Below are positions 1 to 64,000 of a stretch of DNA of 64,000 nt, in pieces (positions within the stretch are counted from its first letter, which is position 1; each line of letters opens with the position of its first letter). The notes below the pieces were generated by a model that did not search any database, was not told the DNA's origin, and worked only from the letters and a program-made list of their open reading frames with translations. The DNA is from Ephemerocybe angulata. Lineage: Eukaryota; Basidiomycota; Agaricomycetes; Agaricales; Psathyrellaceae. The DNA lies in assembly GCA_013368325.1 (NCBI GenBank), contig JAACJK010000018.1:1-64000 (forward strand), written 5' to 3'. A program made the position numbers and the translations under genes.

Positions 1-3000
1 TTATTCGGTCCCATCATGCGGTCTGGCGCGAAGGAATCCTCTGTCGAGCGGGTCTGGGAGGACACGCTGTCGACCGTCCACCCGGCTGACTGCATGACAG
101 CCTCTACCTTTCATTTGATCTAACTTTTTCTGGGACCACACACCAATACCGCTCTCTCCAACAGAACCGCATCGAGGACGTCTGCCACGTCGGCGTCATC
201 AGGACACTCCTCCTCTTCGTCCTCAGTATCTAAATCAGCATCCTTATCGTACTGAGCGGCGACCTGGAGCTTCAGCTGTGCGTGGTAGTCATCACGAGCA
301 TCGTAGCATTCATGTCGGATGTTCATGTTGCTGATTATCTGAAGGTGCCTATCTGAAAACGAATACCTATCGAACGCTGCATCCCAACTTTCGCATGACG
401 ACTTTCAAATCGAGCGGAGACCTCCAGGGTACGAAGAGAGTGAGTATAGTGCAACAATAGTACTCGCGATCGTCTCCATCGGGTCTCGGTAGATAAGCCC
501 CGAGGAAGTTGGGGACGACAGTCTGCATCCTTCGGACATCGTAAGCAATGCGATGGGACTTGAATAGAGGATGCCTCTCTGATAGCATAAGAGCGTCTTC
601 GACGGATTTTTAACACCCACCACTGACTTACGGACGCTACACTGGATCCAGTCATACAAACATACCGCGGTAAGCTCTTCGGGTCTCATCATGTAGTCGT
701 CGACACTTGACCGACTCAAAATCCTTCCGTAGGTCCGTTTGATCGCCACAGAGTCCTCTTCGTCCTCGTCGCCGCCGTCGTCGAAGCAGGGCTCAACGTC
801 TTCCATTTCATGGTCAATGTCGTCTCCCACCGGAACGGGGAAGGAGTTGTCCACGGCGCCGTCGTTGGAGCGAGGATTTTCCGCTCTGGAGGCTTCCTCT
901 GCGGCGGCCCACTCGTTCTGTACATACACCACGTAAGTTCGCCAGTATAACTTCTCGAAGGAGTGACTGGAGTAATGATCCGGGTGACCAAGCAGATACA
1001 TAGCGGCCATAGGACCGCCTATCTCGATTTTCGATGTCAGAGAATTTGCCATTTTCATTATAAGTTGCCGGGCTGCATCGTTCTCGGATTTACTTTCTAC
1101 CCACACGTCTGGATTTCGTTCGAAGACATCGTATATGGAGGAAAATATTTGGTAGGTCTTCAGACCCATCTTACAGATATAGTCTGCAATATACCCAGCG
1201 GTCGCTTTAACAGCTGTACCTGAGGACAGCGAAGAACAGTCGGTGTTACATCCGAAACAGTACACCATGACATCGTTGACAGTGTTGATGTTGGCTCATT
1301 CTTCATGAGGTGAATATGTCCCTCTTTGTCTACGACGGTGACCTTGGAGATCTTCCTGGGAAACCTCGCGGTGCACCCTTTCTCCTTATTCAGACAGCCT
1401 TTCCCAACGATGAGCTGCTTGTCGACCCCCCATGACCTTCACGTTTCGCTTAACGAAGCAGGAATGCACGTTGGATCGTACAGTATATGGTCCAGGTCTC
1501 CCGGTAATGGTCCAACCATTTGTCGACCCCGAACATTCCTCACAGGTGCAGGAGTCGGCCACTGCAGGACAAGTCGTAAGCGGAGGAGGGACAGGGAGCT
1601 TCTGGATTGGGGTCTTCGATGACAGGTGCGTCATGTCCACTCGGATACTTAGAGTCGTCGATTAACGGCTCGACGAGAAGATCGATCTCCTCTGAGTCAT
1701 CCGCGTCAGGTGCGACCTTCAACATTGACATCCGACTTAGGGGCAGCTGGCGCTTAGTAGAGAACTTGGCGCTCATATCCTCCAAAGATCCGGTGAAGAA
1801 GTCGCCAGTGTGGCTTCCTTCGAGGATAGGATATGAGCTCGCTCACGAACTCGCTATCCTTAGCCATCAACCGATCCCTTACCTGTTGAGGACTCAGAGC
1901 ACAGACTATCCATACCAGCATATGCAATGTAAGGTCATGCGCCCTGCTGCTCTACAGTGCCGTAATAGGCTGCTGTATGACCGAATATACCGGCTCACCT
2001 TCCGGGTCTCCCCATCTGAGAAGATGCTTAATGAGCAGAAGGACCATGAAGTGGAAGAAGCGCGCCCCGGCCACGGGGTTTGGGCGACGAGTCGGGCTCT
2101 CTCCATGTACTCTCTCAGCTCAGGGTTAAATTCTACTTTTTTATCCGCCCAATATATACATATGGGGTGCTTATTATCTGCAGGTGACAATGTGATGAAC
2201 CACGATGGTGCACCTCTGTTCGCAATGAGTGACCAAACCTCGCTTCTCATATTCTTCTTCCCAGCGAGAGAACCGTGGACGCTACTCCAACGTGATCTAT
2301 CTGGTCCATTATAGAAAGCATAGCTTCTCCTTTCCGTCTCTGGGATGACCCGCTCGCCTTCTTGCAGTCTCGTAGCGATGTCCTTGATGACTACCGGGTT
2401 AATCTTGTGTACTCTTGAAGCGATGGACGCGAAGTTACTGCGCCTAGTTAAGACAATACTACCGTTTTTACTTTCCTAATCTGCTCATCGTTGAACGCGA
2501 CGATAATGAAGCGGGTTTCCGTCTGGAACCTCTTGTCATGGTACATGAGCATCCATTTCTTCTGAGTCGTCTCGGACATCCTGCCATGCAGTCTCGCAGT
2601 ACCCAACCCCCCGAGCCGTAGGGAACAACCAGGGTAGATCTGTGGATATAGTTGAGGATTGTTATACTTCGATTCGGGAGTGTCCGAATGGCCAACAGCC
2701 AAGACGGTACTATCCCCCGTTCGTAATGCCAGTTGCTGCGCCCTTCGGGCGTCAAGAGACATGCATCAAGACGGCTCCCGATCAGGCCATTCACGGTGAA
2801 TGGGCAAGGTCCGCTGGTGGTTCCATCGTCTTCAAAGGTGTCATGAACACTCGTCGTCGACGCGACTACATTCGTGCCGTCCTCCAACGCTCTGACAACT
2901 ACTTTGACGACGGATCCGCGCTCAGGATAGGTGCCTAGGGTCTCGTAGTCAATCAGTAAATCGGCATAGTCGGCGTGGTTCAGCTTGAGCCATTCAGAGC

Positions 3001-4571
3001 ATTCTTGACATTGTTACGGCGCACCAGCATCGGGGACCTGACGATCTCATCCTCTTCAGGTGGGTTGACCCCAGTGAAGATGAAGGCCAATACCTCGTCT
3101 ACCTCACTCCGAGGAGGAGGCAGCTGGTGATAATTTTCATTGTAGGACACGCAAATGAAATCGCGTTAGCAATCATCTTTGAGTGCGCCGGTCGACCGGG
3201 GGCAGACGAGACACGAACGACGCAGCGGTTAGTTCGAATTCGGGCAACCAAGACCTGCTCAGCGTAGGTAAGATCGGCCAGGATACTAGGTACAGGGCCT
3301 ACCCATAGTCCATTCGCAAGCGCATTATGGGGTCGTCGGCCGTTGTTGAGTGCGTCGACACAACAGGACATATCGCGGTTAGAGATTTATCTAGAATGGG
3401 CCCAGATTCATATTCAATTGGATCCTTCGAGCTATGGCGCTCGCGTCTGGCTAGACCGGGCTCCACTAAGGGGTCGAGCGAACACGCTAACGACTCGAGA
3501 GGCGTAAGCTCAGTCAGGAGGGTCAACTGCCACATGACGCGCATCCAGACTCTTCAAAATGTTCGGGTCGCAAGTCCTCACAGAAGTCACGAACAATAGA
3601 CAGTCTATCGGCGTTGGTCAACGGAGGCGGGGGATATTTAAACACCCTTTCATCTTCTTCTGGCACCAGGACCACAGTATGGGGTTCAACGTCAGCAGCC
3701 CTGGGTTTCTGCGCAGCCTTTGGCTTGATAACGGGGACGAACACGGCATGATAGGACGGGCAGTCTACGCACACGTGTTTTCCAAGCTCCAGTATTCCCC
3801 CAGCCTTTGAGGTACGTACAGGAAACTCCACACCGTGGAGACTAGCCAGGCAGACCACAGTGCCGTTAGTACCTTTCTTGGCTAGCGTCATCCAAGGAAC
3901 GTCGTGACACACGAAAGAGTCCCCCAGGATGGTCGTCCCTGTTCTAGTACCAGCATCTTCGACGACATCCAGTGCCAACAGTCGAGCTCCGGACGCGTAC
4001 GTTGGCTGAACATCGGAAGGTATATTCGCGAACTTTAGGATCTCGTCGAGAGTGAAGCTCTTAATGCTTCTGATAGCGTCGTTAATATACTCTGGTCGGG
4101 GAATGGGCTGACCCGCCCGAGACGACGAGCAAGTGAAAATGGACGTGTGGGGTTCACAACCACCACAGACATGCTCGCGCAAGACGGAGACAATGGATTC
4201 CTGGATTGACCTCGCTGCGGTTTGAGCCCGTGGACTTTGGCGACAGACTTGAGCTCGGTCAAGTTGAGGTGGGGAAGAAGGAGTTCTAAGGGGACATCCA
4301 GCTCAAACGCACCGTCATGAGAGCCGAGTATATTCCCGATCGATCCACGAGGGGCATATCTGACGAGTTCGTATGTTCCAGACACGTAGGCGGGACCGTC
4401 AAGGTCATTCTGCACCAGAAAGGGCCCAAGCTCTGCCCAGGTAAACTTTCTCTGCACATGTGCGCCGCCTCCGTAGAGGGAGGCGGCACCAGAATCACGG
4501 GTAACGGGTAACGCATCGTCAGGGCGAGTTGTGTCGATATGCATTTCAGAGGATAAGTAGGGTATATACAA
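1..4571 (-). pseudogene. Decayed Helitron Rep/helicase gene, N-terminal part only
   Basis: Read on the minus strand, the pieces match the N-terminal half of fungal Helitron replicator proteins in the right order. A leader near 4571-4230 ends in a leucine-rich LPHLNLTELK stretch. A cysteine pair FEESGCASCG follows near 3550, then LANGLWVGPVP (about 3300), and the Helitron-like N domain (about 2250-1900: GAPSWFITLSPAD). Last comes the Rep tyrosine motif GYIADYICK near 1180-1193, followed by NSLTSKIEIG and LLGHPDHYSSHSFEKLYWRTYV. The PIF1-type helicase domain would lie left of base 1. The frame changes at about 4218, 3533, 3365, 3150 and 1922, each fixed by one missing base and none by an intron, so this copy cannot make a full protein. 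The loss near 1922 falls inside the HUH histidine motif. Raw-read error is the alternative explanation for the shifts. Confidence 0.85.
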
Positions 4572-4813
4572 CCGTTGAGGATGTATGGTAGGAGAGACGT
4601 GGCTGTCGAAAGAGAAGGGTACATAGTCAGGAGAACGGTCCCATTACGTGTAATCACAAGTCGAAGCCTTCACGTGATAACATATACAAACAAACGTTTA
4701 ATCTCTGTACATTGCCACAGGTGATAGAAAGCTATGATATACAGGACAGTGCGGGTTGACGATATAGTATCAGGGCACGACTGGATAGGCTACTGAGGTA
4801 AAGATTCACGATA

Positions 4814-7800
4814 TCATCTCGCTTCGCCATTTCCGATAAGCATGACCCAGCGAATATTGAAACTAACCTTCCACTGTCCCTTCTTTCCGTGGAACACGGA
4901 CAAAGTGTATGCGACGACAACGAACGAATTACGGGGGATCTCACCGTCCCACCGGGGTAGCTGATCGAGCCTGTCCAGGTCACGCTCGAGGTCCAGAACG
5001 AACCCGGTGCAATCGTAAACGGGAACTGGACACATATTATCACGTCAGCATATGGCAAGATAAAGTGGAGAAGAAGGGAAAGCACACGTACTGGTTTCCT
5101 CGATGCCAAGGCTAAACGAGTCCCCAACAGGTGCAGACGTAGACCCCGACGCGGAGGCAGTGGCCGGACTCGGTTTCGAGGGAGAATATCTTCTAGGGGC
5201 GGGAACATCACCGTCTTCATAAATGCGAGGTTAGGTACGATATATGCGAGGGTTAGAAGTATCTTACCACCGAACAAAGACTTTGAGCAGAACTGCATCT
5301 CGTCCATCCCCAACTGCGCACCAAGAAGCTCCTTCGAAAAGGCGGAGCAGACAAATCCTACCATCCGCTCGAACTCCTGACTGTGGAATACGCCATGAAG
5401 CTTCTTCTGCTTGACGCCGACGGGGCAGGGCTCGGTGATATACGACTGGGTCGCCTGGACCGCGGACAGACAGATTGCAACTCTACGATCGCTGGTGTAG
5501 AGCTGGAGCTTCGTACCCGGCGGGAGCTCGCGCACCAACACACTCTGCGTGGATGCGCGAGACGGATTGAGGAATTGCTTGTGCGACTTGAAGACGATAG
5601 CGTTTATGGCTGAACTGGATATACAGGAACGGTAAGCGAGCGGTCAGACGGAAGCGATCGCAACGTACTCGTAGTCGAGCAGAGGACAGTCGTCAATCCA
5701 GTTGCTGAATGAATAAGTACCCTTCCCGGCTACATCCGTCCACAATTGAAACTTGCCCGACCTGTAAACCGCCGATAGAGCTGGTAAGTCGTTTATACCA
5801 CCTATCTTTCAACGAACAGGACGAACCATACAGGATCTAAGTCTTCGTACGTTTTCTTCAGGGCCGGGTCTTGCAGAGCTTCGTCCATGACCTGACAGGT
5901 TTCGGGAGGTGTGCGAGCCTTGTTGAAATACGCGCCCGCGAGTGCGCGACCTGGTACAGCCGGATTCCGCTCCTTGAACATAGACTTGAAGGAACGAGCG
6001 GCGTTGGGTTTCTGCACGACCGGGGTAGAGCTGACAGCCGGCTTGGCGTCCTCTGATCCTCCGCCCGCCTCGGACTTTTGCACGACCGGAGTCGAGCGCA
6101 CAGGTGGCTTGGCATCCTCGGACCCTCCGCCCGCCTCAACTGCAGAACCAGCGACGGGCTCAGAGGATTCTCCTTGCTCGCCAGCCTCGTGAACGGAGTC
6201 GCCAGGCGGCTTGACTGCATCGACAGGTGCGGACCGTTTACCAGAACGGGAGCTACCAGAGGCTGCTTTGCGGCTCGATCCTCGAACTACCGAAGCCGTG
6301 GGGTCCGACGCCTTAGACGGGCGCGCGGCAGGGGTACGGGACGACGCTTTCTGTTTCCCTGCGGAGACGATGCTGACGGGTTGCTCGGGGTCAGGCTTCG
6401 ACAGTCCGGAGGACACGGTCGTGTTCGAAGTAGACTTCTTCTCTCGTGAGGTGACAGCTGGAGAGGACGCAGCCACATCGGGAGTAGACGTCGACCCTCT
6501 TCCGCTGGTGGTTCTCTTCTTGGCAGCTGACTTTGAGGCAGATTTCTTGTCGAGCGAGATGGCGGAAACATGGGCGGGTGTGGCGGCGGATGTCGCAGTG
6601 GACACTTGATCAGCGGACGTCGGCGTTGCACTGGCACCGGACCTTGACGACTTGGGACGAGGGGTGGATGGCGGAGGAGGGGGTGAAGATACAAGAGTGG
6701 GCGTTGTACCCTGGTTGAGGGAGGGAACCGGAGCAGAAGGCGAGGTGACTGTTGGCTTGGACTTATCGACTTGACGGGTGGCAGACGGCGCGGACGATGC
6801 AGAAGGCTCCTTCGACCTGATCGGCTTTGGCTTGACATCCTGACTGGGAGCAGACGAAGACGGTGGAGGGGCGAGGGGTTTCGACTTCGTGGACTTATCG
6901 CGGCGTGGATGGGGGGAGGGAGACGAATCGACGGGCTGGGACGTCGTACGAGTCGAGGACGACCGTCGATCGCCGTCGGGTGACTGTGCGCTTTCTGTGT
7001 TACGGTTGTTCTCAGGTACATCGACCGAATCAGTGGGAAGCCGTGAGGATGCTGGGTCTTTGGCATGGGAGTCTGGTGTACTACCCGCTTCGTTGCTCTC
7101 CTTGTTGTCGGCTTTGCGACGTCGCGAAGAACGTCCAACCTGTTTATCGGTGGAAGGCGGAGCGTGGTCAGCGGTCGTGGCGGATTTGGTGTCCTTCCTT
7201 GATGAGCCTGTGGAGCGTACACGGCGCGCTGAGGCGGGTGACGACTTTGAGGATACAGCGTTCGCAGGAGGAGTTGACTGACTCGACTTGGCCTCCAGCA
7301 CTTCGACGGAGGTCGCAGGAGTCACATGTGCCGTGGACGAAGGCTGCGAAACAGAGGGCTTCGGCTTCACGGTGGATTCTACGAAAATAAACGATGATAA
7401 GTCATAACACAACCCGAAAGTAAAGAAAAGGGACGAACGGGCACCTGGATCGGGAACGGATGGCTTGGTGTTTTGTTCCGCTGAGGCCGCGTCGTAGATA
7501 TTGCCTGGTGCTCGAGAAGGGGAGCTGTCGCGGGTGACGACGGCTCATCGTAGCTACTCGCAGGACGGAGTGAGGGACCTCCACCTGGAGTCTTCCATGG
7601 GCGAGGCTGCGTCAAGGGGAGAGCATATACGGAAGCAGCGTCGCTGCCACCTTCATCTTCGGAGCCTTGGTATGACGCAGAGTCGCTAGATGGCACTGTT
7701 ACTACGGATACGGGCACGACAGACAGCGGAGAGTAGGAGACGTACCCCGATATGGATGCTTCGTGAACGGCTTCGTCATCGCCTCCACACCCCTCTCCAT

Positions 7801-9449
7801 GTTCGGACACGGAGGGAGGATTGGCCGGGGCAGGTCCGTCGTGGTGGCGGTCTCCGTCCTCATCGTCTGTAGGACTTTCAAAATCCGCCGATTGTCCGGG
7901 TGCGACTGGACCATCATCACTGGAAGACATGTCAGTATACGGGCAATGGCGTGCAGAGTGTTCAACTGACATGAAGGGGTCATCCAAATCGTAGCCGACG
8001 GTCTCGTTGTCGTGCAAAGGTACATCATGAGGTCCTGGCGGGGATGACATGGCGCTCGCGCGACCCCCGGTACTACTTTCCCGACCTTCCCCCACATTCT
8101 CTCCATCAGACATGACGGCGTCGTCTTCCACGTAGCCGCGCCCATAAGCCGAACCCTCCTCGTCTCCTTCGTCGGCATCGGCGTCGCTCGAGGCAGAGGC
8201 CGCGTCCTGGAGCTCGACATCCTGCTCAGCCGAGAACGAAACGGCATCAACCTCTCCTTCTTCCATGTCGATATCCGTCAAAGGCGACAAGTCTGCCTCG
8301 CCTTCACTCATGTCGTCATCGGATAGCTGAGCAGCTACAGGGCCCTGCTCCGCGTCCATGTCGGAAGAACAGCTAAGGGAACGACAATGAGCGTGGGTGT
8401 CGCCGACCGATAGTACCATTAAATTATACGCACTGCTCCAGTTGCCCAGGCATAGCTTCGTCGTCAGATGGCACATGCTGGGGAGTATCCGTGGCCAAGC
8501 GAACGCGTTTCCTGCTGCAGTTCATGCGGGTGAACATCAATTAATAAAGCGCTGTGAACTCGACGACGCACCGCTTTTTAGACGCGTCATGGTCGCTGGT
8601 GTCCTCATTGGCGGAGAGCACGACGGAGTTCTGGGCGCGATGGCGCTTACTGCAAGTAGGGTTAATGTGAGGTGTACGAAGGAGGACAGGAATCACACCT
8701 CTTGGTACTGGTTGAAGGAACGTCTTCGACCATGACTTCGGATGGAGGGACAACATCCGCGAGCTTACTGGAGGACGCCTTGGACTTCCTGCCGCGAGTG
8801 GTCTCTTGGGTCCTCGATCGTTCTCCAGAGTTGCCTGAAGCAGGGGGTTCACCGGCTCTAACGCGCGAGGAGGCTCTTCGAGCCGCCGTGGCTCGAGTTT
8901 CGATAATCGAGGGGGCCGCCGGTTCAATGCGATTCTTTGACGCCCTCCCCGAATACATGGAGTCGCTGGGATCCATCCCTACACCTCTACACCCAAAGGT
9001 CAGGAAACAAGGGTAGAGAGGGGTGGGTGAGAACATACGCGTCTTGCCCGGAGTCGTCGTCTGAGGCGGTGTCGACTTCAACCTCGACTGTACTCCCATC
9101 GGCTTTGAACTTGGTGACACTTGAGACAATAAACAAAGGACGTTAGAGCCACAGGGCTGTAAGAGACGCGACGAGTCTACGCACAATCCAGACGAACTAG
9201 AGCTACAAGGCAGCATATCAGGTGGGGGTGCAGACAAGCGGAGGCCAATTGAACTCACCGCTTGCTCGGAGATGCATCAGCCTTGGCCGGTTTGGGGGTG
9301 CGGGGAGTTTCCGCCTTCACGTTGGAGGCTCCATCCTTACGCTTTCCTCGGGGAGTGGGAGTACTAGGAATGTGCACAGGCGACGGAGACCGAGAGGTAG
9401 GGGACGGAGATCGCGAAGCAACTTCAGCGTAAGACGGTTTGGTAGACAT
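4814..9449 (-). CDS. Large unknown protein, disordered N-terminus and conserved-looking C-terminal domain
   Basis: About 11 exons give roughly 1,330 residues. The start is MSTKPSYAEVASRSP at 9449. Exons 9259-9449, 9039-9119, 8699-8986, 8572-8649, 8434-8514 and 7445-8372 join in phase through typical introns. The N-terminal two thirds is low complexity: basic S/P/K first, then very acidic (MSEGEADLSPLTDIDMEEGE), then S/P/K-rich again. The last 250 or so residues look folded: KTYEDLDPVWFVLFVE, FQLWTDVAGKGTYSFSNWID, LVRELPPGTKLQLYTSDRR, LHGVFHSQEFERMVGFVCS, and a tail with VVVAYTLSVFHGKKGQW. I do not recognise the family. Two junctions look damaged: the donor at 5805 reads AT instead of GT, and the acceptor at 7379 is out of phase, so the gene may be decaying. 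It lies just upstream of the Helitron relic on the same strand and head-to-head with the next gene. Confidence 0.6.
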
Positions 9450-10263
9450 CGTAAAACCGAAGGTCAGGTAGATGGCCGAGGGGGGATCCAAAACGAACAA
9501 GCGAACAAGTTATAGGTCGCCAGGAAAGACAGAACCCTCCCGTAGCATTGGGAAAGCCGAGGAACACATGCTGGTCCTCCATCGAGGAAGCTATCCACAT
9601 GGTGTCACGAAGAAATCAAAAGGGAAATGTGGGCGCCTAGCAGCAACTTACCAGCCCCAAATTCAGACGAGCTACAATTTGCGGATAGAGGGTGCGCATC
9701 CGAAGAGAAGAGGTCGTCAAAGACAGATTCCATCGTCATGCCAGGGTCGTACCTGGACACGAGACCAACATCACATGCCCCCGGAGATCTCCGATTATTT
9801 ATCTGATCAAAGATAAGTCTAAGATCAGGGATCGTGGACCGGGCAGGCGAGGGCGCCGCGCCCCTGCATGTATCCGTCCCTCACACTCTATATTTCTGGG
9901 GTACCAACGTCCATCCCCACGCAGAGCAATATGGGGAATTAAAAAAGAACGAAGCGATTAACAGGCGACGATAGGATCTGAAGCGCAGCGACAGCATGGT
10001 ACTTGCGCCCGATGGTACTCCTTACTCAGACCGCAGGCACTTAGATGCATCGGAGGGGTGATGAAAGCGGTTGGGGGCTGCGCATGGAGATCGGAATACG
10101 GGGCGGGTGCCACTAGCTGCCACTAGGAGGTGCGTGTACGATGGAGACATGACACCATATTAGACAAAGGCTAAAGCATCGAAACAGTATCGATCTGATA
10201 TAAAACTGATGAACGGCAAAGTCGAGACCCCATAACCCTACCCATCGTATTCACCCGCATCAA
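9450..10263. promoter_or_regulatory. Divergent intergenic region between two unknown genes
   Basis: About 810 bases separate the start codons of the two divergent unknown genes at 9449 (minus) and 10264 (plus). The shared spacing suggests a bidirectional promoter. No TATA box or repeat stood out to me, and no convincing coding sequence is present. Confidence 0.4.
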
Positions 10264-11799
10264 ATGAACCACCAGTACGATGTCGACAAAGCCAGTGAGT
10301 ACAATACAGATGGCCGACGATGTCTACTAACCCAAGTGTCCAATCAGCCCGGCTGTTGGGCGACATCGGGAAAGGACAGCTGCAGACGATCGCAGACGGC
10401 TTCGTGAGCCTGGCGCAGGCAGAGGTCTGTACGCCCCCGCTACGACCGTAGAGGGACACGACTAATATTAAGCCTCCAGATCGACAAAATGCGCCTGATG
10501 GACATCCAGTACCCACCTTCGACTCGTATCATGGACGGGGAGGACGAGGTCGTGTTCAAAGTGCAGGGAGTTATGTGCGGTAAACTATTACCACCCTTCA
10601 CGGAGTCGCCGTAAGTCCCTACGCAGCTCTGCAATCCGTCAAGGGCACTGACCCCCAGTACAGTGTATCGTCTCCTCGGTCTAAAGGCCTATCCAGGATA
10701 AGGAACCTCAGACAGCACGTCAAGGTCACTGGATTCGGGTCAAGCGAATATGACGCATACATGGACAAGCTTCAGACGGTCCACGACGCCTTCGCCCAGC
10801 ACGCGCGCGACAGGGAAGTAGACCAGATCGAGTTTATCCCATACGAAGGGCACCAGTCGCTGGAGGTGCATTCGCGGTACTTCACGGACAGGGCTCTCGT
10901 GCCGTACGAGAAGAACCAGGCATTTCTCCCGGGGGTGGACCCCTTCGACGTCCTCCGGAAGCTGCAACCCGACGAATTCATCCACGCGGCCGACAACGTC
11001 GTGGAGTACTGCGTACGAGCGGTCGCTAACGGGTCTACAACGTGAGTACCGTTCCCTCCGTGAGGAGTACTCTCGCTGACCGGCACAACCGCAGTTACGG
11101 CCCTTGCGAACCCAGCGTATTCAAGGTGGGAGACGTAGTCGAGGTCGCTTTCTCTTGCGTTGGCGTACCCATCAAAGGGCAACGCATGCGCATCCTCTTG
11201 CAGTTGCGTGGTCTGACGCTTCTGGATAATACGATAAGAAAGGTGAGAGGACATTCGTCGGACTGTGTCCAGGGTCATTAACATCTACACAGGAGTCCGA
11301 ACGCACCACGAGGATGACGATGGCACTTGTGGCGTTGAATAGGACACCGCGTCGGAAGAGGTTATATCTCACAGAGGAGGAGGTGTGTGGAGACGCGCAT
11401 GGGACGAAGAGAACTCGAAGGAGCGAGGACAGTCGCGAGCGCGTTCCTGCGCCCGTATTCGCACCGGTGACGGAAACTGAGGTCGGGAACGAAGAAGGAG
11501 AGATCATTGAAGTTGAAGGAAGCGATGGAAGTTCCACGGTAGGAGGAGGCGAAGGCGATGGGGATGGCGCGGCTGAGGGCGAGGCGGATGGGGAAGGAGA
11601 GGGAGGTGGGGATGTAGAAGGCAATGAAGGTGAGGACGACAGTGCAGAGGCTGTAAGTGGAGGGGAGTTGGAGGAGGGGGAGATGTTACCGGACCTCCCC
11701 GACTCCGACGACGAGGACGTGCACGGAGTGGAAGGGGAAGGTGGAGGCGATGACGCAGCTGAGGCAGGGGAGCGCGGGGATGCGATGAACGTCGACTGA
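10264..11799 (+). CDS. Unknown protein with acidic tail, head-to-head with the 9449 gene
   Basis: Six exons (10264-10294, 10348-10424, 10480-10610, 10664-11041, 11095-11242, 11293-11799) join in phase into 423 residues. The start MNHQYDVDKA was chosen because it alone puts exon 2 in frame. The central part looks folded: IDKMRLMDIQYPPSTRIMDG, VVFKVQGVMCGKLLPPF, then FKVGDVVEVAFSCVGVPIKG and MRILLQLRGLTLLDN. The C-terminal 160 residues are extremely rich in E, G and D with a basic patch (RRKRLYLTEEE) before it. I do not recognise the family. The beta-rich GDVVEV...LRGLTLLD segment could be a nucleic-acid-binding fold, but that is a guess. The head-to-head arrangement with the 9449 gene and the nearby Helitron suggest transposon cargo, which is also inference. 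Confidence 0.7.
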
Positions 11800-13650
11800 G
11801 GAGGGTATAACGGAGGTGACGGAGGACATAGGAATGCGCAGGCGATGCACAAGATACCCGTTTGAACAATATTTGGAGAGGTACCGAATATGGGTCCTCG
11901 ACCATCCACTCTTTCCAGTGATTTCTCAGTATAATTACATCAGTCTTATGGACCACTATTTCGAGACGACCCTTATATGGGACATCCACTTTCCACTCCT
12001 TTCAGCGACTTCCTACTCTAATTATCTATATCTATGCCTCCATTTGGACCCGTACTACTTCGGGGGTTGTCATGTTGGGGTTTCACGCTCATTTATTGGT
12101 TACGCTACTTAGTACGCTCTCTACTTCGCCGCTTTTGAAGTTGATGTTTCACACTCTTTTTATATACTATATCGGCACCACCTTTTTGTTATACCATATC
12201 CGTCCCAAATTTACGGTGGTTGCGACGTGGATTACATTCACGCAAGGCTGCAGCGCGATAGGACTAACCTCGAGGACGGGAAGAAGAGGATTATGCGCGT
12301 GGGGCGGGCTGCACAAGGCTAATAAAGCTAGAGACTATAGTATGTGTAGCTAGGATTAATTAAGGAGATGATGAAGGAGGGACATTTGAATGCAGGAATA
12401 CGTACCAACGCATAAAAGGAAGCTGATTAGGAAAGGGGGGAGAAGGTAGGATGCAGGGGAAGAAGGAAGGGAGCGAGGACCGTTGTAGAAAGGGATGGGA
12501 CGGGCCGGCTGCGGCAAAGGGAAAATGATGGGCGCGACGCGGAACGGAGGCGGCGAAGCGGAACGGATTTTTGATCGTTTGATGCACAGGGAGGCTCAAA
12601 GGCTTGGCGCGGGGAAATCCACCGTAAGAGTACCCGAGCCAAAATGCCTCGGAATATGGGTCTGAAATGCCCAAACGGAGGTAAAACTTGAAAAAAGAGC
12701 CAAGTTATTTACTCAGAAAACAGTCTATTCGGCCTTTTCAGACGTGTAACTACCATGCGCCGACCAAGGTACACATCTCTGTTGAAGAATATGCAGAGCT
12801 CGGCCGGGCATAACTTGGGGACATCACCCTTCGTTGGGGGAATGCACAGCGAAGTGGCCATGCTTATATAGACGTGGAAGGCGCACGGACCAGATGCCGT
12901 GTCGCATCCCGGTCGTGAGGTGCGCTTCGGTAAGCTCGGTTCCGGATAGACTCCCGCTGTTCTCGACTCGGTAATGTCCCCATTCCTTCCCCTCCACTGT
13001 GTACTGATTATTCTTGCCTTTATTGCAGACTCTGCTGCATGCTGACTCCTGAGTAAGGTGCTTTAAAGGCTCGAGGACCACCTCTGAGTCTTCAAGCAAT
13101 TACGGTTGGACCCTGAACGTACGTACGCCAAGTCCCGAGTTTATTTCCGGCTACCCGAATCTCGATGCAGAGCCGAGCTCTAGCGCGGGAACACGCTAGC
13201 CTGTCTACAACGGAGCTAGGAACGCTCGTCCCATTCTCCCAATTCTTTCTCCCTCACCCCGTCACCAAGCCACGCTGGCACAGTTCACGGCGGTCGATCC
13301 TCTCTTCCGTTTGCCTTCCACAACCAAGGCCATTCTTCAATGAGCTTGTCAGTTGCATCATCTCTACCCTCATCCCTGAATTAGCTATTGTAGGCTGCTT
13401 CGCTTGCTGGAAGATGGCCCACTCGACTGCCAGCGCGCGCGCACTCACCGAGGTCAGGTAAGTCGAAACCCATTCTTCATTCAACACTGACGCGCTTGCT
13501 CGTCCTTGATCGGAATCGCTCCAAGCCCCAAGTCTCGTCACGCGTCATCTAGCCCCCTTCGGCTCAAAACCACTAGTCGCCCGTACGCCCGCGTCACGGT
13601 GCATCTCTCAATCATCTCGCACGACAGAGGCACTACGACGATAGTAAATC
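11800..13650. other. Stretch without recognisable genes
   Basis: Only short reading frames with no family resemblance and no consistent splice structure are seen. The first 300 bases are T-rich and may be the 3' untranslated region of the preceding gene. The rest is unassigned. Confidence 0.5.
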
Positions 13651-13659
13651 CAGTGACCA

Positions 13660-14790
13660 GCTTCCCGGACCTCCAAATATCGACATTTCAATTTCCGGTG
13701 GCCCCAGAGCTTAGAGCTACAGTACAGTCACCAGTCACTCTCACGTCGGCACACTGGCGACCCATGGGCCATGTTTCATATCCACGTATTTTCCTTCACT
13801 TGCGCGTCACCCACCGAGACTGACACGCGCCATAGGAGCAATTGCAGCCACGCGACACCCCAGACCTGTTTCCCGGACGTCCAAAAATCAAATTTTCGAA
13901 TCCCCATGATTACCGTGGTGCGTCCCTCTCCACTCTTGTTCTTCTACATGTTGCCTTGCCGAGGTGATGTACACGTCACAGAGACTGACATGCGCCGTAG
14001 GAATTCGGGACACTCAAGACTCGTTCGCCGGACCTCCAAAATCGATTTTTTAACCCACATCACCGTGGTACGTTCTTTCACACTCTCATCTCACTACACC
14101 TCAGTTAACAGAGACTAGCACGCGCCGTAGGACGACCCGACACTCCAGACCCGTTTCCCGGACCTCCAAAAATCGCATTTTCGAATCAGGCCCTGCTGTA
14201 CGCCCTCCACCACTCCCATACTCTCGCGCCTTGCTAACTGGCCCCGCCTCCTCACAGCCGAAGGCCCGACCCCCGTTCCGGGGGTCTCCAATAGTCCGAT
14301 TTTAGCCGCATGCAGTCTCGGTACGGTTCGCTCTCGCGTGCCGGCGTCTTCCCGATTTGTGCTAATACAACTCTATTTAGTTTTTTAGGCTCGGTGGTAA
14401 GTTGTGACGAAAGTCACGTCAGTTAGCCGACGGTGGCTAGGGCGGGAAATTGGCGGTATTGAGTGCGTGGCTAGAGGTTTGCACGACATTGAGTACTCGG
14501 TGTGTTCTCAATTCACTTTATGGCTTATTTGACATTGGTGTAGACTACGTACCGCGGTCGCCCACTCGCAGCATTTCCCGGAAGTCCAAAAATCAAAATT
14601 TCGACGCCTAGCCCTCACGCGTGCCTGACGGCACTTGTGCAATAGGCGATTTGGAAGTTTAAAAGTGCCTTAGAATGTGGTAATGGTACGTAGGCACTGT
14701 CAGTTTTCCCATGCACCAAGGATTGTTTATTGATATCACTCTATCCAGGGCATCACTCCCCGGGCTTCCAGAATTCCACATCCCGGACCT
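13660..14790. repeat. Degenerate tandem repeat, about 130-160 bp unit
   Basis: A core of the form CCCGGACCTCCAAAAATCG followed by ATTTTCGA recurs at about 13664, 13872, 14028, 14157 and 14577, with weaker forms near 14275 and 14760. In the middle copies it is preceded by GAGACTGACACGCGCCGTAGG-like sequence (13815, 13982, 14110) and followed by CACCGTGGTACG and a CT-rich run. The spacing between the best copies is about 156 and 128 bp. The units are clearly diverged from one another. No reading frame persists across them. Confidence 0.7.
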
Positions 14791-14799
14791 CAGAATACC

Positions 14800-16399
14800 A
14801 AATTGTGTCGCTCTGGGCTCGGACGGAGTACACTGGCCTCACGTACAGTAGGCTAGAATAGCGCGTGCGGCGTTCGTGGTCGTGTGGCGGATTTCTGGCG
14901 GCTAGGCGCTCGCTTCGGTCGCAATGTGTGAGGGCCGCGCCAAGGCCCTCACTCGCGCGCCCCCGTCTGCGCCGAGACCTCGTCGAACTGGGATTACGGC
15001 CTAACGCGTAGTACACGCGTACGTACGTTACGCGTCAGGATAGTTAGCGTACGGGTGCTTCGGCGGAGTGGCGTAAGGAAGCGCGGTACCGTAACATCGT
15101 GTTTCCCGCTCCGCTGGACTTACGGCGCCAGTCTAGGTACTAGAGGATCATCACCCATGTAGACTCGTACTCACCCATCCGCCGCACACGTCCATACGCG
15201 TTCTGAGCCCGACACGCCCCGCGCTGATCGCGAGGGTGACGCGTTGCGATGTGTTACCTTCGGGTAAATTGAACACGGCAGACACTGCCGTGCAGCTGGG
15301 ATTCAGAGGTCTTTAGGTTTATGAACAGTCCATTGTGTGTCTATATATCTACTGCACATGAATAGATTGATTTGAAATTGAAATCGCTTGAAATGAACTC
15401 GCGATTGGGTGCCCAAAATGGTCGGGCGCCTATTTTAGCGCTCGAATCTCTACGCCGTTTGCGCGCTATCCAATGCCTTGCATGGGCCAAAGTTACTTTC
15501 AATGCCTAGATAAAAGGTACCCAGTACTTCTGGTATGACCCCTATGTCGCCAAGTCTTCGTATTCCAATAGGAATGACGCGGGATCTCGGACCTCACCCT
15601 CACACGGCCTTCCAGCACAAATCTGCATTCTGACATCGTTCTACTTTACGAAGAGATGTTGGAACATTGTGATGGTAGTAAGAGGTATGTAATGGTGATG
15701 GCAGCTTGGTCGGGATCCGAATTGGAGCGAAGGTCGAGTTGGGGCGAGTGGTTGAGTTCCGGGAGGCCGGGGAATGGACTCATTGGTGAATCAGTGCGAT
15801 TGCGTGAATCTGGCATTGGAGGACGCCTATCCAAATCTATACGCGTACTCCTGTGCCAGGGTTTAATCTTTGTAATGTCCACGGCCCGGGTGCATCGACG
15901 ATCTGACCGGAGACGTCGCAATCGCGCTTTGCGCTTAAAGCGCGTGTCCACCTACGACAATGCATACCCAACACCATCCACGCATCGTACAGCCAATCGC
16001 ACACCACCAGCCTCTACCCAATACATAGGGGTACACACGCATACCCCTCTCCAACCCACACCCGCTCCACCCCAGCCTTCACAACCCTCGCCCTCACAAT
16101 CTCGATACATCACGATCCTCTCCTCCTCATCCCCGTCCATCGCAAATAACCTCGTAAAGCTCGCGCTTCCCTGCCCGGTTCCCACTCGCTTAGCACCATC
16201 AGACATGCCAAATGGCCGCCCGCTGTCTGTCGGACTTGTTTTGACGAAAGATTTCGCGGGAGAACGAGATGCGTGCAACGGCCGTGTGTTCGCATTGTGT
16301 ATCTAGGCTCTGAGTTGGATTATGTCGTTATTTCATTCATTTGGTGCGTAATGGTGGTGAGAATGTGGGATATATTTTTGGTGAGGGGCTTGGCGCGGA
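14800..16399. other. Stretch without recognisable genes
   Basis: No supported gene. A 216-codon frame at 15656-16306 exists but its residue content and lack of splice or family signals do not support it. A CA-rich stretch lies around 15960-16110. Confidence 0.45.
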
Positions 16400-16678
16400 G
16401 GGGTATAAGAGTGGGGGTGGATGGGACGGTTAGGGTATCAGTTCCCTTCTCGCCTTTTATCCATTTCCGTCATTTCTTCCCTCCTGTCTTCAACTTCCAG
16501 CTTACTCTCCTATTCTTTATCCTCTCGCCGTTCCCACACCTCTTCTTCAAGACATCTCCAAGACGAGCATATTGTCGTTCGTCGTCGTTGCTCACGACGA
16601 CCTCGGTGGGTGACTGATTGCCATTTCCCTGTGATCTCAGTGTGTGCTGATTGCCAGCACTCTTTCTTTCCAGCCTCC
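16400..16678 (+). promoter_or_regulatory. Candidate promoter and CT-rich leader of the intron-rich locus
   Basis: A TATA-like GGTATAAGAGTG lies near 16403. It is followed from about 16440 by a long CT-rich tract, the usual look of a fungal transcription start and 5' leader, leading to an ATG at 16679. Confidence 0.45.
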
Positions 16679-17604
16679 ATGTCAGACTTACGGGCTTCGA
16701 TGCTCGTCACTATTACTGGTATGCTCTCACTTCATTACCCACCCACGCATTATTAATCTTCCATTCAGATGTGTGTTCGGCGGTCTACAGGTGAGTATTG
16801 GTTTATCCTTACTTCAAGCTTCACTCTAACCTTGAACCTCCCCCAGGCAAGTATCAGTCTAATGAAACGAGCAGTGTGAGCACTGAGTATTGTCATTATT
16901 CGTGTACGCACTGACCCAACCATACCCTTAGGCCGATGCAGAACTACGACGGAGGCGGCGAAGAGCGCAGACGCGATATGGACACGCAGCGGAATGCGAA
17001 CCCGAGGCTCTTAAAGGTACGCTGGGCACGATTATTCAATAGAACGAGTACTGACCTTTCATTACAGTACGACCACGAGGATCGAGGGAACCGAAGTCGA
17101 CGATCCGTATTCAAAAGGTAAACGTAATATTGATTCAGACCTGTCTACATGATCGTACTCACCACCTCTTCCATATCAGACGCACCTTTGATGATTCCAG
17201 CATCAACTACATCGAAAGTAAGTACTTCCGCCTTCGTTACTAAATTCTGGCAAGAAGGATTACTGACCTCGCATAATGGCCCAGGTTGTTCTTTCTCTTC
17301 ATAGCGCCCCGCGTATGCCCAGCTCGACTCGACGCTTTGTCGTCACTCGTAAGTCGGTCCCGTCCATTCTGCGTGTCGGTTTTGACCATGCATCTGTAAG
17401 GGTCTCGACGATCTGGGAGGTGTAGAATGCCGTGGCATCGAGCCTTCGTCGGCAGGGGCAGTCGCACGGTGAGTATCGCATCGCTTCACTTCATACAACG
17501 AAACTGACCTCTTGGCTCGCCCCTCTGCCCCTAGCTTCGATGATTTCCGTGCATGCGGGAGGCTTCACGACCCCAGGGCTATAGACGTGTGGAGTTTCGA
17601 CTGA
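16679..17604 (+). CDS. Candidate intron-rich small gene (138 codons, 8 exons)
   Basis: Eight short exons can be joined in one open frame from ATG 16679 to TGA 17602-17604: 16679-16718, 16769-16790, 16932-17016, 17068-17117, 17180-17217, 17305-17348, 17401-17468 and 17535-17604. Each is bounded by a good GT donor, a CTGAC/CTAAC-like branch site and a CAG/TAG acceptor. The protein starts MSDLRASMLVTITDVCSAVY, has a charged middle (GGGEERRRDMDTQRN) and ends DPRAIDVWSFD. A ninth short exon inside 16847-16875 may be used alternatively, but it carries a stop in this frame. No family is recognised. More than half of the transcribed span is intron. A noncoding spliced RNA is a fair alternative. Confidence 0.4.
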
Positions 17605-18715
17605 CTATTCAAGTGTGAGTGCATTGCTTAATCTATGGAGGTTGGCGGACTCACCTGGCGCGCCCACAGGTCTCGGTGCTTGGATACCACACGCCGATTT
17701 CGCGTCGGAGGCGTCGTCGGCCCTCGTAAGTCGTGCTTGTGGACCGTGCGTACCGAAGCTGAGTTGTTCGCAGCGCTCTCGGGTGGTTGATGTGAGGGGT
17801 GTGGGGTGCCGGATATTGAGCCTACGAGAGGCAGAGTCAGAGGCAAGGTGAGTATTGTGTCGCTTCAATTGATACGAAGGAGACTCACCTCTTGACTCGT
17901 GCCTAGCTTCAATGGTTTCCGCACGGCAGGTATGCATTGCGACGCCCGGGCTATGTGTGTGGGGGCTGCAGTTGCGATTGGACGTTCGCTTGTGAGTGTC
18001 GATCGACTCGAGGCTTCGTTGTCGCTCGTAAGTCTTGCAAACTCGTAAGTCTTGCAAACCCGATGTTACGTCTCTACGCTGAGCCTTTCGTAGTGCTGTC
18101 GTGGTGGTAGGCGACGATCTGAGGGTGTGGGGTGCGGGCATCGAGCCTTGATAGCCAAAGGCAGCCATAATGTGAGTATTGCGTCGATTTGATTGATACG
18201 AGAGATGCTGACCTTTAGGATATCCCCTAGCTGCGATGTTTTCCATCCGTGCGGGCTCCAGAACTACAGACGCTCGAGCGGGGAGGAGTTACGATTGGCT
18301 ATCTTTCGATTGTGAGCGCGTTGTTGGATCTCGGGAGAGCGGACTCACCTGGTGCCCCTTCAGGTCTCGCTACATCGGTACGACACGCCAATTTGGCGTC
18401 GAAGAGTCGTCGGCACTGGTAAGTCGTGCGTGTGTACTCTGTGTGTCGAAGCTGAGCTGTTCGCAGCGCTCTCGGGTGGTCGGCGGTGATCTGAGGGGTG
18501 TGGGGTGCCGGGTGTCGAGCCTTCGATAGGCAGGTTCGAAGTAAGGTGAGCACCGCGTCGCTTCCCCTGATAGAAACAAGACTGACCTTTTTCCTTGCGC
18601 GTAGCTTTGATAGGATCCGTGCCTGGAACTGCGACGCCGTCGCTTCGCTGTTGTGGACCGCCGCATGTCGAGAGGTTAGTGTCATTTGGACTGATGAGGC
18701 TCTGGGCTTGAGGTG
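17305..18715 (+). repeat. Tandem array of duplicated exon-intron modules
   Basis: A module of about 300-390 bp is repeated about four times. Its landmarks are a GTAAGTCG-type donor at about 17349, 17726, 18028 and 18419, an exon containing GGGTGTGGGGTGCCGG in the better copies, and a GTGAGTAT-type donor at about 17469, 17851, 18172 and 18546 followed by CTTCRATG-like exon sequence. A third intron ends in GACTCACCTGG...CAG. Introns and exons are duplicated together. The second and third modules also read open across several exons, and the exon at 17935-18027 appears to fuse two exons by loss of an intron. Frames differ between copies because of small indels, so most copies beyond the first may not be coding. 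Confidence 0.6.
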
Positions 18716-19386
18716 AGGAACTGGTGAGGATCTCAATTCGTGCTGCTGTCGTGATATCGACTGATTGCGCTTTCAGGAGCCGGCTTGAATGTGCCGGGGT
18801 GCTCGAGGTGGGCCTTCGAGATGGTGGTAGTGGGGAGTCCTGAGATGTAAACGGTGAGTATATCGCAGTCTATGACCATTCGTTTACTCACCTGAAATCT
18901 TCCAGAAGCCTTGCACGCATTGCAGCCGCCCCCTTGCCCTTGCCCGCTGGCTTCCGCACTCGTTGCATGTTATCGAGTTTGCTGCGAGTGCCCATGACCA
19001 GGCTGGGGCTTTGTGCACCGAACGACGTGTGGTGCGACTTTGGATGCTGCAGTCGTAAAGGTGAGCAACGCAGCGAAAGAATGGAATGACGGCTCCTGAC
19101 CTCTGCGCGTCCAGATCGATCCAAACGCGCAAAGGAGGTACGTCCCAAACGCCTCGTCCTGCCAATCAGCGGTCTTGGGAGGTTTTCGACGCTGGCCGGG
19201 CAGCCAATGGGAGACGTCGGGAGGTGTCGAGCGGGGGACGCAAGGATCAAGAGAGCGACAATCCGAGGGCCTTTCGATGTTTGGTTGTGCCAAACAAACG
19301 CCTTGGGTGCATCGTCTCTCTGCCAGTACACACACTCTCATGCTTGCCCAAATGGCCCCCACCTCCACTCAGTCGTTGCTTCCACC
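18716..19386 (+). other. Tail of the module array and promoter of the succinate dehydrogenase gene
   Basis: Further exon-like pieces with splice motifs occur (donor near 18856, acceptor near 18905, donor near 19060, acceptor near 19114), including a C- and R-rich piece, but I could not join them into a convincing protein. The last 250 bases before 19387 should hold the promoter of the next gene. Confidence 0.35.
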
Positions 19387-20238
19387 ATGCAATCCTACGC
19401 TCGCCGGGCAGCGCTCCGCGCCCCCGCCTTCACCCGCTCCCTTGCGACCGCAACCGAAAAGCCCGTCCTCATGAAGGAGTTCAAAATCTACCGCTGGAAC
19501 CCCGACACTCCAGAGGAGAAGCCGACGCTGCAGTCGTACAAGATCGACCTCAACCAGACCGGGCCCATGATTCTCGATGCGCTCATCAAGATTAAGAACG
19601 AGATAGACCCGACGCTGACGTTCCGGAGATCCTGCCGCGAGGGCATCTGCGGGAGCTGCGCCATGAACATCGACGGGCAGAACACCCTCGCCTGTCTCTG
19701 CCGCATCGACCGTGCGCCGCAGAAAGACTCCAAGATCTACCCGCTCCCCCACAGTGAGTAGCAGTCGCAAGTGCGATGATCTCGCCAGGGTTGTTCCTAT
19801 GGCTGACACCACCCAGTGTTCATCGTCAAGGACCTCGTCCCCGACCTCACCCAGTTCTACAAGCAATACAAGTCCATCCAGCCGTGGCTGCAGAACGACA
19901 ACCCGCCACCAACGGGGGAGCACCTCCAGTCGCCCGAGGACCGCAAGAAGCTCGACGGGCTCTACGAGTGCATCCTCTGCGCGTGCTGCTCGACGTCGTG
20001 CCCGTCGTACTGGTGGAACCAGGACGAGTACCTCGGCCCCGCCGCCCTCATGCAGGCGTACCGCTGGATCGCCGACTCGCGCGACACCCACGGCCAGGAG
20101 CGCAAGGAGAAGATGCAGAACGATATGAGCATGTATCGGTGCCATACGATCTTCAACTGCTCGCGTACGTGCCCCAAGGGCCTGAACCCCGCCGCTGCTA
20201 TTGCGAACATCAAGCTCGAGCTCGCTGCTAACGCATAG
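19387..20238 (+). CDS. sdhB: Succinate dehydrogenase iron-sulfur subunit (complex II)
   Basis: Two exons (19387-19753, 19817-20238) give 262 residues, the usual length. The protein carries electrons from the flavin subunit to ubiquinone in mitochondrial complex II, linking the citric acid cycle to respiration. A basic N-terminus ([18 protein letters not shown]) looks like a mitochondrial targeting peptide. The [2Fe-2S] motif [15 protein letters not shown] with the later C of NTLAC, the [4Fe-4S] motif [13 protein letters not shown] and the [3Fe-4S] motif [14 protein letters not shown] are all intact. The histidine of CHTIFNC, where substitutions give carboxamide fungicide resistance in other fungi, is the wild-type residue. 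The ATG at 19387 was chosen because it opens the targeting peptide. No operon-like context applies. Confidence 0.97.
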
Positions 20239-21702
20239 GCGCACACTGTGCAGGAGTGGGGCAGGGAAGGAGTTCTTTTTTTATTGCATTGACTACTTTT
20301 AGCATAATTGTATGTAGGAGGAGCTATTCATTCATCGTTGGCATTTCAGGACATGCGATTGGTTCGCCGTGGTCAGCCGGACCGCTGTGGCGTCCTGACC
20401 ATCCTACGTCGTACGAGTGTCTGCCCACAGCCAATACATTGGAATCGACCTTTCGACATCTTCCCCTTGCCGTCTCTCGGCACGTCTCCTGCTACCTACC
20501 ACCTTTATGGCTCGAATACCATGTTCCAACAACCCGCCTTGCAGGCCCATGGATCAAACTTCGTCTGCGCCTGAACTCGTCGACATCCTCGCACACTAGC
20601 GATGCTTAAACCTGCCGCCTCGTATACTGCAGATCTGTCTGGCTCCGCGAAACTCTTTGCCGCCACCGTACAGTAGCCTTGTACGAGTTATCAGGCTGGG
20701 CTGGATAGGCGCCTTTGCATTGTACTTTGGTTATCCTGGCCACCCGGATATTTATCGTTATCCTTACCCACCCCGGCCAGCCTCCTCGCTAACTAAGTAA
20801 GGAATAGGAGCAGCAACGTATCCCCCACCTCCCTCCCCAGGAAGACTACCCCTGCCCTCTGGACCCACCGTTCTTCCTCTGGCGAGGCATTTTGAAGTGA
20901 CGCCCAAGTAGACAAACGCATCCTGCGATCCTGGTCGATGGGTGAATGCCTCCGAACCCTCGACGGACAACCTGGAAGCACTGGAGGAAACCTGGGCCAA
21001 TGGCGACGGCTGTCTCGTTTCTTGTTGATTCTAGTCTTCGACGCATACTTCGCGAATACCTCGCTGTTTCTCCATTTAGGCGCTCGGCCCTGTCATTGAA
21101 GGGGTGGGTATCCTCCTTTCCCCCGGCCTTCTGGCAGGATCGTTGAAGCGGGAGTTATTGAACGCCCAGAACCAGGGTCCTGCTGGGCTGTTGTTCCATC
21201 CCCGTTCATTTGCATGAGCCCCATTGAATGCTCGAGCTTCAATTGGACGACGCGCTATGCCCAAGGTGTGCAAGTGCATTCCGCAATCTTAATCGATGGG
21301 TGCATATTCTCGAACTCTCGACGGCCAGAGACACCCGAGCGGGATGGTGGGACGTACTTCGGAGCTGCCAGTTGACTTCGCATTTGGATTCGGTTTGGAA
21401 TGCCATGCATATGATCCGTCAACTTTCACCCAGCGAATAGCGGAGCAACGTGAGTCGATGTCAAAGTAGACTTTTTCGCAGACTTACTGCTGGTTCTGGT
21501 CTTCGACAGGTACTTACCGTGACACACTGGGTGAACACACATCTCGGATCCTGATGCTTCCTGCGCATCCGCTGTTTATCCTGTTTGGGGATGGACATCC
21601 AACGTACGGACGAACCGGCTAGAATCACCACTGTGCGTATGCACCCTTTGCTCCTGGCGAACCAATGTCATTACTCTTGCCAAAATCTTAATTATGCGTC
21701 TA
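20239..21702. other. Stretch without recognisable genes; possible decayed duplication
   Basis: No gene is supported. Two segments, about 20925-20975 and 21275-21325, share an approximate 50-bp similarity around TCGATGGGTG and CTCGACGG, suggesting an old duplicated or mobile fragment now too decayed to name. Confidence 0.35.
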
Positions 21703-22706
21703 TTACAGTACATTTTGGGCGTTTGGCTCCACATTCGACTGAGGCAGATACCACAATCCGAAAATATTCAAAAGCTCGGTGCACACACCGGCCTGGGTAT
21801 TGTCGGATACCTCGCTAACAGGGAACGTGGACAGACGGTCTTCGGGGTCTACTCCCCTGCGTTCCATCGCCCGAGCCTCATCACGGAGGGCGAAAAGGAT
21901 GGTGAAGAAGTTCTTTGTTTCCTCCATCTCGATCGTCATCTCGGTCACTTTCAAAGCGTCCCTGAACTTGTTCGCGAGGGTCTGGTAGTACTCCGGCTCG
22001 AGGTGCGCGCCGAGATGTGTCATAGCTCGAAGTAGCATGCGCTCCGCATTCCACATCATGACTTTGACGTTCTCAGGGGACAAGGCTATACACTTCAGTA
22101 ACGTTTCAAGCCGCCACTGGAGGTCGTCTTTTGAAGCAAGTCGCCATCCAATGGCGTAAATATCGCCCATGATTACACAAATGTCGCGTAAATGATACGA
22201 ATTGTAGTTCTAATGAACAAGTGTATGCGGTCAGTTTCAAGGGAATGGGAAGAGGGTTCAAACACACGCACCTTGCGATCCTCAATCCTCAAAAAACCGG
22301 TGAAAGTCTTTGCGAACGCGAATACCTTTTCTCTAATATTATCTGGCCTCCCACTCTCGGGATCCCAAGCTGCTGTGGCCCGCAGTACCATCGTTTCGCA
22401 GATTGTTTGCACGACGAGCACAATAGTCCTGCTGTCTTTCCTGGATACGTAGAGCCTCTCGACTAGTTTTTGGATATAGCCGTTGATTCTGGGGATGTCG
22501 TTCCTATCATAGCCTTCCATGATAACCTGTGCGATGGCTACCCCCGTCTGATTAATTAGAGGTTTGGGAGCAACAGCGATAGTCCGGTGAATTTGAAAGA
22601 TCTTTGGTAGCGCGTTCATGCTGTCGGTTAAGTCGATGGGGTATGAGCGAGGATGGCGCTTCTCTGGGCGGGGGTTGGAGGACTTTCTGGAGATGTGGAT
22701 GTACAT
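21703..22706 (-). CDS. Unknown protein, similar in layout to the 31580 gene
   Basis: Exons 22272-22706 and 21703-22209 join in phase (AAG then AAC) into 313 residues. The protein is helical in character with no signal peptide or membrane segment: SMNALPKIFQIHRTIAVAPK, VIMEGYDRNDIPRINGYIQK, IVLVVQTICETMVLR, and in exon 2 WRLASKDDLQWRLETLLKC and MLLRAMTHLGAHLEPEYYQ. Exon 2 begins KNYNSYHLRDICVIMGDIYA, which lines up with the exon-2 start of the 31580 gene (IRLMCYSTHLADLYAVGA). The intron position is also equivalent, so I take the two as distant relatives. The function is unknown. Start could be 22706 or the later ATG of MNALPKIF. Confidence 0.65.
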
Positions 22707-22787
22707 TATATATACCGGAATCGATGAACAAAGCCCCAGTCATATAATTTAAACGCAGTTGCTTTGTGCCCTTTGATGAACTGCTGT

Positions 22788-22795
22788 GGCGCCTA
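22788..22795 (-). promoter_or_regulatory. TARGCGCC box upstream of the 22706 gene
   Basis: On the minus strand the site reads TAGGCGCC, 82 bases before the start codon at 22706. The same box in the same orientation lies upstream of the 31580 gene and of the F-box-like genes. Confidence 0.4.
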
Positions 22796-23388
22796 GTCGC
22801 GCTTGGGCGCTTGTGCTTTGATCAACGTGGTCACACGCGTCCGCGTCACCCAGGGTGATTGTGAACGCTCGCCACTATAGTCAATGCAAGCGAATTCCAA
22901 GTGATTATCCTCCCTTTTTCGTTTGTGTCAAGCGCCACGAGCCATTTCTTGACGTCGGGTTTATAGCAGGGCACCCGCATCACATTCGGGCGCGACAGCG
23001 AATTGGAAACACACGATGCCCATTCAAACCTCAAACTACCCTCCTGAGAATGCCCATCGCCCTACAAATTGGAGAGTGTGCAGGACGTACACGGAGTGAC
23101 TTGAAGCAGATGGTTGTGGACGATTCCGACTCGGACTGGAATCACTGGATCCCGCCTTGTCGTAATCACCATGAGTCGAATCCCATCGCTTCGTTACCTT
23201 GAGGCCGATCTATGTTCTCCTGGTCTAAAGCGCCTTAAAGTCTTTCCCTGCTACCTATTTCTTGCTGTTGCGTCGATTAGGTCGGCGAGGGACGCTGGAA
23301 AATAGTGTTCGGAACTACACGCGTCGATTTTGTTTTTGGGTCTGCAGGTGCCAGGAGCCGAACAGCCAATTTAAGAATTGTACATAAG
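22796..23388. other. Stretch without recognisable genes
   Basis: Short frames only; nothing with a family signal. It includes the upstream region of the minus-strand gene at 22706. Confidence 0.4.
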
Positions 23389-23390
23389 TA

Positions 23391-23895
23391 CAGTCCTTTG
23401 CATAATTCCGTGAATGTTTCGAACTTTTTCATTTTTGTCACGTGGCGGGACCCCCAACCAAACACAACAGATAAGATGAGATGAGGTTTAAAGACCTTTG
23501 CTGATAGTACCGCTTTGCACCGATATGAATGGTAGTCAAGTCTAATCAAACAATGGTGCACATTGGGAGGTAGTTTGAATGTGCGTTGAGGGGTTACCCA
23601 CTGCACCGGAATGGGGCGGGGAAGGAGCGGGCGGTTCGGCGGCATCGGCCATGCCATCAATCTTGCACGGGGAGTAGCCGCTCCAGCGCTGGCGTATGGT
23701 AGACCTTCATCCTCAAAAATATCATTGGAATTGACCCATATCTCAACCATGGAAGGCGAAAGGACCACGATCTACATGCCCCAAGGACAAGAAGGCGAAG
23801 AATAGGTTATCTTATCGGTTTTGTTTGGCAGGGGTCCCCGGCACGTGACAAAAATGAAAAAGTTCGAAACATTCACGGAATTATGCAAAGGACTG
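23391..23895. mobile_element. Short inverted-repeat transposon, Tc1/mariner-like (MITE)
   Basis: The 505-bp element starts CAGTCCTTTGCATAATTCCG and ends with the reverse complement. The terminal inverted repeats match perfectly for about 53 bases and imperfectly for about 85. It is flanked by TA on both sides (23389-23390 and 23896-23897), the target duplication of the Tc1/mariner superfamily, and the CAGTCC end fits fungal mariner elements. The interior holds no intact transposase. A minus-strand segment near 23600-23720 with EDEG and PMPPN could be a scrambled remnant of a DDE transposase, but this is weak. It lies between the 22706 gene and the membrane protein gene. Confidence 0.88.
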
Positions 23896-24068
23896 TAATG
23901 CCTTCACATTTATATTGACCCTTCCCGAACCTCCCACAAATATGATGGCCCTAGAAACAGGCCCGGTGACGGCAGGAGAGTTCAACTGTTTGTTTCTTGA
24001 CTCTGACCATATCGTCTGACGAAGCACGAAGATAGTGCGCTGGCGACATCGAGCGTCCGCGAAGAAGG

Positions 24069-25860
24069 ATGGCAGCGAACGGTGAGACTGCGGCTTGGTT
24101 GTGAGTGCTCCTTCCTTTATTCTGCAAACCAGTCTATCTAATCCAGTGGCTCGGCTTTAGAGCTGGTCCCATGGTGCGTCTCTTAGGTCCTAGACCATTC
24201 TTGTGGCAATCCAATCCGAACTTTGGCCTCAGTTTTTAGGATGCACCTTCTCGTACTTCCTCTACGGCGTATCTTTTACCCAAACTGGTAGGTGCCATTC
24301 CAAGGGCCAAGTCAGGAGCGAAGGGTTACTTAGAGGATTGAATGGATGCTTTACAGTGCACTACTTCCGAACAACTCCACTCTCTAAGCGTTTCGCATAC
24401 GGAATCACCCTCGGTACGACGCTTGCTTGCGATTCTTACCGAATATGCGTCCTTTCATAGAAGACGAAGTTAACACTCTTGCCCATAGTTACCGCCGTCT
24501 CCCTCTTCGAGCTTGGCCACGTCATAACCATCACCTGCACGGTCGTTCACATCCTCGTTATTTCAATTCCAAAAGGGGACCTCAGTTTTAGGTCGCCACC
24601 CATCTCGTTGGCTATCGCCCCTTTGACCACCGCCGGTAAGTGGTTCTCTTTAATATTTGCCAACTTTCAGGCTGCGCGGTGTATAATCTAATCCGCTCTT
24701 GCATAGTTCACGTTTTGGTACAGGGGCACTTTGCACTGTGAGTCGTTCCATGATCAGACATGCGCCGAGTCCTTGACTTACTTAATTTCTTGCAGACGAA
24801 TCCGCAAATTTTCGGGATATTCATTGATAGGCACTGCGATTACGCTGTTGATTTTCATTGTAGGTCTCTTCGGTTTCTGTCTAGGAAAATCGTCAAGAAG
24901 TCAAGCTGACTGACGGTCGCGCAGCTGGGACTCATCCAGCTCACTGCAAGCATCATAATAGCTTACACGGTACATTTCACCATGCGATTTTGAAGACGAC
25001 TCAATTCATGACACGTACCTCCAGACCGCAAAGATAAGTAGGGACCTGACACGTCTCGTCCTAAGCCGCGCTCAAACGAATGCAAGAATGGTATGGTTCG
25101 TCAATAACGTTGTGGCCGATGTTATAATAACGTGCAGCTTGGTATTTCTGGTGAGCAATTCCTGCTTTCATCCTCCCCAGTTCCACTTTCGATACTTACC
25201 CTGGCTTAGTACCTGAAATTTAGGAAGAATACGGAGCGGAGAGCCTCAAGAAGCTGGCTGAACACCCTTATTCGGCACACCATTGAAAATGGGGCAGTTA
25301 CTTGCGTCTTTGCCACCATCCACATCATATTCTACCTCGCTATGCCACAGAACCTGATTTATCTAGGATTGTAAGTCATTCCTATGTTTGCACAAATTCT
25401 GTTTGTTGACCATGGTGTTCGCTTATAGTGCTTACTTCAACGCTCGATTGTAAGTCTTCAGCCAAGCTTCGTACGTTTGAAAACTCCGCTCTCTAACTCG
25501 GCCTCGTTCGGTAACAGGTCCTCCAATGTCCTCCTTGCATCTTTAAATTCGAGCAGGCAGATTCAGATAGAAGGCGGGACCGACTCGGACATCGATTTCT
25601 CTTCCGCCATCTCTTCGACGGAAAAGGGACCTTCTGGTGCCACGGTGCGTCATAGGAGCCCAGTTGCGAGGCGGAGACATAGTCTCTCTGGTGCAATCCA
25701 GGATGCAAGATTCGCAGCCAGTGGTACGCGCACAAATGATTTCCAACTTACTACATTGGACTCCTCGATGATGCATCGCTCGAGAAGCGGTCTCGGGGAG
25801 GTCCAGCAGACTATGGAGGGTCACAGTAATTGGAGCGTTGGGGATCTTAATAAGAGATAG
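24069..25860 (+). CDS. Multi-pass membrane protein, DUF6534-like fungal family
   Basis: The gene starts at ATG 24069 (MAANGETAAWLAGPM) and is split into about 10 exons. The first junctions give GPMVRLLGCTFSYFLYGVSF, then YFRTTPLSKRFAYGI, VTAVSLFELGHVITITCTV, a segment ending VQGHFALRIRKFSGYS, LIGTAITLLIFIVGLFGF, and RMVWFVNNVVADVIITCSL plus LVFLYLKFRK. The last is followed by LIRHTIENGAVTCVFATIHI, LAMPQNLIYLG, FAYFNARL and NVLLASLNSSRQ. The order of hydrophobic segments and the LIRHTIENG and LLASLNSR motifs fit the fungal DUF6534 family of seven-helix membrane proteins of unknown function. A hydrophilic tail of about 110 residues, serine-rich with no motifs, ends at 25860. The middle exons (24500-24950) are approximate. 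Confidence 0.75.
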
Positions 25861-26146
25861 GCTACGGTTAACTACAGTTCCCAGTTTCTCACTATCGTAG
25901 ATTATACGTAGCCACGGTCTATGCCTCCCTCGAAAGCTTTGTTAGTCGGTCGTATGAGGGCAACGCCGTCGTGCATATGCCCTGTGTCTATTTTTTTTAA
26001 GCTCGGTTCCATTGTCAATGTATAGTAGATACGGCACTAGCCCATACCCATCCTAAGTTCACATTTACTCCGAGATATTGAATTCCCAATCTCATTGTCG
26101 GATAACCCCAACTTCCTTCACTCGCTGAAGACCCCGAGACATTAAA

Positions 26147-26154
26147 TAAGCGCC
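26147..26154 (+). promoter_or_regulatory. TARGCGCC box upstream of the first F-box-like gene
   Basis: TAAGCGCC followed by CACC lies 265 bases before the start codon at 26412. The same box in the same orientation precedes the other F-box-like genes. Confidence 0.4.
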
Positions 26155-26291
26155 CACCCCTCATACTCATATCCACTTCCCGCCCGTATGACATAGCTCC
26201 AACCCACGAGCTCACAAATCAGGCAACCCATTACTAGTATAGGAAATACGCCCGGGCCCTGGGTCAGGGGCCACAGGGCTGAAGATCAAAT

Positions 26292-26299
26292 CGTGGGAA
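26292..26299 (+). promoter_or_regulatory. CSL-type box CGTGGGAA, first F-box-like gene
   Basis: CGTGGGAA, the consensus for CSL (CBF1/Su(H)/LAG-1) DNA-binding proteins, which fungi also have, lies 120 bases before the ATG at 26412. An equivalent box stands at nearly the same distance before all five F-box-like genes. Confidence 0.5.
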
Positions 26300-26411
26300 A
26301 TTTACCTCGACGCGTGCATTCATGATCAACGTGCATTCGGAACCGCAACGTCCATGTTGCGCTCCTGTTCCCTCAAACATCCACACAACCATCCAACCAA
26401 CTCTTACCGCA

Positions 26412-27786
26412 ATGACCCCCATCATCCCTCGCGAACTGATCGACCTTTGCATCGCAGCATCCAGTGACTGCTTTCCAACACTCCTTCAAGTTTCGCTCGT
26501 CTCGAAAGAATGCGCATCCGAAGCCAGGAAGTACGTGTTCAAGGAAATCAACCTGGACCGACGTGACAGATCCGTGGACGCGTACTCGTATTACATCCAA
26601 ACACTGGTTAATCTCCTAGAAAGTAACAGGATGCTGGGGAATTGCGTCCGCACCTTAATTCTCCCACTCGACCCTTCAATCATCGCGACATCAAAAGTTT
26701 ACACCCAAGATCTCCCGGAGATACTAAAGTACTTCGCATCCCTCGAAATGCTCAGCGTAGCGCCTCCAAGTGACTTCAACTGGGAGGCGCTACCTGATCC
26801 CCTCAAACAATCCATTGGTCTCTGCTGCTCAGCTTCAAGCATCAGCAGACTCGCTTTCGTGTACTTTCTCAACTTCCCGGGGCATCTTCTCCAGTCAGCT
26901 CCCAATCTAACGACCTTGGCTCTTGCTCACGTCAACAGCGGACCAGAAGCTGGGAGTCAGAGTGTACCCGCAGCAGCGTGTATTCGTCCCTCATACGCCG
27001 AGTCCCGCCTGACCACCTTGACCGTCTACGATGCGTCGTCAGTCATGCACAGTTGTATCCTCGCAGATCCAAAATGGATTTCCCAGCTAAAGCAGCTATC
27101 TTGCCATATTTTGACCCAGGAGGACTTGACTTTTTGCTGCCGTCTCATCCGCGAGTGTGCAGCCTCGCTGAAGGAACTAATCATAGACTTCCAGTTCATT
27201 GAAAACAGTACGTCCTCTTGAGTTTGCAACTAAAGACGTTACCTGAGTACTAAATCTGGATTTAGACAGCCCCATCCACCTTGGAGATATGATCAGCCTT
27301 CCCGAAGTTACGAAGTTGACCGTAGGATCTCGCGTCGAGCTTCAAGACCACACCGAAGGGGATCCTGACCCTGGCCCGGAGAGCCAGCTGCCTTTATTTC
27401 TAGACATCCTGCGGTCCCAGCCCAACACAAAGGTATTCATCATCGACATTAAAGTCCGGATCCCCAGCAGCCATATCACGAGCTCGGAGGCACCCCCAGC
27501 GCTCCGCGATCGCGAGGCCTGGAAGGCGATCGACGAATATTTATCCTCGGAAACCATGACAGTGCCGGTTGAGACGGTCCTCATTTTTACGATAGGATGG
27601 GTCGGTCGATCCAGGGCAGATTCAGATGAGCAGCAGCGTTTGTCTGAGGCAGAAGAGATAATTCCTCTCAAAAGCCAACTTCTACGGGAAGCACACGAGG
27701 TTTTGCCCCGAACCGTCAAGGCAGAGAGGGTCCGGATGATCATTGACGACGAGCCCTATTATATGGGTCCGGATTCGGAGGCCTGA
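26412..27786 (+). CDS. F-box-like protein, cluster member 1
   Basis: Exons 26412-27207 and 27266-27786 join in phase into 438 residues. The N-terminus (IIPRELIDLCIAASSDCFPT, then LLQVSLVSKECASEARKYVF) has the LP/IP-x-E-L...L...SLVSK pattern of a degenerate fungal F-box. This would recruit an SCF ubiquitin ligase through Skp1. The rest is a leucine-rich-repeat-like array typical of the fungal family (LAFVYFLNFPGHLLQSAPNL, LTTLALAHVNSG), then a C-terminal domain after the intron. The single intron sits at the same place in all five paralogs. Substrate is unknown. The member-2 copy at 28540 is the closest relative. Start chosen because PIIPRELID aligns with the starts of the paralogs. Confidence 0.8.
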
Positions 27787-28539
27787 TAGTGTCAGCAGGA
27801 TTTGTGAGTCAAGCGCAGTTGTCCATGCGTGCTTGTCTATTCTCAAATTCTCCGCCTATAACTTGTAACCAACAGATTGATCACTCATAAGCCTTCGAGT
27901 AACCTCCTATTATTCGCACTGGCGTGCTATATGCTCCACAACCCCGATACCGAATTTGCAAGGAGCCTCTCAACACAAAGCCCGGCCCCCAAGATCGAAT
28001 TACTGATTTGTCAATATCACCAGCAAAAGTTTTAGAGGTCCATTCAGGCTCTTCCATCCGGAGAGATAGATCTAGAATCTACCTTGGATTGTATGGAAAA
28101 TCTAGCTTCCCTCGCTCGCTGATAGTCAATCCCCAACCATACTAGTAGAATAAGCGCCCACCCACCATAATCGCATTATCATTTCCTCTGCCCCTTTAGC
28201 CCAAGCCCCCGAATCCAAAGATCATGTAGACTTGATGTTGACCGTACATACCCATGTTCCCTGTTTTTCATCTATGTTCGCGCAGCTGGACGTTTCTCAT
28301 GACATATCTCGACTTCCTTCAGTTTCGATTAGTGCTAGGCCCGCGAACCTTCCATGCGGCCTGGAGCATTTTCGTAAGGAAGATTGAGCATGGGATTAGC
28401 TCGCGAAAATCGAATCGTGGGAAAGCCACCTTGCCACATGGCTTCCGAGTCAGCCACTCAGGTGAAGGTGCGCTTCCACCTTGCCTCTCATCTTCCATCA
28501 CACAACCACACCACCACCATTCATCGAGCTCCTACGACG
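27787..28539. promoter_or_regulatory. Upstream region of the second F-box-like gene
   Basis: This 750-base spacer holds no gene. It contains TAAGCGCC at 28151-28158 (389 bases before the ATG) and CGTGGGAA at 28416-28423 (124 bases before). Sequence around these boxes resembles the upstream region of the 26412 gene, consistent with duplication of gene plus promoter. Confidence 0.5.
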
Positions 28540-29860
28540 ATGAGCCCCATCCTCCCTCGTGAGCTGATCGACCTTTGCATCGCAGCATCCAGAGACTGCT
28601 TGCCAACACTCCTCCAATTCTCGCTTGTCTCGAAACAATGCGCATCCGAAGCCAGAAAGTACGCGTTCAAGGAAATTAACCTGGATCGACGTGATAGAGC
28701 CGTGGGCGCGTATTCGTGTTACATCCAAAAATTGCTTAATCTCCTGGAAAGTAACAGGATGCTGGAAAACTACGTCCGCGCTTTGGTCCTCCCACTCGAG
28801 CCTTCAATCTACACGACATCGGAGGTCTATACCGAAGACATCCTAACAATATTAAAGCACTTTACATCCCTCACCACTCTTAGCATAACCCCTCGCGATG
28901 TCTGTGATTGGGAGACGCTGCCTGACTCCCTCAAACAGTCCATTAGCCTCTCCTGCTCGGCCCCAAGCATCATTTCGCTGAATTTCTCCAACTTCCTCAA
29001 CTTCCCGGGGCATCTTGTCCAGTCGGCTCTCAATCTAAAGTTCCTGACGCTTACCAACCTCATCACTGCACGGGATGGTAGGAGTCAGAGTGGACCCCCA
29101 GCAGGGTGTGGCCTTCGCCCACGCTACGAACCCCGCTTGGAGAAACTACAGCACCTAACTTGTTATATAACGAACCAGGAGGACTTTAATTTCTGTTGCC
29201 GTATCATGCGGGAGTGTGCAGGCTCGCTCCGGGTACTGCGCATAGCATTCCTGACTTATAAAGTTATACACAGTGCGTGTGCCCACTTGCAGTCTGCAAA
29301 TTGAGATATTGCCTAGGTACTTACTACAGTTTCTAGACAGCCCCATACACCTTGGGGATATGATCGACCTTCGTCCGGTCGTTACACTGAGGCTATCGTC
29401 CTCCGTCGAGGTTAAAGATCACGGAGTTGGGACTATCGCCCTGGGTCGCCACCTACCTTTATTTCTGGACATACTTCAATTCCAGCGCAACGCAAAGGAA
29501 TTCATTATCGACATTAGAGTCTACAACTCCAGGGGCCACGGCACAGACTCAGAGTTGCCCCCAGCGATTCTCCCCAATTGCGAGGCCTGGAAGGCGATGG
29601 ACGAGTATTTATCCTCAGAAAAAACGACGTCGCCTAAACGCACCTTTCTCAACTTCTACACAATAGGATGGGGTAGCAGGCCCACCACTGACGACCGGTA
29701 TCGCGTCGTTGGGCCCGAACAGATGTCCGCGTTCGAGAATCGACTCCTATCGGAGGCGCGCGAGGTTTTGCACCGAGCCATCGATGCAAACAGACTTTCT
29801 ATAGCCATTAGTGAAGGAAGGATCCCAGCCTTAGCCACTTCCCCGCGACAGGAATCATAG
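28540..29860 (+). CDS. F-box-like protein, cluster member 2
   Basis: Exons 28540-29272 and 29337-29860 join in phase into 418 residues. It is the closest relative of the 26412 gene: ILPRELIDLCIAASRDCLPT at the N-terminus and the same LRR-like middle (FSNFLNFPGHLVQSALNLKF). The C-terminal domain again starts NSPIHLGDMID after the intron. Relative to member 1 it lacks about 20 residues just before LQHLTCYITNQED, an in-frame deletion. The ORF itself is intact. It probably acts as a substrate adaptor for SCF-type ubiquitin ligases, which rests on family resemblance only. Confidence 0.8.
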
Positions 29861-30145
29861 GGTCGGTCCAATACATGTAGCCGAATTCGTGAGTCTATGG
29901 ATCATGGATGTCAGCTTGGAGTTACAACCTCATCATTGTTCGAAAGGCAATTTCATTACGTTTTGCTCCCATCTCAATACCTATTAAGCCCTTCCTACAT
30001 ATCTAAAGCTGCTTCGAGCGCAGCTCCGGAAATAGGCGCCCATACTTACAAGTCCATCCCCGAAATGAGCCCATCTCTATTTAAGTTATAGGTAAGGGCT
30101 GTAGCTGAGCTTTAACTATATCCATAGGTCTCTGTAAAAAACGCA
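29861..30145 (+). other. Intergenic, possible relic of another F-box promoter
   Basis: TAGGCGCCCA occurs at 30033, followed about 30 bases later by ATGAGCCCATC, which resembles the start context of the 28540 gene (ATGAGCCCCATC), but the frame stops after eight codons. It may be the stump of a further copy. Confidence 0.3.
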
Positions 30146-31580
30146 CTAAACTCCGAATCGCCCATAGCTGCCCGAGTGAAAGTGGTCGGTCCTGGTCTTC
30201 TTTCTCGGAGGCTCGTTCGACTCTAAACGAGCAGTGCCAGCCTCGTTTCTCTGATGCGACTGGCTACCAATGTATCGGTCCATGAGCGAAGCCGTCGAAG
30301 ACGTTGTTGCTTCCGGTTCCCGAAGAGAAGTAGCTTTGGCTTCAGCAGGTGGCCATGTCCGTGTCGCTCGAGTCGGAGGCGGAGGGGACTCAACGGTGAG
30401 ATCTAGCATGTCTGCATCTTCGATATCCTCAGGCCAGCCTGGGAGCCTCGAAGGCCTACCCTTGTTATCCCTTGGCTTTGACGGTGGGTGATACTCAAAG
30501 GCAGGCATAAGACTCGCTCCGTGCTCCCCATTGCGCTCATGATCATGACCGCTTTCCGCACTGCAATCCGAGGTTTCAAAAACCTCAAGATTCGTAAGAT
30601 CAATCGGGAGTATCTCCGGCTGCGAAGCGACCCTCAGCAGCTCCATACACAACTCATTCTGCTCCTGCTCAACAACCGCCTCAGACGGTACCCTCCCCTC
30701 AAACCTATCGCTCCCATACTGTGCATCCACATACAGGACAACGATCGTCTCTTCGAGACATCGAGCTTCGAAAAGCCGGCCATCGATACCTCTGGCCCTG
30801 CAGATCCCATCCACCTGCCTGTGGATCTCCTTATAATCTATGGCGTCGATGTGACGGCCCTCATTCGACATGGCGCGCATGAGGACGAACTCGAAGAGCC
30901 TGAGAAAGCAGAAATAGTCGGTCCCGTATTGCAGGTTGGCGATGAGCGACTTGTCGACGAGGCGGATGAGGCTCTGCTGTTCGACGGCGCCGACGGCGTA
31001 GAGGTCAGCCAGGTGTGTCGAGTAACACATGAGACGTATCTAGAAAACAAAAAGGTCACGGAGTCAGAAGAGTTAATAGAGGGATGAAGTGTTTTGAATT
31101 ACTTGCCTTGGCTTCCTGCTCGCTGCACTTTAGCTTACCCCTCAATGCCTTGTGATACACCTCCTCAAACAAATCATACGCATCTCCCGTCACCGCCCCA
31201 GCCAACGCGTCCTGTATCTTCGCCACAAGCCACGCAACAGTCCTACTATTCTTCGCGCACACCCGTATCGGAGCACCATCTGCACCTGCACCTGCACCAC
31301 CAACACCACCATAAAAACTGGCACTGCCTGCCGGTAAGGCAGTAGACGTATCACTCCCCCGCGGCGCAACTGCAAAATCAACAAGCTGATACACAAACTG
31401 CACAAACTTGCCTCGCTCACGACTGGACCACAACTGCAGAGCACTCGCTATGACCGTCGCAGTAAAAATGGCTATGCTCTCGTCGCAGACTGAGAACCTG
31501 CGAAGGACCTCGTGCCGTTCCTTAGTCCCCCGGGGGAGATGTGCGTCCGTTGGCAAGTACCTTGGGTATGTTGAGGTCAT
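30146..31580 (-). CDS. Unknown protein with disordered basic tail, relative of the 22706 gene
   Basis: Exons 31107-31580 and 30146-31039 join into 455 residues. The intron would use a GC donor (GCAAGT at 31106-31101) and a TAG acceptor; no GT donor gives an open frame there. Exon 1 reads MTSTYPRYLPTDAHLPRGTK and FSVCDESIAIFTATVIASA, with a low-complexity A/G stretch. Exon 2 begins IRLMCYSTHLADLYAVGAVE, equivalent to the second exon of the 22706 gene, then FCFLRLFEFVLMRAMSNEG and RCLEETIVVLYVDAQYGSD. The last 150 residues are disordered and contain PPRKKTRTD, a plausible nuclear localisation signal. Function unknown. The two relatives bracket the membrane protein and the first two F-box-like genes. 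Confidence 0.7.
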
Positions 31581-31677
31581 TCTGTTGGGATTTAGTGAAT
31601 CTTGGGATGGTTTGAATCGCCCACAGGTTATTCATGCGGTATTATATATGAAATGGGGGCGTTGAACAAAGCGGCAT

Positions 31678-31685
31678 GGCGCTTA
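31678..31685 (-). promoter_or_regulatory. TARGCGCC box upstream of the 31580 gene
   Basis: On the minus strand the site reads TAAGCGCC, 98 bases before the start codon at 31580. Orientation and distance match the box before the related 22706 gene. Confidence 0.4.
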
Positions 31686-32409
31686 GCGACGACTCGGAGC
31701 GTCGACAATGCCATCAAAGCCCAGTCACGGTCAAAGCATCAACTTGAGCCGTTGCCACCCTGAAGTCTTCGATCTGAGCTCGCCATTTTCTCTATTCCTG
31801 GTCAAACGAACATGAATGCAGAGTAAAAGGGAAGTAAACAGGCCTGAGGTAGAAGAGGTTTGGGACCAACTTTCTTGTGGTTTGAACCTGGTTTCGGTGC
31901 AAGTTACGCATTACGCATGTTTGCAATCAACGGCCTCGCCCTGCACAGCATCCAGTCAAAGCGCTTCCTCGGGCGCTTCATGAGGCCTATCGACGCCCCA
32001 CCGAGCGAAAAGCCAAGGGTTCCCCAAACCCTTCCCAGACCCATTTCAAGCTCAAGATCCAACTCAAACACTTATCGAGAAACATATCAAATTACTATCT
32101 TTTCAAACTAAGGTACTACAAAAACAGCTTCTTTTCTCAGATTCAAACACTGATACAACGTTGAGGGGAGTGGGGTGGTTAAGAAACATTAAGAACGAAG
32201 GAACGACAAATGGAGGAGATGCCAATGCTAAAATGATGCCAAAAAAAGAAGGAAAGGAAAAAGGGAGCGTGGACGGCGCGAAACGCCACAGTATGACAGT
32301 CTATAGTGCTACAGAAGATTCACAAATTCACAAAATCGACGAAAGAGAAGAAAGAGAAGGAAGTGAAGGAAGAGGAGGAGGAGAAAAAGAAACACAAACG
32401 AAAAGCCGC
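31686..32409. other. Intergenic stretch without genes
   Basis: Nothing coding is supported between the 31580 start and the stop of the bZIP gene. The A-rich right half (about 32150-32400) is the likely 3' untranslated region of the bZIP gene. Confidence 0.45.
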
Positions 32410-35400
32410 TCAATCCTTCCTCCTGCACCCCCCAAGCGCAAGACCCCTCATCTTCTCCTCCAAAACATCCACAAAGCCGCCCCCCTCCTCCTTCCTCCCA
32501 AACGGCCTCACAACCGGACTACTCGGCACACTTACACTCCCCCCCTTACTCACATTCTTCGCCTTCACCTCCACCGCCTCCTTCTTCACCTCCGGCACCG
32601 TCGGCTCAACGTCCACAACCCGGATCACCGCGCGCCCATCAAGGACTTTGCGCACCTTCTCCGCATCCCACTGCGCACCCGTAATCCCACCATTCGCATA
32701 GCTCGGCGAAACCCCAGCGCCCAACGGCGACGACGACGACGACGCCGACGCCCCACTGAACGCGTCCCAGAACGCCTGCCCAAGCTTCTTGAACACCGTC
32801 TGGCTCGCCACAGCAGCGAGCACCGCCGCGCGCGCCTGCTCCTGCCTCTTCTCCACCTCGCGCCTTTCGACCTCCTGCTGCGCCTGTAGCGCCCTCTTCT
32901 CGCCCGCAACGTCGCCCGACGACGACTTCGCCGCAAAGACCGACCCCTTTCCACTGAGCAACGCAGACAACAACGGCGTCCTCGAGTGCGAGTTGTGCGA
33001 CGCCGTGTTCGACACGTTGCCGAGCGGCGTGCGGGTCGTGAGACTCGTCTCCTTGCCGCTGAGCACACCGGCGCCGACACCAGTGAAGTACGAGGGCCGC
33101 ATTCCCGAGGCCAGCCCAGAAGGATGGCCGTAGTACTGCGCCTGTTGCTGTTGCTGCTGCTGCTCGCGCTGAGTCTGCTGATACACGTCCCACAGCTGCT
33201 TCTGCAACTGCTGGAGGTGCATCTGCTGCTGCTGTTGTTGCTGCAAGAACAGGTTTTGTTGCTGCTGGTTGACAGGCGACTGATGGACTGGGATCTGCTG
33301 CAGACCCGGACTCGTCTGCTGGATCGGTATCTTCTGCAGCAGCACGGGTGACTGGTGAACTGGGCTTGGGGTCTGTGGGGATGGGGATTGCTGGGGTGAG
33401 GGGGAGGCGGAGGGCTGGTGATGATGTTGCTGCTGCTGGTGAGCGTGATACTGGGCCGCCATCTTGCCCCAGAGGTGCATGCGATATCTGCCGAATCGTT
33501 AGAACATATCGAGACACGGGGGCAAAAAGAACTTACGAATCCATGCTCTTCATCGTGAACATGTTCACGTCCGCGAAGTCCTCGAATCCAGCCGCCTTCA
33601 CTTCCTTAATCTCCTCGATCTCGTCGTTCTTCTCCATGACCCTCATCAAAGGGTTCATGTTCTCCTGGAGCTTGCCTCGTCCACCCGCCCCCACACCGAC
33701 ACCCGCAACGCCATACGCACCTGCCATGTTCGCAAACCCACTCGCAACGCTAGGCACGAAGGTGGTGTGAACAGGGACGATGCCACCGGCTCCTCCTCCA
33801 CCCCAGAATGCCTGTTGTCCAGCGGCGCTGACGTCCTTCTGGGTGTTTGGCTTGAGGAGAGCCCCGGTCGAGGCATTCTGAGCCTGGGCTTGTTGCTGAG
33901 CGAGAACGATATCGGCTGCACTGCGTTCGGGGAGAGCCCTGGGTGGAGGGAGGTAATCCATCCCGGTGGAGGAGTCAGCAGCTGTACCGCGTCCACCAAT
34001 GAGTGTCCGCTTGAGTGCCTCGATCTCCTGGCGGAGTGCGACGTTCTCATTGCGGCTCGTACCCAGCTCGGTGCGGATGGCGTCGAGGAGACGATCGCGC
34101 TCGGCGATGTCGAGTTCGAGCGTTGAGATGTACTCTGTCGAAAATCAGTTTGACGCAGGTAATAAGAATTAGGAAATACACACCCTTTCGGCGAACCCTG
34201 AAATTCCTCGCGCTAATCTTATTCCTCAACTGCCTCTTCTCCTTACTCGTCATCTTCGCCAGCGCCTCCGGACTAGGCCTCCAATCAGCCGGAATCTCGT
34301 CACCGTCTTCATCATTCACGCTGCCCTCCCTGTCTCCCCTCTTCATCGCACCGTTTCCACTCGGGGCACTGAAGTTGTACTTCGCTTGCGATGCAGAAGC
34401 GAACGCTGATGATGATGCCGAAGGTGGGGCGGTTCCTGCAGCAGCCATCAAAGCACCAACACCGAGGCCACTGCTACTGCCAACGGCACTCGGGGTAGTC
34501 ATGTTGAAGGTTCCGGGAGGGATGGCGAAGCTGGCACTGAGGCTGAGCCCCTCGATGCCCAGATCGAACGGAGTGACCTTTCGTCCATTGGCGACGAGGG
34601 CGTTCCCAGTTAGGATGGTGCCTCCATTATTAGCGCTCGCAGCGGGTGATGTGGAAGGGGGCGTAGCGGTGGCGGCGGTGTTGGGTGCGGTGGGGAGGTT
34701 GGAGTAGATATTCGTAGCCGAAGAAATGGATGAAGTGGATCGATGGCTAGGTGAAGCTGATAAAAGGTGTGACGTCAGATTAATATTGCAGATCCACTTC
34801 AGCCCCAGCAAAGATACGAAGAAATCGTCCCCAAGAACAGTGAAAGAAGGATATGTCGGTGAAATCCAGAACAAGGGCGAGAAGTAATTAAAATCGAGTG
34901 TGCCCATCCACAGTATGGGGAGAAGAGCGGCGACCCCCTCCCCAAAAGAAGGCAAAGACGGATATGATCCACATGAACTGCGAGAGAGTTATGGAAAGCG
35001 CTCAAAGAATGAAGACGCAGAGCGTTTGGTAGTCGAGAAAGAAGGGGCCCCAAAACCCAAACACGCCGCAAAGACAGAAAGAACATGGCAAAGAAAAATA
35101 AGAATGAAGAGCTAGAACAAAACGTACCATCTTCTTCGACCTCTTCCGCGTCTTCATGATGCGAACTCGGCGGACTAGGTAACGCCGCAGGGGCAGCCTT
35201 GCGTCCCCTCCCCCTCTTCGCGCCAACTGCGACGCCCGCATTCTCCTTCTCCCTAGAATCTTCCTTAATAGGCTTTAGGACGCTGTTAGCGTACACAGCA
35301 ACATTGCCCACCCCGTTCATAGGTGCTCCAGCTTTCTTGGCGATTCCCCCGCTCTGCACGGTGCCCCTACGAGCACCGCCTCTGCCACCCACTTTCACGG

Positions 35401-36280
35401 GAGCAATTGTGAGCGTGAGTCGATCGGACTGCGAGTCTTGCTGGGAGGAAGTGGATGCGCGGGTGAAAGTGCCTGATGAATTCGAAGCCGCCGTTGCTGT
35501 TGTCGACGCCGAGGCCTTCGCGCCCCGGCCCCTTTTACTCCGTGTCGTCGTCGTCGTCGTCGCTTCGTTCGACGACTCGCGCTTCTTCGTCGACGACCTC
35601 GTCGTAGGCGACGGGGCCGCCACTTCCTCCTCAACCTCCTCCTGAGGCGGATCTTCATCATCGCCGGCCTCCTCCTGATCCTCCTCCTCCTCGCCCATCA
35701 CCACTAGTGGCGCAGGGGAGTCCACAAGCTGGGGGTCGATCCCCATATCCATCGCCCCCATCCCCGCTCCCATCCCCATCCCCATGTTCATCATCATGTC
35801 CATATTCATGCTGTAGTCCTGCGAGGCCTCGCCCGACCCAGGCATCGGCGAGGTCATCATCATGGGCATGCCCGAAAAGTCGAAGGCGTTGCCGAAGTCG
35901 AAGCCATTGCCGCTCATGCTCATGCTGAGCGAGGGCGAGGAGAAGGGGTCAAGACTCGTGGGGTGCGCCCCCTTTGTGTTATCAGCGTCGTCGAGAAAGG
36001 CGAAGAAGTTGTCCGAGGCGGGGTCTGTGGCGCTGAGGCCACTCGACGACGACCCGCCCAGCTGCGGCGACGTCGCGGGGAACGAGTTGTACGGTGCTTG
36101 CTGGGGCGGCGTCGGAAGATGCTGGCTCATCGGCGTGCTTTCCCTCGAGGACGCCGAGAACGATGTCGAGGGCGATGTGTGGATATTGGGGTTGGACGAT
36201 GTCGAGGAAAAGAGCTCGGTGTGCAGAATGTCGCCGATGTCCCAGGCGGCGCTCGCCCGGTGCTGCTGTTCGACCTGCAT
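32410..36280 (-). CDS. Large bZIP transcription factor
   Basis: Exons 35128-36280, 34184-34756, 33537-34134 and 32410-33487 join in phase into 1,133 residues. The DNA-binding region is split by the 34134-34184 intron: KEKRQLRNKISARNFRVRRK at the end of exon 2, then EYISTLELDIAERDRLLDAI and a heptad leucine pattern (L, L, L spaced by seven) in exon 3. The N-terminal part is long and disordered, with methionine-rich, acidic and basic patches (SKRGRGAK, KRGRGRK). The C-terminal part is glutamine-rich with long Q runs and an alpha-helical RALQAQQEVERREVEKRQEQ. The first intron, 371 nt, is far longer than others here. The basic region type is common in basidiomycete regulators, but I cannot name an ortholog. 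Confidence 0.9.
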
Positions 36281-37558
36281 GGGGCTTAGAATTATGCAAA
36301 ATCGATGGTAGTAATGGTGGTGGTGGTGGTAGAAAAGAATAAAGAGTGTTGAATGACTGCTTGTTTGAGGGTCGCCGCCGCAGCCTGCGCTGACAAATGC
36401 CCATCATACCTCCATCACTGCATTTCAAACCCCGCCCTCGCCTGCCGAAACGACGCGTCCGCCCATTTCCACTCTAGCGCCGGGCTATATATTCGAGTTC
36501 GTCGTCCTCCGATCTCCTCCTCGACGACCCGCATCTCTTCGCACCGCAGCCGTCAAAGCGCAGCGGAATCCTCCTCTACCCCCGGCATTTACAAATTCTG
36601 CGATCTGGGATCTTCCGCTATCTAATCGTTCTTTGTCGGTCATCTCCTCGACATACGGCCACGTTCCTTCCATTCATATTGGAGCCTGGAGGCTATATTG
36701 GCTCGCAATCGTAGTATCACTCATCCATCCATCCGATCTAGCCCTGGTGACTTCATCCGCCGCTACACGAGGATCTGGGCCATGCTTGGCCCTGTCGATA
36801 TTTCTGTTTCTTTGTGTCGGCGTTAGGAGCTACCAGGTGGCTTGAGGTCATGGGGCACCACTGGGATTCGAAAAGCCTTTCTGGTGCAGCTTCTGAAGCC
36901 TGGGCATCGTATCTTTACCTTCTCGATGCTGAGTCGGCTTTCGATCGAATACCAGGCGCACAGGAAAGGAACACACAAGAGGGCGTCCAACATGCCCACA
37001 TGTCAGCATGATATGGAGAAGAAGAACATCTTTATCGGCGACACTAGTGCTGAAACACGGATAAAGGACCACACCAGTCCGCATGCGATACTGGACGTGT
37101 GCGATACGGAGCGGGGACATCCAGAAAGCGGTGACTTAGGTTGTTGCTTGTCCGTAAGGCCCTCCCGTCGGTCTAATGAAGTGGGTTAACTGCATACAGA
37201 CGTACTCATTCTGTGGGCACCTCTGTAGGGGGCTATGGAGTCGGCGATCTACTTCGACATCTTTCTCTGATGTTCCTGGGGCCCTTCCGTAATTAGATCT
37301 CACTGACCTCAGCGATGTCTAATCAGAAGAGACCTCTTCAATCTTATCCTTTCCTACAGATCCAAATCCCGAGCTGCTGTACCAGAGGCTCTCCCTTCCA
37401 GGAATCTTGGAGCTTGAAGTCATTAAGCGCTCATGAGTCCCTAGCGGGCGCCAGCCGGATGAACCCGCTTACGGGGCATTTCATGGCCCAAAAAACAGAG
37501 TACGTATTCTCATTTACTTCTGTAGTATCCATAGCTCCATCCACTACCAAAAATCGCC
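36281..37558. promoter_or_regulatory. Long upstream region of the bZIP gene
   Basis: About 1.28 kb without a supported gene separates the bZIP start codon from the 3' end of the next minus-strand gene. It is probably promoter and 5' leader of the bZIP gene. A CCTCC/CT-rich stretch lies at 36480-36620. Confidence 0.4.
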
Positions 37559-38333
37559 TCATTTCCTCCCCGCCGGCTTCGCCTTACCCGGCGCACGCGC
37601 TTTCCGAGGCGCAGCAGGTCGAGCTTGCGCCTTCGACGGAGCAGCCTTACGCGTCGGAGCCTTCCCTTTTCCCTTCACTGGAGCAGCCTTACGCGGACCA
37701 CCCGCCTTCCCACCACGACTCCCTTGAGCACCCTTCGCGTTCGAGCGATTACCACCTTTCTTCGCTGGACCAGGCTTCTTGACGTTCACCGACGCAGGCG
37801 CTTTGGGTACCGCTCCACCGGATCTGGTAGGGCTCCTAGCTGGGACGTTCCGCCCCGTAGTCGTCTTCGGTCTAAGTCCTACTTTGCTTAAGACGGTGTT
37901 GAACCCTTTTTTGATCTTGGCCCAGGGGCTTTCTTTTGGGGGGAGCCTGAAGGTTTTCTGGGGTGGTGGGTGTTAGTTAAAGGGAATGTTAGAGGAGAGG
38001 TTAGAGAGAGAGGGACGTACGGAATTCTGGAGCTTGGGGTAGCAGTCTTTTCCAGCCTGCAATGTATACTTCGTTAGGACATGCCTCGGTCCAAATGATG
38101 ATAGAAATGTTGAAGATAGTAGGATGGATTCTTGTTTAACTCACGCAATTAGCAGATTGAGGGGTTACCGGTTCTTCTTTTCCCGACGGTAGCTTGTCCC
38201 ACCAATCATTATTCTGCTCCCTTCCCGAGGTATCGATCGGCGTTAACTGCGGCCGTACGGGGATCGCCAAGGCTCCTAGAATCCAGCTCGCCGCGATAGT
38301 GAAGAAGAAGAAAAGCTTATGGGTGAGCTGCAT
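37559..38333 (-). CDS. Small secreted protein with basic K/A/P/G-rich tail (SSP1)
   Basis: Exons 38145-38333, 38021-38056 and 37559-37957 join in phase into 207 residues. The N-terminus MQLTHKLFFFFTIAASWILG followed by ALAIPV is a clear signal peptide. The short mature head carries LTPIDTSGREQNNDWWDKLP, shared in part with SSP3 (DTSG...N.W..K.LP), and a C-x4-C pair (CAGKDC). The remainder, from about residue 76, is strongly basic: PWAKIKKGFNTVLSKVG and then lysine, alanine, proline, glycine and arginine in loose repeats to the C-terminus. A TATATAAA box lies 87 bases upstream. Such composition suggests binding to acidic surfaces (wall polymers, membranes, nucleic acids), but no function is known. 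No enzyme domain is present. Confidence 0.75.
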
Positions 38334-38356
38334 TACTGTGACTAGAGCGACCTTCC

Positions 38357-38427
38357 AAGATCCTGCTTGTGGGTGAACAGACCTGCTGTTGGGGGTTATC
38401 AAGAATCGACATGGCCAGGTTTATATA
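38357..38427 (-). promoter_or_regulatory. Core promoter of SSP1 shared with SSP2
   Basis: TATATAAA (minus strand) lies at 38420-38427. A 32-base block at 38357-38388, just upstream of the start codon, is nearly identical to 39272-39303 before SSP2 (AAGATCCTGCTTGTGGG, then GAACAGACC and GCTG on the plus strand). SSP3 keeps only ACAGACCAGCTG at 43070-43081. Confidence 0.6.
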
Positions 38428-38818
38428 GAATTGGGTTGTGGGTGCATGGTTCTAATCTATGAGCGCATCTTACGATGGCTGTACATACAGCCTTACATCG
38501 GACCTCACTGGTCTGCACAGGACGAGACGTTTGTTGATCAAATCCTCTTTATTGCCGCCACGATCAAAGTCACAACGGCGCTCATTGCAGAGCGATGAAT
38601 TTAAGTATCTAAACCCTCTACTGAATTCTTCTACGACACTACTCCACTTGCATATGCCTCCTCCCAACTCGTCACTTCATTCCCACTGGCTTAGCATTAA
38701 CCGAAGCAGTTGATTCGCTGACCGCCAGCCCTCCAGCTCCCTTTGCGGGAATCTCCTTCAAGTCCGCTCGACGGTTTGTAAAAGCCGACTGCTTTCGTTT
38801 TTCAAGGCTCTTTGCGGT

Positions 38819-39254
38819 TCATCCTGTCGCGCCCTCCGCTCCAGGGTCAGGAGGAGGCTTTTGTCCAAATTTGAATATTTCCTTGATCTTTTCCTTCAAG
38901 CTAGTCTTTCTCTGGCGCTCGCTCCCGGGGCGGGCAGGCCGTTGCTTTGACGGCTTTCGAGGTGGCGGCCATAGTTGCTGTGGGGAGATAGGCCGTTAGT
39001 TGGTGCATTTTAGGTCTGGGTGTGGTACTTACAGTACCCTTACCGATAACAACGCGAGGCACGAGCGCGTTGGGGTCTACGTCAAGGGGTAATGCGCTGG
39101 CCACAGCGGTGTCCTATTGAGGTACGTACCTGATGAGTACAAGAAACGAGCAGAAATGAAGTCAACTTACCGCCTTTGGAACGGGTATGGCGAAGGCGGC
39201 TGGTAGCCAGCACGCCACAATGGTGGAGACGAGGAAGAGTAGGTCCGGCTTCAT
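38819..39254 (-). CDS. Small secreted protein with basic tail (SSP2)
   Basis: Three exons (39171-39254, 39033-39113, 38819-38977) join in phase 0 at both junctions into 107 residues. The N-terminus MKPDLLFLVSTIVACWLPAA then FAIPVPK is a signal peptide ending in the same AIP as its neighbours. Exon 2 encodes a short spacer (DTAVASALPLDVDPNALVPR). Exon 3 is basic and proline-rich: LWPPPRKPSKQRPARPGSER, then KTSLKEKIKEIFKFGQKPPP. The KEKIKEIFKFG segment resembles WAKIKKGFNTVL of SSP1 and could form a short amphipathic helix. A TATATAAA box lies 80 bases upstream (39334-39341). It stands head-to-head with the F-box-like gene at 39866, 611 bases apart. Function unknown; an effector or antimicrobial-like role is only a possibility. 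Confidence 0.7.
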
Positions 39255-39271
39255 TATTTTGCTTGGGCTAT

Positions 39272-39341
39272 AAGATCCTGCTTGTGGGGGAACAGACCAG
39301 CTGCTGATACACTACAACTAACATTGGATGCCATTTATATA
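39272..39341 (-). promoter_or_regulatory. Core promoter of SSP2 shared with SSP1
   Basis: TATATAAA (minus strand) at 39334-39341 and the conserved block at 39272-39303, which matches the one before SSP1 in all but a few positions. Confidence 0.6.
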
Positions 39342-39709
39342 GAGCATGTGTGTTTACTGTGGGCGGGGAGGTTTATATGCTCTCATTGAAGAAGGACTAG
39401 ATGTTCTTGATAGCCGCGGGGGAATGCGTGCACTTGCGTTGAGATTAACGAAATCAACTGAATGAATCTGCACCTGAAAACAAGATCTGTTATTTGTGTT
39501 CTAGAAAAGTGTAAACATAGTAGGTAAGCTTGTAGGTCCTTTCGATGGGCGCATCTATGGAACACCCACTTTATGCAACCAACCTGTATGCTCCCGAAGA
39601 AATAAGACACTATATGGCGTAGAGAGAGCTTCTCTCTGTCCCCGTAGCTATGAGGAGATGGGTGACAGTAGGCGAGGTGCACAGAGATGAACGAGAAAAG
39701 GGGCAACCA

Positions 39710-39758
39710 TAGGCGCCCAGTGGCGGGTCCCGCGTTTTGAGATGACATGCTGTGGGAA
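39710..39758 (+). promoter_or_regulatory. TARGCGCC and CSL-type boxes, third F-box-like gene
   Basis: TAGGCGCC at 39710-39717 and TGTGGGAA at 39751-39758 lie 156 and 115 bases before the ATG at 39866. TGTGGGAA is the T variant of the YGTGGGAA CSL consensus. Confidence 0.45.
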
Positions 39759-39865
39759 AGCGCTTACCGATCATTTTAAATTGTGAGACTTCCCATCCGC
39801 AGCCTTCCTCAGCACAACGGTCAGCAAATCCACATATCACGCCTAACCTCATCGGTCTCCAACAT

Positions 39866-41551
39866 ATGCCTACTTCATTCCCTATCGAGATAATTCGCCT
39901 GTTCATCGAGGAATCGAGAGACTGGATGCCCACCCTCCTTCAGCTTGCCCTCGTGTCGAAGGACTGCATGGTCGAATCTCGAAAGTACACCTTCGAACGA
40001 CTTGAGCTTGTCCAGTACGGTCAAAATCCAAGGATAAACTGCGACCGAATCAAGGAATTCCATCGTCTAGTGACAGCAAACATTGCCCTCGGGTCTCACG
40101 TTCGCCATCTCGATCTGGGGATGGAACTTGAGACGTTCAACTCGATAAACCCAAATATTTGCGCCGAAGAACTCCCCGCCATACTCCTCCTCCTTCCAGA
40201 ACTCACGTCTCTCAGCATTACGTGCCATTTAATAGGCCCAGAAAGCGATCGCGACTGGAACACTTGGCCTTGCCAACTAAAAGCTTCCATTAGCCGGTGC
40301 TGCTCTTCCCCAACCATATCTTCACTCCATTTCTCCGACATACGCAATTTCCCTTGCGAAATCCTCACTTTCCCTCCAAATCTCAAGCACCTTTCTCTTA
40401 TCCAGGTCGTTGGATCGGAAGGTGAATCGGAGCTGCCTGTGACTCAGACCCAGCGCTTGGAATCAGTATCAATTCTTGGGGAATGGTCCGTCGTGGCCAA
40501 ATGTGTTCTCGCAAATCCGTCATTCATTTCCTGCCTAACGAAATTATACTGGTACATATTTGACCAAGAGGATATGGCGGTTCTCGGTCGCGTTGTTCGA
40601 GAGATCTCAGGATCATTGCAAGAACTCTCAGTTGAATTTTATCGCGGTTGCCCCCCTCTAGGTACGCCTTTTTCTAGTTTCCTGGCAGCTCTTGGAAAGT
40701 GTACTGATGCAATGGCGAGCAGGAAGCACAGTCACTCCTCTCCCACATTTGAAGAGACTGATTATCTCGTCTGAACTCAACATTAATCCCCTCTTCCAGA
40801 TCCTTACAAATCATCGTAACTTCTACCAGGAGTTGGTGCAATCCCAGCACGAGTTGGAAGACCTGTTATTTACATTCGAGGTCTCGCCTCAGATTGATTC
40901 CGAAAACTTGACTATTAGGGGAGTTCAAAGTTGAACGCGGTTTTGACCGCGGTCGCGGTTTGCCAATGATCGCGGTTTGGGTGGCTGTGGGCTCGCGGAA
41001 ATCGTCACGGCGTGACGAGCATAGATTAGATTTATGACATATATCCGTTCGTTCTTACCGTATACGCCCTACCATGCTTCCAAAGCCCCTTCACAGTACC
41101 TAGCTTCGGCAATATGCCCTCCAAGTGAATTGCGGAACATTGAATATGTCGATAATATGTGCGAAAGAATCTGGAAAGTGACCAGGGCGCGCGCCTGTCA
41201 CATTCAGTCACAAATCCCACAGCCACCCAAACCGCGACCATTGGCAAACCGCGACCGCGGTTCAAACCGCGTTCAACTTTGAACTCCCCTATTATCCCGG
41301 ATATTCAAATCCCACGGTGGGATTCGCTGGACGAACACATCTGCGGACTCAGGCGACCACCAACTCGGACTGTCATTCACTTCACAGTTCTTTGGCCTGC
41401 TCGTGGACTCGGAGGGATGTACCATGCCCCTGATGATTTGAAGGTTGCCTTCAAGAACAGGCTGATGCAAGAAGCACAAAACGCTCTACATCGAAGTGTG
41501 GAAGCGGGAAGGGTCACCGTCGTACTTGATGAAAGTAATGAAAGTAATTGA
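39866..41551 (+). pseudogene. F-box-like gene, cluster member 3, broken by a transposon
   Basis: Exon 1 (39866-40661) starts TSFPIEIIRLFIEESRDWMP with LLQLALVSKDCMVESRKY, the degenerate F-box shared by the cluster, followed by LRR-like repeats. Exon 2 starts at 40723 and runs in frame to 40917, where a 372-bp inverted-repeat element is inserted. Coding resumes at 41295 (IPDIQIPRW onward) and ends at 41551. Taking out the element and one TATTA duplicate gives one continuous frame of about 415 residues that matches the 43401 paralog on both sides (QSQHELEDLLFTFEVSP before, LKVAFKNRLMQEAQNALHRS after). With the element present, translation ends a few codons into it unless it is spliced out. Confidence 0.85.
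40918..41289. mobile_element. 372-bp inverted-repeat element (MITE) inside an F-box-like gene
   Basis: The ends are near-perfect inverted repeats of about 75 bases starting GGGGAGTTCAAAGTTGAACG. They are rich in ACCGCGGTCGCGGTT-type CG motifs, which also pair within each arm. The flanking 5-bp duplication is TATTA (40913-40917 and 41290-41294), and its status as a true duplication is confirmed because removing one copy restores the host reading frame. There is no coding capacity. A 5-bp duplication does not fit mariner (TA) or hAT (8 bp), so I leave the superfamily open. Confidence 0.9.
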
Positions 41552-41766
41552 CGCACTCGCTGTGTAATGGGTGGTCACTTCAAGTCGATACCAACACATG
41601 TAAGACCTTAGCTAGTGAGTTACTACCATCTTGCGCTTTCATTTAAAGAATGAGTCCCCAATTTTCACTCTCTGTCATCTATCCCCGAGTCTGACGCAAT
41701 ATCTATCCTCGCTTTTTACAAGCCTCGATGGGATGAAAAATATCAATTCGTACACTACTAACATCG

Positions 41767-41950
41767 CTACTTTCGCTTCCCCGCAGACTTGCCCTTTGCC
41801 GATATAGCCGCACCTGTTTTCTTCGGCTGTGCCGGTCGAGCTGCGGCTCCACCCTTTAGTTCGGCCAAGCAGGTTGCGAGAGAAGCCCGTTGTTATACCA
41901 TTAGTGACTGGGGTATCGGATGATGTTCTGCCACTAGGCAGGGGAGGCAA
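41767..41950 (-). pseudogene. Relic of a small secreted protein gene, basic tail only
   Basis: A minus-strand frame ending at 41767 encodes LATCLAELKGGAAARPAQPK then KTGAAISAKGKSAGKRK and stop. This is the lysine/alanine-rich tail style of SSP1. No signal peptide exon or acceptor site could be found upstream, and the frame is closed by a stop just before it. Probably the 3' stump of a further family member between the F-box-like genes. Confidence 0.4.
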
Positions 41951-42378
41951 CTCGGGGTTCTCTGTGTTTCTGGCTCGGATGGGAAGGAGAATGGGGCCTC
42001 CCAGGCCCCAAGGGTGCTATTCTGGCTGAACAAGGTGCTGAAGCTTGAGCTATCACGTTACGGGGGAGCAGAATGGGATTGCTGGAGTGCAGAAGTGATG
42101 GTAGAATATTACTTTTAATTTCTTCGCCAACTCGTAGACTACTGGGGCCATAAACGGGCCATCGAGCGGGCGCTACTTAATTCGACGAATAAATGTCTCG
42201 TAATTCCGAATATATTTACTGTCACATGACTGGCCAAAACGCCAGCGATTTTTGATCGATTTCGCCGAGATGACCGAACGCGACCCTCCCGTCAAATGCC
42301 CACCAATTGATGCAGACCTTACATTCACACCGATCGACTCATCATCGGATTTTGTGATCGTAAGGTCAGCAACGGAGA

Positions 42379-43004
42379 CTACGCCTTCCCTCCGCCACTC
42401 TTACGAACTGGCTTCACTTTGGGATCCTTCTTCGAGCCTGAAGGTTTCTGTCCCTTCGGAGTCGGTGCTGATTTGCCATTCTTCTGGGGCTTGGGGATAT
42501 TTCTGCTGTGTGGCCGTGGTTGAAGCCCAGACGGGATGAATGGTATTACGGGTGCAAGGGGTGGAGGAGGTGGGAACGCCCACTATATACTACGCATTAA
42601 CACCCATACGTATGTATCCTATGATACCCGAGTACTGAACACTCACGGACTCTCTGAGCTTGGGATACCACTTGAGCGGGTTAAATTTCTGGGAGATAAG
42701 TTCAATCTCAATAACGAAGATATGAAGCCAAATCAGGCGGTGCACGTACCGCCCATATTGGTGACTGTACCGCTGATGCTACACCATACTGTTCAAGCGC
42801 ACATTATGAGCCTTAATCAAGTTCGCAAAAAAAAGAGTGAGCAATACGAACGGGAAGGTACTTCGTGTACCAGTTATAATTATATATTTTGCCAGAGGTG
42901 TCAACAGTGAGTTTTGGCCTGTCGGCGGGAAGGGGGATGGCGAAGGCCGATAGAGAGCAACCAAGTGCAATCGCGAAGAGAAAGAAAAGTCGATAGATCT
43001 GCAT
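42379..43004 (-). CDS. Small secreted protein with basic tail (SSP3)
   Basis: The start MQIYRLFFLFAIALGCSLSA then FAIPLP (43004) is a signal peptide with the family's AIP end. The first exon continues LTVDTSGKIYNYNWYTKYLP, matching SSP1 (DTSG, N.W..K.LP). A second exon, about 42643-42684, encodes KFNPLKWYPKLRES and lines up with YPKLQNS of SSP1. The last exon begins after TATATAG near 42582 with WAFPPPPPLAPVIPFIP. It ends in a lysine-rich tail, NIPKPQKNGKSAPTPKGQKP then GSKKDPKVKPVRKSGGGKA, stop at 42379. The end of exon 1 near 42859 is uncertain, because its donor would be GTTCGT. About 146 residues. The gene is head-to-head with the 43401 F-box-like gene, 396 bases apart. Confidence 0.6.
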
Positions 43005-43250
43005 CCTGTGTAATTGGGGTTTCGTTTGGTGGATTGGGTCCAACTCTCTGAGCTTGGAGACTAGTATGGACAGACCAGCTGCCAGTGTGTTGGAGTGGAT
43101 GTGAACTGATATTTATGTGTTCGAATTTTGTGGGTACGTAGTAGGCGGTTGTGTGCACAGTTTCTGCGAGCGCATCACTGGCTACTTACCATGTCTCGAT
43201 CTTCGTGGGTACACTGTGTGCCGAACTGTGTTTGCATGACAAGAAAGAAT

Positions 43251-43292
43251 TAGGCGCCCACAGGCTGAGACATTGGCAACATATCGTGGGAA
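43251..43292 (+). promoter_or_regulatory. TARGCGCC and CSL-type boxes, fourth F-box-like gene
   Basis: TAGGCGCC at 43251-43258 and CGTGGGAA at 43285-43292, 150 and 116 bases before the ATG at 43401. They lie in the shared intergenic region with SSP3. Confidence 0.45.
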
Positions 43293-43400
43293 TGGTTACA
43301 ATCGTTATGAGACTCGATCTCCTTCCTCAGCTCAAACACAACCATCACCACCATCATCACCCGTCCACACTTCACTCCTACCCTCAGCGGTCTTCAAAAG

Positions 43401-44788
43401 ATGCCCAGTTCAATCCCAATCGAGATTATCTACCTGTTCATCGAGGCATCGAGGGACTGGATGCCCACCCTCCTTCAGTTCGCCCTAGTTTCGAAGGAAT
43501 GCATGGTTGAATCTCGAAAGTACGCCTTCGAACGAGTTAAACTAGGCCAAAGCCTTCCGTCTCCAGATTTCAACTGCCGCCAAATCAAGAAACTGCATGC
43601 TCTTATGACGGCAAACATTGCCCTTGGGACATACATTCGCCATCTCGATCTCGGGATGGAGTCCATCTGCATAGACGACAACCATGGCTTACATGAGCTC
43701 TCTGCCATCCTCCTCCGACTTCCAGCACTCGCCTCTCTTAGCTTTTCTTCTGGTGAATGGTGCCGCAGATACCGATGTCAATACGACTGGAACGGTTGGC
43801 CTAGCCCCTTAAAAGCATCCATCGAGCGGTGCTGCTCGTCCCCAACGATAACTACACTCCATTTTGCCGACATTGTCAACTTCCCTGACGGTCTCCTAAC
43901 TTTGTCCCCAAATCTCGAAGTCCTTATCCTTGAACAGATCGGTGGAGTGGCAGAAAGTCCAGATGAACTGCGGAGGCCCGTAACGCAAAGAACGCAAAGA
44001 CAGAGCTTGAAAACACTATCAATTGCTGGTGGATGGTCTGTTGCCAGTTGCGTCCTCGTAGCTCCCCAATCATTTTCCTCCATAACAAAGCTACACTGGG
44101 ACCTATCAGAGCCAGAGGAAGTATTCGCCCTCGATCGCGTTGCTTGGGAGATTCCAAGGTCGTTGCAAGAACTGTCGATTCAGTTTTCTTTTTGTTTCCA
44201 GGTTATCCCTTCAGGTACGGTCTATTGTAGCAGTGCCCTAAGTGTGTACTGATGTGATTGTCCGCAGAAGGCAGCTTGGGAGGTCTCCCACAAGTGAAAA
44301 AATTGGTCGTGACGTCCTATTTCATAGACATCGAGGACCCCGATTTCCCAGCAACCAGTATCCGACAACCGCCGCCCGCTCATCTCTTCTTGGCCGGGCA
44401 GTTGCTGCAATCGCAACGCGAGTTAGAAGTCTTCCTATTCAAATGCACAGTCTGTCCTCCTGAGATTGATATCGGTACTACGGGGCTTGCTATTCCCCCC
44501 GACATCCAACCGCGTTGCGATGGGTGGAAGTTGCTGGACGAGCTACTGTCCGGACTCAGGAAACCACCAACGATCATATTCCACTTTACGGCTTTCTGGA
44601 TCCCCCTTCCTTCCAGTCGAGTCCATGTGACTCACGATTTGAAGGCCGCCTTCAAGGACTGGCTGATGCAAGAAGCAGAAAACGTCCTATGCCAAAGTAT
44701 GGAAGCGGGAGCGCTCACCATTGTGCTCGACGAGACGACGAGATATCTTAATGAGAACTGGGAAGTGTTGTCCACATTGTGGGGGTAG
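43401..44788 (+). CDS. F-box-like protein, cluster member 4
   Basis: Exons 43401-44214 and 44268-44788 join in phase into 444 residues. The N-terminus SSIPIEIIYLFIEASRDWMP with LLQFALVSKECMVESRKYAF is the cluster's degenerate F-box. LRR-like repeats follow (LHFADIVNFPDGLLTLSPNL), then a C-terminal region with LKAAFKDWLMQEAENVLCQS. It is the intact sister of the broken 39866 gene. The presumed role is substrate recognition for an SCF ubiquitin ligase, inferred from the F-box only. The gene pairs head-to-head with SSP3 across 396 bases that contain the two shared promoter boxes. Confidence 0.82.
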
Positions 44789-45391
44789 ATGCATCTATGC
44801 TTCCAGGAGCGCGCTTCATACACACGGTGGATAATATTGGGCGACGCTCACTGTAGGTTGAACTGAACCAATTTGTCTTAATAATCCCTAATCCGTGCCC
44901 TGTACACAAAGTTGCTCGAGACTTCCCTTGTGTTGGACCAGGAGGCCGGGGTGCAGATTCCAGTGCTTATTGTCTCCTTCAGCGGATGATCGTAGTATCA
45001 ATGCGTCCCGATTTCACCTTTAGTTTCAAGTATCGTGTTCATGCCAACTATGACATCAGATTAGTCTTCGTTTCGCTCGTTATTGACACAACTTTGAATT
45101 GAAATAAGCGCCGGCAGGTAGAGTTTCTGGTAAACCCGCTCCCAGGGTACCTCGCCGTCAGGAAACTAGCGGGGGCCTTCTCTTTAGAAAGTAGGTATGG
45201 ATCATTAATCAACACTAGCCACTAAGGAAGTATATCACACATATATATATTGTATCAGATTCAATATTCATTGGAGGAGGACTTGAACGACGAGTCGGCT
45301 CGTGGGAAAGCGACGCGACAACCCGATCGAGGTGTGGCTAACCTTTCTCCTACCTTCATCCACACCGACTCATCCAACACCCTATTCAACA
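44789..45391. promoter_or_regulatory. Upstream region of the fifth F-box-like gene
   Basis: No gene. TAAGCGCC at 45105-45112 and CGTGGGAA at 45301-45308 lie 287 and 91 bases before the ATG at 45392. An AT-rich ATATATATAT run lies near 45240. Confidence 0.5.
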
Positions 45392-45999
45392 ATGGGGTCT
45401 ACCCTCCCTCTTGAGCTCATCTACCTTTGCATCAAAGCATCCAGTGACTCCTTCGCAGCACTTCGCCAACTATCTCTAGTTTCGAAAGAGTGTGCGTCCG
45501 AAACCCGGAAGTACGTATTCAAGGACGTCAAGCTGGATCGACGGGGCAGGGATGTAGATCTGTATCCTCATCGCATTCGAGCATTCCTTGATCTCCTCTC
45601 GGCCAACGGAGGATTGGCATCCTACATCCGCAGCCTACTCGTTAAACTTGAGCCCTCGACCTATGCAGCGACGGAAGTCTACACCCATGACCTACCAGCG
45701 ATACTAGACCTACTCACAGACCTCACGACACTCCAGCTAAACAGCGCTGCTACCCTCCCTAACCATGGCGCTGACTGGGACACATTGCCTGATCAACTAA
45801 GGTCGTCCATCACCCGGCGCTGCTCCGCTCTAAGCATCACCAATCTGGCTTTCGGTGACCTCAAGAACTTCCCGCAGACCCTGCTCCCTTCGGCCTCCAG
45901 ACTCACGCACCTCTCCCTCCTGCGGGTCCGTGGCCCAGCGGGGGCTCAGAGTGTGTCGACAACGCAGGATGTAGTAGGCCGCTTGGGACAACCCTTAGA

Positions 46000-46241
46000 T
46001 GTAAGCCCGCCGTCAATTGGGCACACTGAGGTCGCACGAGTAACAGGACCAAGGGGTAGTCGTTAGAGCAGAACGGGTACTACGAGTTTACAGGGGGCAG
46101 AGCATGATTGCTCTGGGTATACTACGCGTGGCTACGATGTGGTACTGTACAGTTTATGGGAGCAATGTAAAAGCATCAACTCCGAAAGCAAAAGGTCGGA
46201 ACACGAACGGGCCGCGTGGTAAGCTGGGCGCCAGCCTTACA
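46000..46241 (-). repeat. Long terminal repeat (3' with respect to gag)
   Basis: 242 bp, TGTAAG...CTTACA, matching 47829-48070 without visible difference. Confidence 0.92.
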
Positions 46242-46424
46242 CCCCTCCCCACCCAAAAACCTTGTCACCACCCCGGAGCAGCGCTAGCCAGTCAAGCAAT
46301 GGTGGGGCCTTGGGCAGCAAAAGAATGTCTAGCTGTAGCAAAAACACACGTAGTGACGGAAAAAAAAACATGGCCACGAAGCAAAATAAAATCAAAACAA
46401 AACAAAAACCAAATTCAAATCACC

Positions 46425-47753
46425 TCAGTCGCTTTCCTCATCCGTATCGTCATCTCGGGGGTCTCCTTCCCTATACGTCGGGTGGACATAGTCGTCTTCT
46501 ATGCCCATGCTGAAGACAGCACTGGCAAGCATACGCGAGTCCGGTTGGTCTTCACCACCAAGTTCAAAGCGGGGTGAGGACGAGGCGAAGGCGACCACCG
46601 AGCGAGGCTCCTGCTTGACGATGGATGGAGCAACATAGTCCCGACCTGGAGAGATCCCCTTCGATGGGTCACCAGGACAGGTCCTTCCAATGTGCTTGGT
46701 CCACCCGTAGTCGGTAGGTAACTTCCGGCACCTCCAGCATCCTCCGTTCTGCGAAATGAATTCGCGCTCAGCGTCGGTGAGTGGGGCAGGGACGGGGGAG
46801 GAGGAAGATCCCGGATTAAAGCTGGGGACGTAAGGCGGGGCCCCTGGGGCAGGGGTAGGGACAGCAGAGCGCTCTGAGCGTGTCGAAGGTCGTCCAGACC
46901 CATCGGCGAGGAGACTATCCCACTGCATGGACATGAGGGAGGCGAGATCGTCAAACGAGGTGCTCTCGAGGTTGAAGTCAGGGAGAGCCATTATGCGAAG
47001 GAGGAGTTGGGGATGGGAGTGGAAGAGGAGGTGGTACTTGTACGTCTTGCCATCGACTTCCTTCTCGGTGACCACGTTGCGAGCTTCAGCAAGTGCTGCT
47101 GCGTAATCGGCGAAGTGGGAGCGTCCCTGAGAGCACAAGTAAAACGTACGTAGGGAGATCATCTTCTGAGCCTTGGGGATGAACCTCTTCTCCAACTTCG
47201 ATACAAACAGCTCGTACGTCTCGAGCTTCAAACATTCTGCCCTGGATGCCGCCCACCACGCTGCTGTAGTCGGCTCATGGAGCTGGGTGCCGGCGATGCG
47301 GATCTTCATCTTCGGTTCAAGGGTAACAGCCTTATCAGGCTTGGAGTTGGTCGCCTCGTAGATGGCAAAGTTGTCCTCGACTTGAGCCAACCATAGCTTG
47401 AGCGACGTGCCGTTCAACGGCCCAGTAAACACGGGCGTGATCTTCGATGCCATAGTGGCGGTGGCGAGCGTGATCGATGATGATGTGCTGAGTGATCTCG
47501 GGGTAAGGGGATGAGAGGCAATGTACTCGGGTAAGGGGATGCGGCGGGGACGTTTGGATGATGCTGAAGGGGGTCCGTGATATGCGGGGATTTCGAAATC
47601 GGACTCGTCCGAGTCAGGGTCGTCCGAACGGGAATCGTCTCCAAGACCCTTGCGAGGGCGGCGGCGTAATGTGAGATCCTGCGCTACCAAAATGGGAAGT
47701 CCAAGAGAGCTAGCCGAGTGACGAGTGAAGCGAGGTGCGGGGGAGGCGTCCAC
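46425..47753 (-). CDS. Retrotransposon Gag capsid/nucleocapsid protein
   Basis: One uninterrupted frame of 442 residues. A disordered R/S/D-rich leader ends at ATATMASKITPVF. The capsid-like middle, FTGPLNGTSLKLWLAQVEDN through RFIPKAQKMISLRTFYLCSQ, has the pattern of Ty3/gypsy-type Gag in fungi. A proline-rich linker leads to one zinc knuckle, CWRCRKLPTDYGWTKHIGRT then C (C-x2-C-x11-H-x4-C, a long-spaced form seen in agaricomycete Gag). An acidic tail follows (DPRDDDTDEESD). It would package the element RNA into particles. The frame is fully open, which fits a young insertion. There is no downstream pol frame before the LTR. Confidence 0.85.
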   Translation of the reverse strand: MDASPAPRFTRHSASSLGLPILVAQDLTLRRRPRKGLGDDSRSDDPDSDESDFEIPAYHGPPSASSKRPRRIPLPEYIASHPLTPRSLSTSSSITLATATMASKITPVFTGPLNGTSLKLWLAQVEDNFAIYEATNSKPDKAVTLEPKMKIRIAGTQLHEPTTAAWWAASRAECLKLETYELFVSKLEKRFIPKAQKMISLRTFYLCSQGRSHFADYAAALAEARNVVTEKEVDGKTYKYHLLFHSHPQLLLRIMALPDFNLESTSFDDLASLMSMQWDSLLADGSGRPSTRSERSAVPTPAPGAPPYVPSFNPGSSSSPVPAPLTDAEREFISQNGGCWRCRKLPTDYGWTKHIGRTCPGDPSKGISPGRDYVAPSIVKQEPRSVVAFASSSPRFELGGEDQPDSRMLASAVFSMGIEDDYVHPTYREGDPRDDDTDEESD

Positions 47754-47828
47754 GGTGTCGATGGGAGCGCGATAAGACTGAATATGGCAAAAGAGCGAAA
47801 AAGGGAAAGGCCGATGTTAAAAAAAAAG

Positions 47829-48070
47829 TGTAAGCCCGCCGTCAATTGGGCACACTGAGGTCGCACGAGTAACAGGACCAAGGGGTAGTCGTTAGAGCAG
47901 AACGGGTACTACGAGTTTACAGGGGGCAGAGCATGATTGCTCTGGGTATACTACGCGTGGCTACGATGTGGTACTGTACAGTTTATGGGAGCAATGTAAA
48001 AGCATCAACTCCGAAAGCAAAAGGTCGGAACACGAACGGGCCGCGTGGTAAGCTGGGCGCCAGCCTTACA
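47829..48070 (-). repeat. Long terminal repeat (5' with respect to gag)
   Basis: 242 bp, matching 46000-46241. It should carry the promoter for the gag transcript. Confidence 0.92.
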
Positions 48071-49183
48071 TTAGAGTCGTTCAGCGTCAACGATTCGACG
48101 TGGATCGCGGCCAATTGTATCTTCGCCAACCCAGGCCCGATACCCAGCTTGAGAAAACTGACCTGGACCATCCCCGACCAGCGCGACCTGGACACCCTGT
48201 TGTACGTTCTCCGCAAGTGTGGCGCGTCGCTAAAAGAACTGGACCTCAGCTTCCAGCTTCCTTTTGTAGATCCCAATTTAAACCGTAAGTATACCCGTTC
48301 GCTGCACGGTATTCAACGAATCATGCAGGCTAATAAGATCCTTTACCCATTATGTGCTGAAAGATATGATTAATGCCCTGCACATTGGCGCCGGCATGGT
48401 CGACCTTCCTCAGCTGCAACTCATGTCCCTGTCATCCGAGACCCTCCTCAGCGAAATCGATTTTGACACCACCGCCGGCCTGGGGAGCCACCTGCGCCTC
48501 TTCGTCGCCATCCTGCGAACGCAGCGTCTCCTCCCCGTGCTCAAGCTCACCATCAAACTGTGGAACCCAGAATTCATGACCGGTACCAGAGCCTCACAGA
48601 TCCTGCGGGACCGAGCGGACTGGAAGGCATTGGACGCGCACCTGATCTCCGCGCACCCGGCGCCGCTGTTCACCAAGCTTTATTTCACCGTCATATGGTT
48701 GGGTGCGGGGTCAATCAACACGCTGTCCCCCTCCCAGGTCGAGAAGAGAGATGCATTTAGTCAGCAGCTGCTGCAAGAAACATATGAGCTCCTGTCCGAA
48801 AGTTACAGGGCAAACAAGTTTACGGTTTCCATGGAGCAATTCGCCTTATCCCGGAGTGGCGTACACAGGAATCCCCAATCTTGAATCCCATCCATTTTCC
48901 TATTTACTCAGCTACCCGGGTCTGACCACTATTCGGGGGTTCTGCGCACAGTTGAATGGCGTCCTCGGCAGAACTCACTCTCTATTATCGAACGATTGTT
49001 GGCTACCCTACCTTTCCCTGCTTCTGGAAGTCACGCTTCTATACCTGTGCATTGCTGGCAATTATTTGCGCGGATTACTTCTGCAAGGCTCTTGTTCTGT
49101 ACAGCTCTACGTCTACACTTCTCGAAAGTTGAAACAGAGCTCGCGCGGGCGCTTCACGTCGAACCATCAACCAGTTGCCACTG

Positions 49184-50575
49184 ATGACACACAACAGCGC
49201 GGCCGTTAAGCCCAAGGGCCCAGCACAACCTAAATCCTTCAACCTAGAGGTAGATTTGGTAGATATGAAGGGAAAGGTCGTCATTGTCACTGGAGGGAAG
49301 TGAGTAGCATCTGCTTTGCAAAGTCTGAGTCAGATATTTATCTGGCTTATCGCAGCAAAGGCATTGGCTTCGAAGCAGTCAGACACCTTCTCCGTGCGGG
49401 GACCGCGAAAGTATACCTCGGTGCGCGCAGCGAGGAGAGAGCTCGAGAGGCCATTAAGGCGCTGCACGACGAGGGCTTTGGGCAAGGGGGGAAGTCTGAA
49501 GTCATCTGGCTGAAACTCGATTTGAGCGATCCAAGGGAGGTCAAGAAAGCTGCAGAGGCGTTCCTGGAGAAGGAAGGAAGGTTGGATGTTCTGAGTAAGT
49601 GCTATTCTCGCTCGCACTTCTGATCAGGGAGCCTTATATTCACCTGCATAGTCAACAACGCGGCAGAGTGAGTGGTATAAAAAGCAACCCTATGCTCATT
49701 AGATGTCCATTTCTAACACTAGCGCAGCCTGTCATCTTCCGATATTGGGAAGGATGGCATTTCGTCCAGGCACATTGTGAAGTTGGTTTTTCCTTTGGAA
49801 ATGCCCGGACTACGCAAGGCTGATTCAGCCAACACTTCACAGTTACATTAGTCCTTATGTTCTCACTCAAACGCTTCTCCCACTTCTGAAGAAGGCTGCA
49901 CAAGAAGCTCAGTCTGATGTTCGGATTGTCAACGTACGTAAGTCTCTATAGCTTGGACGGAAATGTGTATACTCACGCCTTATTATCGGACCTTTCTGAG
50001 CAGGTAGTATCTAACCTCTATGCAATCGTGCCGACGCCTGTGAAGTTTAACAAGCCCGAAGATTTCAACATTAGGTACCCGTACCGTCCATTCCCAAACG
50101 CCCATCGATATGGTACGTATATCACTTGGCTTCTTTATCCAAGGAAGATATCCTTATTTTTTTGGTATGGTCAGGGCATACGAAACTTGCCATGATTCTC
50201 TGGTCCCGCCAACTTCAATCGCAACTCGTTGCATCCGAATCCCTCCCAAATGGCATAACAGTCCTCACACTCCACCCAGGTGCCGTCGACACATTCTCAA
50301 ATCGCGCACCACCTATTCTTAGAGGCCTCGCAAAGTACGCCGTCAGCCTTTTTGCAGTAGAACCGGAAATGGGGGCGTACACGTCCGTGTTTGCGGCTGC
50401 CTCTAAGAAGATTCGAGAAGAGCATGAAATGTACCAGGTGGATGGAGGCGTCTATCTTGTCAGCAAGCCAGTTCCAGGAACCAGGGATGAGCTGAATGCG
50501 AATGCCAAAGACGATAAGTTGAAGGAGAATTTGATCAAGATTACGGAGGAGTTCTTGAAGAGGATTGGCTTGTGA
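49184..50575 (+). CDS. Short-chain dehydrogenase/reductase
   Basis: NAD(P)-dependent oxidoreductase of the SDR family; substrate unknown. Start MTHNSAAVKPKGPAQPK at 49184. Exons 49184-49299, 49356-49594 and 49652-49667 give VVIVTGGNKGIGFEAVRHLL (TGxxxGxG cofactor motif) and LINNAA (NNAG-type motif). Later exons give TQTLLPLLKKAAQEAQSDVR then IVN, and YGHTKLAMILWSRQLQSQLV with the YxxxK catalytic pair. LHPGAVDTFSNRAPP and a long C-terminal tail, KLKENLIKITEEFLKRIGL, finish the protein. The join between 49728 and about 49860 is hard to make with standard splice sites and may include a small deletion, so activity of this copy is uncertain. A scrambled second copy lies at 53.7-54.2 kb. Confidence 0.8.
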
Positions 50576-51221
50576 CCTCACCGGTGTCCCTGTGTTCGTC
50601 CTAGTTAGGCTCAGCACGCATTTGAGCAGAAATGCTACTATATGAAACCATATGGCCACTTTGCGATATTTCGGCTCCCGTTTGGATACTAGCTAGGCAA
50701 ACCTCTATAAGCCTCGGGTAGTCACGACCCCCATGTCTTCATGGTCATCTCGTGGTCCAATTGTGCAATTTGCTTAAGTGACACTATCTGGGATGTTGCT
50801 TCACAAAGTGGAAATGTGCCATATTACTCAGGTAGTATAACGCCACGGTGTAAGGTCCTGGCTGTGGGCTAGTCTGGTCAGGCCAAGCCCCTTTAAATCT
50901 GGAATAAGCGCCGAGATAACTCTAGCGCCCAGCACCATGTGGAGCGCACGTGGTTTCGATCACAAATCCGAAAGGGATCCATTGATTCGGTTATTTATTT
51001 CGAGTCATTCTCTCGTACAACTTCCATCCATTTCCCCAACATACCCTAGGGGCGTATCCTTCTACTCTTAATCCTATCAAGAAGGATTGGCTCGCAATCA
51101 GCTGAAGGAATTCAATCAGCGGACAAACGAGAAGCAACCGGTCCAGTGATCTGACGGCGGACGCGGAATATACTTTACACAGCTCAATCCTTCACTAACT
51201 CGACCTCCCATCTTCTACGCC
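50576..51221. promoter_or_regulatory. Upstream region of the aspartokinase gene
   Basis: No gene is seen. TAAGCGCC occurs at 50905-50912, 317 bases before the aspartokinase ATG, the only box of this type before a gene outside the F-box and unknown-gene group. Confidence 0.35.
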
Positions 51222-53448
51222 ATGGCCACTACTCCTGAGCTCACTGCAAGCGAAACTGAGACTCAAACCCCCTCGAGCCCGTCGTCAATAGGGTCGTACT
51301 CGCCGCCTAGAACGCCTCCAAACCTCCACCAGAACTCGATTGATCCTTCTGCAAAATGGCTGGTGCAGAAGTACGGTGGGACGAGTGTTGGGAAGTTTGC
51401 AGTCAAGATCGCGAGGGATATCGTTTCGTGAGTATACAGCGATCGTCATTCCTCTTATCGAGCTAAATTTTTCTCGTCACTACAAGCAACTACCTCGACG
51501 ACCATAAACTTGCGATCGTGTGCTCCGCGCGATCAGGTTCTACCAAGGCTTTGGGAACCACCTCTCTTCTAATCAAGGCCTCTGCAGAGGCTCTCCAGCG
51601 CCAACCAAAGGCCTCCTCCAAATCCTCGTCGGGCACGAACAAGGCGTTGAACGGTATCGAGACCCCTGCGACGCCAGGGACCGGCGCCAATACTCCGATA
51701 CATTACCGAGGATTGTTCGGCCGAACGTACGGCTACGGCTCCGATGGTTCTCAGTCCCCGCCAACAGCTCCCCGGAGTCGGTCGTCGAGCTCTTCCTCGC
51801 CCAAGGGCAACGGGTCGGGTCTCTTCGGATTCACTCCTATCAATGGGAGCAGCGGAAAGCAACAGGCGCTGCCGGCGTTCCACTCGACTGTCGATGTCAT
51901 CAAGGAGGAGCACTTCAAGGCTGCGAGAGCATCCATCGAGGACCCTGAGATCCTCGCAGAGTTGGAGGAGGAGATTGATAGGGATTGTGAATGGTTGAGG
52001 AGTTTCCTGTACGCCGCGAAGGTGAGTCGGTCTCGAAACCCCATGCTTCGCAGTGGCTGACAAGATTGTGTGGTTAGATCATCGACGAAATCTCGCTTCG
52101 CTCGAAGGATAACATTATTGGTCTCGGCGAAAAGCTGGCGTGCAAGCTCATGGCTGCCATCCTTCGAGACCAAGGTATCGACGCAGAGTATGTTTCGCTG
52201 GACGACATCCTCCCCGAGTCTCTCGCGACGGACGACTTCGAAACCACCGCCGACAAGGCCCTTGGCCAAGACTTCTACGACACAGTGGCCAAAGCCATCG
52301 CAGAACGTATAGAGCAATGCGGCCGTCGTGTACCCGTCGTGACTGGCTTCTTCGGCCCAGTACCAGGCTCCCTCCTTTCTCAAATCGGACGTGGCTACAC
52401 TGACCTCTGCTCTGCCCTTCTCGCTGCTGGTCTCGAGGCGTCCGAACTCCAGATCTGGAAGGAAGTGGACGGTATTTTCACAGCAGACCCGAGGAAGGTC
52501 CCCACCGCCCGACTCATCCCAGTCATCAGCCCCGACGAAGCAGCCGAGCTGACCTACTATGGCAGCGAAGTCGTACACCCCTTCGTCATGGAGCAAGCCA
52601 TTCGGAGGAAGATCCCCATCCGCATCAAGAACGTCGAGAACCCCACGGGCGGAGGAACCGTCATCAGCCCCGACCCCGACGTAGAGCCCGACCACTCCGC
52701 TTCGCTCATCGACCCGCTGCATCTCGGAAAGGCCGACGCATCTGTTACCGTCACCGATACCCACACCACCACAGTGACGGCGACGCAGAAGGGTCACACG
52801 TCCTCCATGTCGTCATCCACCTCCTCCTCGTCCGCCCTCCTCTCCGCGGCAGCGGCCTCGTCGAACCCCTACTCCTTCTCAGACGACCCGAACAGGCGCA
52901 GACTCCCCACCGCGGTCACGATCAAGGAGAACATCATGGTTATCAACGTGCACTCGAACCGCAAGAGCGTCTCGCACGGTTTCCTCGCAGGTATCTTTGG
53001 AACGCTCGACCGCTTCGGCGTCGTCGTTGACCTCATCGCGACGTCCGAGGTGCACGTTACGATGGCTATCGCGGACGCGCTGAGCAAGCGCGTCGTGGAC
53101 CGGCTCCTGAACGAGCTGCGGCGCTCCGGCACTGTCTCTGTGCACAGGGACATGACTATCCTCTCCCTCGTCGGAAAGCAGATGCGCAACATGGTTGGAA
53201 TCTCCGGGAAGATGTTCACGACGCTTGCGGACGGGAATGTGAACATTGAGATGATCAGCCAGGGCGCCAGTGAGATTAACATTTCGTGTGTTATTGACGC
53301 GAGGGACGCTATCAAGGCTTTGAACTTGATTCACCAGAGCTGTCTGATGATCAAGCCTGAGGGTACGAGAGGTAGAGGTGAGTTGAATCTTCTTCTTACC
53401 CTTCAGCCTTGTACTGATGAACCTGCAGTTGGCCCTTGGTTATTCTAA
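51222..53448 (+). CDS. HOM3: Aspartate kinase
   Basis: Exons 51222-51427, 51487-52021, 52078-53377 and 53429-53448 join in phase into 686 residues. It phosphorylates aspartate, the first step towards threonine, methionine and homoserine. The N-terminal kinase signature KYGGTSVGKFA is present, with VCSARSGSTKALGTTSLLIK, GFFGPVPGSLLSQIGRGYTD and LQIWKEVDGIFTADPRKVPT following. YYGSEVVHPFVMEQAIRRKI closes the catalytic domain. Two ACT regulatory domains follow (IMVINVHSNRKSVSHGFLAG and MTILSLVGKQMRNMVGISGK), with NIEMISQGASEINISCVID, as needed for feedback inhibition. Two serine-rich inserts, about residues 85-150 and 440-480, enlarge it over the yeast enzyme. The last exon codes only for VGPWLF. 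Confidence 0.96.
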
Positions 53449-53689
53449 GTGGATCAGTCAAAACGGAATTCATGTATCAAAAATATCGTCGATATACCAC
53501 CATAGAGCTGTACCTTCTATCTGACATTGCCTTATCATACACATACCGGCGGGAAAGCCAAGCGGTGAACACCGAAAGGAACCAGGGCAACACCCACAAG
53601 TTACAGCCCAATGTCCTTCAAGGATTTTTCCGTGATCTGTATCAGCTCCTCCTTCAACGGCCCATCCTTCGCCGTCGCCGTAGGGGCAC

Positions 53690-54242
53690 ACAGTGTTCAC
53701 TGCGGAGGCGAAGCAGATGCAGGACGAGAGCGGTACCAGGCAGATGGAGGGGTGTATTTGACGGATCGGCCGGTGGCAGGGACGAGGGTGGAGATTGGGC
53801 CTAACTCAGGCTTCCACGCAACCAAGCTCATAAGGAACCTTACAAATCCTTAAAGGTACGACGGTGCTTGGCTCGAGAAAGTGTCGACCGTGCCTGGGTG
53901 GAGGGAGATGGCCGTGATGATTCCGTTTGGTGGCGAGTCGGAGGCGGCTAGCTGAGATTGGAGGTGGCGCGACCAGAGGACCATTACGAGCTTCGAGTTG
54001 CCTGTCGGATGTCGGAGCGTCAGTGGGTTTGGTTGGGGCCGTGAACGCGTGAACTGTTACGCATGAATGAACAGGTGCCTGACCGTGGCAAAGCCTATGC
54101 GGCGACTACATTCAAAGGGCTCGTTAGATACGGGGCAAAATTGGCTTGGCTGCAGTGACAAGCACATCCCCTCCAACTCAACAAGGTCCTTCTCCACATC
54201 AAACGCGGTATTGACAACCGTAGGTTTCAACGTCCCCGCCAT
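53690..54242. pseudogene. Scrambled relic of a second short-chain dehydrogenase
   Basis: Pieces of an SDR similar to the 49184 gene lie in both orientations. On the minus strand, 54242-54060 resembles its N-terminus (DVEKDLVELEG; RRIGFATVRHLF) and about 54000-53868 encodes KLVMVLWSRHLQSQLAASDS then PNGIITAISLHPGTVDTFS. On the plus strand, about 53725-53810 encodes RYQADGGVYLTDRPVAGTRV, the C-terminal part. The C-terminal segment has therefore been inverted relative to the rest, and the NAD-binding glycine motif and the YxxxK segment are missing or broken. Confidence 0.75.
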
Positions 54243-55268
54243 ATGGTCTGAATCTGCAACGCACCGTGGTGGGATACACGAGTCGGTAAAATGTAAGTAA
54301 GTATACGCGATCGTAGGCCTTCCTTGGAAGTACTTGGAATCCGAGTTTTCTTACCCTCATTCATATGCCCTTGCCACCAATGCACCATGAGGCAAAAGCA
54401 AGCTCAAGCTCCTTGAAACAAGCCTCCGGCGCTAAACAATCGACGGTCTTACGAAAACGCCAAGGTTAACCTTCTCCCCGAGGGCCGAGAACCACCGTAT
54501 GTATTCATTCCCTCCACGCGATTGTTACCTTCAAGGATACCGACCCTTCGTCGTCTCCAGAAGGAGCTCGTCTTCCCGCAGAGTGATTTCCCCCCTCAAG
54601 ATAGCAGGGGTCGGAGGAATCGCACATGCGGCAGCACCCTATCCGGATCCCTAAAAGTCCAACAAAAAACACGTATAACATTCGAAAGCGTGTACAAAAA
54701 CAGACAGAACATGACCAGAAAGCGAATCCGAAAACCGTACTGTAAAAACATAGGTACTTATTCATTAACTAACAACAGACGACGTAGAACGCGAAATAAG
54801 AGTGGTATGAGTAATTTTGAACAAGACTTTTTGCTTGAGTTGATTTGATCTATGGATATGAAACTGAAGAGGAGAAGGAGGAGGAGGAGAAAGGAAGAAT
54901 GAAAGCGAGCTTGGACAGACATGTACACCAAAACCAGGGTAACTAAACCGACGAGCGAACGGGAAATGGAGAGAAAGACATGAACCCATGCAGCAGGGAG
55001 CAAGCATGAGAAAGCGGGGCATAAAGGTCATGAGAGGATGAAGAAACAGAATCCGAAGAAAAGAGAACGAGAACAGCGAAACGGAAAGAAGAGACCGAGA
55101 AAGCAGAACAGGGCATCGAAAACGAGAAAGAAAACGAAAACACGGCAGAGCGAATGGACAAACAGACGGGCATCTCAAAACACGAAAACTTGTGGCAAAA
55201 CAGCGGGACATTTCTCCTCCCCCTCCCTCTTCCATTTTCTTCCTCCTCTCTCCACGCTTCATTCCCAA
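54243..55268. other. Intergenic stretch without genes
   Basis: No supported gene. The A/G-rich right half (about 54640-55200) is the probable 3' untranslated region of the minus-strand gene that ends at 55269; frames running through it have highly biased composition. Confidence 0.45.
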
Positions 55269-58200
55269 CTACAACCCAGCCAACCTCTGCGCAAGCGCCT
55301 TCACAAGATCAGCCTCAACCCCAAACTCCCTCGCAAGATCCACAAACGACGGCGTCACCCCACCAAGCCCCACACCCACACCCTCCCCACGCACACCCAC
55401 GCCGACACACTCCCCCCTCCCAAAATCAACAGGCGTCCTAACCTCCCCCTCACTCACACCCCCATCCGATCCTCCCTCAAATCCAAACATCCCCTCTCCA
55501 CCCTCCGCCTCCGCCTCCCTCTCAACTTCAGGCACATCAACACCCACCTCCTCCAACACCTCCCTAAACCTCCTGGCCTGCTCAGCAGTAAAGACTACCG
55601 CACGCACATCAGCATTTACCCAAAAGTAGGAAGAGCAAGAAGAAAACGCACCTCGGCATCCCAGAGCAGCCTCCGCAAGCTCACACACAAGCTCACCCCT
55701 ATGCTCATCCTCAAACTTGCCCCCCTTCCTCGCCCTCTCAACACGCGCAACAAGCTCCCTAATCCCCACACACGCAAGATCTACACACCAAAACATCATC
55801 ATTAGCACAGGTTCACATATAACCCCAAGTCCACGCCGACGACGTACCAAACAACTTATCCCGCACCCCACCAGCCCAAAACGCCCGACTCTCATTATCT
55901 CCAGGGAACTTGGACAACAAGCTCACAAGCGAATGGAACGGCAACACAGGAACCTTCAAGAAATGCGACTACAACAACCAAGTCAACATCACCCCACCTC
56001 GTTTCAAACAAGTGAAAAGAACGTACGTCGGGAGACTGGATAAGATGCCTAAGCGAGTTAACCTCGCCCTCAGACAACAAACCACCCTCAAATCCCCTCC
56101 CCTCTCCAACCACAACCGGCCTCGAACCCTCAAACCTCCCCCTCCAATGCGGGAACAACTACACAAAACCACAATCAGCCATCCATCACCTACTCCAAAA
56201 CCAAAAGATAAAAACCAGAAGAAAGAAAAACGTACATTAGCCATCAACTCCTCCTGACAACTCCTCGTAACAGTAACACCTCTCGCCCTCTTCCCCCTCC
56301 CGAGCACACTCCCCCTCTCCCTCCTCCCCCCAACCCCGCCCGTCTCCCCCCTCAAAATCGCCCCCGCAACACCCACATCCCCCACCTCCACATACGCATG
56401 ACTCATCGTCTTCCCCTTCCCATCCAACAGCACATGCACCCTCTCCACAGGCTGCTGCAACCACACCGCAATCTGCCTGGGCGTAATATCCTACACCATC
56501 CCAATATCCATCAGCACACAATCGAACACGCGTTATAGATAGAAAAAACTTACCCAAGGCACATTATCAATCCTCAAAACCGCATTCTGCACAGGGCGCT
56601 GCACCTCCAACCGAGGCGTACTAGCCCTAACCTCCTCAAAATCAAACTCAAACGCCCCCTCCAACATCCCCTCCTCCCCAAACACCCCCTTCCCTCCCTC
56701 TCCCTCCTCCTTCTCTCCACTCTCTCGCTTCACCCCGCCCTCCACTCCACCAACCTTCCTCGCAACACTAACCAACCTAAAATCCGCAACCTTCCTCGCA
56801 CACACCGCACACTGCATATCCTTCTCCCCCACAATATTCAACGCACTCGTCAAACACCCCGAACACAGCGGGTGCCCGCACGGCTGCAACACCGCCAGAC
56901 TCGCGGGGTGCGACGCCAGACACACCGAGCAGTCCGTCGGGCTGTCCGCAGGCGGCGCACCAGGGGACATAGCAGAGGCGACGGAAGTGGTGGCAGACGC
57001 GGGAGAGGGAGTGGGCATAGCAGGGACGGGCATAGCAAGAGCAGGGACGGGCATCGCAAGAGCAGGCGCAGGCATCGCAATGGGCATCGCAGGCGCAAAC
57101 GGGTTCAACCCCGGCGGCATAGGCCTATACGCCCTCGCAGGAGGGGGAAGAACGTGCTGCTGATGCTGATGCTGCATCGGCGGCGGCTGAGGCAACGGCA
57201 CAAACGCCGGCTTGGGCATATAGCCTTGCCCGAACATCGAATCGTTAAACTGCCCGGCCGAGGGATAGGTGGTAAAGTTCATCGTCGTCGCCTGCGTGGC
57301 AGTAGAGTGGAAGTGGTGCTCCGCGCTCTCCGAGATCGTGTTCAGGACGTGTCCTCCGCCATATCCCGATGGCGCGTCGAAGAAGGGGTCGGAGAACCCG
57401 TTCGCGGTGTTGTTGTTGTACGAGGAGAAGGGGGATCTGGAGTTCGAGTTCGAGTTGTTGTTGGAGTTCGCGTCCCGCCCGGAAGAAGAGTAGCCAAAGA
57501 TATTGGCGGTATGGCTCTGCAAGTCCAGCGAGAACGATTCATCATACAGATCATCCGCATTCTGCGTCTCGTTCCCGTTTTCGTATTCATAGTCGTGCTC
57601 GTTGATATTGAACAGATCAAGCGAGGCGTCGTGGTTCAGGTTATAGTTCATGCTCGTGCTCCCCCTCGGGACGTTGTTCGACAACATCGGGACCTAAGCA
57701 AGTCAAACCAAGTCAGTCAAAGTATCCCGGAAGCGCGATGGTGATCATAAGCATTTGAAACGACACGCACCGCACCAAAAGGCTCCCGCCTACGCGGCTG
57801 CGCAGGCTCCGTCCTGCTCCCCTTCAGCTTCAACTCACTCTCCAGCGCACGATTCGGCGGCGGCGTCGACATGATGTTGCTGCTCACAGCTCCCAGCGCC
57901 TTGCGCGTGCGCACAGGAGAGCACATCGACATATTCATATTAGACGACATCATCAGGGGCATCGTCGCGTTCGCCCTGCGCGCGGCGATGGGCGAGACGT
58001 CCGGGGCCTGGTTCTCGATCATGGAGGAGTGCGAGTGCGAGTGCGAGTGGGCACGCGGGCGGGCGGGTGTGGAGGTGCTTTGGCTTTGGGCGCGGCGGTG
58101 GTAGGACATGAAAGGCGGGGGGAGGAGGGCTGGATAGATCAATATCAGCATGTGGATGGATCAGATTATGTTGGGATGGAGGGTGGTTGTGAAAGGAGAC

Positions 58201-59047
58201 TTACATTCGTCCGTCGCAGAGAAGAAGCTGGAATCGTTCCCGATATCAGAGCTTGTCTTGTCACTGGCTATATGCACCCATCAGCACCCATTTCTCCAAT
58301 CCGTCAAGGCGAGGGCACCAGAAACGCACCTTCGTCGTCCCCAAAGAGGGATCCATCATGCCCGCCATTCTCCTTCGACGACACTGAAACCTTGATCCCA
58401 TGCTGACTCGCCCTAGCACGCCAGTTCTGCGCCAGGTCCGCGAGGCTCGCTGCGTCCTTATCTCCAAGGCTGTCGGCGCTCACGTTGCCTCCCAGGCGTT
58501 TGCGCGCGAGGAAGGAGACGTTGTTCACACTGACGTTATTGGCGTTGTCGCTGCTTCTACTACCGGCTTTGTCGCTCTGAGCGTTGGCGTTGTTGAGGCT
58601 GTTATTAGCGTTGGAGCTGTCGGGCGTCGTAAGCGTCGAAGAGTCGCTGCTCGATCTAAGGCTGAGCGGGGTGTAGGGCGAGCCGGGCGAGCGGTGGTGC
58701 CGCGAGGACGAAGACGAGGAGGACATGCTCAGGCTCGAGGTTGCGCTCGCCGTCCTCGGCTGCTGCAGGCGAGGCAGGCGTTGGGGCGTCACTGGGTGGC
58801 CTTTGGACATTAAGCTCGAATGCAAGTTGGTCGAGCGGGGTATGGCGGGCGACGAGGGCACTGAGTGCGAGACGAAGGGCGGGTGGCTGCTCATCGTTGC
58901 GGGGGTCTTGGGTATTGGTCCTGGTCCTGGTCGTTGGGTGGTGGGTCTTGGGCGTGGTCGGTGGGCGTGGGCGGTGAGGTCGACGACGAACGAGCCGGTC
59001 GTTGACGAAGGAAATGATGTTGTGACAAGTGGTTGAAACTGTGACAA
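55269..59047 (-). CDS. RING-finger and RRM protein
   Basis: About nine exons. The start is MSQFQPLVTTSFPSSTTGSF at 59047. A long serine-rich disordered N-terminus continues through exons near 58390-59047, 58206-58262, 57772-58128 and 56565-57687. The large central exon ends with a cysteine-rich RING-like domain (CSVCLASHPASLAVLQPCGH then PLCSGCLTSALN and CAVCARKVADFRLV). The chain then leads into an RNA-recognition motif split by an intron: AVLRIDNVPW, then TPRQIAVWLQQPVERVHVLL and MSHAYVEVGDVGVAGAIL. A helical C-terminal region follows (IRELVARVERARKGGKFEDE; EQARRFREVLEEVGVDV) and ends LVKALAQRLAGL. The combination suggests an RNA-binding ubiquitin ligase or post-transcriptional regulator. 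Exon borders between 55600 and 56270 are approximate. Confidence 0.8.
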
Positions 59048-60452
59048 CGTTTCTGGGGTTTCCTAAAACGCGCTCCACGTGCGGATGGGGATCAATGTGA
59101 CCGCGTCGCGCACGTGAATGCTCCCGACGCGGTCTGGGGATAGGGGTTTTTGGGGATGGAGGGGTTGGGCGGTAGGTGCGTTGTTTGGGCTCTTATATAC
59201 ACTCCAGAGAGCGATAGTGCTACTTAAAGGTAGAGGAATGAGTCAGTGGGAATATAGGGTCTGCCTGCGCGAACCAATTCGTGACTGCACAGAGCAAGAG
59301 ACTTGCTGTTAACTCCGACGCTGCAGAGTCAGTGCAGACTGGCTGCAGACGCTGTCACGCAAATCCCTGCACAATCCCTGCATACCGTTTGCTCTGAAAT
59401 GTACGAGACCTTATGGAGCCTTGGGCGCTCGGTGACTCATAATCATGCAGCCGCAGGCCGTGGCACGACCCAACGCTGCGCTACCGGGTCACGAAGTTAA
59501 TCAAGTTAAGCAGAGCGATATGCTGGCTCATTCAAATCCCACAAGCCATATCAGATTTTAACGCACACGCTTCCCCTTCTGCGAGAGCCTCATCACCCAA
59601 TACCACCCTTAATCTACTCGTGGTTGTTCGTCGGCGTACCTGGGGAAGCACACCCAAAATATCGATTAGGTTGTACTTACATACCCCCGCGCATCATGCT
59701 CGGCCGCTCAAAATCTCTGACACAGTCTGATCCTACCTTCAATAAACAAGGACCCTGGACTTAACGCGGCACACCCTCACATCGTCCGTTTGCAGCCGTA
59801 AGTTCTTACTTAGTTGCTGCTCACTCTAAAGTTGTTTGGCTCTATTTGTAGCACACTTGTCGGTCCCGTTTTGGGAACAATGCTTGGGGCCTTCGCGTGG
59901 ACTTGCGACTTGTGCTGGGAAGCATGGAAGAAATCTGAGGATGCGCAGCATGATACCCTCTATGCACTCGAAAGAGCATCCCTACTATACGGAGTTGCTC
60001 TGCGACAGTTGCTACATAGTATGTCGCACCGCTCTACACAATAAACCCCAGTCGTTGCAAGGAGCCATGACATCCTCCTCATCGATCCAGACCGATATAT
60101 CTCCCAAACCCTCATATTACCACAGCAGCACCATAGCACCCATCTCCCATCGTCCTTCCATTTACCTCACCCCCAACGAGCGGGGCCGCACGGACAATAA
60201 CCCTCACAATAACCTCCCAAATTCAAACTCCGCCTGTGTTCCCAAAGCGGAGGTGCCATCACCGCCAGATCAAGCCTTTGTTCTGCGTACAACAATCGTC
60301 GAGGAAACGTACAATGCCCTCCCCATTCTTAAATACAAGACGCAAAATGGCTCAGAACCCCGTTATCCGACTGTATCCTGACAGCGATTCTCCTCTGCCT
60401 TTGCCTCGAATTCCATATCACGACAAGTACGAACACGAACACGGATAGTATC
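59048..60452. promoter_or_regulatory. Divergent intergenic region
   Basis: About 1.4 kb between two start codons pointing away from each other. Short frames near 59836-60381 lack family or splice support and are taken as leader or noncoding sequence. Confidence 0.4.
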
Positions 60453-62820
60453 ATGAACACTGACTGTGAGTAGCAAACAGTCCTATGGTAGCATCTTCAA
60501 ACTTAACTGACCTTCATCCTCAGGCACAGCACCTCTCGAGCGCCAGCCCCGGGTCTCGCGCTGCACCCGCGCCCGCGCCAACTCCATCCGAACGCAGCCC
60601 CTCCAAATAATACTCGAAGAGTCCGAGCCCTCCTCCTCTACAACAACCACCTCCCCACCACCCTCAGCGCTCTCCAGCGCCAAAAAAGCCCGCCGCCGAA
60701 ACTGCGCCCTCTCCGCCTCCGACATCCAAATCGCACGGGACTTCGTCGGCCTCGGCGACGACACCGAAACCTGCACCTCATCCATCCAAGCCCGCCTGCT
60801 CCTCGTCCCACCCCCTCTTACCCCCGCGGCTGCAAGCCCCGACTCTTTCCAGCTGACGTTTGGCTCGAAGCACGAGTCGTACGAGTTTCCCCACCCGCCG
60901 ATTCCGACGCCTTCTTCGCTCGGATCAAGGCATCAGTCGTACTGTGGTGCATCGACGCCGGTGTCGGCGACATACGAGTTCAAGGATGAGGACGAGGAGG
61001 AGTTTATGTTGAGCGGGTTGCCATCGCCAAAGTTCAACCCGAGGAGGGCAGCCATCCAACCGCTCGTTATCCGCAAACACCTCTCCTACGCCGGTGAACA
61101 GCTCTTAGGTCCCTGCAAGCTCATGGGCACACACCCCTCTCCCTTCACCTCGGACTCTTCCTCCTGCTCTTCCTCGTCCTCCTCTGCATCATCCTCCGCA
61201 TCATCCTCATCTTCATCAGCAGCCTCCTTCACCTCAGACGAAGAAGACGAAGAAGACAACTCCGACACCGAATTCTACACATCCGAGCTCTCAAAATCTC
61301 TCACCCTGCAAGCCCAAACCCAGCCCACCTACAGAGAAAAAGCCCGCCCCGACTCGCTCTTCGTCCCCCGCGCCCCCTCCTCCAAACGCATCTCAAAACC
61401 CAGCGGCCAGCTCGACCCCTCCTACCTCCTCTCCGCACCCCGTCGTTCAAGCAAGAGTATGGCGATGGGAAGCAAAAGGCAGAGCAAGCACTTCATCCCC
61501 TCCTACCCACCCCCACCCGTCCCAACTCTCTCTCCGCGCTACACCCGCCCCGCATCGCACCTCGTCCCCAAGGACACCGGGGCCCAAGATCTGGAGGACC
61601 TGTTCTCGCCCACGCCTTCCCGCACGTCGTTCGTGCTCTCCCCTCCCTCGGCGTTCCGCCCGCCCCCGCGCAGCAGCGTACCAGCCGACTTCTCCTTCGC
61701 CGACGACGCCGAGGATGATGATGAATCGTTGTTTTCGTTCGGTGTGTACGCAGGGGAGCGCTCGCCTTACCCTCCTTACTCTCCTTGCTCGTCCTCTAGC
61801 AGTGAACATGAGGAGGCAAGCCCATTGGACGACGCAGAGTTCGATCTGGACTCAGCAAACTACCCGCTCATGCTCCCTCTGTCCCTCCCGGGTACGCCTA
61901 TAGACCTCGAAGCGGACTTTGCGCATGGGCTTGAGGAGCTGAGGAGGGGCGTTTCGTGTCCTTCGCCTTTGCCTTCTGTGCAAGAGGAGCAATCCGAATT
62001 TGTCGAAGCCGAAGGAGACTTGGAAATGGGAGGAGACGAAGCCTCCATCTCCGACTTCAGCTTCGCCTCCTCCATCCGCCCCATCGTAGCCGTCCCCCGC
62101 ACACCACTCCGAGACAGCTGGGCAAGCTTCTACGTCTCCGAAGCACCCTCCTCCCCACGCCCCGCCCCCGCCCCTCCCGTCCGCGACAGCTGGGCCTCCT
62201 TCTACGCCTCCCCCACACCCTCCCCCCGCGCCGCGCCCTCGCCCTACAAAACCGCCTTCTCCTCCTACCCCCCTCCCCCCTCTGCTTTTTCCGGAAGCAA
62301 GTTTACGATTGAGGACGAGGAGAGGGTGTTGAAGAGTAAGTGGAGCTCGTCGACGCTTGGGTCGATTAGGGAGGAGCATGCTCATGCTGTGAGGAATAGT
62401 GGGGACTTGAAGGAGAAGGGGGAGAAGAGGGGGAGCTCGAGGTTGAGGCTGTTTTCGCCGCGGAAGGGGCATGGGAGGAGTGAGAGCGCGAGCGCGGGGT
62501 TGATGAGTCCGTTGATGCATGGGGGGTTTGTGTTGGGGAGTCCGAAGAAGAGTGCTGAGAAGGAGAATTTGAAGATGGAGGTGAAGGTGAAGAAGGTGGA
62601 CGTGAAGAAGTCGCCGGCAGGGGCGAGGGCGATGCCTGCGAAGAAGGCTAAAGAGGTTAGGAGTGGCTCGCCGGTTATGACTGTGGCGGGCCCGGGGGTG
62701 AAGAGGAGGGGGAGCTGTTCGACTGTTAGTGATTCGGGGAGTGATGTGAGTGCTGCGAGCTCGGGGAGCAGTGGGTTGAGGAGGAAGCCTATCCCTGTTG
62801 AGTTGTTTTTGCGCCATTGA
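60453..62820 (+). CDS. Long disordered serine/proline-rich protein
   Basis: A 13-base first exon (60453-60465, MNTD) joins 60524-62820 in phase to give 769 residues. There is no recognised domain. It is rich in S, P and acidic clusters (FTSDEEDEEDNSDTEFYTSE). Short motifs recur: RDSWASFY occurs twice, about 23 residues apart (near 62110-62220), each followed by a proline-rich spacer. The C-terminus has basic patches (RKGHGRSES; VKVKKVDVKKSP) and ends RRKPIPVELFLRH. Codon bias is strong and the frame is long and clean, which supports a real gene. It might be a signalling or cytoskeletal scaffold, but this is not shown. The upstream ATG could be extended if further 5' exons exist. Confidence 0.7.
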
Positions 62821-62860
62821 GCGCGTTTTTTCTTTCCTTTTCTTGTCTTGTCTCTGTTTC

Positions 62861-62916
62861 TCCCTCTCTGTCTTCCTCTCTGTCTCTCTCTCTGTCTCTC
62901 TCTCTCTCTCTCTCTG
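62861..62916 (+). repeat. CT microsatellite
   Basis: Runs of TC/CT interrupted by single G bases, just after the stop codon of the 62820 gene; probably in its 3' untranslated region. Confidence 0.85.
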
Positions 62917-63550
62917 CATATGACTTCGTTCTTTCCCATATTCGTTCTCTTTAATCCCCTGGACCCTTCCTTTGTGTACCTCTCATTTACTTGCATGTCT
63001 ATGACCTCTGCCACGTCACCATCATATCCAGCTATCGCTACATGCGACATGACTCTTATCTTATTTCTCTTCGTTATCAACATCCCAACCATACCACTAG
63101 AACTTGAACGTTTGAACGCTTAGCATATCCACACCATAGTTTTGTACCACTGTATCAATTAGCCACCTGCCTCTGAAGAATGAATATCAACGAATACTCC
63201 CAAACCACCTTTGCCCCCTTGTGTCCTTGAGCCCAACCAACAAACAAGAAACAGCTCTTGCATGTCCATTGTCCAAGCCCCTGCACGCACGCGCCAGGCG
63301 CGCCCCGTTTGTTGATTGATGGCAACGCGTCGACGCGCCGCGCGCGTCGGAGTGTTTAATGACACCCAACAAAGCCAAATACACGCGAAACAAGGGTAAT
63401 TAAGGCGTCGCACGCCTGTCCCACCTCTTTCTTCCCTACCACCACCACCACCCCTCGCCACCGCCAACCAACCACAACCGGTCGAACACCCTCGACGGTC
63501 ATCGCCAACCCACTTTTACTCAACTCACCCCTCAACTTCAAGTAATCAAC
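62917..63550. promoter_or_regulatory. Intergenic, promoter of histone H4
   Basis: No gene is supported. The last 130 bases before 63551 are CA/CT-rich (ACCACCACCACC...), a typical fungal leader. Confidence 0.4.

Positions 63551-64000
<450 letters not shown>

What the first reader, a model, noticed from the sequence alone, without database searches (positions are those of the whole stretch)
37559..44788. Repeated head-to-head pairs of a small basic secreted protein and an F-box-like protein
SSP2 (39254, minus) stands head-to-head with the F-box-like gene at 39866. SSP3 (43004, minus) stands head-to-head with the F-box-like gene at 43401. SSP1 and an SSP relic at 41.8 kb lie in the same block. 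The secreted proteins share a signal peptide ending AIP, a DTSG...NxW..KLP head and lysine-rich tails. The F-box genes are clear paralogs. A duplicated divergent module of a secreted basic peptide plus an intracellular SCF adaptor suggests co-regulation and perhaps a linked function (self/non-self, symbiosis, or control of a secreted factor). I know of no described system of this layout.
Basis: partly seen in the sequence, partly recalled or inferred. Interest (0 to 1): 0.75.

Follow-up and report, generated by a model that had tools for sequence, protein, structure and literature searches.

The report
Duplicated secreted-protein and F-box-like gene pairs
In a small ink-cap mushroom, one neighbouring pair of genes (a tiny, very basic secreted protein and a fast-changing F-box-like protein) was copied within one gene cluster; the pairs are real, but each of the three carries a damaged gene and nothing yet shows that the two genes work together.

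Summary
The block is real. The source is Ephemerocybe angulata (Psathyrellaceae). Two divergent pairs stand at 39254/39866 and 43004/43401. A third, just outside the window, is an inverted segmental copy of the second (90% over 3.7 kb).

Corrections:
- SSP2 lacks the DTSG..NxW head.
- The "SSP relic" at 41.8 kb is the severed 3' end of SSP3, cut off by a ~513-bp partly repetitive insert.
- F-box 39866 is truncated by a 372-bp inverted-repeat element.
- The outside SSP copy is frameshifted.

So each pair has a lesion, and two intact SSPs (SSP1, SSP5) have no divergent F-box.

The three paired F-box-like genes fall in one clade. 17 of 17 other loci examined lack such a neighbour. SSPs were found only in E. 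angulata and only on this contig; relatives in another E. angulata assembly appear to share a contig with F-box1-type genes.

The F-box-like gene is the variable partner. Its coding sequence differs by 10.6% inside a duplication whose spacer differs by 1.8% and whose next gene by 3.3%. One member is a mosaic of two from the other assembly. SSPs vary less between assemblies.

Best reading: one neighbour arrangement copied by segmental duplication in a recombining, transposon-hit cluster. A functional link is possible but unshown.

The parts
37559..38333 (-). SSP1: 207 aa, signal peptide ..LGALAIP, DTSG..NNDWWDKLP head, Lys/Arg/Ala/Pro tail; exons 38333-38145, 38056-38021, 37957-37559. No divergent F-box partner.
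   Evidence: identical to D9611_014187 (P0006); mature net charge +35, pI 11.5
38819..39254 (-). SSP2: 107 aa, signal peptide ..AAFAIP, no DTSG/NxW head; exons 39254-39171, 39113-39033, 38977-38819. Pair A.
   Evidence: identical to D9611_014188 (P0009)
39255..39865 (.). Spacer A (611 bp) between SSP2 and F-box1
   Evidence: its SSP side shares a 35-bp stretch (91%) with the SSP1 upstream region
39866..41551 (+). F-box1: exon 1 39866-40661, intron 40662-40722, exon 2 from 40723; exon 2 interrupted at 40918, rest of the gene 41295-41551. Pair A.
   Evidence: database model D9611_014189 (P0005, 335 aa) ends inside the insert, while P0004 of the other assembly runs 415 aa
40918..41289 (.). 372-bp element with 76-bp terminal inverted repeats (96%), flanked by TATTA on both sides
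   Evidence: 11 matches listed, 3 of them within the element itself
41767..41848 (-).
   Evidence: continuous with the SSP tail in the inverted copy; P0008 also has such a tail unbroken
41849..42382 (.). Insert (~513 bp net) that cuts SSP3 and supplies a new stop codon; its 42.1-42.4 kb side is repeated in the genome, the other side gave no match
   Evidence: 29 matches listed, the window itself included; most cover only about 60 bp or less at one end
42379..43004 (-). SSP3: 145 aa as it stands, AIP, DTSG..YNWYTKYLP head; exons 43004-42852, 42788-42750, 42688-42647, 42582-42379. Pair B.
   Evidence: against the inverted copy: exon 1 94.6%, exon 3 100%, exon 4 97.8% of aligned bases; intron stretches 92.3-94.4%
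43005..43400 (.). Spacer B (396 bp), 98.2% identical to the spacer of pair C
43401..44788 (+). F-box2: 444 aa; exon 1 43401-44214, intron 44215-44267, exon 2 44268-44788. Pair B. No homologous-protein hit was identical to it.
45392..48884 (+). F-box3, unpaired paralog that follows F-box2 and lies in the same duplicated segment; split at about 46000-48070 by an element with identical 242-bp direct end repeats
26412..27786 (+). Unpaired paralog of the F-box-like family (exon 1 matched; the ORF from 27289 taken as its second exon)
28540..29860 (+). Unpaired paralog of the F-box-like family (exon 1 matched; the ORF from 29360 taken as its second exon), 78% DNA identity to the one at 26.4 kb over 623 bp

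Best explanation
The pairs are copies of one ancestral neighbour arrangement: a gene for a small secreted polycationic protein beside a gene of one clade of a large F-box-like family. Shown: a segment holding SSP3, F-box2 and F-box3 was duplicated in inverted orientation some 20 kb away (pair C). Inferred: pair A and pair B arose by an older duplication of the same two-gene unit. The cluster then evolved by birth and death: transposable elements, a frameshift and recombination broke or shuffled members. Mechanism, inferred: the F-box-like proteins have a conserved N-terminal F-box-like region and a more variable C-terminal repeat-like region, as expected of cytosolic SCF substrate adaptors whose target-binding part is diversifying. 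The SSPs are exported through the secretory route; their very basic tails (net +8 to +54) would bind acidic polymers such as cell wall, nucleic acid or microbial surfaces. The two products would then act in different compartments, and their adjacency would be inherited rather than a working unit.
For: Inverted copy: C226:65500-69069 matches window 45999-42382 at 90.2% over 3669 bp; 64656-65504 matches 48914-48071 at 93.7%; 69090-69441 matches 41848-41498 at 84.2%. The third pair has the same 396-bp spacer at 98.2% identity. The copy ends about 54 bases inside the 3' end of F-box1, so the window's version is probably the source. The three paired F-box-like genes of this assembly and the three close ones of the other assembly form one clade with 100/99 support (the neighbours of the latter three are unknown, so the tool counted them as unpaired). 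17 of 17 other loci (L014-L030) show no AIP-type secreted ORF divergently upstream within 1.5 kb (9 of the 17 do have some other hydrophobic-start ORF there). Lesions: F-box1 truncated, SSP3 tail severed, SSP4 frameshifted by 10 bp. Intact SSP1 and SSP5 stand without a divergent F-box. F-box2 coding differences 132 of 1240 against spacer 7 of 396 (p 7e-10), F-box2-F-box3 spacer 23 of 592 (4e-7), F-box3 20 of 604 (1e-8), SSP3 gene 29 of 617 (1e-5). F-box1 is a mosaic: of 52 informative sites, 26:5 favour P0003 before the break and 2:19 favour P0004 after it, permutation p <= 5e-5.
Against: The pairing is found in 3 of 3 clade members of this assembly. Spacer B/C is the best conserved non-coding stretch of the duplicated segment (1.8% against 3.9% in the next spacer, p 0.06), which could mean shared regulation. 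In the other assembly an SSP1-type, an SSP2-type and an SSP1/SSP3-type protein lie on a contig of 590,052 bp, the same length as that of two F-box1-type genes, so linkage seems at least partly kept (distances unknown). Spacers A and B share little, so a common origin of pairs A and B rests on gene homology and order alone.
Confidence: 0.72

Rival explanations
1. The F-box-like protein neutralises or polices its secreted neighbour. The SSP is harmful to cells when it is mislocalised or taken up, and the linked F-box-like protein sends it to the proteasome, either as a toxin-antidote driver or as a self/non-self system like S-RNase and SLF.
For: Linked pair of a very basic secreted protein and a fast-evolving F-box-like protein, copied as a unit; the first 40 alignment columns are 92-100% identical within each subfamily while later 40-column blocks fall as low as 51-62%; no SSP found outside one species. 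Precedents: the KSS antidotes of C. [quoted passage not shown] rice HPA is an F-box protein in the antidote role, though its authors detected no physical interaction with the toxin in vitro (PMC10657391, passages).
Against: Pair A keeps an intact SSP2 beside a truncated F-box1; SSP1 and SSP5 are intact without a divergent partner; SSPs are more conserved between the two assemblies (SSP2 C-terminal part 64 of 65 residues by eye; SSP1 92%) than the F-box-like proteins (77-83%), unlike a self/non-self determinant; a signal peptide puts the SSP in another compartment; no toxicity data.
Confidence: 0.08
2. Bidirectional co-regulation without physical interaction: both genes are switched on together, for example in fruiting bodies, through the shared 396-611 bp spacer.
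For: Spacer B/C differs at only 7 of 396 positions. F-box genes are widely regulated in mushroom development: 80 of 210 in Flammulina filiformis were developmentally expressed (PMC7567395, passages).
Against: A TATATAA box followed by CAGCNGGYCTGT (read by eye) stands upstream of SSP1, SSP2 and SSP5, and SSP1 and SSP5 have no divergent F-box. Spacers A and B share only 77 bp at 64% on the F-box side and a 13-bp match.
Confidence: 0.15
3. The SSP genes are spurious or decaying open reading frames and only the F-box-like genes are real.
For: Three of the six SSP sequences found on the contig are damaged or fragmentary (SSP3, SSP4, the 77.2-kb tail).
Against: Same type of signal peptide and 5' region in several copies; SSP1 and SSP2 relatives are conserved in another assembly; SSP5 keeps a 289-aa frame.
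Confidence: 0.05

Closest known systems
Expanded F-box gene families of Agaricomycetes
   Same: Large family (30 places by one query, 52 by another, lower bounds), N-terminal LPxEL...SLVSK.C...AR+..F region, clustered copies
   Different: Pfam models do not reach it, and one small clade is linked to a secreted-protein gene
KSS F-box antidotes / fars-3-derived toxins of Caenorhabditis tropicalis (PMC12680543, passages seen)
   Same: Fast-evolving F-box-like protein duplicated as a module with a linked gene
   Different: There toxicity and degradation were shown experimentally; here the partner carries a signal peptide, is the more conserved of the two, and no effect is known
S-RNase / SLF self-incompatibility locus of plants (recalled; only mentioned in the passages seen)
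   Same: Basic secreted protein linked to an array of F-box genes
   Different: SSP1 has no Pfam domain and SSPs are fairly conserved between the two assemblies, whereas S-RNases are highly polymorphic (recalled)
Lysine-rich small secreted proteins of fungi (recalled)
   Same: Under 300 aa, signal peptide, no Pfam domain (SSP1 scanned), seen in one species
   Different: This family has histone-H1-like Lys/Arg/Ala/Pro tails and few or no cysteines

Membership tests
F-box proteins | N-terminal F-box domain recognisable by sequence | tested here: inconclusive
   No Pfam F-box match among 5 family N-terminal ORFs at E<=1 (which also held one C-terminal exon and one gag-like ORF), 6 family proteins at E<=10 and 7 at E<=10 (one of them also). 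Two sub-threshold hints: LRR_At5g56370 (FBD-associated F-box protein, LRR repeats) in F-box1 at E 0.35 and FNIP repeat in the F-box2 copy at E 0.021. Profile comparison with seven Pfam-positive F-boxes of the same genome lands in the LPxEL register with probability 0.7% (A3) and 20.7%, P 0.0011 (A7).
F-box proteins | Fold of three helices plus a C-terminal solenoid; binds SKP1 | not testable with these tools
Small secreted proteins | Under 300 aa with N-terminal signal peptide and no known domain | tested here: met
   SSP1 207, SSP2 107, SSP3 145, SSP5 289 aa; signal peptide judged by a simple hydrophobicity script for SSP2, SSP3 and SSP4 and by eye for SSP1 and SSP5, not by a trained predictor; no Pfam hit for SSP1, the only SSP scanned.
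Toxin-antidote element | Tightly linked two-gene unit | tested here: met
   396-611 bp between start codons in three pairs.
Toxin-antidote element | Both genes intact in the same unit | tested here: not met
   Each of three pairs has one truncated or frameshifted member; in pair B only the SSP tail is lost.
Toxin-antidote element | Poisoning of non-carriers and rescue by the antidote | not testable with these tools
   Needs crosses or expression.
Bidirectional-promoter gene pair | Short divergent spacer | tested here: met
   396 and 611 bp.
Bidirectional-promoter gene pair | Correlated expression | not testable with these tools
   No RNA data available.
S-RNase/SLF-like self/non-self locus | Secreted determinant highly polymorphic between haplotypes | tested here: not met
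   SSP1 92% between assemblies and SSP2 C-terminal part 64 of 65 residues by eye; only two assemblies compared.

The most novel reading that the evidence does not exclude
The cluster is a fungal toxin-antidote or self/non-self locus in which a family of secreted polycations is kept in check by linked, recombining, hypervariable F-box-like adaptors. It would be a fungal counterpart of the S-RNase/SLF locus or the KSS antidotes, with solitary SSPs covered in trans by neighbouring F-box genes.
Probability: 0.05. Interest if true: 0.85.

Novelty: new member of a known kind. Interest (0 to 1): 0.3.

Why it matters
It documents, at sequence level, how a two-gene neighbourhood in a mushroom is copied, recombined and broken within one species, and it names the variable partner (the F-box-like gene). 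If a functional link were shown it would bring an F-box/secreted-protein conflict system to fungi. As it stands it is mainly a caution: repeated head-to-head pairs can be duplication by descent.

Tried and rejected
Rejected: a separate SSP relic gene at 41.8 kb (it is the severed tail of SSP3). Rejected: SSP homologs elsewhere in the genome. Three SSP queries gave C226 matches plus one weak match each on C115, C117 and C218; C115 reads as an eIF4G-like protein (recalled), and C117 and C218 show no signal peptide. The genome search is word-based: the SSP1 query missed SSP2, SSP4 and SSP5, so further distant members may be missed. Tried: linking the family to Pfam-positive F-boxes by walking through L028 (52 places); compared by eye, none coincides with the PF12937 places. 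Tried: positive selection as the sole cause of F-box2 divergence. dN/dS is 0.72 overall; it exceeds 1 in two of the ten 45-codon blocks with enough codons (1.95 in codons 90-135; 2.68 in the last, with a single synonymous change), while dS in codons 225-315 is 0.31-0.36 against about 0.06 in F-box3, so imported divergent sequence fits better than selection alone.

Neighbour scan: one search read minus-strand loci in the wrong orientation; one search repeated those seven turned round (recovering SSP4) and the eleven other plus-strand loci with a laxer cut-off. It sees only ORFs of 25 or more codons from an ATG in one exon, within 1.5 kb. L023, L027 and L029 are partial matches, so their gene starts are uncertain. 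10 of the 30 places had no locus and were not scanned. For SSP5 the upstream 1.5 kb was read; C226:73001-76289 was not fetched.

Protein searches draw candidates by shared 5-residue words (7633, 27 and 1157 candidates). One search did not list the distant paralogs of this same genome, so absence from other species is a statement about close relatives only.

Literature: 10 searches. No title or abstract start that they listed describes this layout; the three that combined F-box with secreted-protein and mushroom terms gave 0, 2 and 0 papers. Those two papers (PMC8708209, PMC8955403) were not opened.
Full report
WHERE IT IS. The window is bases 1-64000 of a 140,410-bp contig (C226) of a 58.7-Mb assembly in 232 contigs. 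Protein searches name it: the window's SSP1 is identical to D9611_014187 of Ephemerocybe angulata, taxid 980116, Psathyrellaceae.

WHAT IS THERE. SSP1, SSP2 and SSP3 are minus-strand genes with a signal peptide ending AIP. Models of SSP1 (three exons, 207 aa) and SSP2 (three exons, 107 aa) equal the database proteins letter for letter. SSP1 and SSP3 share DTSG, an N.W and KLP/KYLP; SSP2 lacks the DTSG and N.W stretch. Mature products are basic: net +35 (SSP1), +8 (SSP2), +18 (SSP3) and +54 (SSP5), pI 10.3-12.0. Divergently from SSP2 and SSP3 run F-box1 (39866) and F-box2 (43401), spacers 611 and 396 bp.

A THIRD PAIR AND A FIFTH SSP. The genome search with F-box2 exon 1 gave 30 places, eight of them on C226; after F-box2 itself the best is C226:67245-68042 minus at 79%. 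An SSP copy (SSP4, start C226:68439, plus) stands head-to-head with it. The whole stretch is an inverted copy of the window: 90.2% over 3669 bp, plus flanking pieces at 93.7% and 84.2%. SSP4 carries 10 extra bases in exon 1 that shift the frame and give a stop after 37 codons. A further SSP (SSP5, 289 aa) lies at C226:77790 plus with no F-box in the 1.5 kb upstream, and a bare SSP3-type tail at about C226:77.2-77.4 kb. I found no SSP on another contig (weak hits checked).

THE RELIC AND THE LESIONS. Aligning the window with its inverted copy, SSP3 and the '41.8-kb relic' are one continuous stretch in the copy; the window has about 513 extra bases, part of which recurs in the genome (29 matches listed including the window itself, most covering about 60 bp or less at one end). 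P0008 of the other assembly also has an uninterrupted tail of this type. F-box1 is cut in exon 2 by a 372-bp inverted-repeat element flanked by TATTA (11 matches listed, 3 of them within the element itself); its database model stops there at 335 aa, whereas the close relative P0004 has 415 aa. F-box3 is split by an element with identical 242-bp direct ends. So pair A has a damaged F-box, pair B an SSP shortened at its tail, pair C a frameshifted SSP.

IS THE PAIRING GENERAL? Not in what could be seen. A tree of 20 family rows puts the three paired genes and P0002, P0003 and P0004 in one clade (100/99). The neighbours of those three are unknown; counted as unpaired, the label needs 3 changes on the tree, no fewer than when shuffled. 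17 of 17 other loci (L014-L030) show no AIP-type ORF divergently upstream within 1.5 kb; 9 of the 17 have some other hydrophobic-start ORF there. The same scan finds SSP2, SSP3 and SSP4. SSP1 and SSP5 have no divergent F-box. Upstream of SSP1, SSP2 and SSP5 stands a TATATAA box followed by CAGCNGGYCTGT, the latter also before SSP3 (sequences printed, motif read by eye): an SSP promoter, if it is one, that does not need an F-box on the other side.

HOW THE TWO PARTNERS EVOLVE. Inside one duplicated segment the F-box2 coding sequence (to 44735) differs at 132 of 1240 aligned positions, the pair spacer at 7 of 396, the F-box2-F-box3 spacer at 23 of 592, F-box3 at 20 of 604 and the SSP3 gene at 29 of 617. 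The excess rises from about 43480 on; the first 45 codons carry three differences. Both dN and dS are raised (dN/dS 0.72), which suggests exchange with a divergent copy or allele besides any selection. F-box1 matches P0003 in its first part and P0004 in its second (26:5 then 2:19 informative sites, permutation p <= 5e-5). P0008 joins an SSP1-type exon 1 to an SSP3-type remainder, as annotated. The cluster thus seems to recombine among its own members. Between assemblies the F-box-like proteins are 77-83% identical, SSP1 92%, and the SSP2 C-terminal part 64 of 65 residues by eye.

IS IT AN F-BOX? Likely but not shown. The motif LPxEL...TL..LSLVSK.C..EAR+..F is conserved in the family. Pfam finds no F-box, only sub-threshold LRR-type hints in two members (LRR_At5g56370, E 0.35; FNIP, E 0.021). 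Profile comparison with seven Pfam-positive F-boxes of this genome lands in the right register with weak support (0.7%; 20.7%, P 0.0011).

MECHANISM. Shown: duplication of pair B into pair C, lesions, uneven divergence, a mosaic F-box1. Inferred: the older A/B duplication; F-box-like proteins as cytosolic substrate adaptors with a diversifying target-binding part; SSPs as exported polycations that bind acidic surfaces. My best account is inherited adjacency. The linked-function account is not excluded: all three clade members of this assembly are paired, and in the other assembly SSP1-, SSP2- and SSP1/SSP3-type proteins seem to be on the same 590-kb contig as two F-box1-type genes, while the F-box2-type gene is on another contig.

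LITERATURE. Seen as passages only: PMC12680543, PMC10657391, PMC7567395, PMC8893723, PMC10182949 and PMC7368018. PMC10182949 and PMC7368018 analyse a genome under the name Coprinellus angulatus; the word F-box did not occur in their main texts. That Coprinellus angulatus and Ephemerocybe angulata are the same fungus is recalled.

VERDICT. A real, well-made observation with misreadings (the SSP2 head, the relic, the intactness of F-box1), an ordinary evolutionary explanation and a small chance of something much better. Interest 0.3.

Noticed in passing
window 46000-48070: Element with identical 242-bp direct end repeats and a gag-like ORF (weak Retrotrans_gag match, below cut-off) splits F-box3; identical ends suggest a recent insertion.
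   Followed up: partly
window 40918-41289: 372-bp inverted-repeat element; related fragments on C151, C124, C11, C128 and C43 of the same genome.
   Followed up: partly
L031:7113-8912 (C226, about 71-73 kb): A long WD40-repeat ORF lies next to the inverted copy; such proteins in mushrooms are often NACHT-type receptors (recalled), so the cluster may sit beside a candidate immune-receptor gene.
   Followed up: no
L032:93-944 (C226, about 79.1 kb): An ORF starting MMEPRLPLDILTIIPDYI looks like another, different F-box-type protein just downstream of SSP5.
   Followed up: no
P0008 (DFP72DRAFT_1046527): Other-assembly SSP with an SSP1-type first exon and an SSP3-type remainder: a chimera within the SSP family, as annotated.
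   Followed up: partly
window 42379-44788: No hit identical to F-box2 or SSP3 appeared in the protein searches although neighbours have identical entries, so these two genes may be missing or different in the public annotation.
   Followed up: no
window 26412-27786 and 28540-29860: A direct tandem pair of unpaired F-box-like paralogs, 78% identical in DNA over 623 bp.
   Followed up: no
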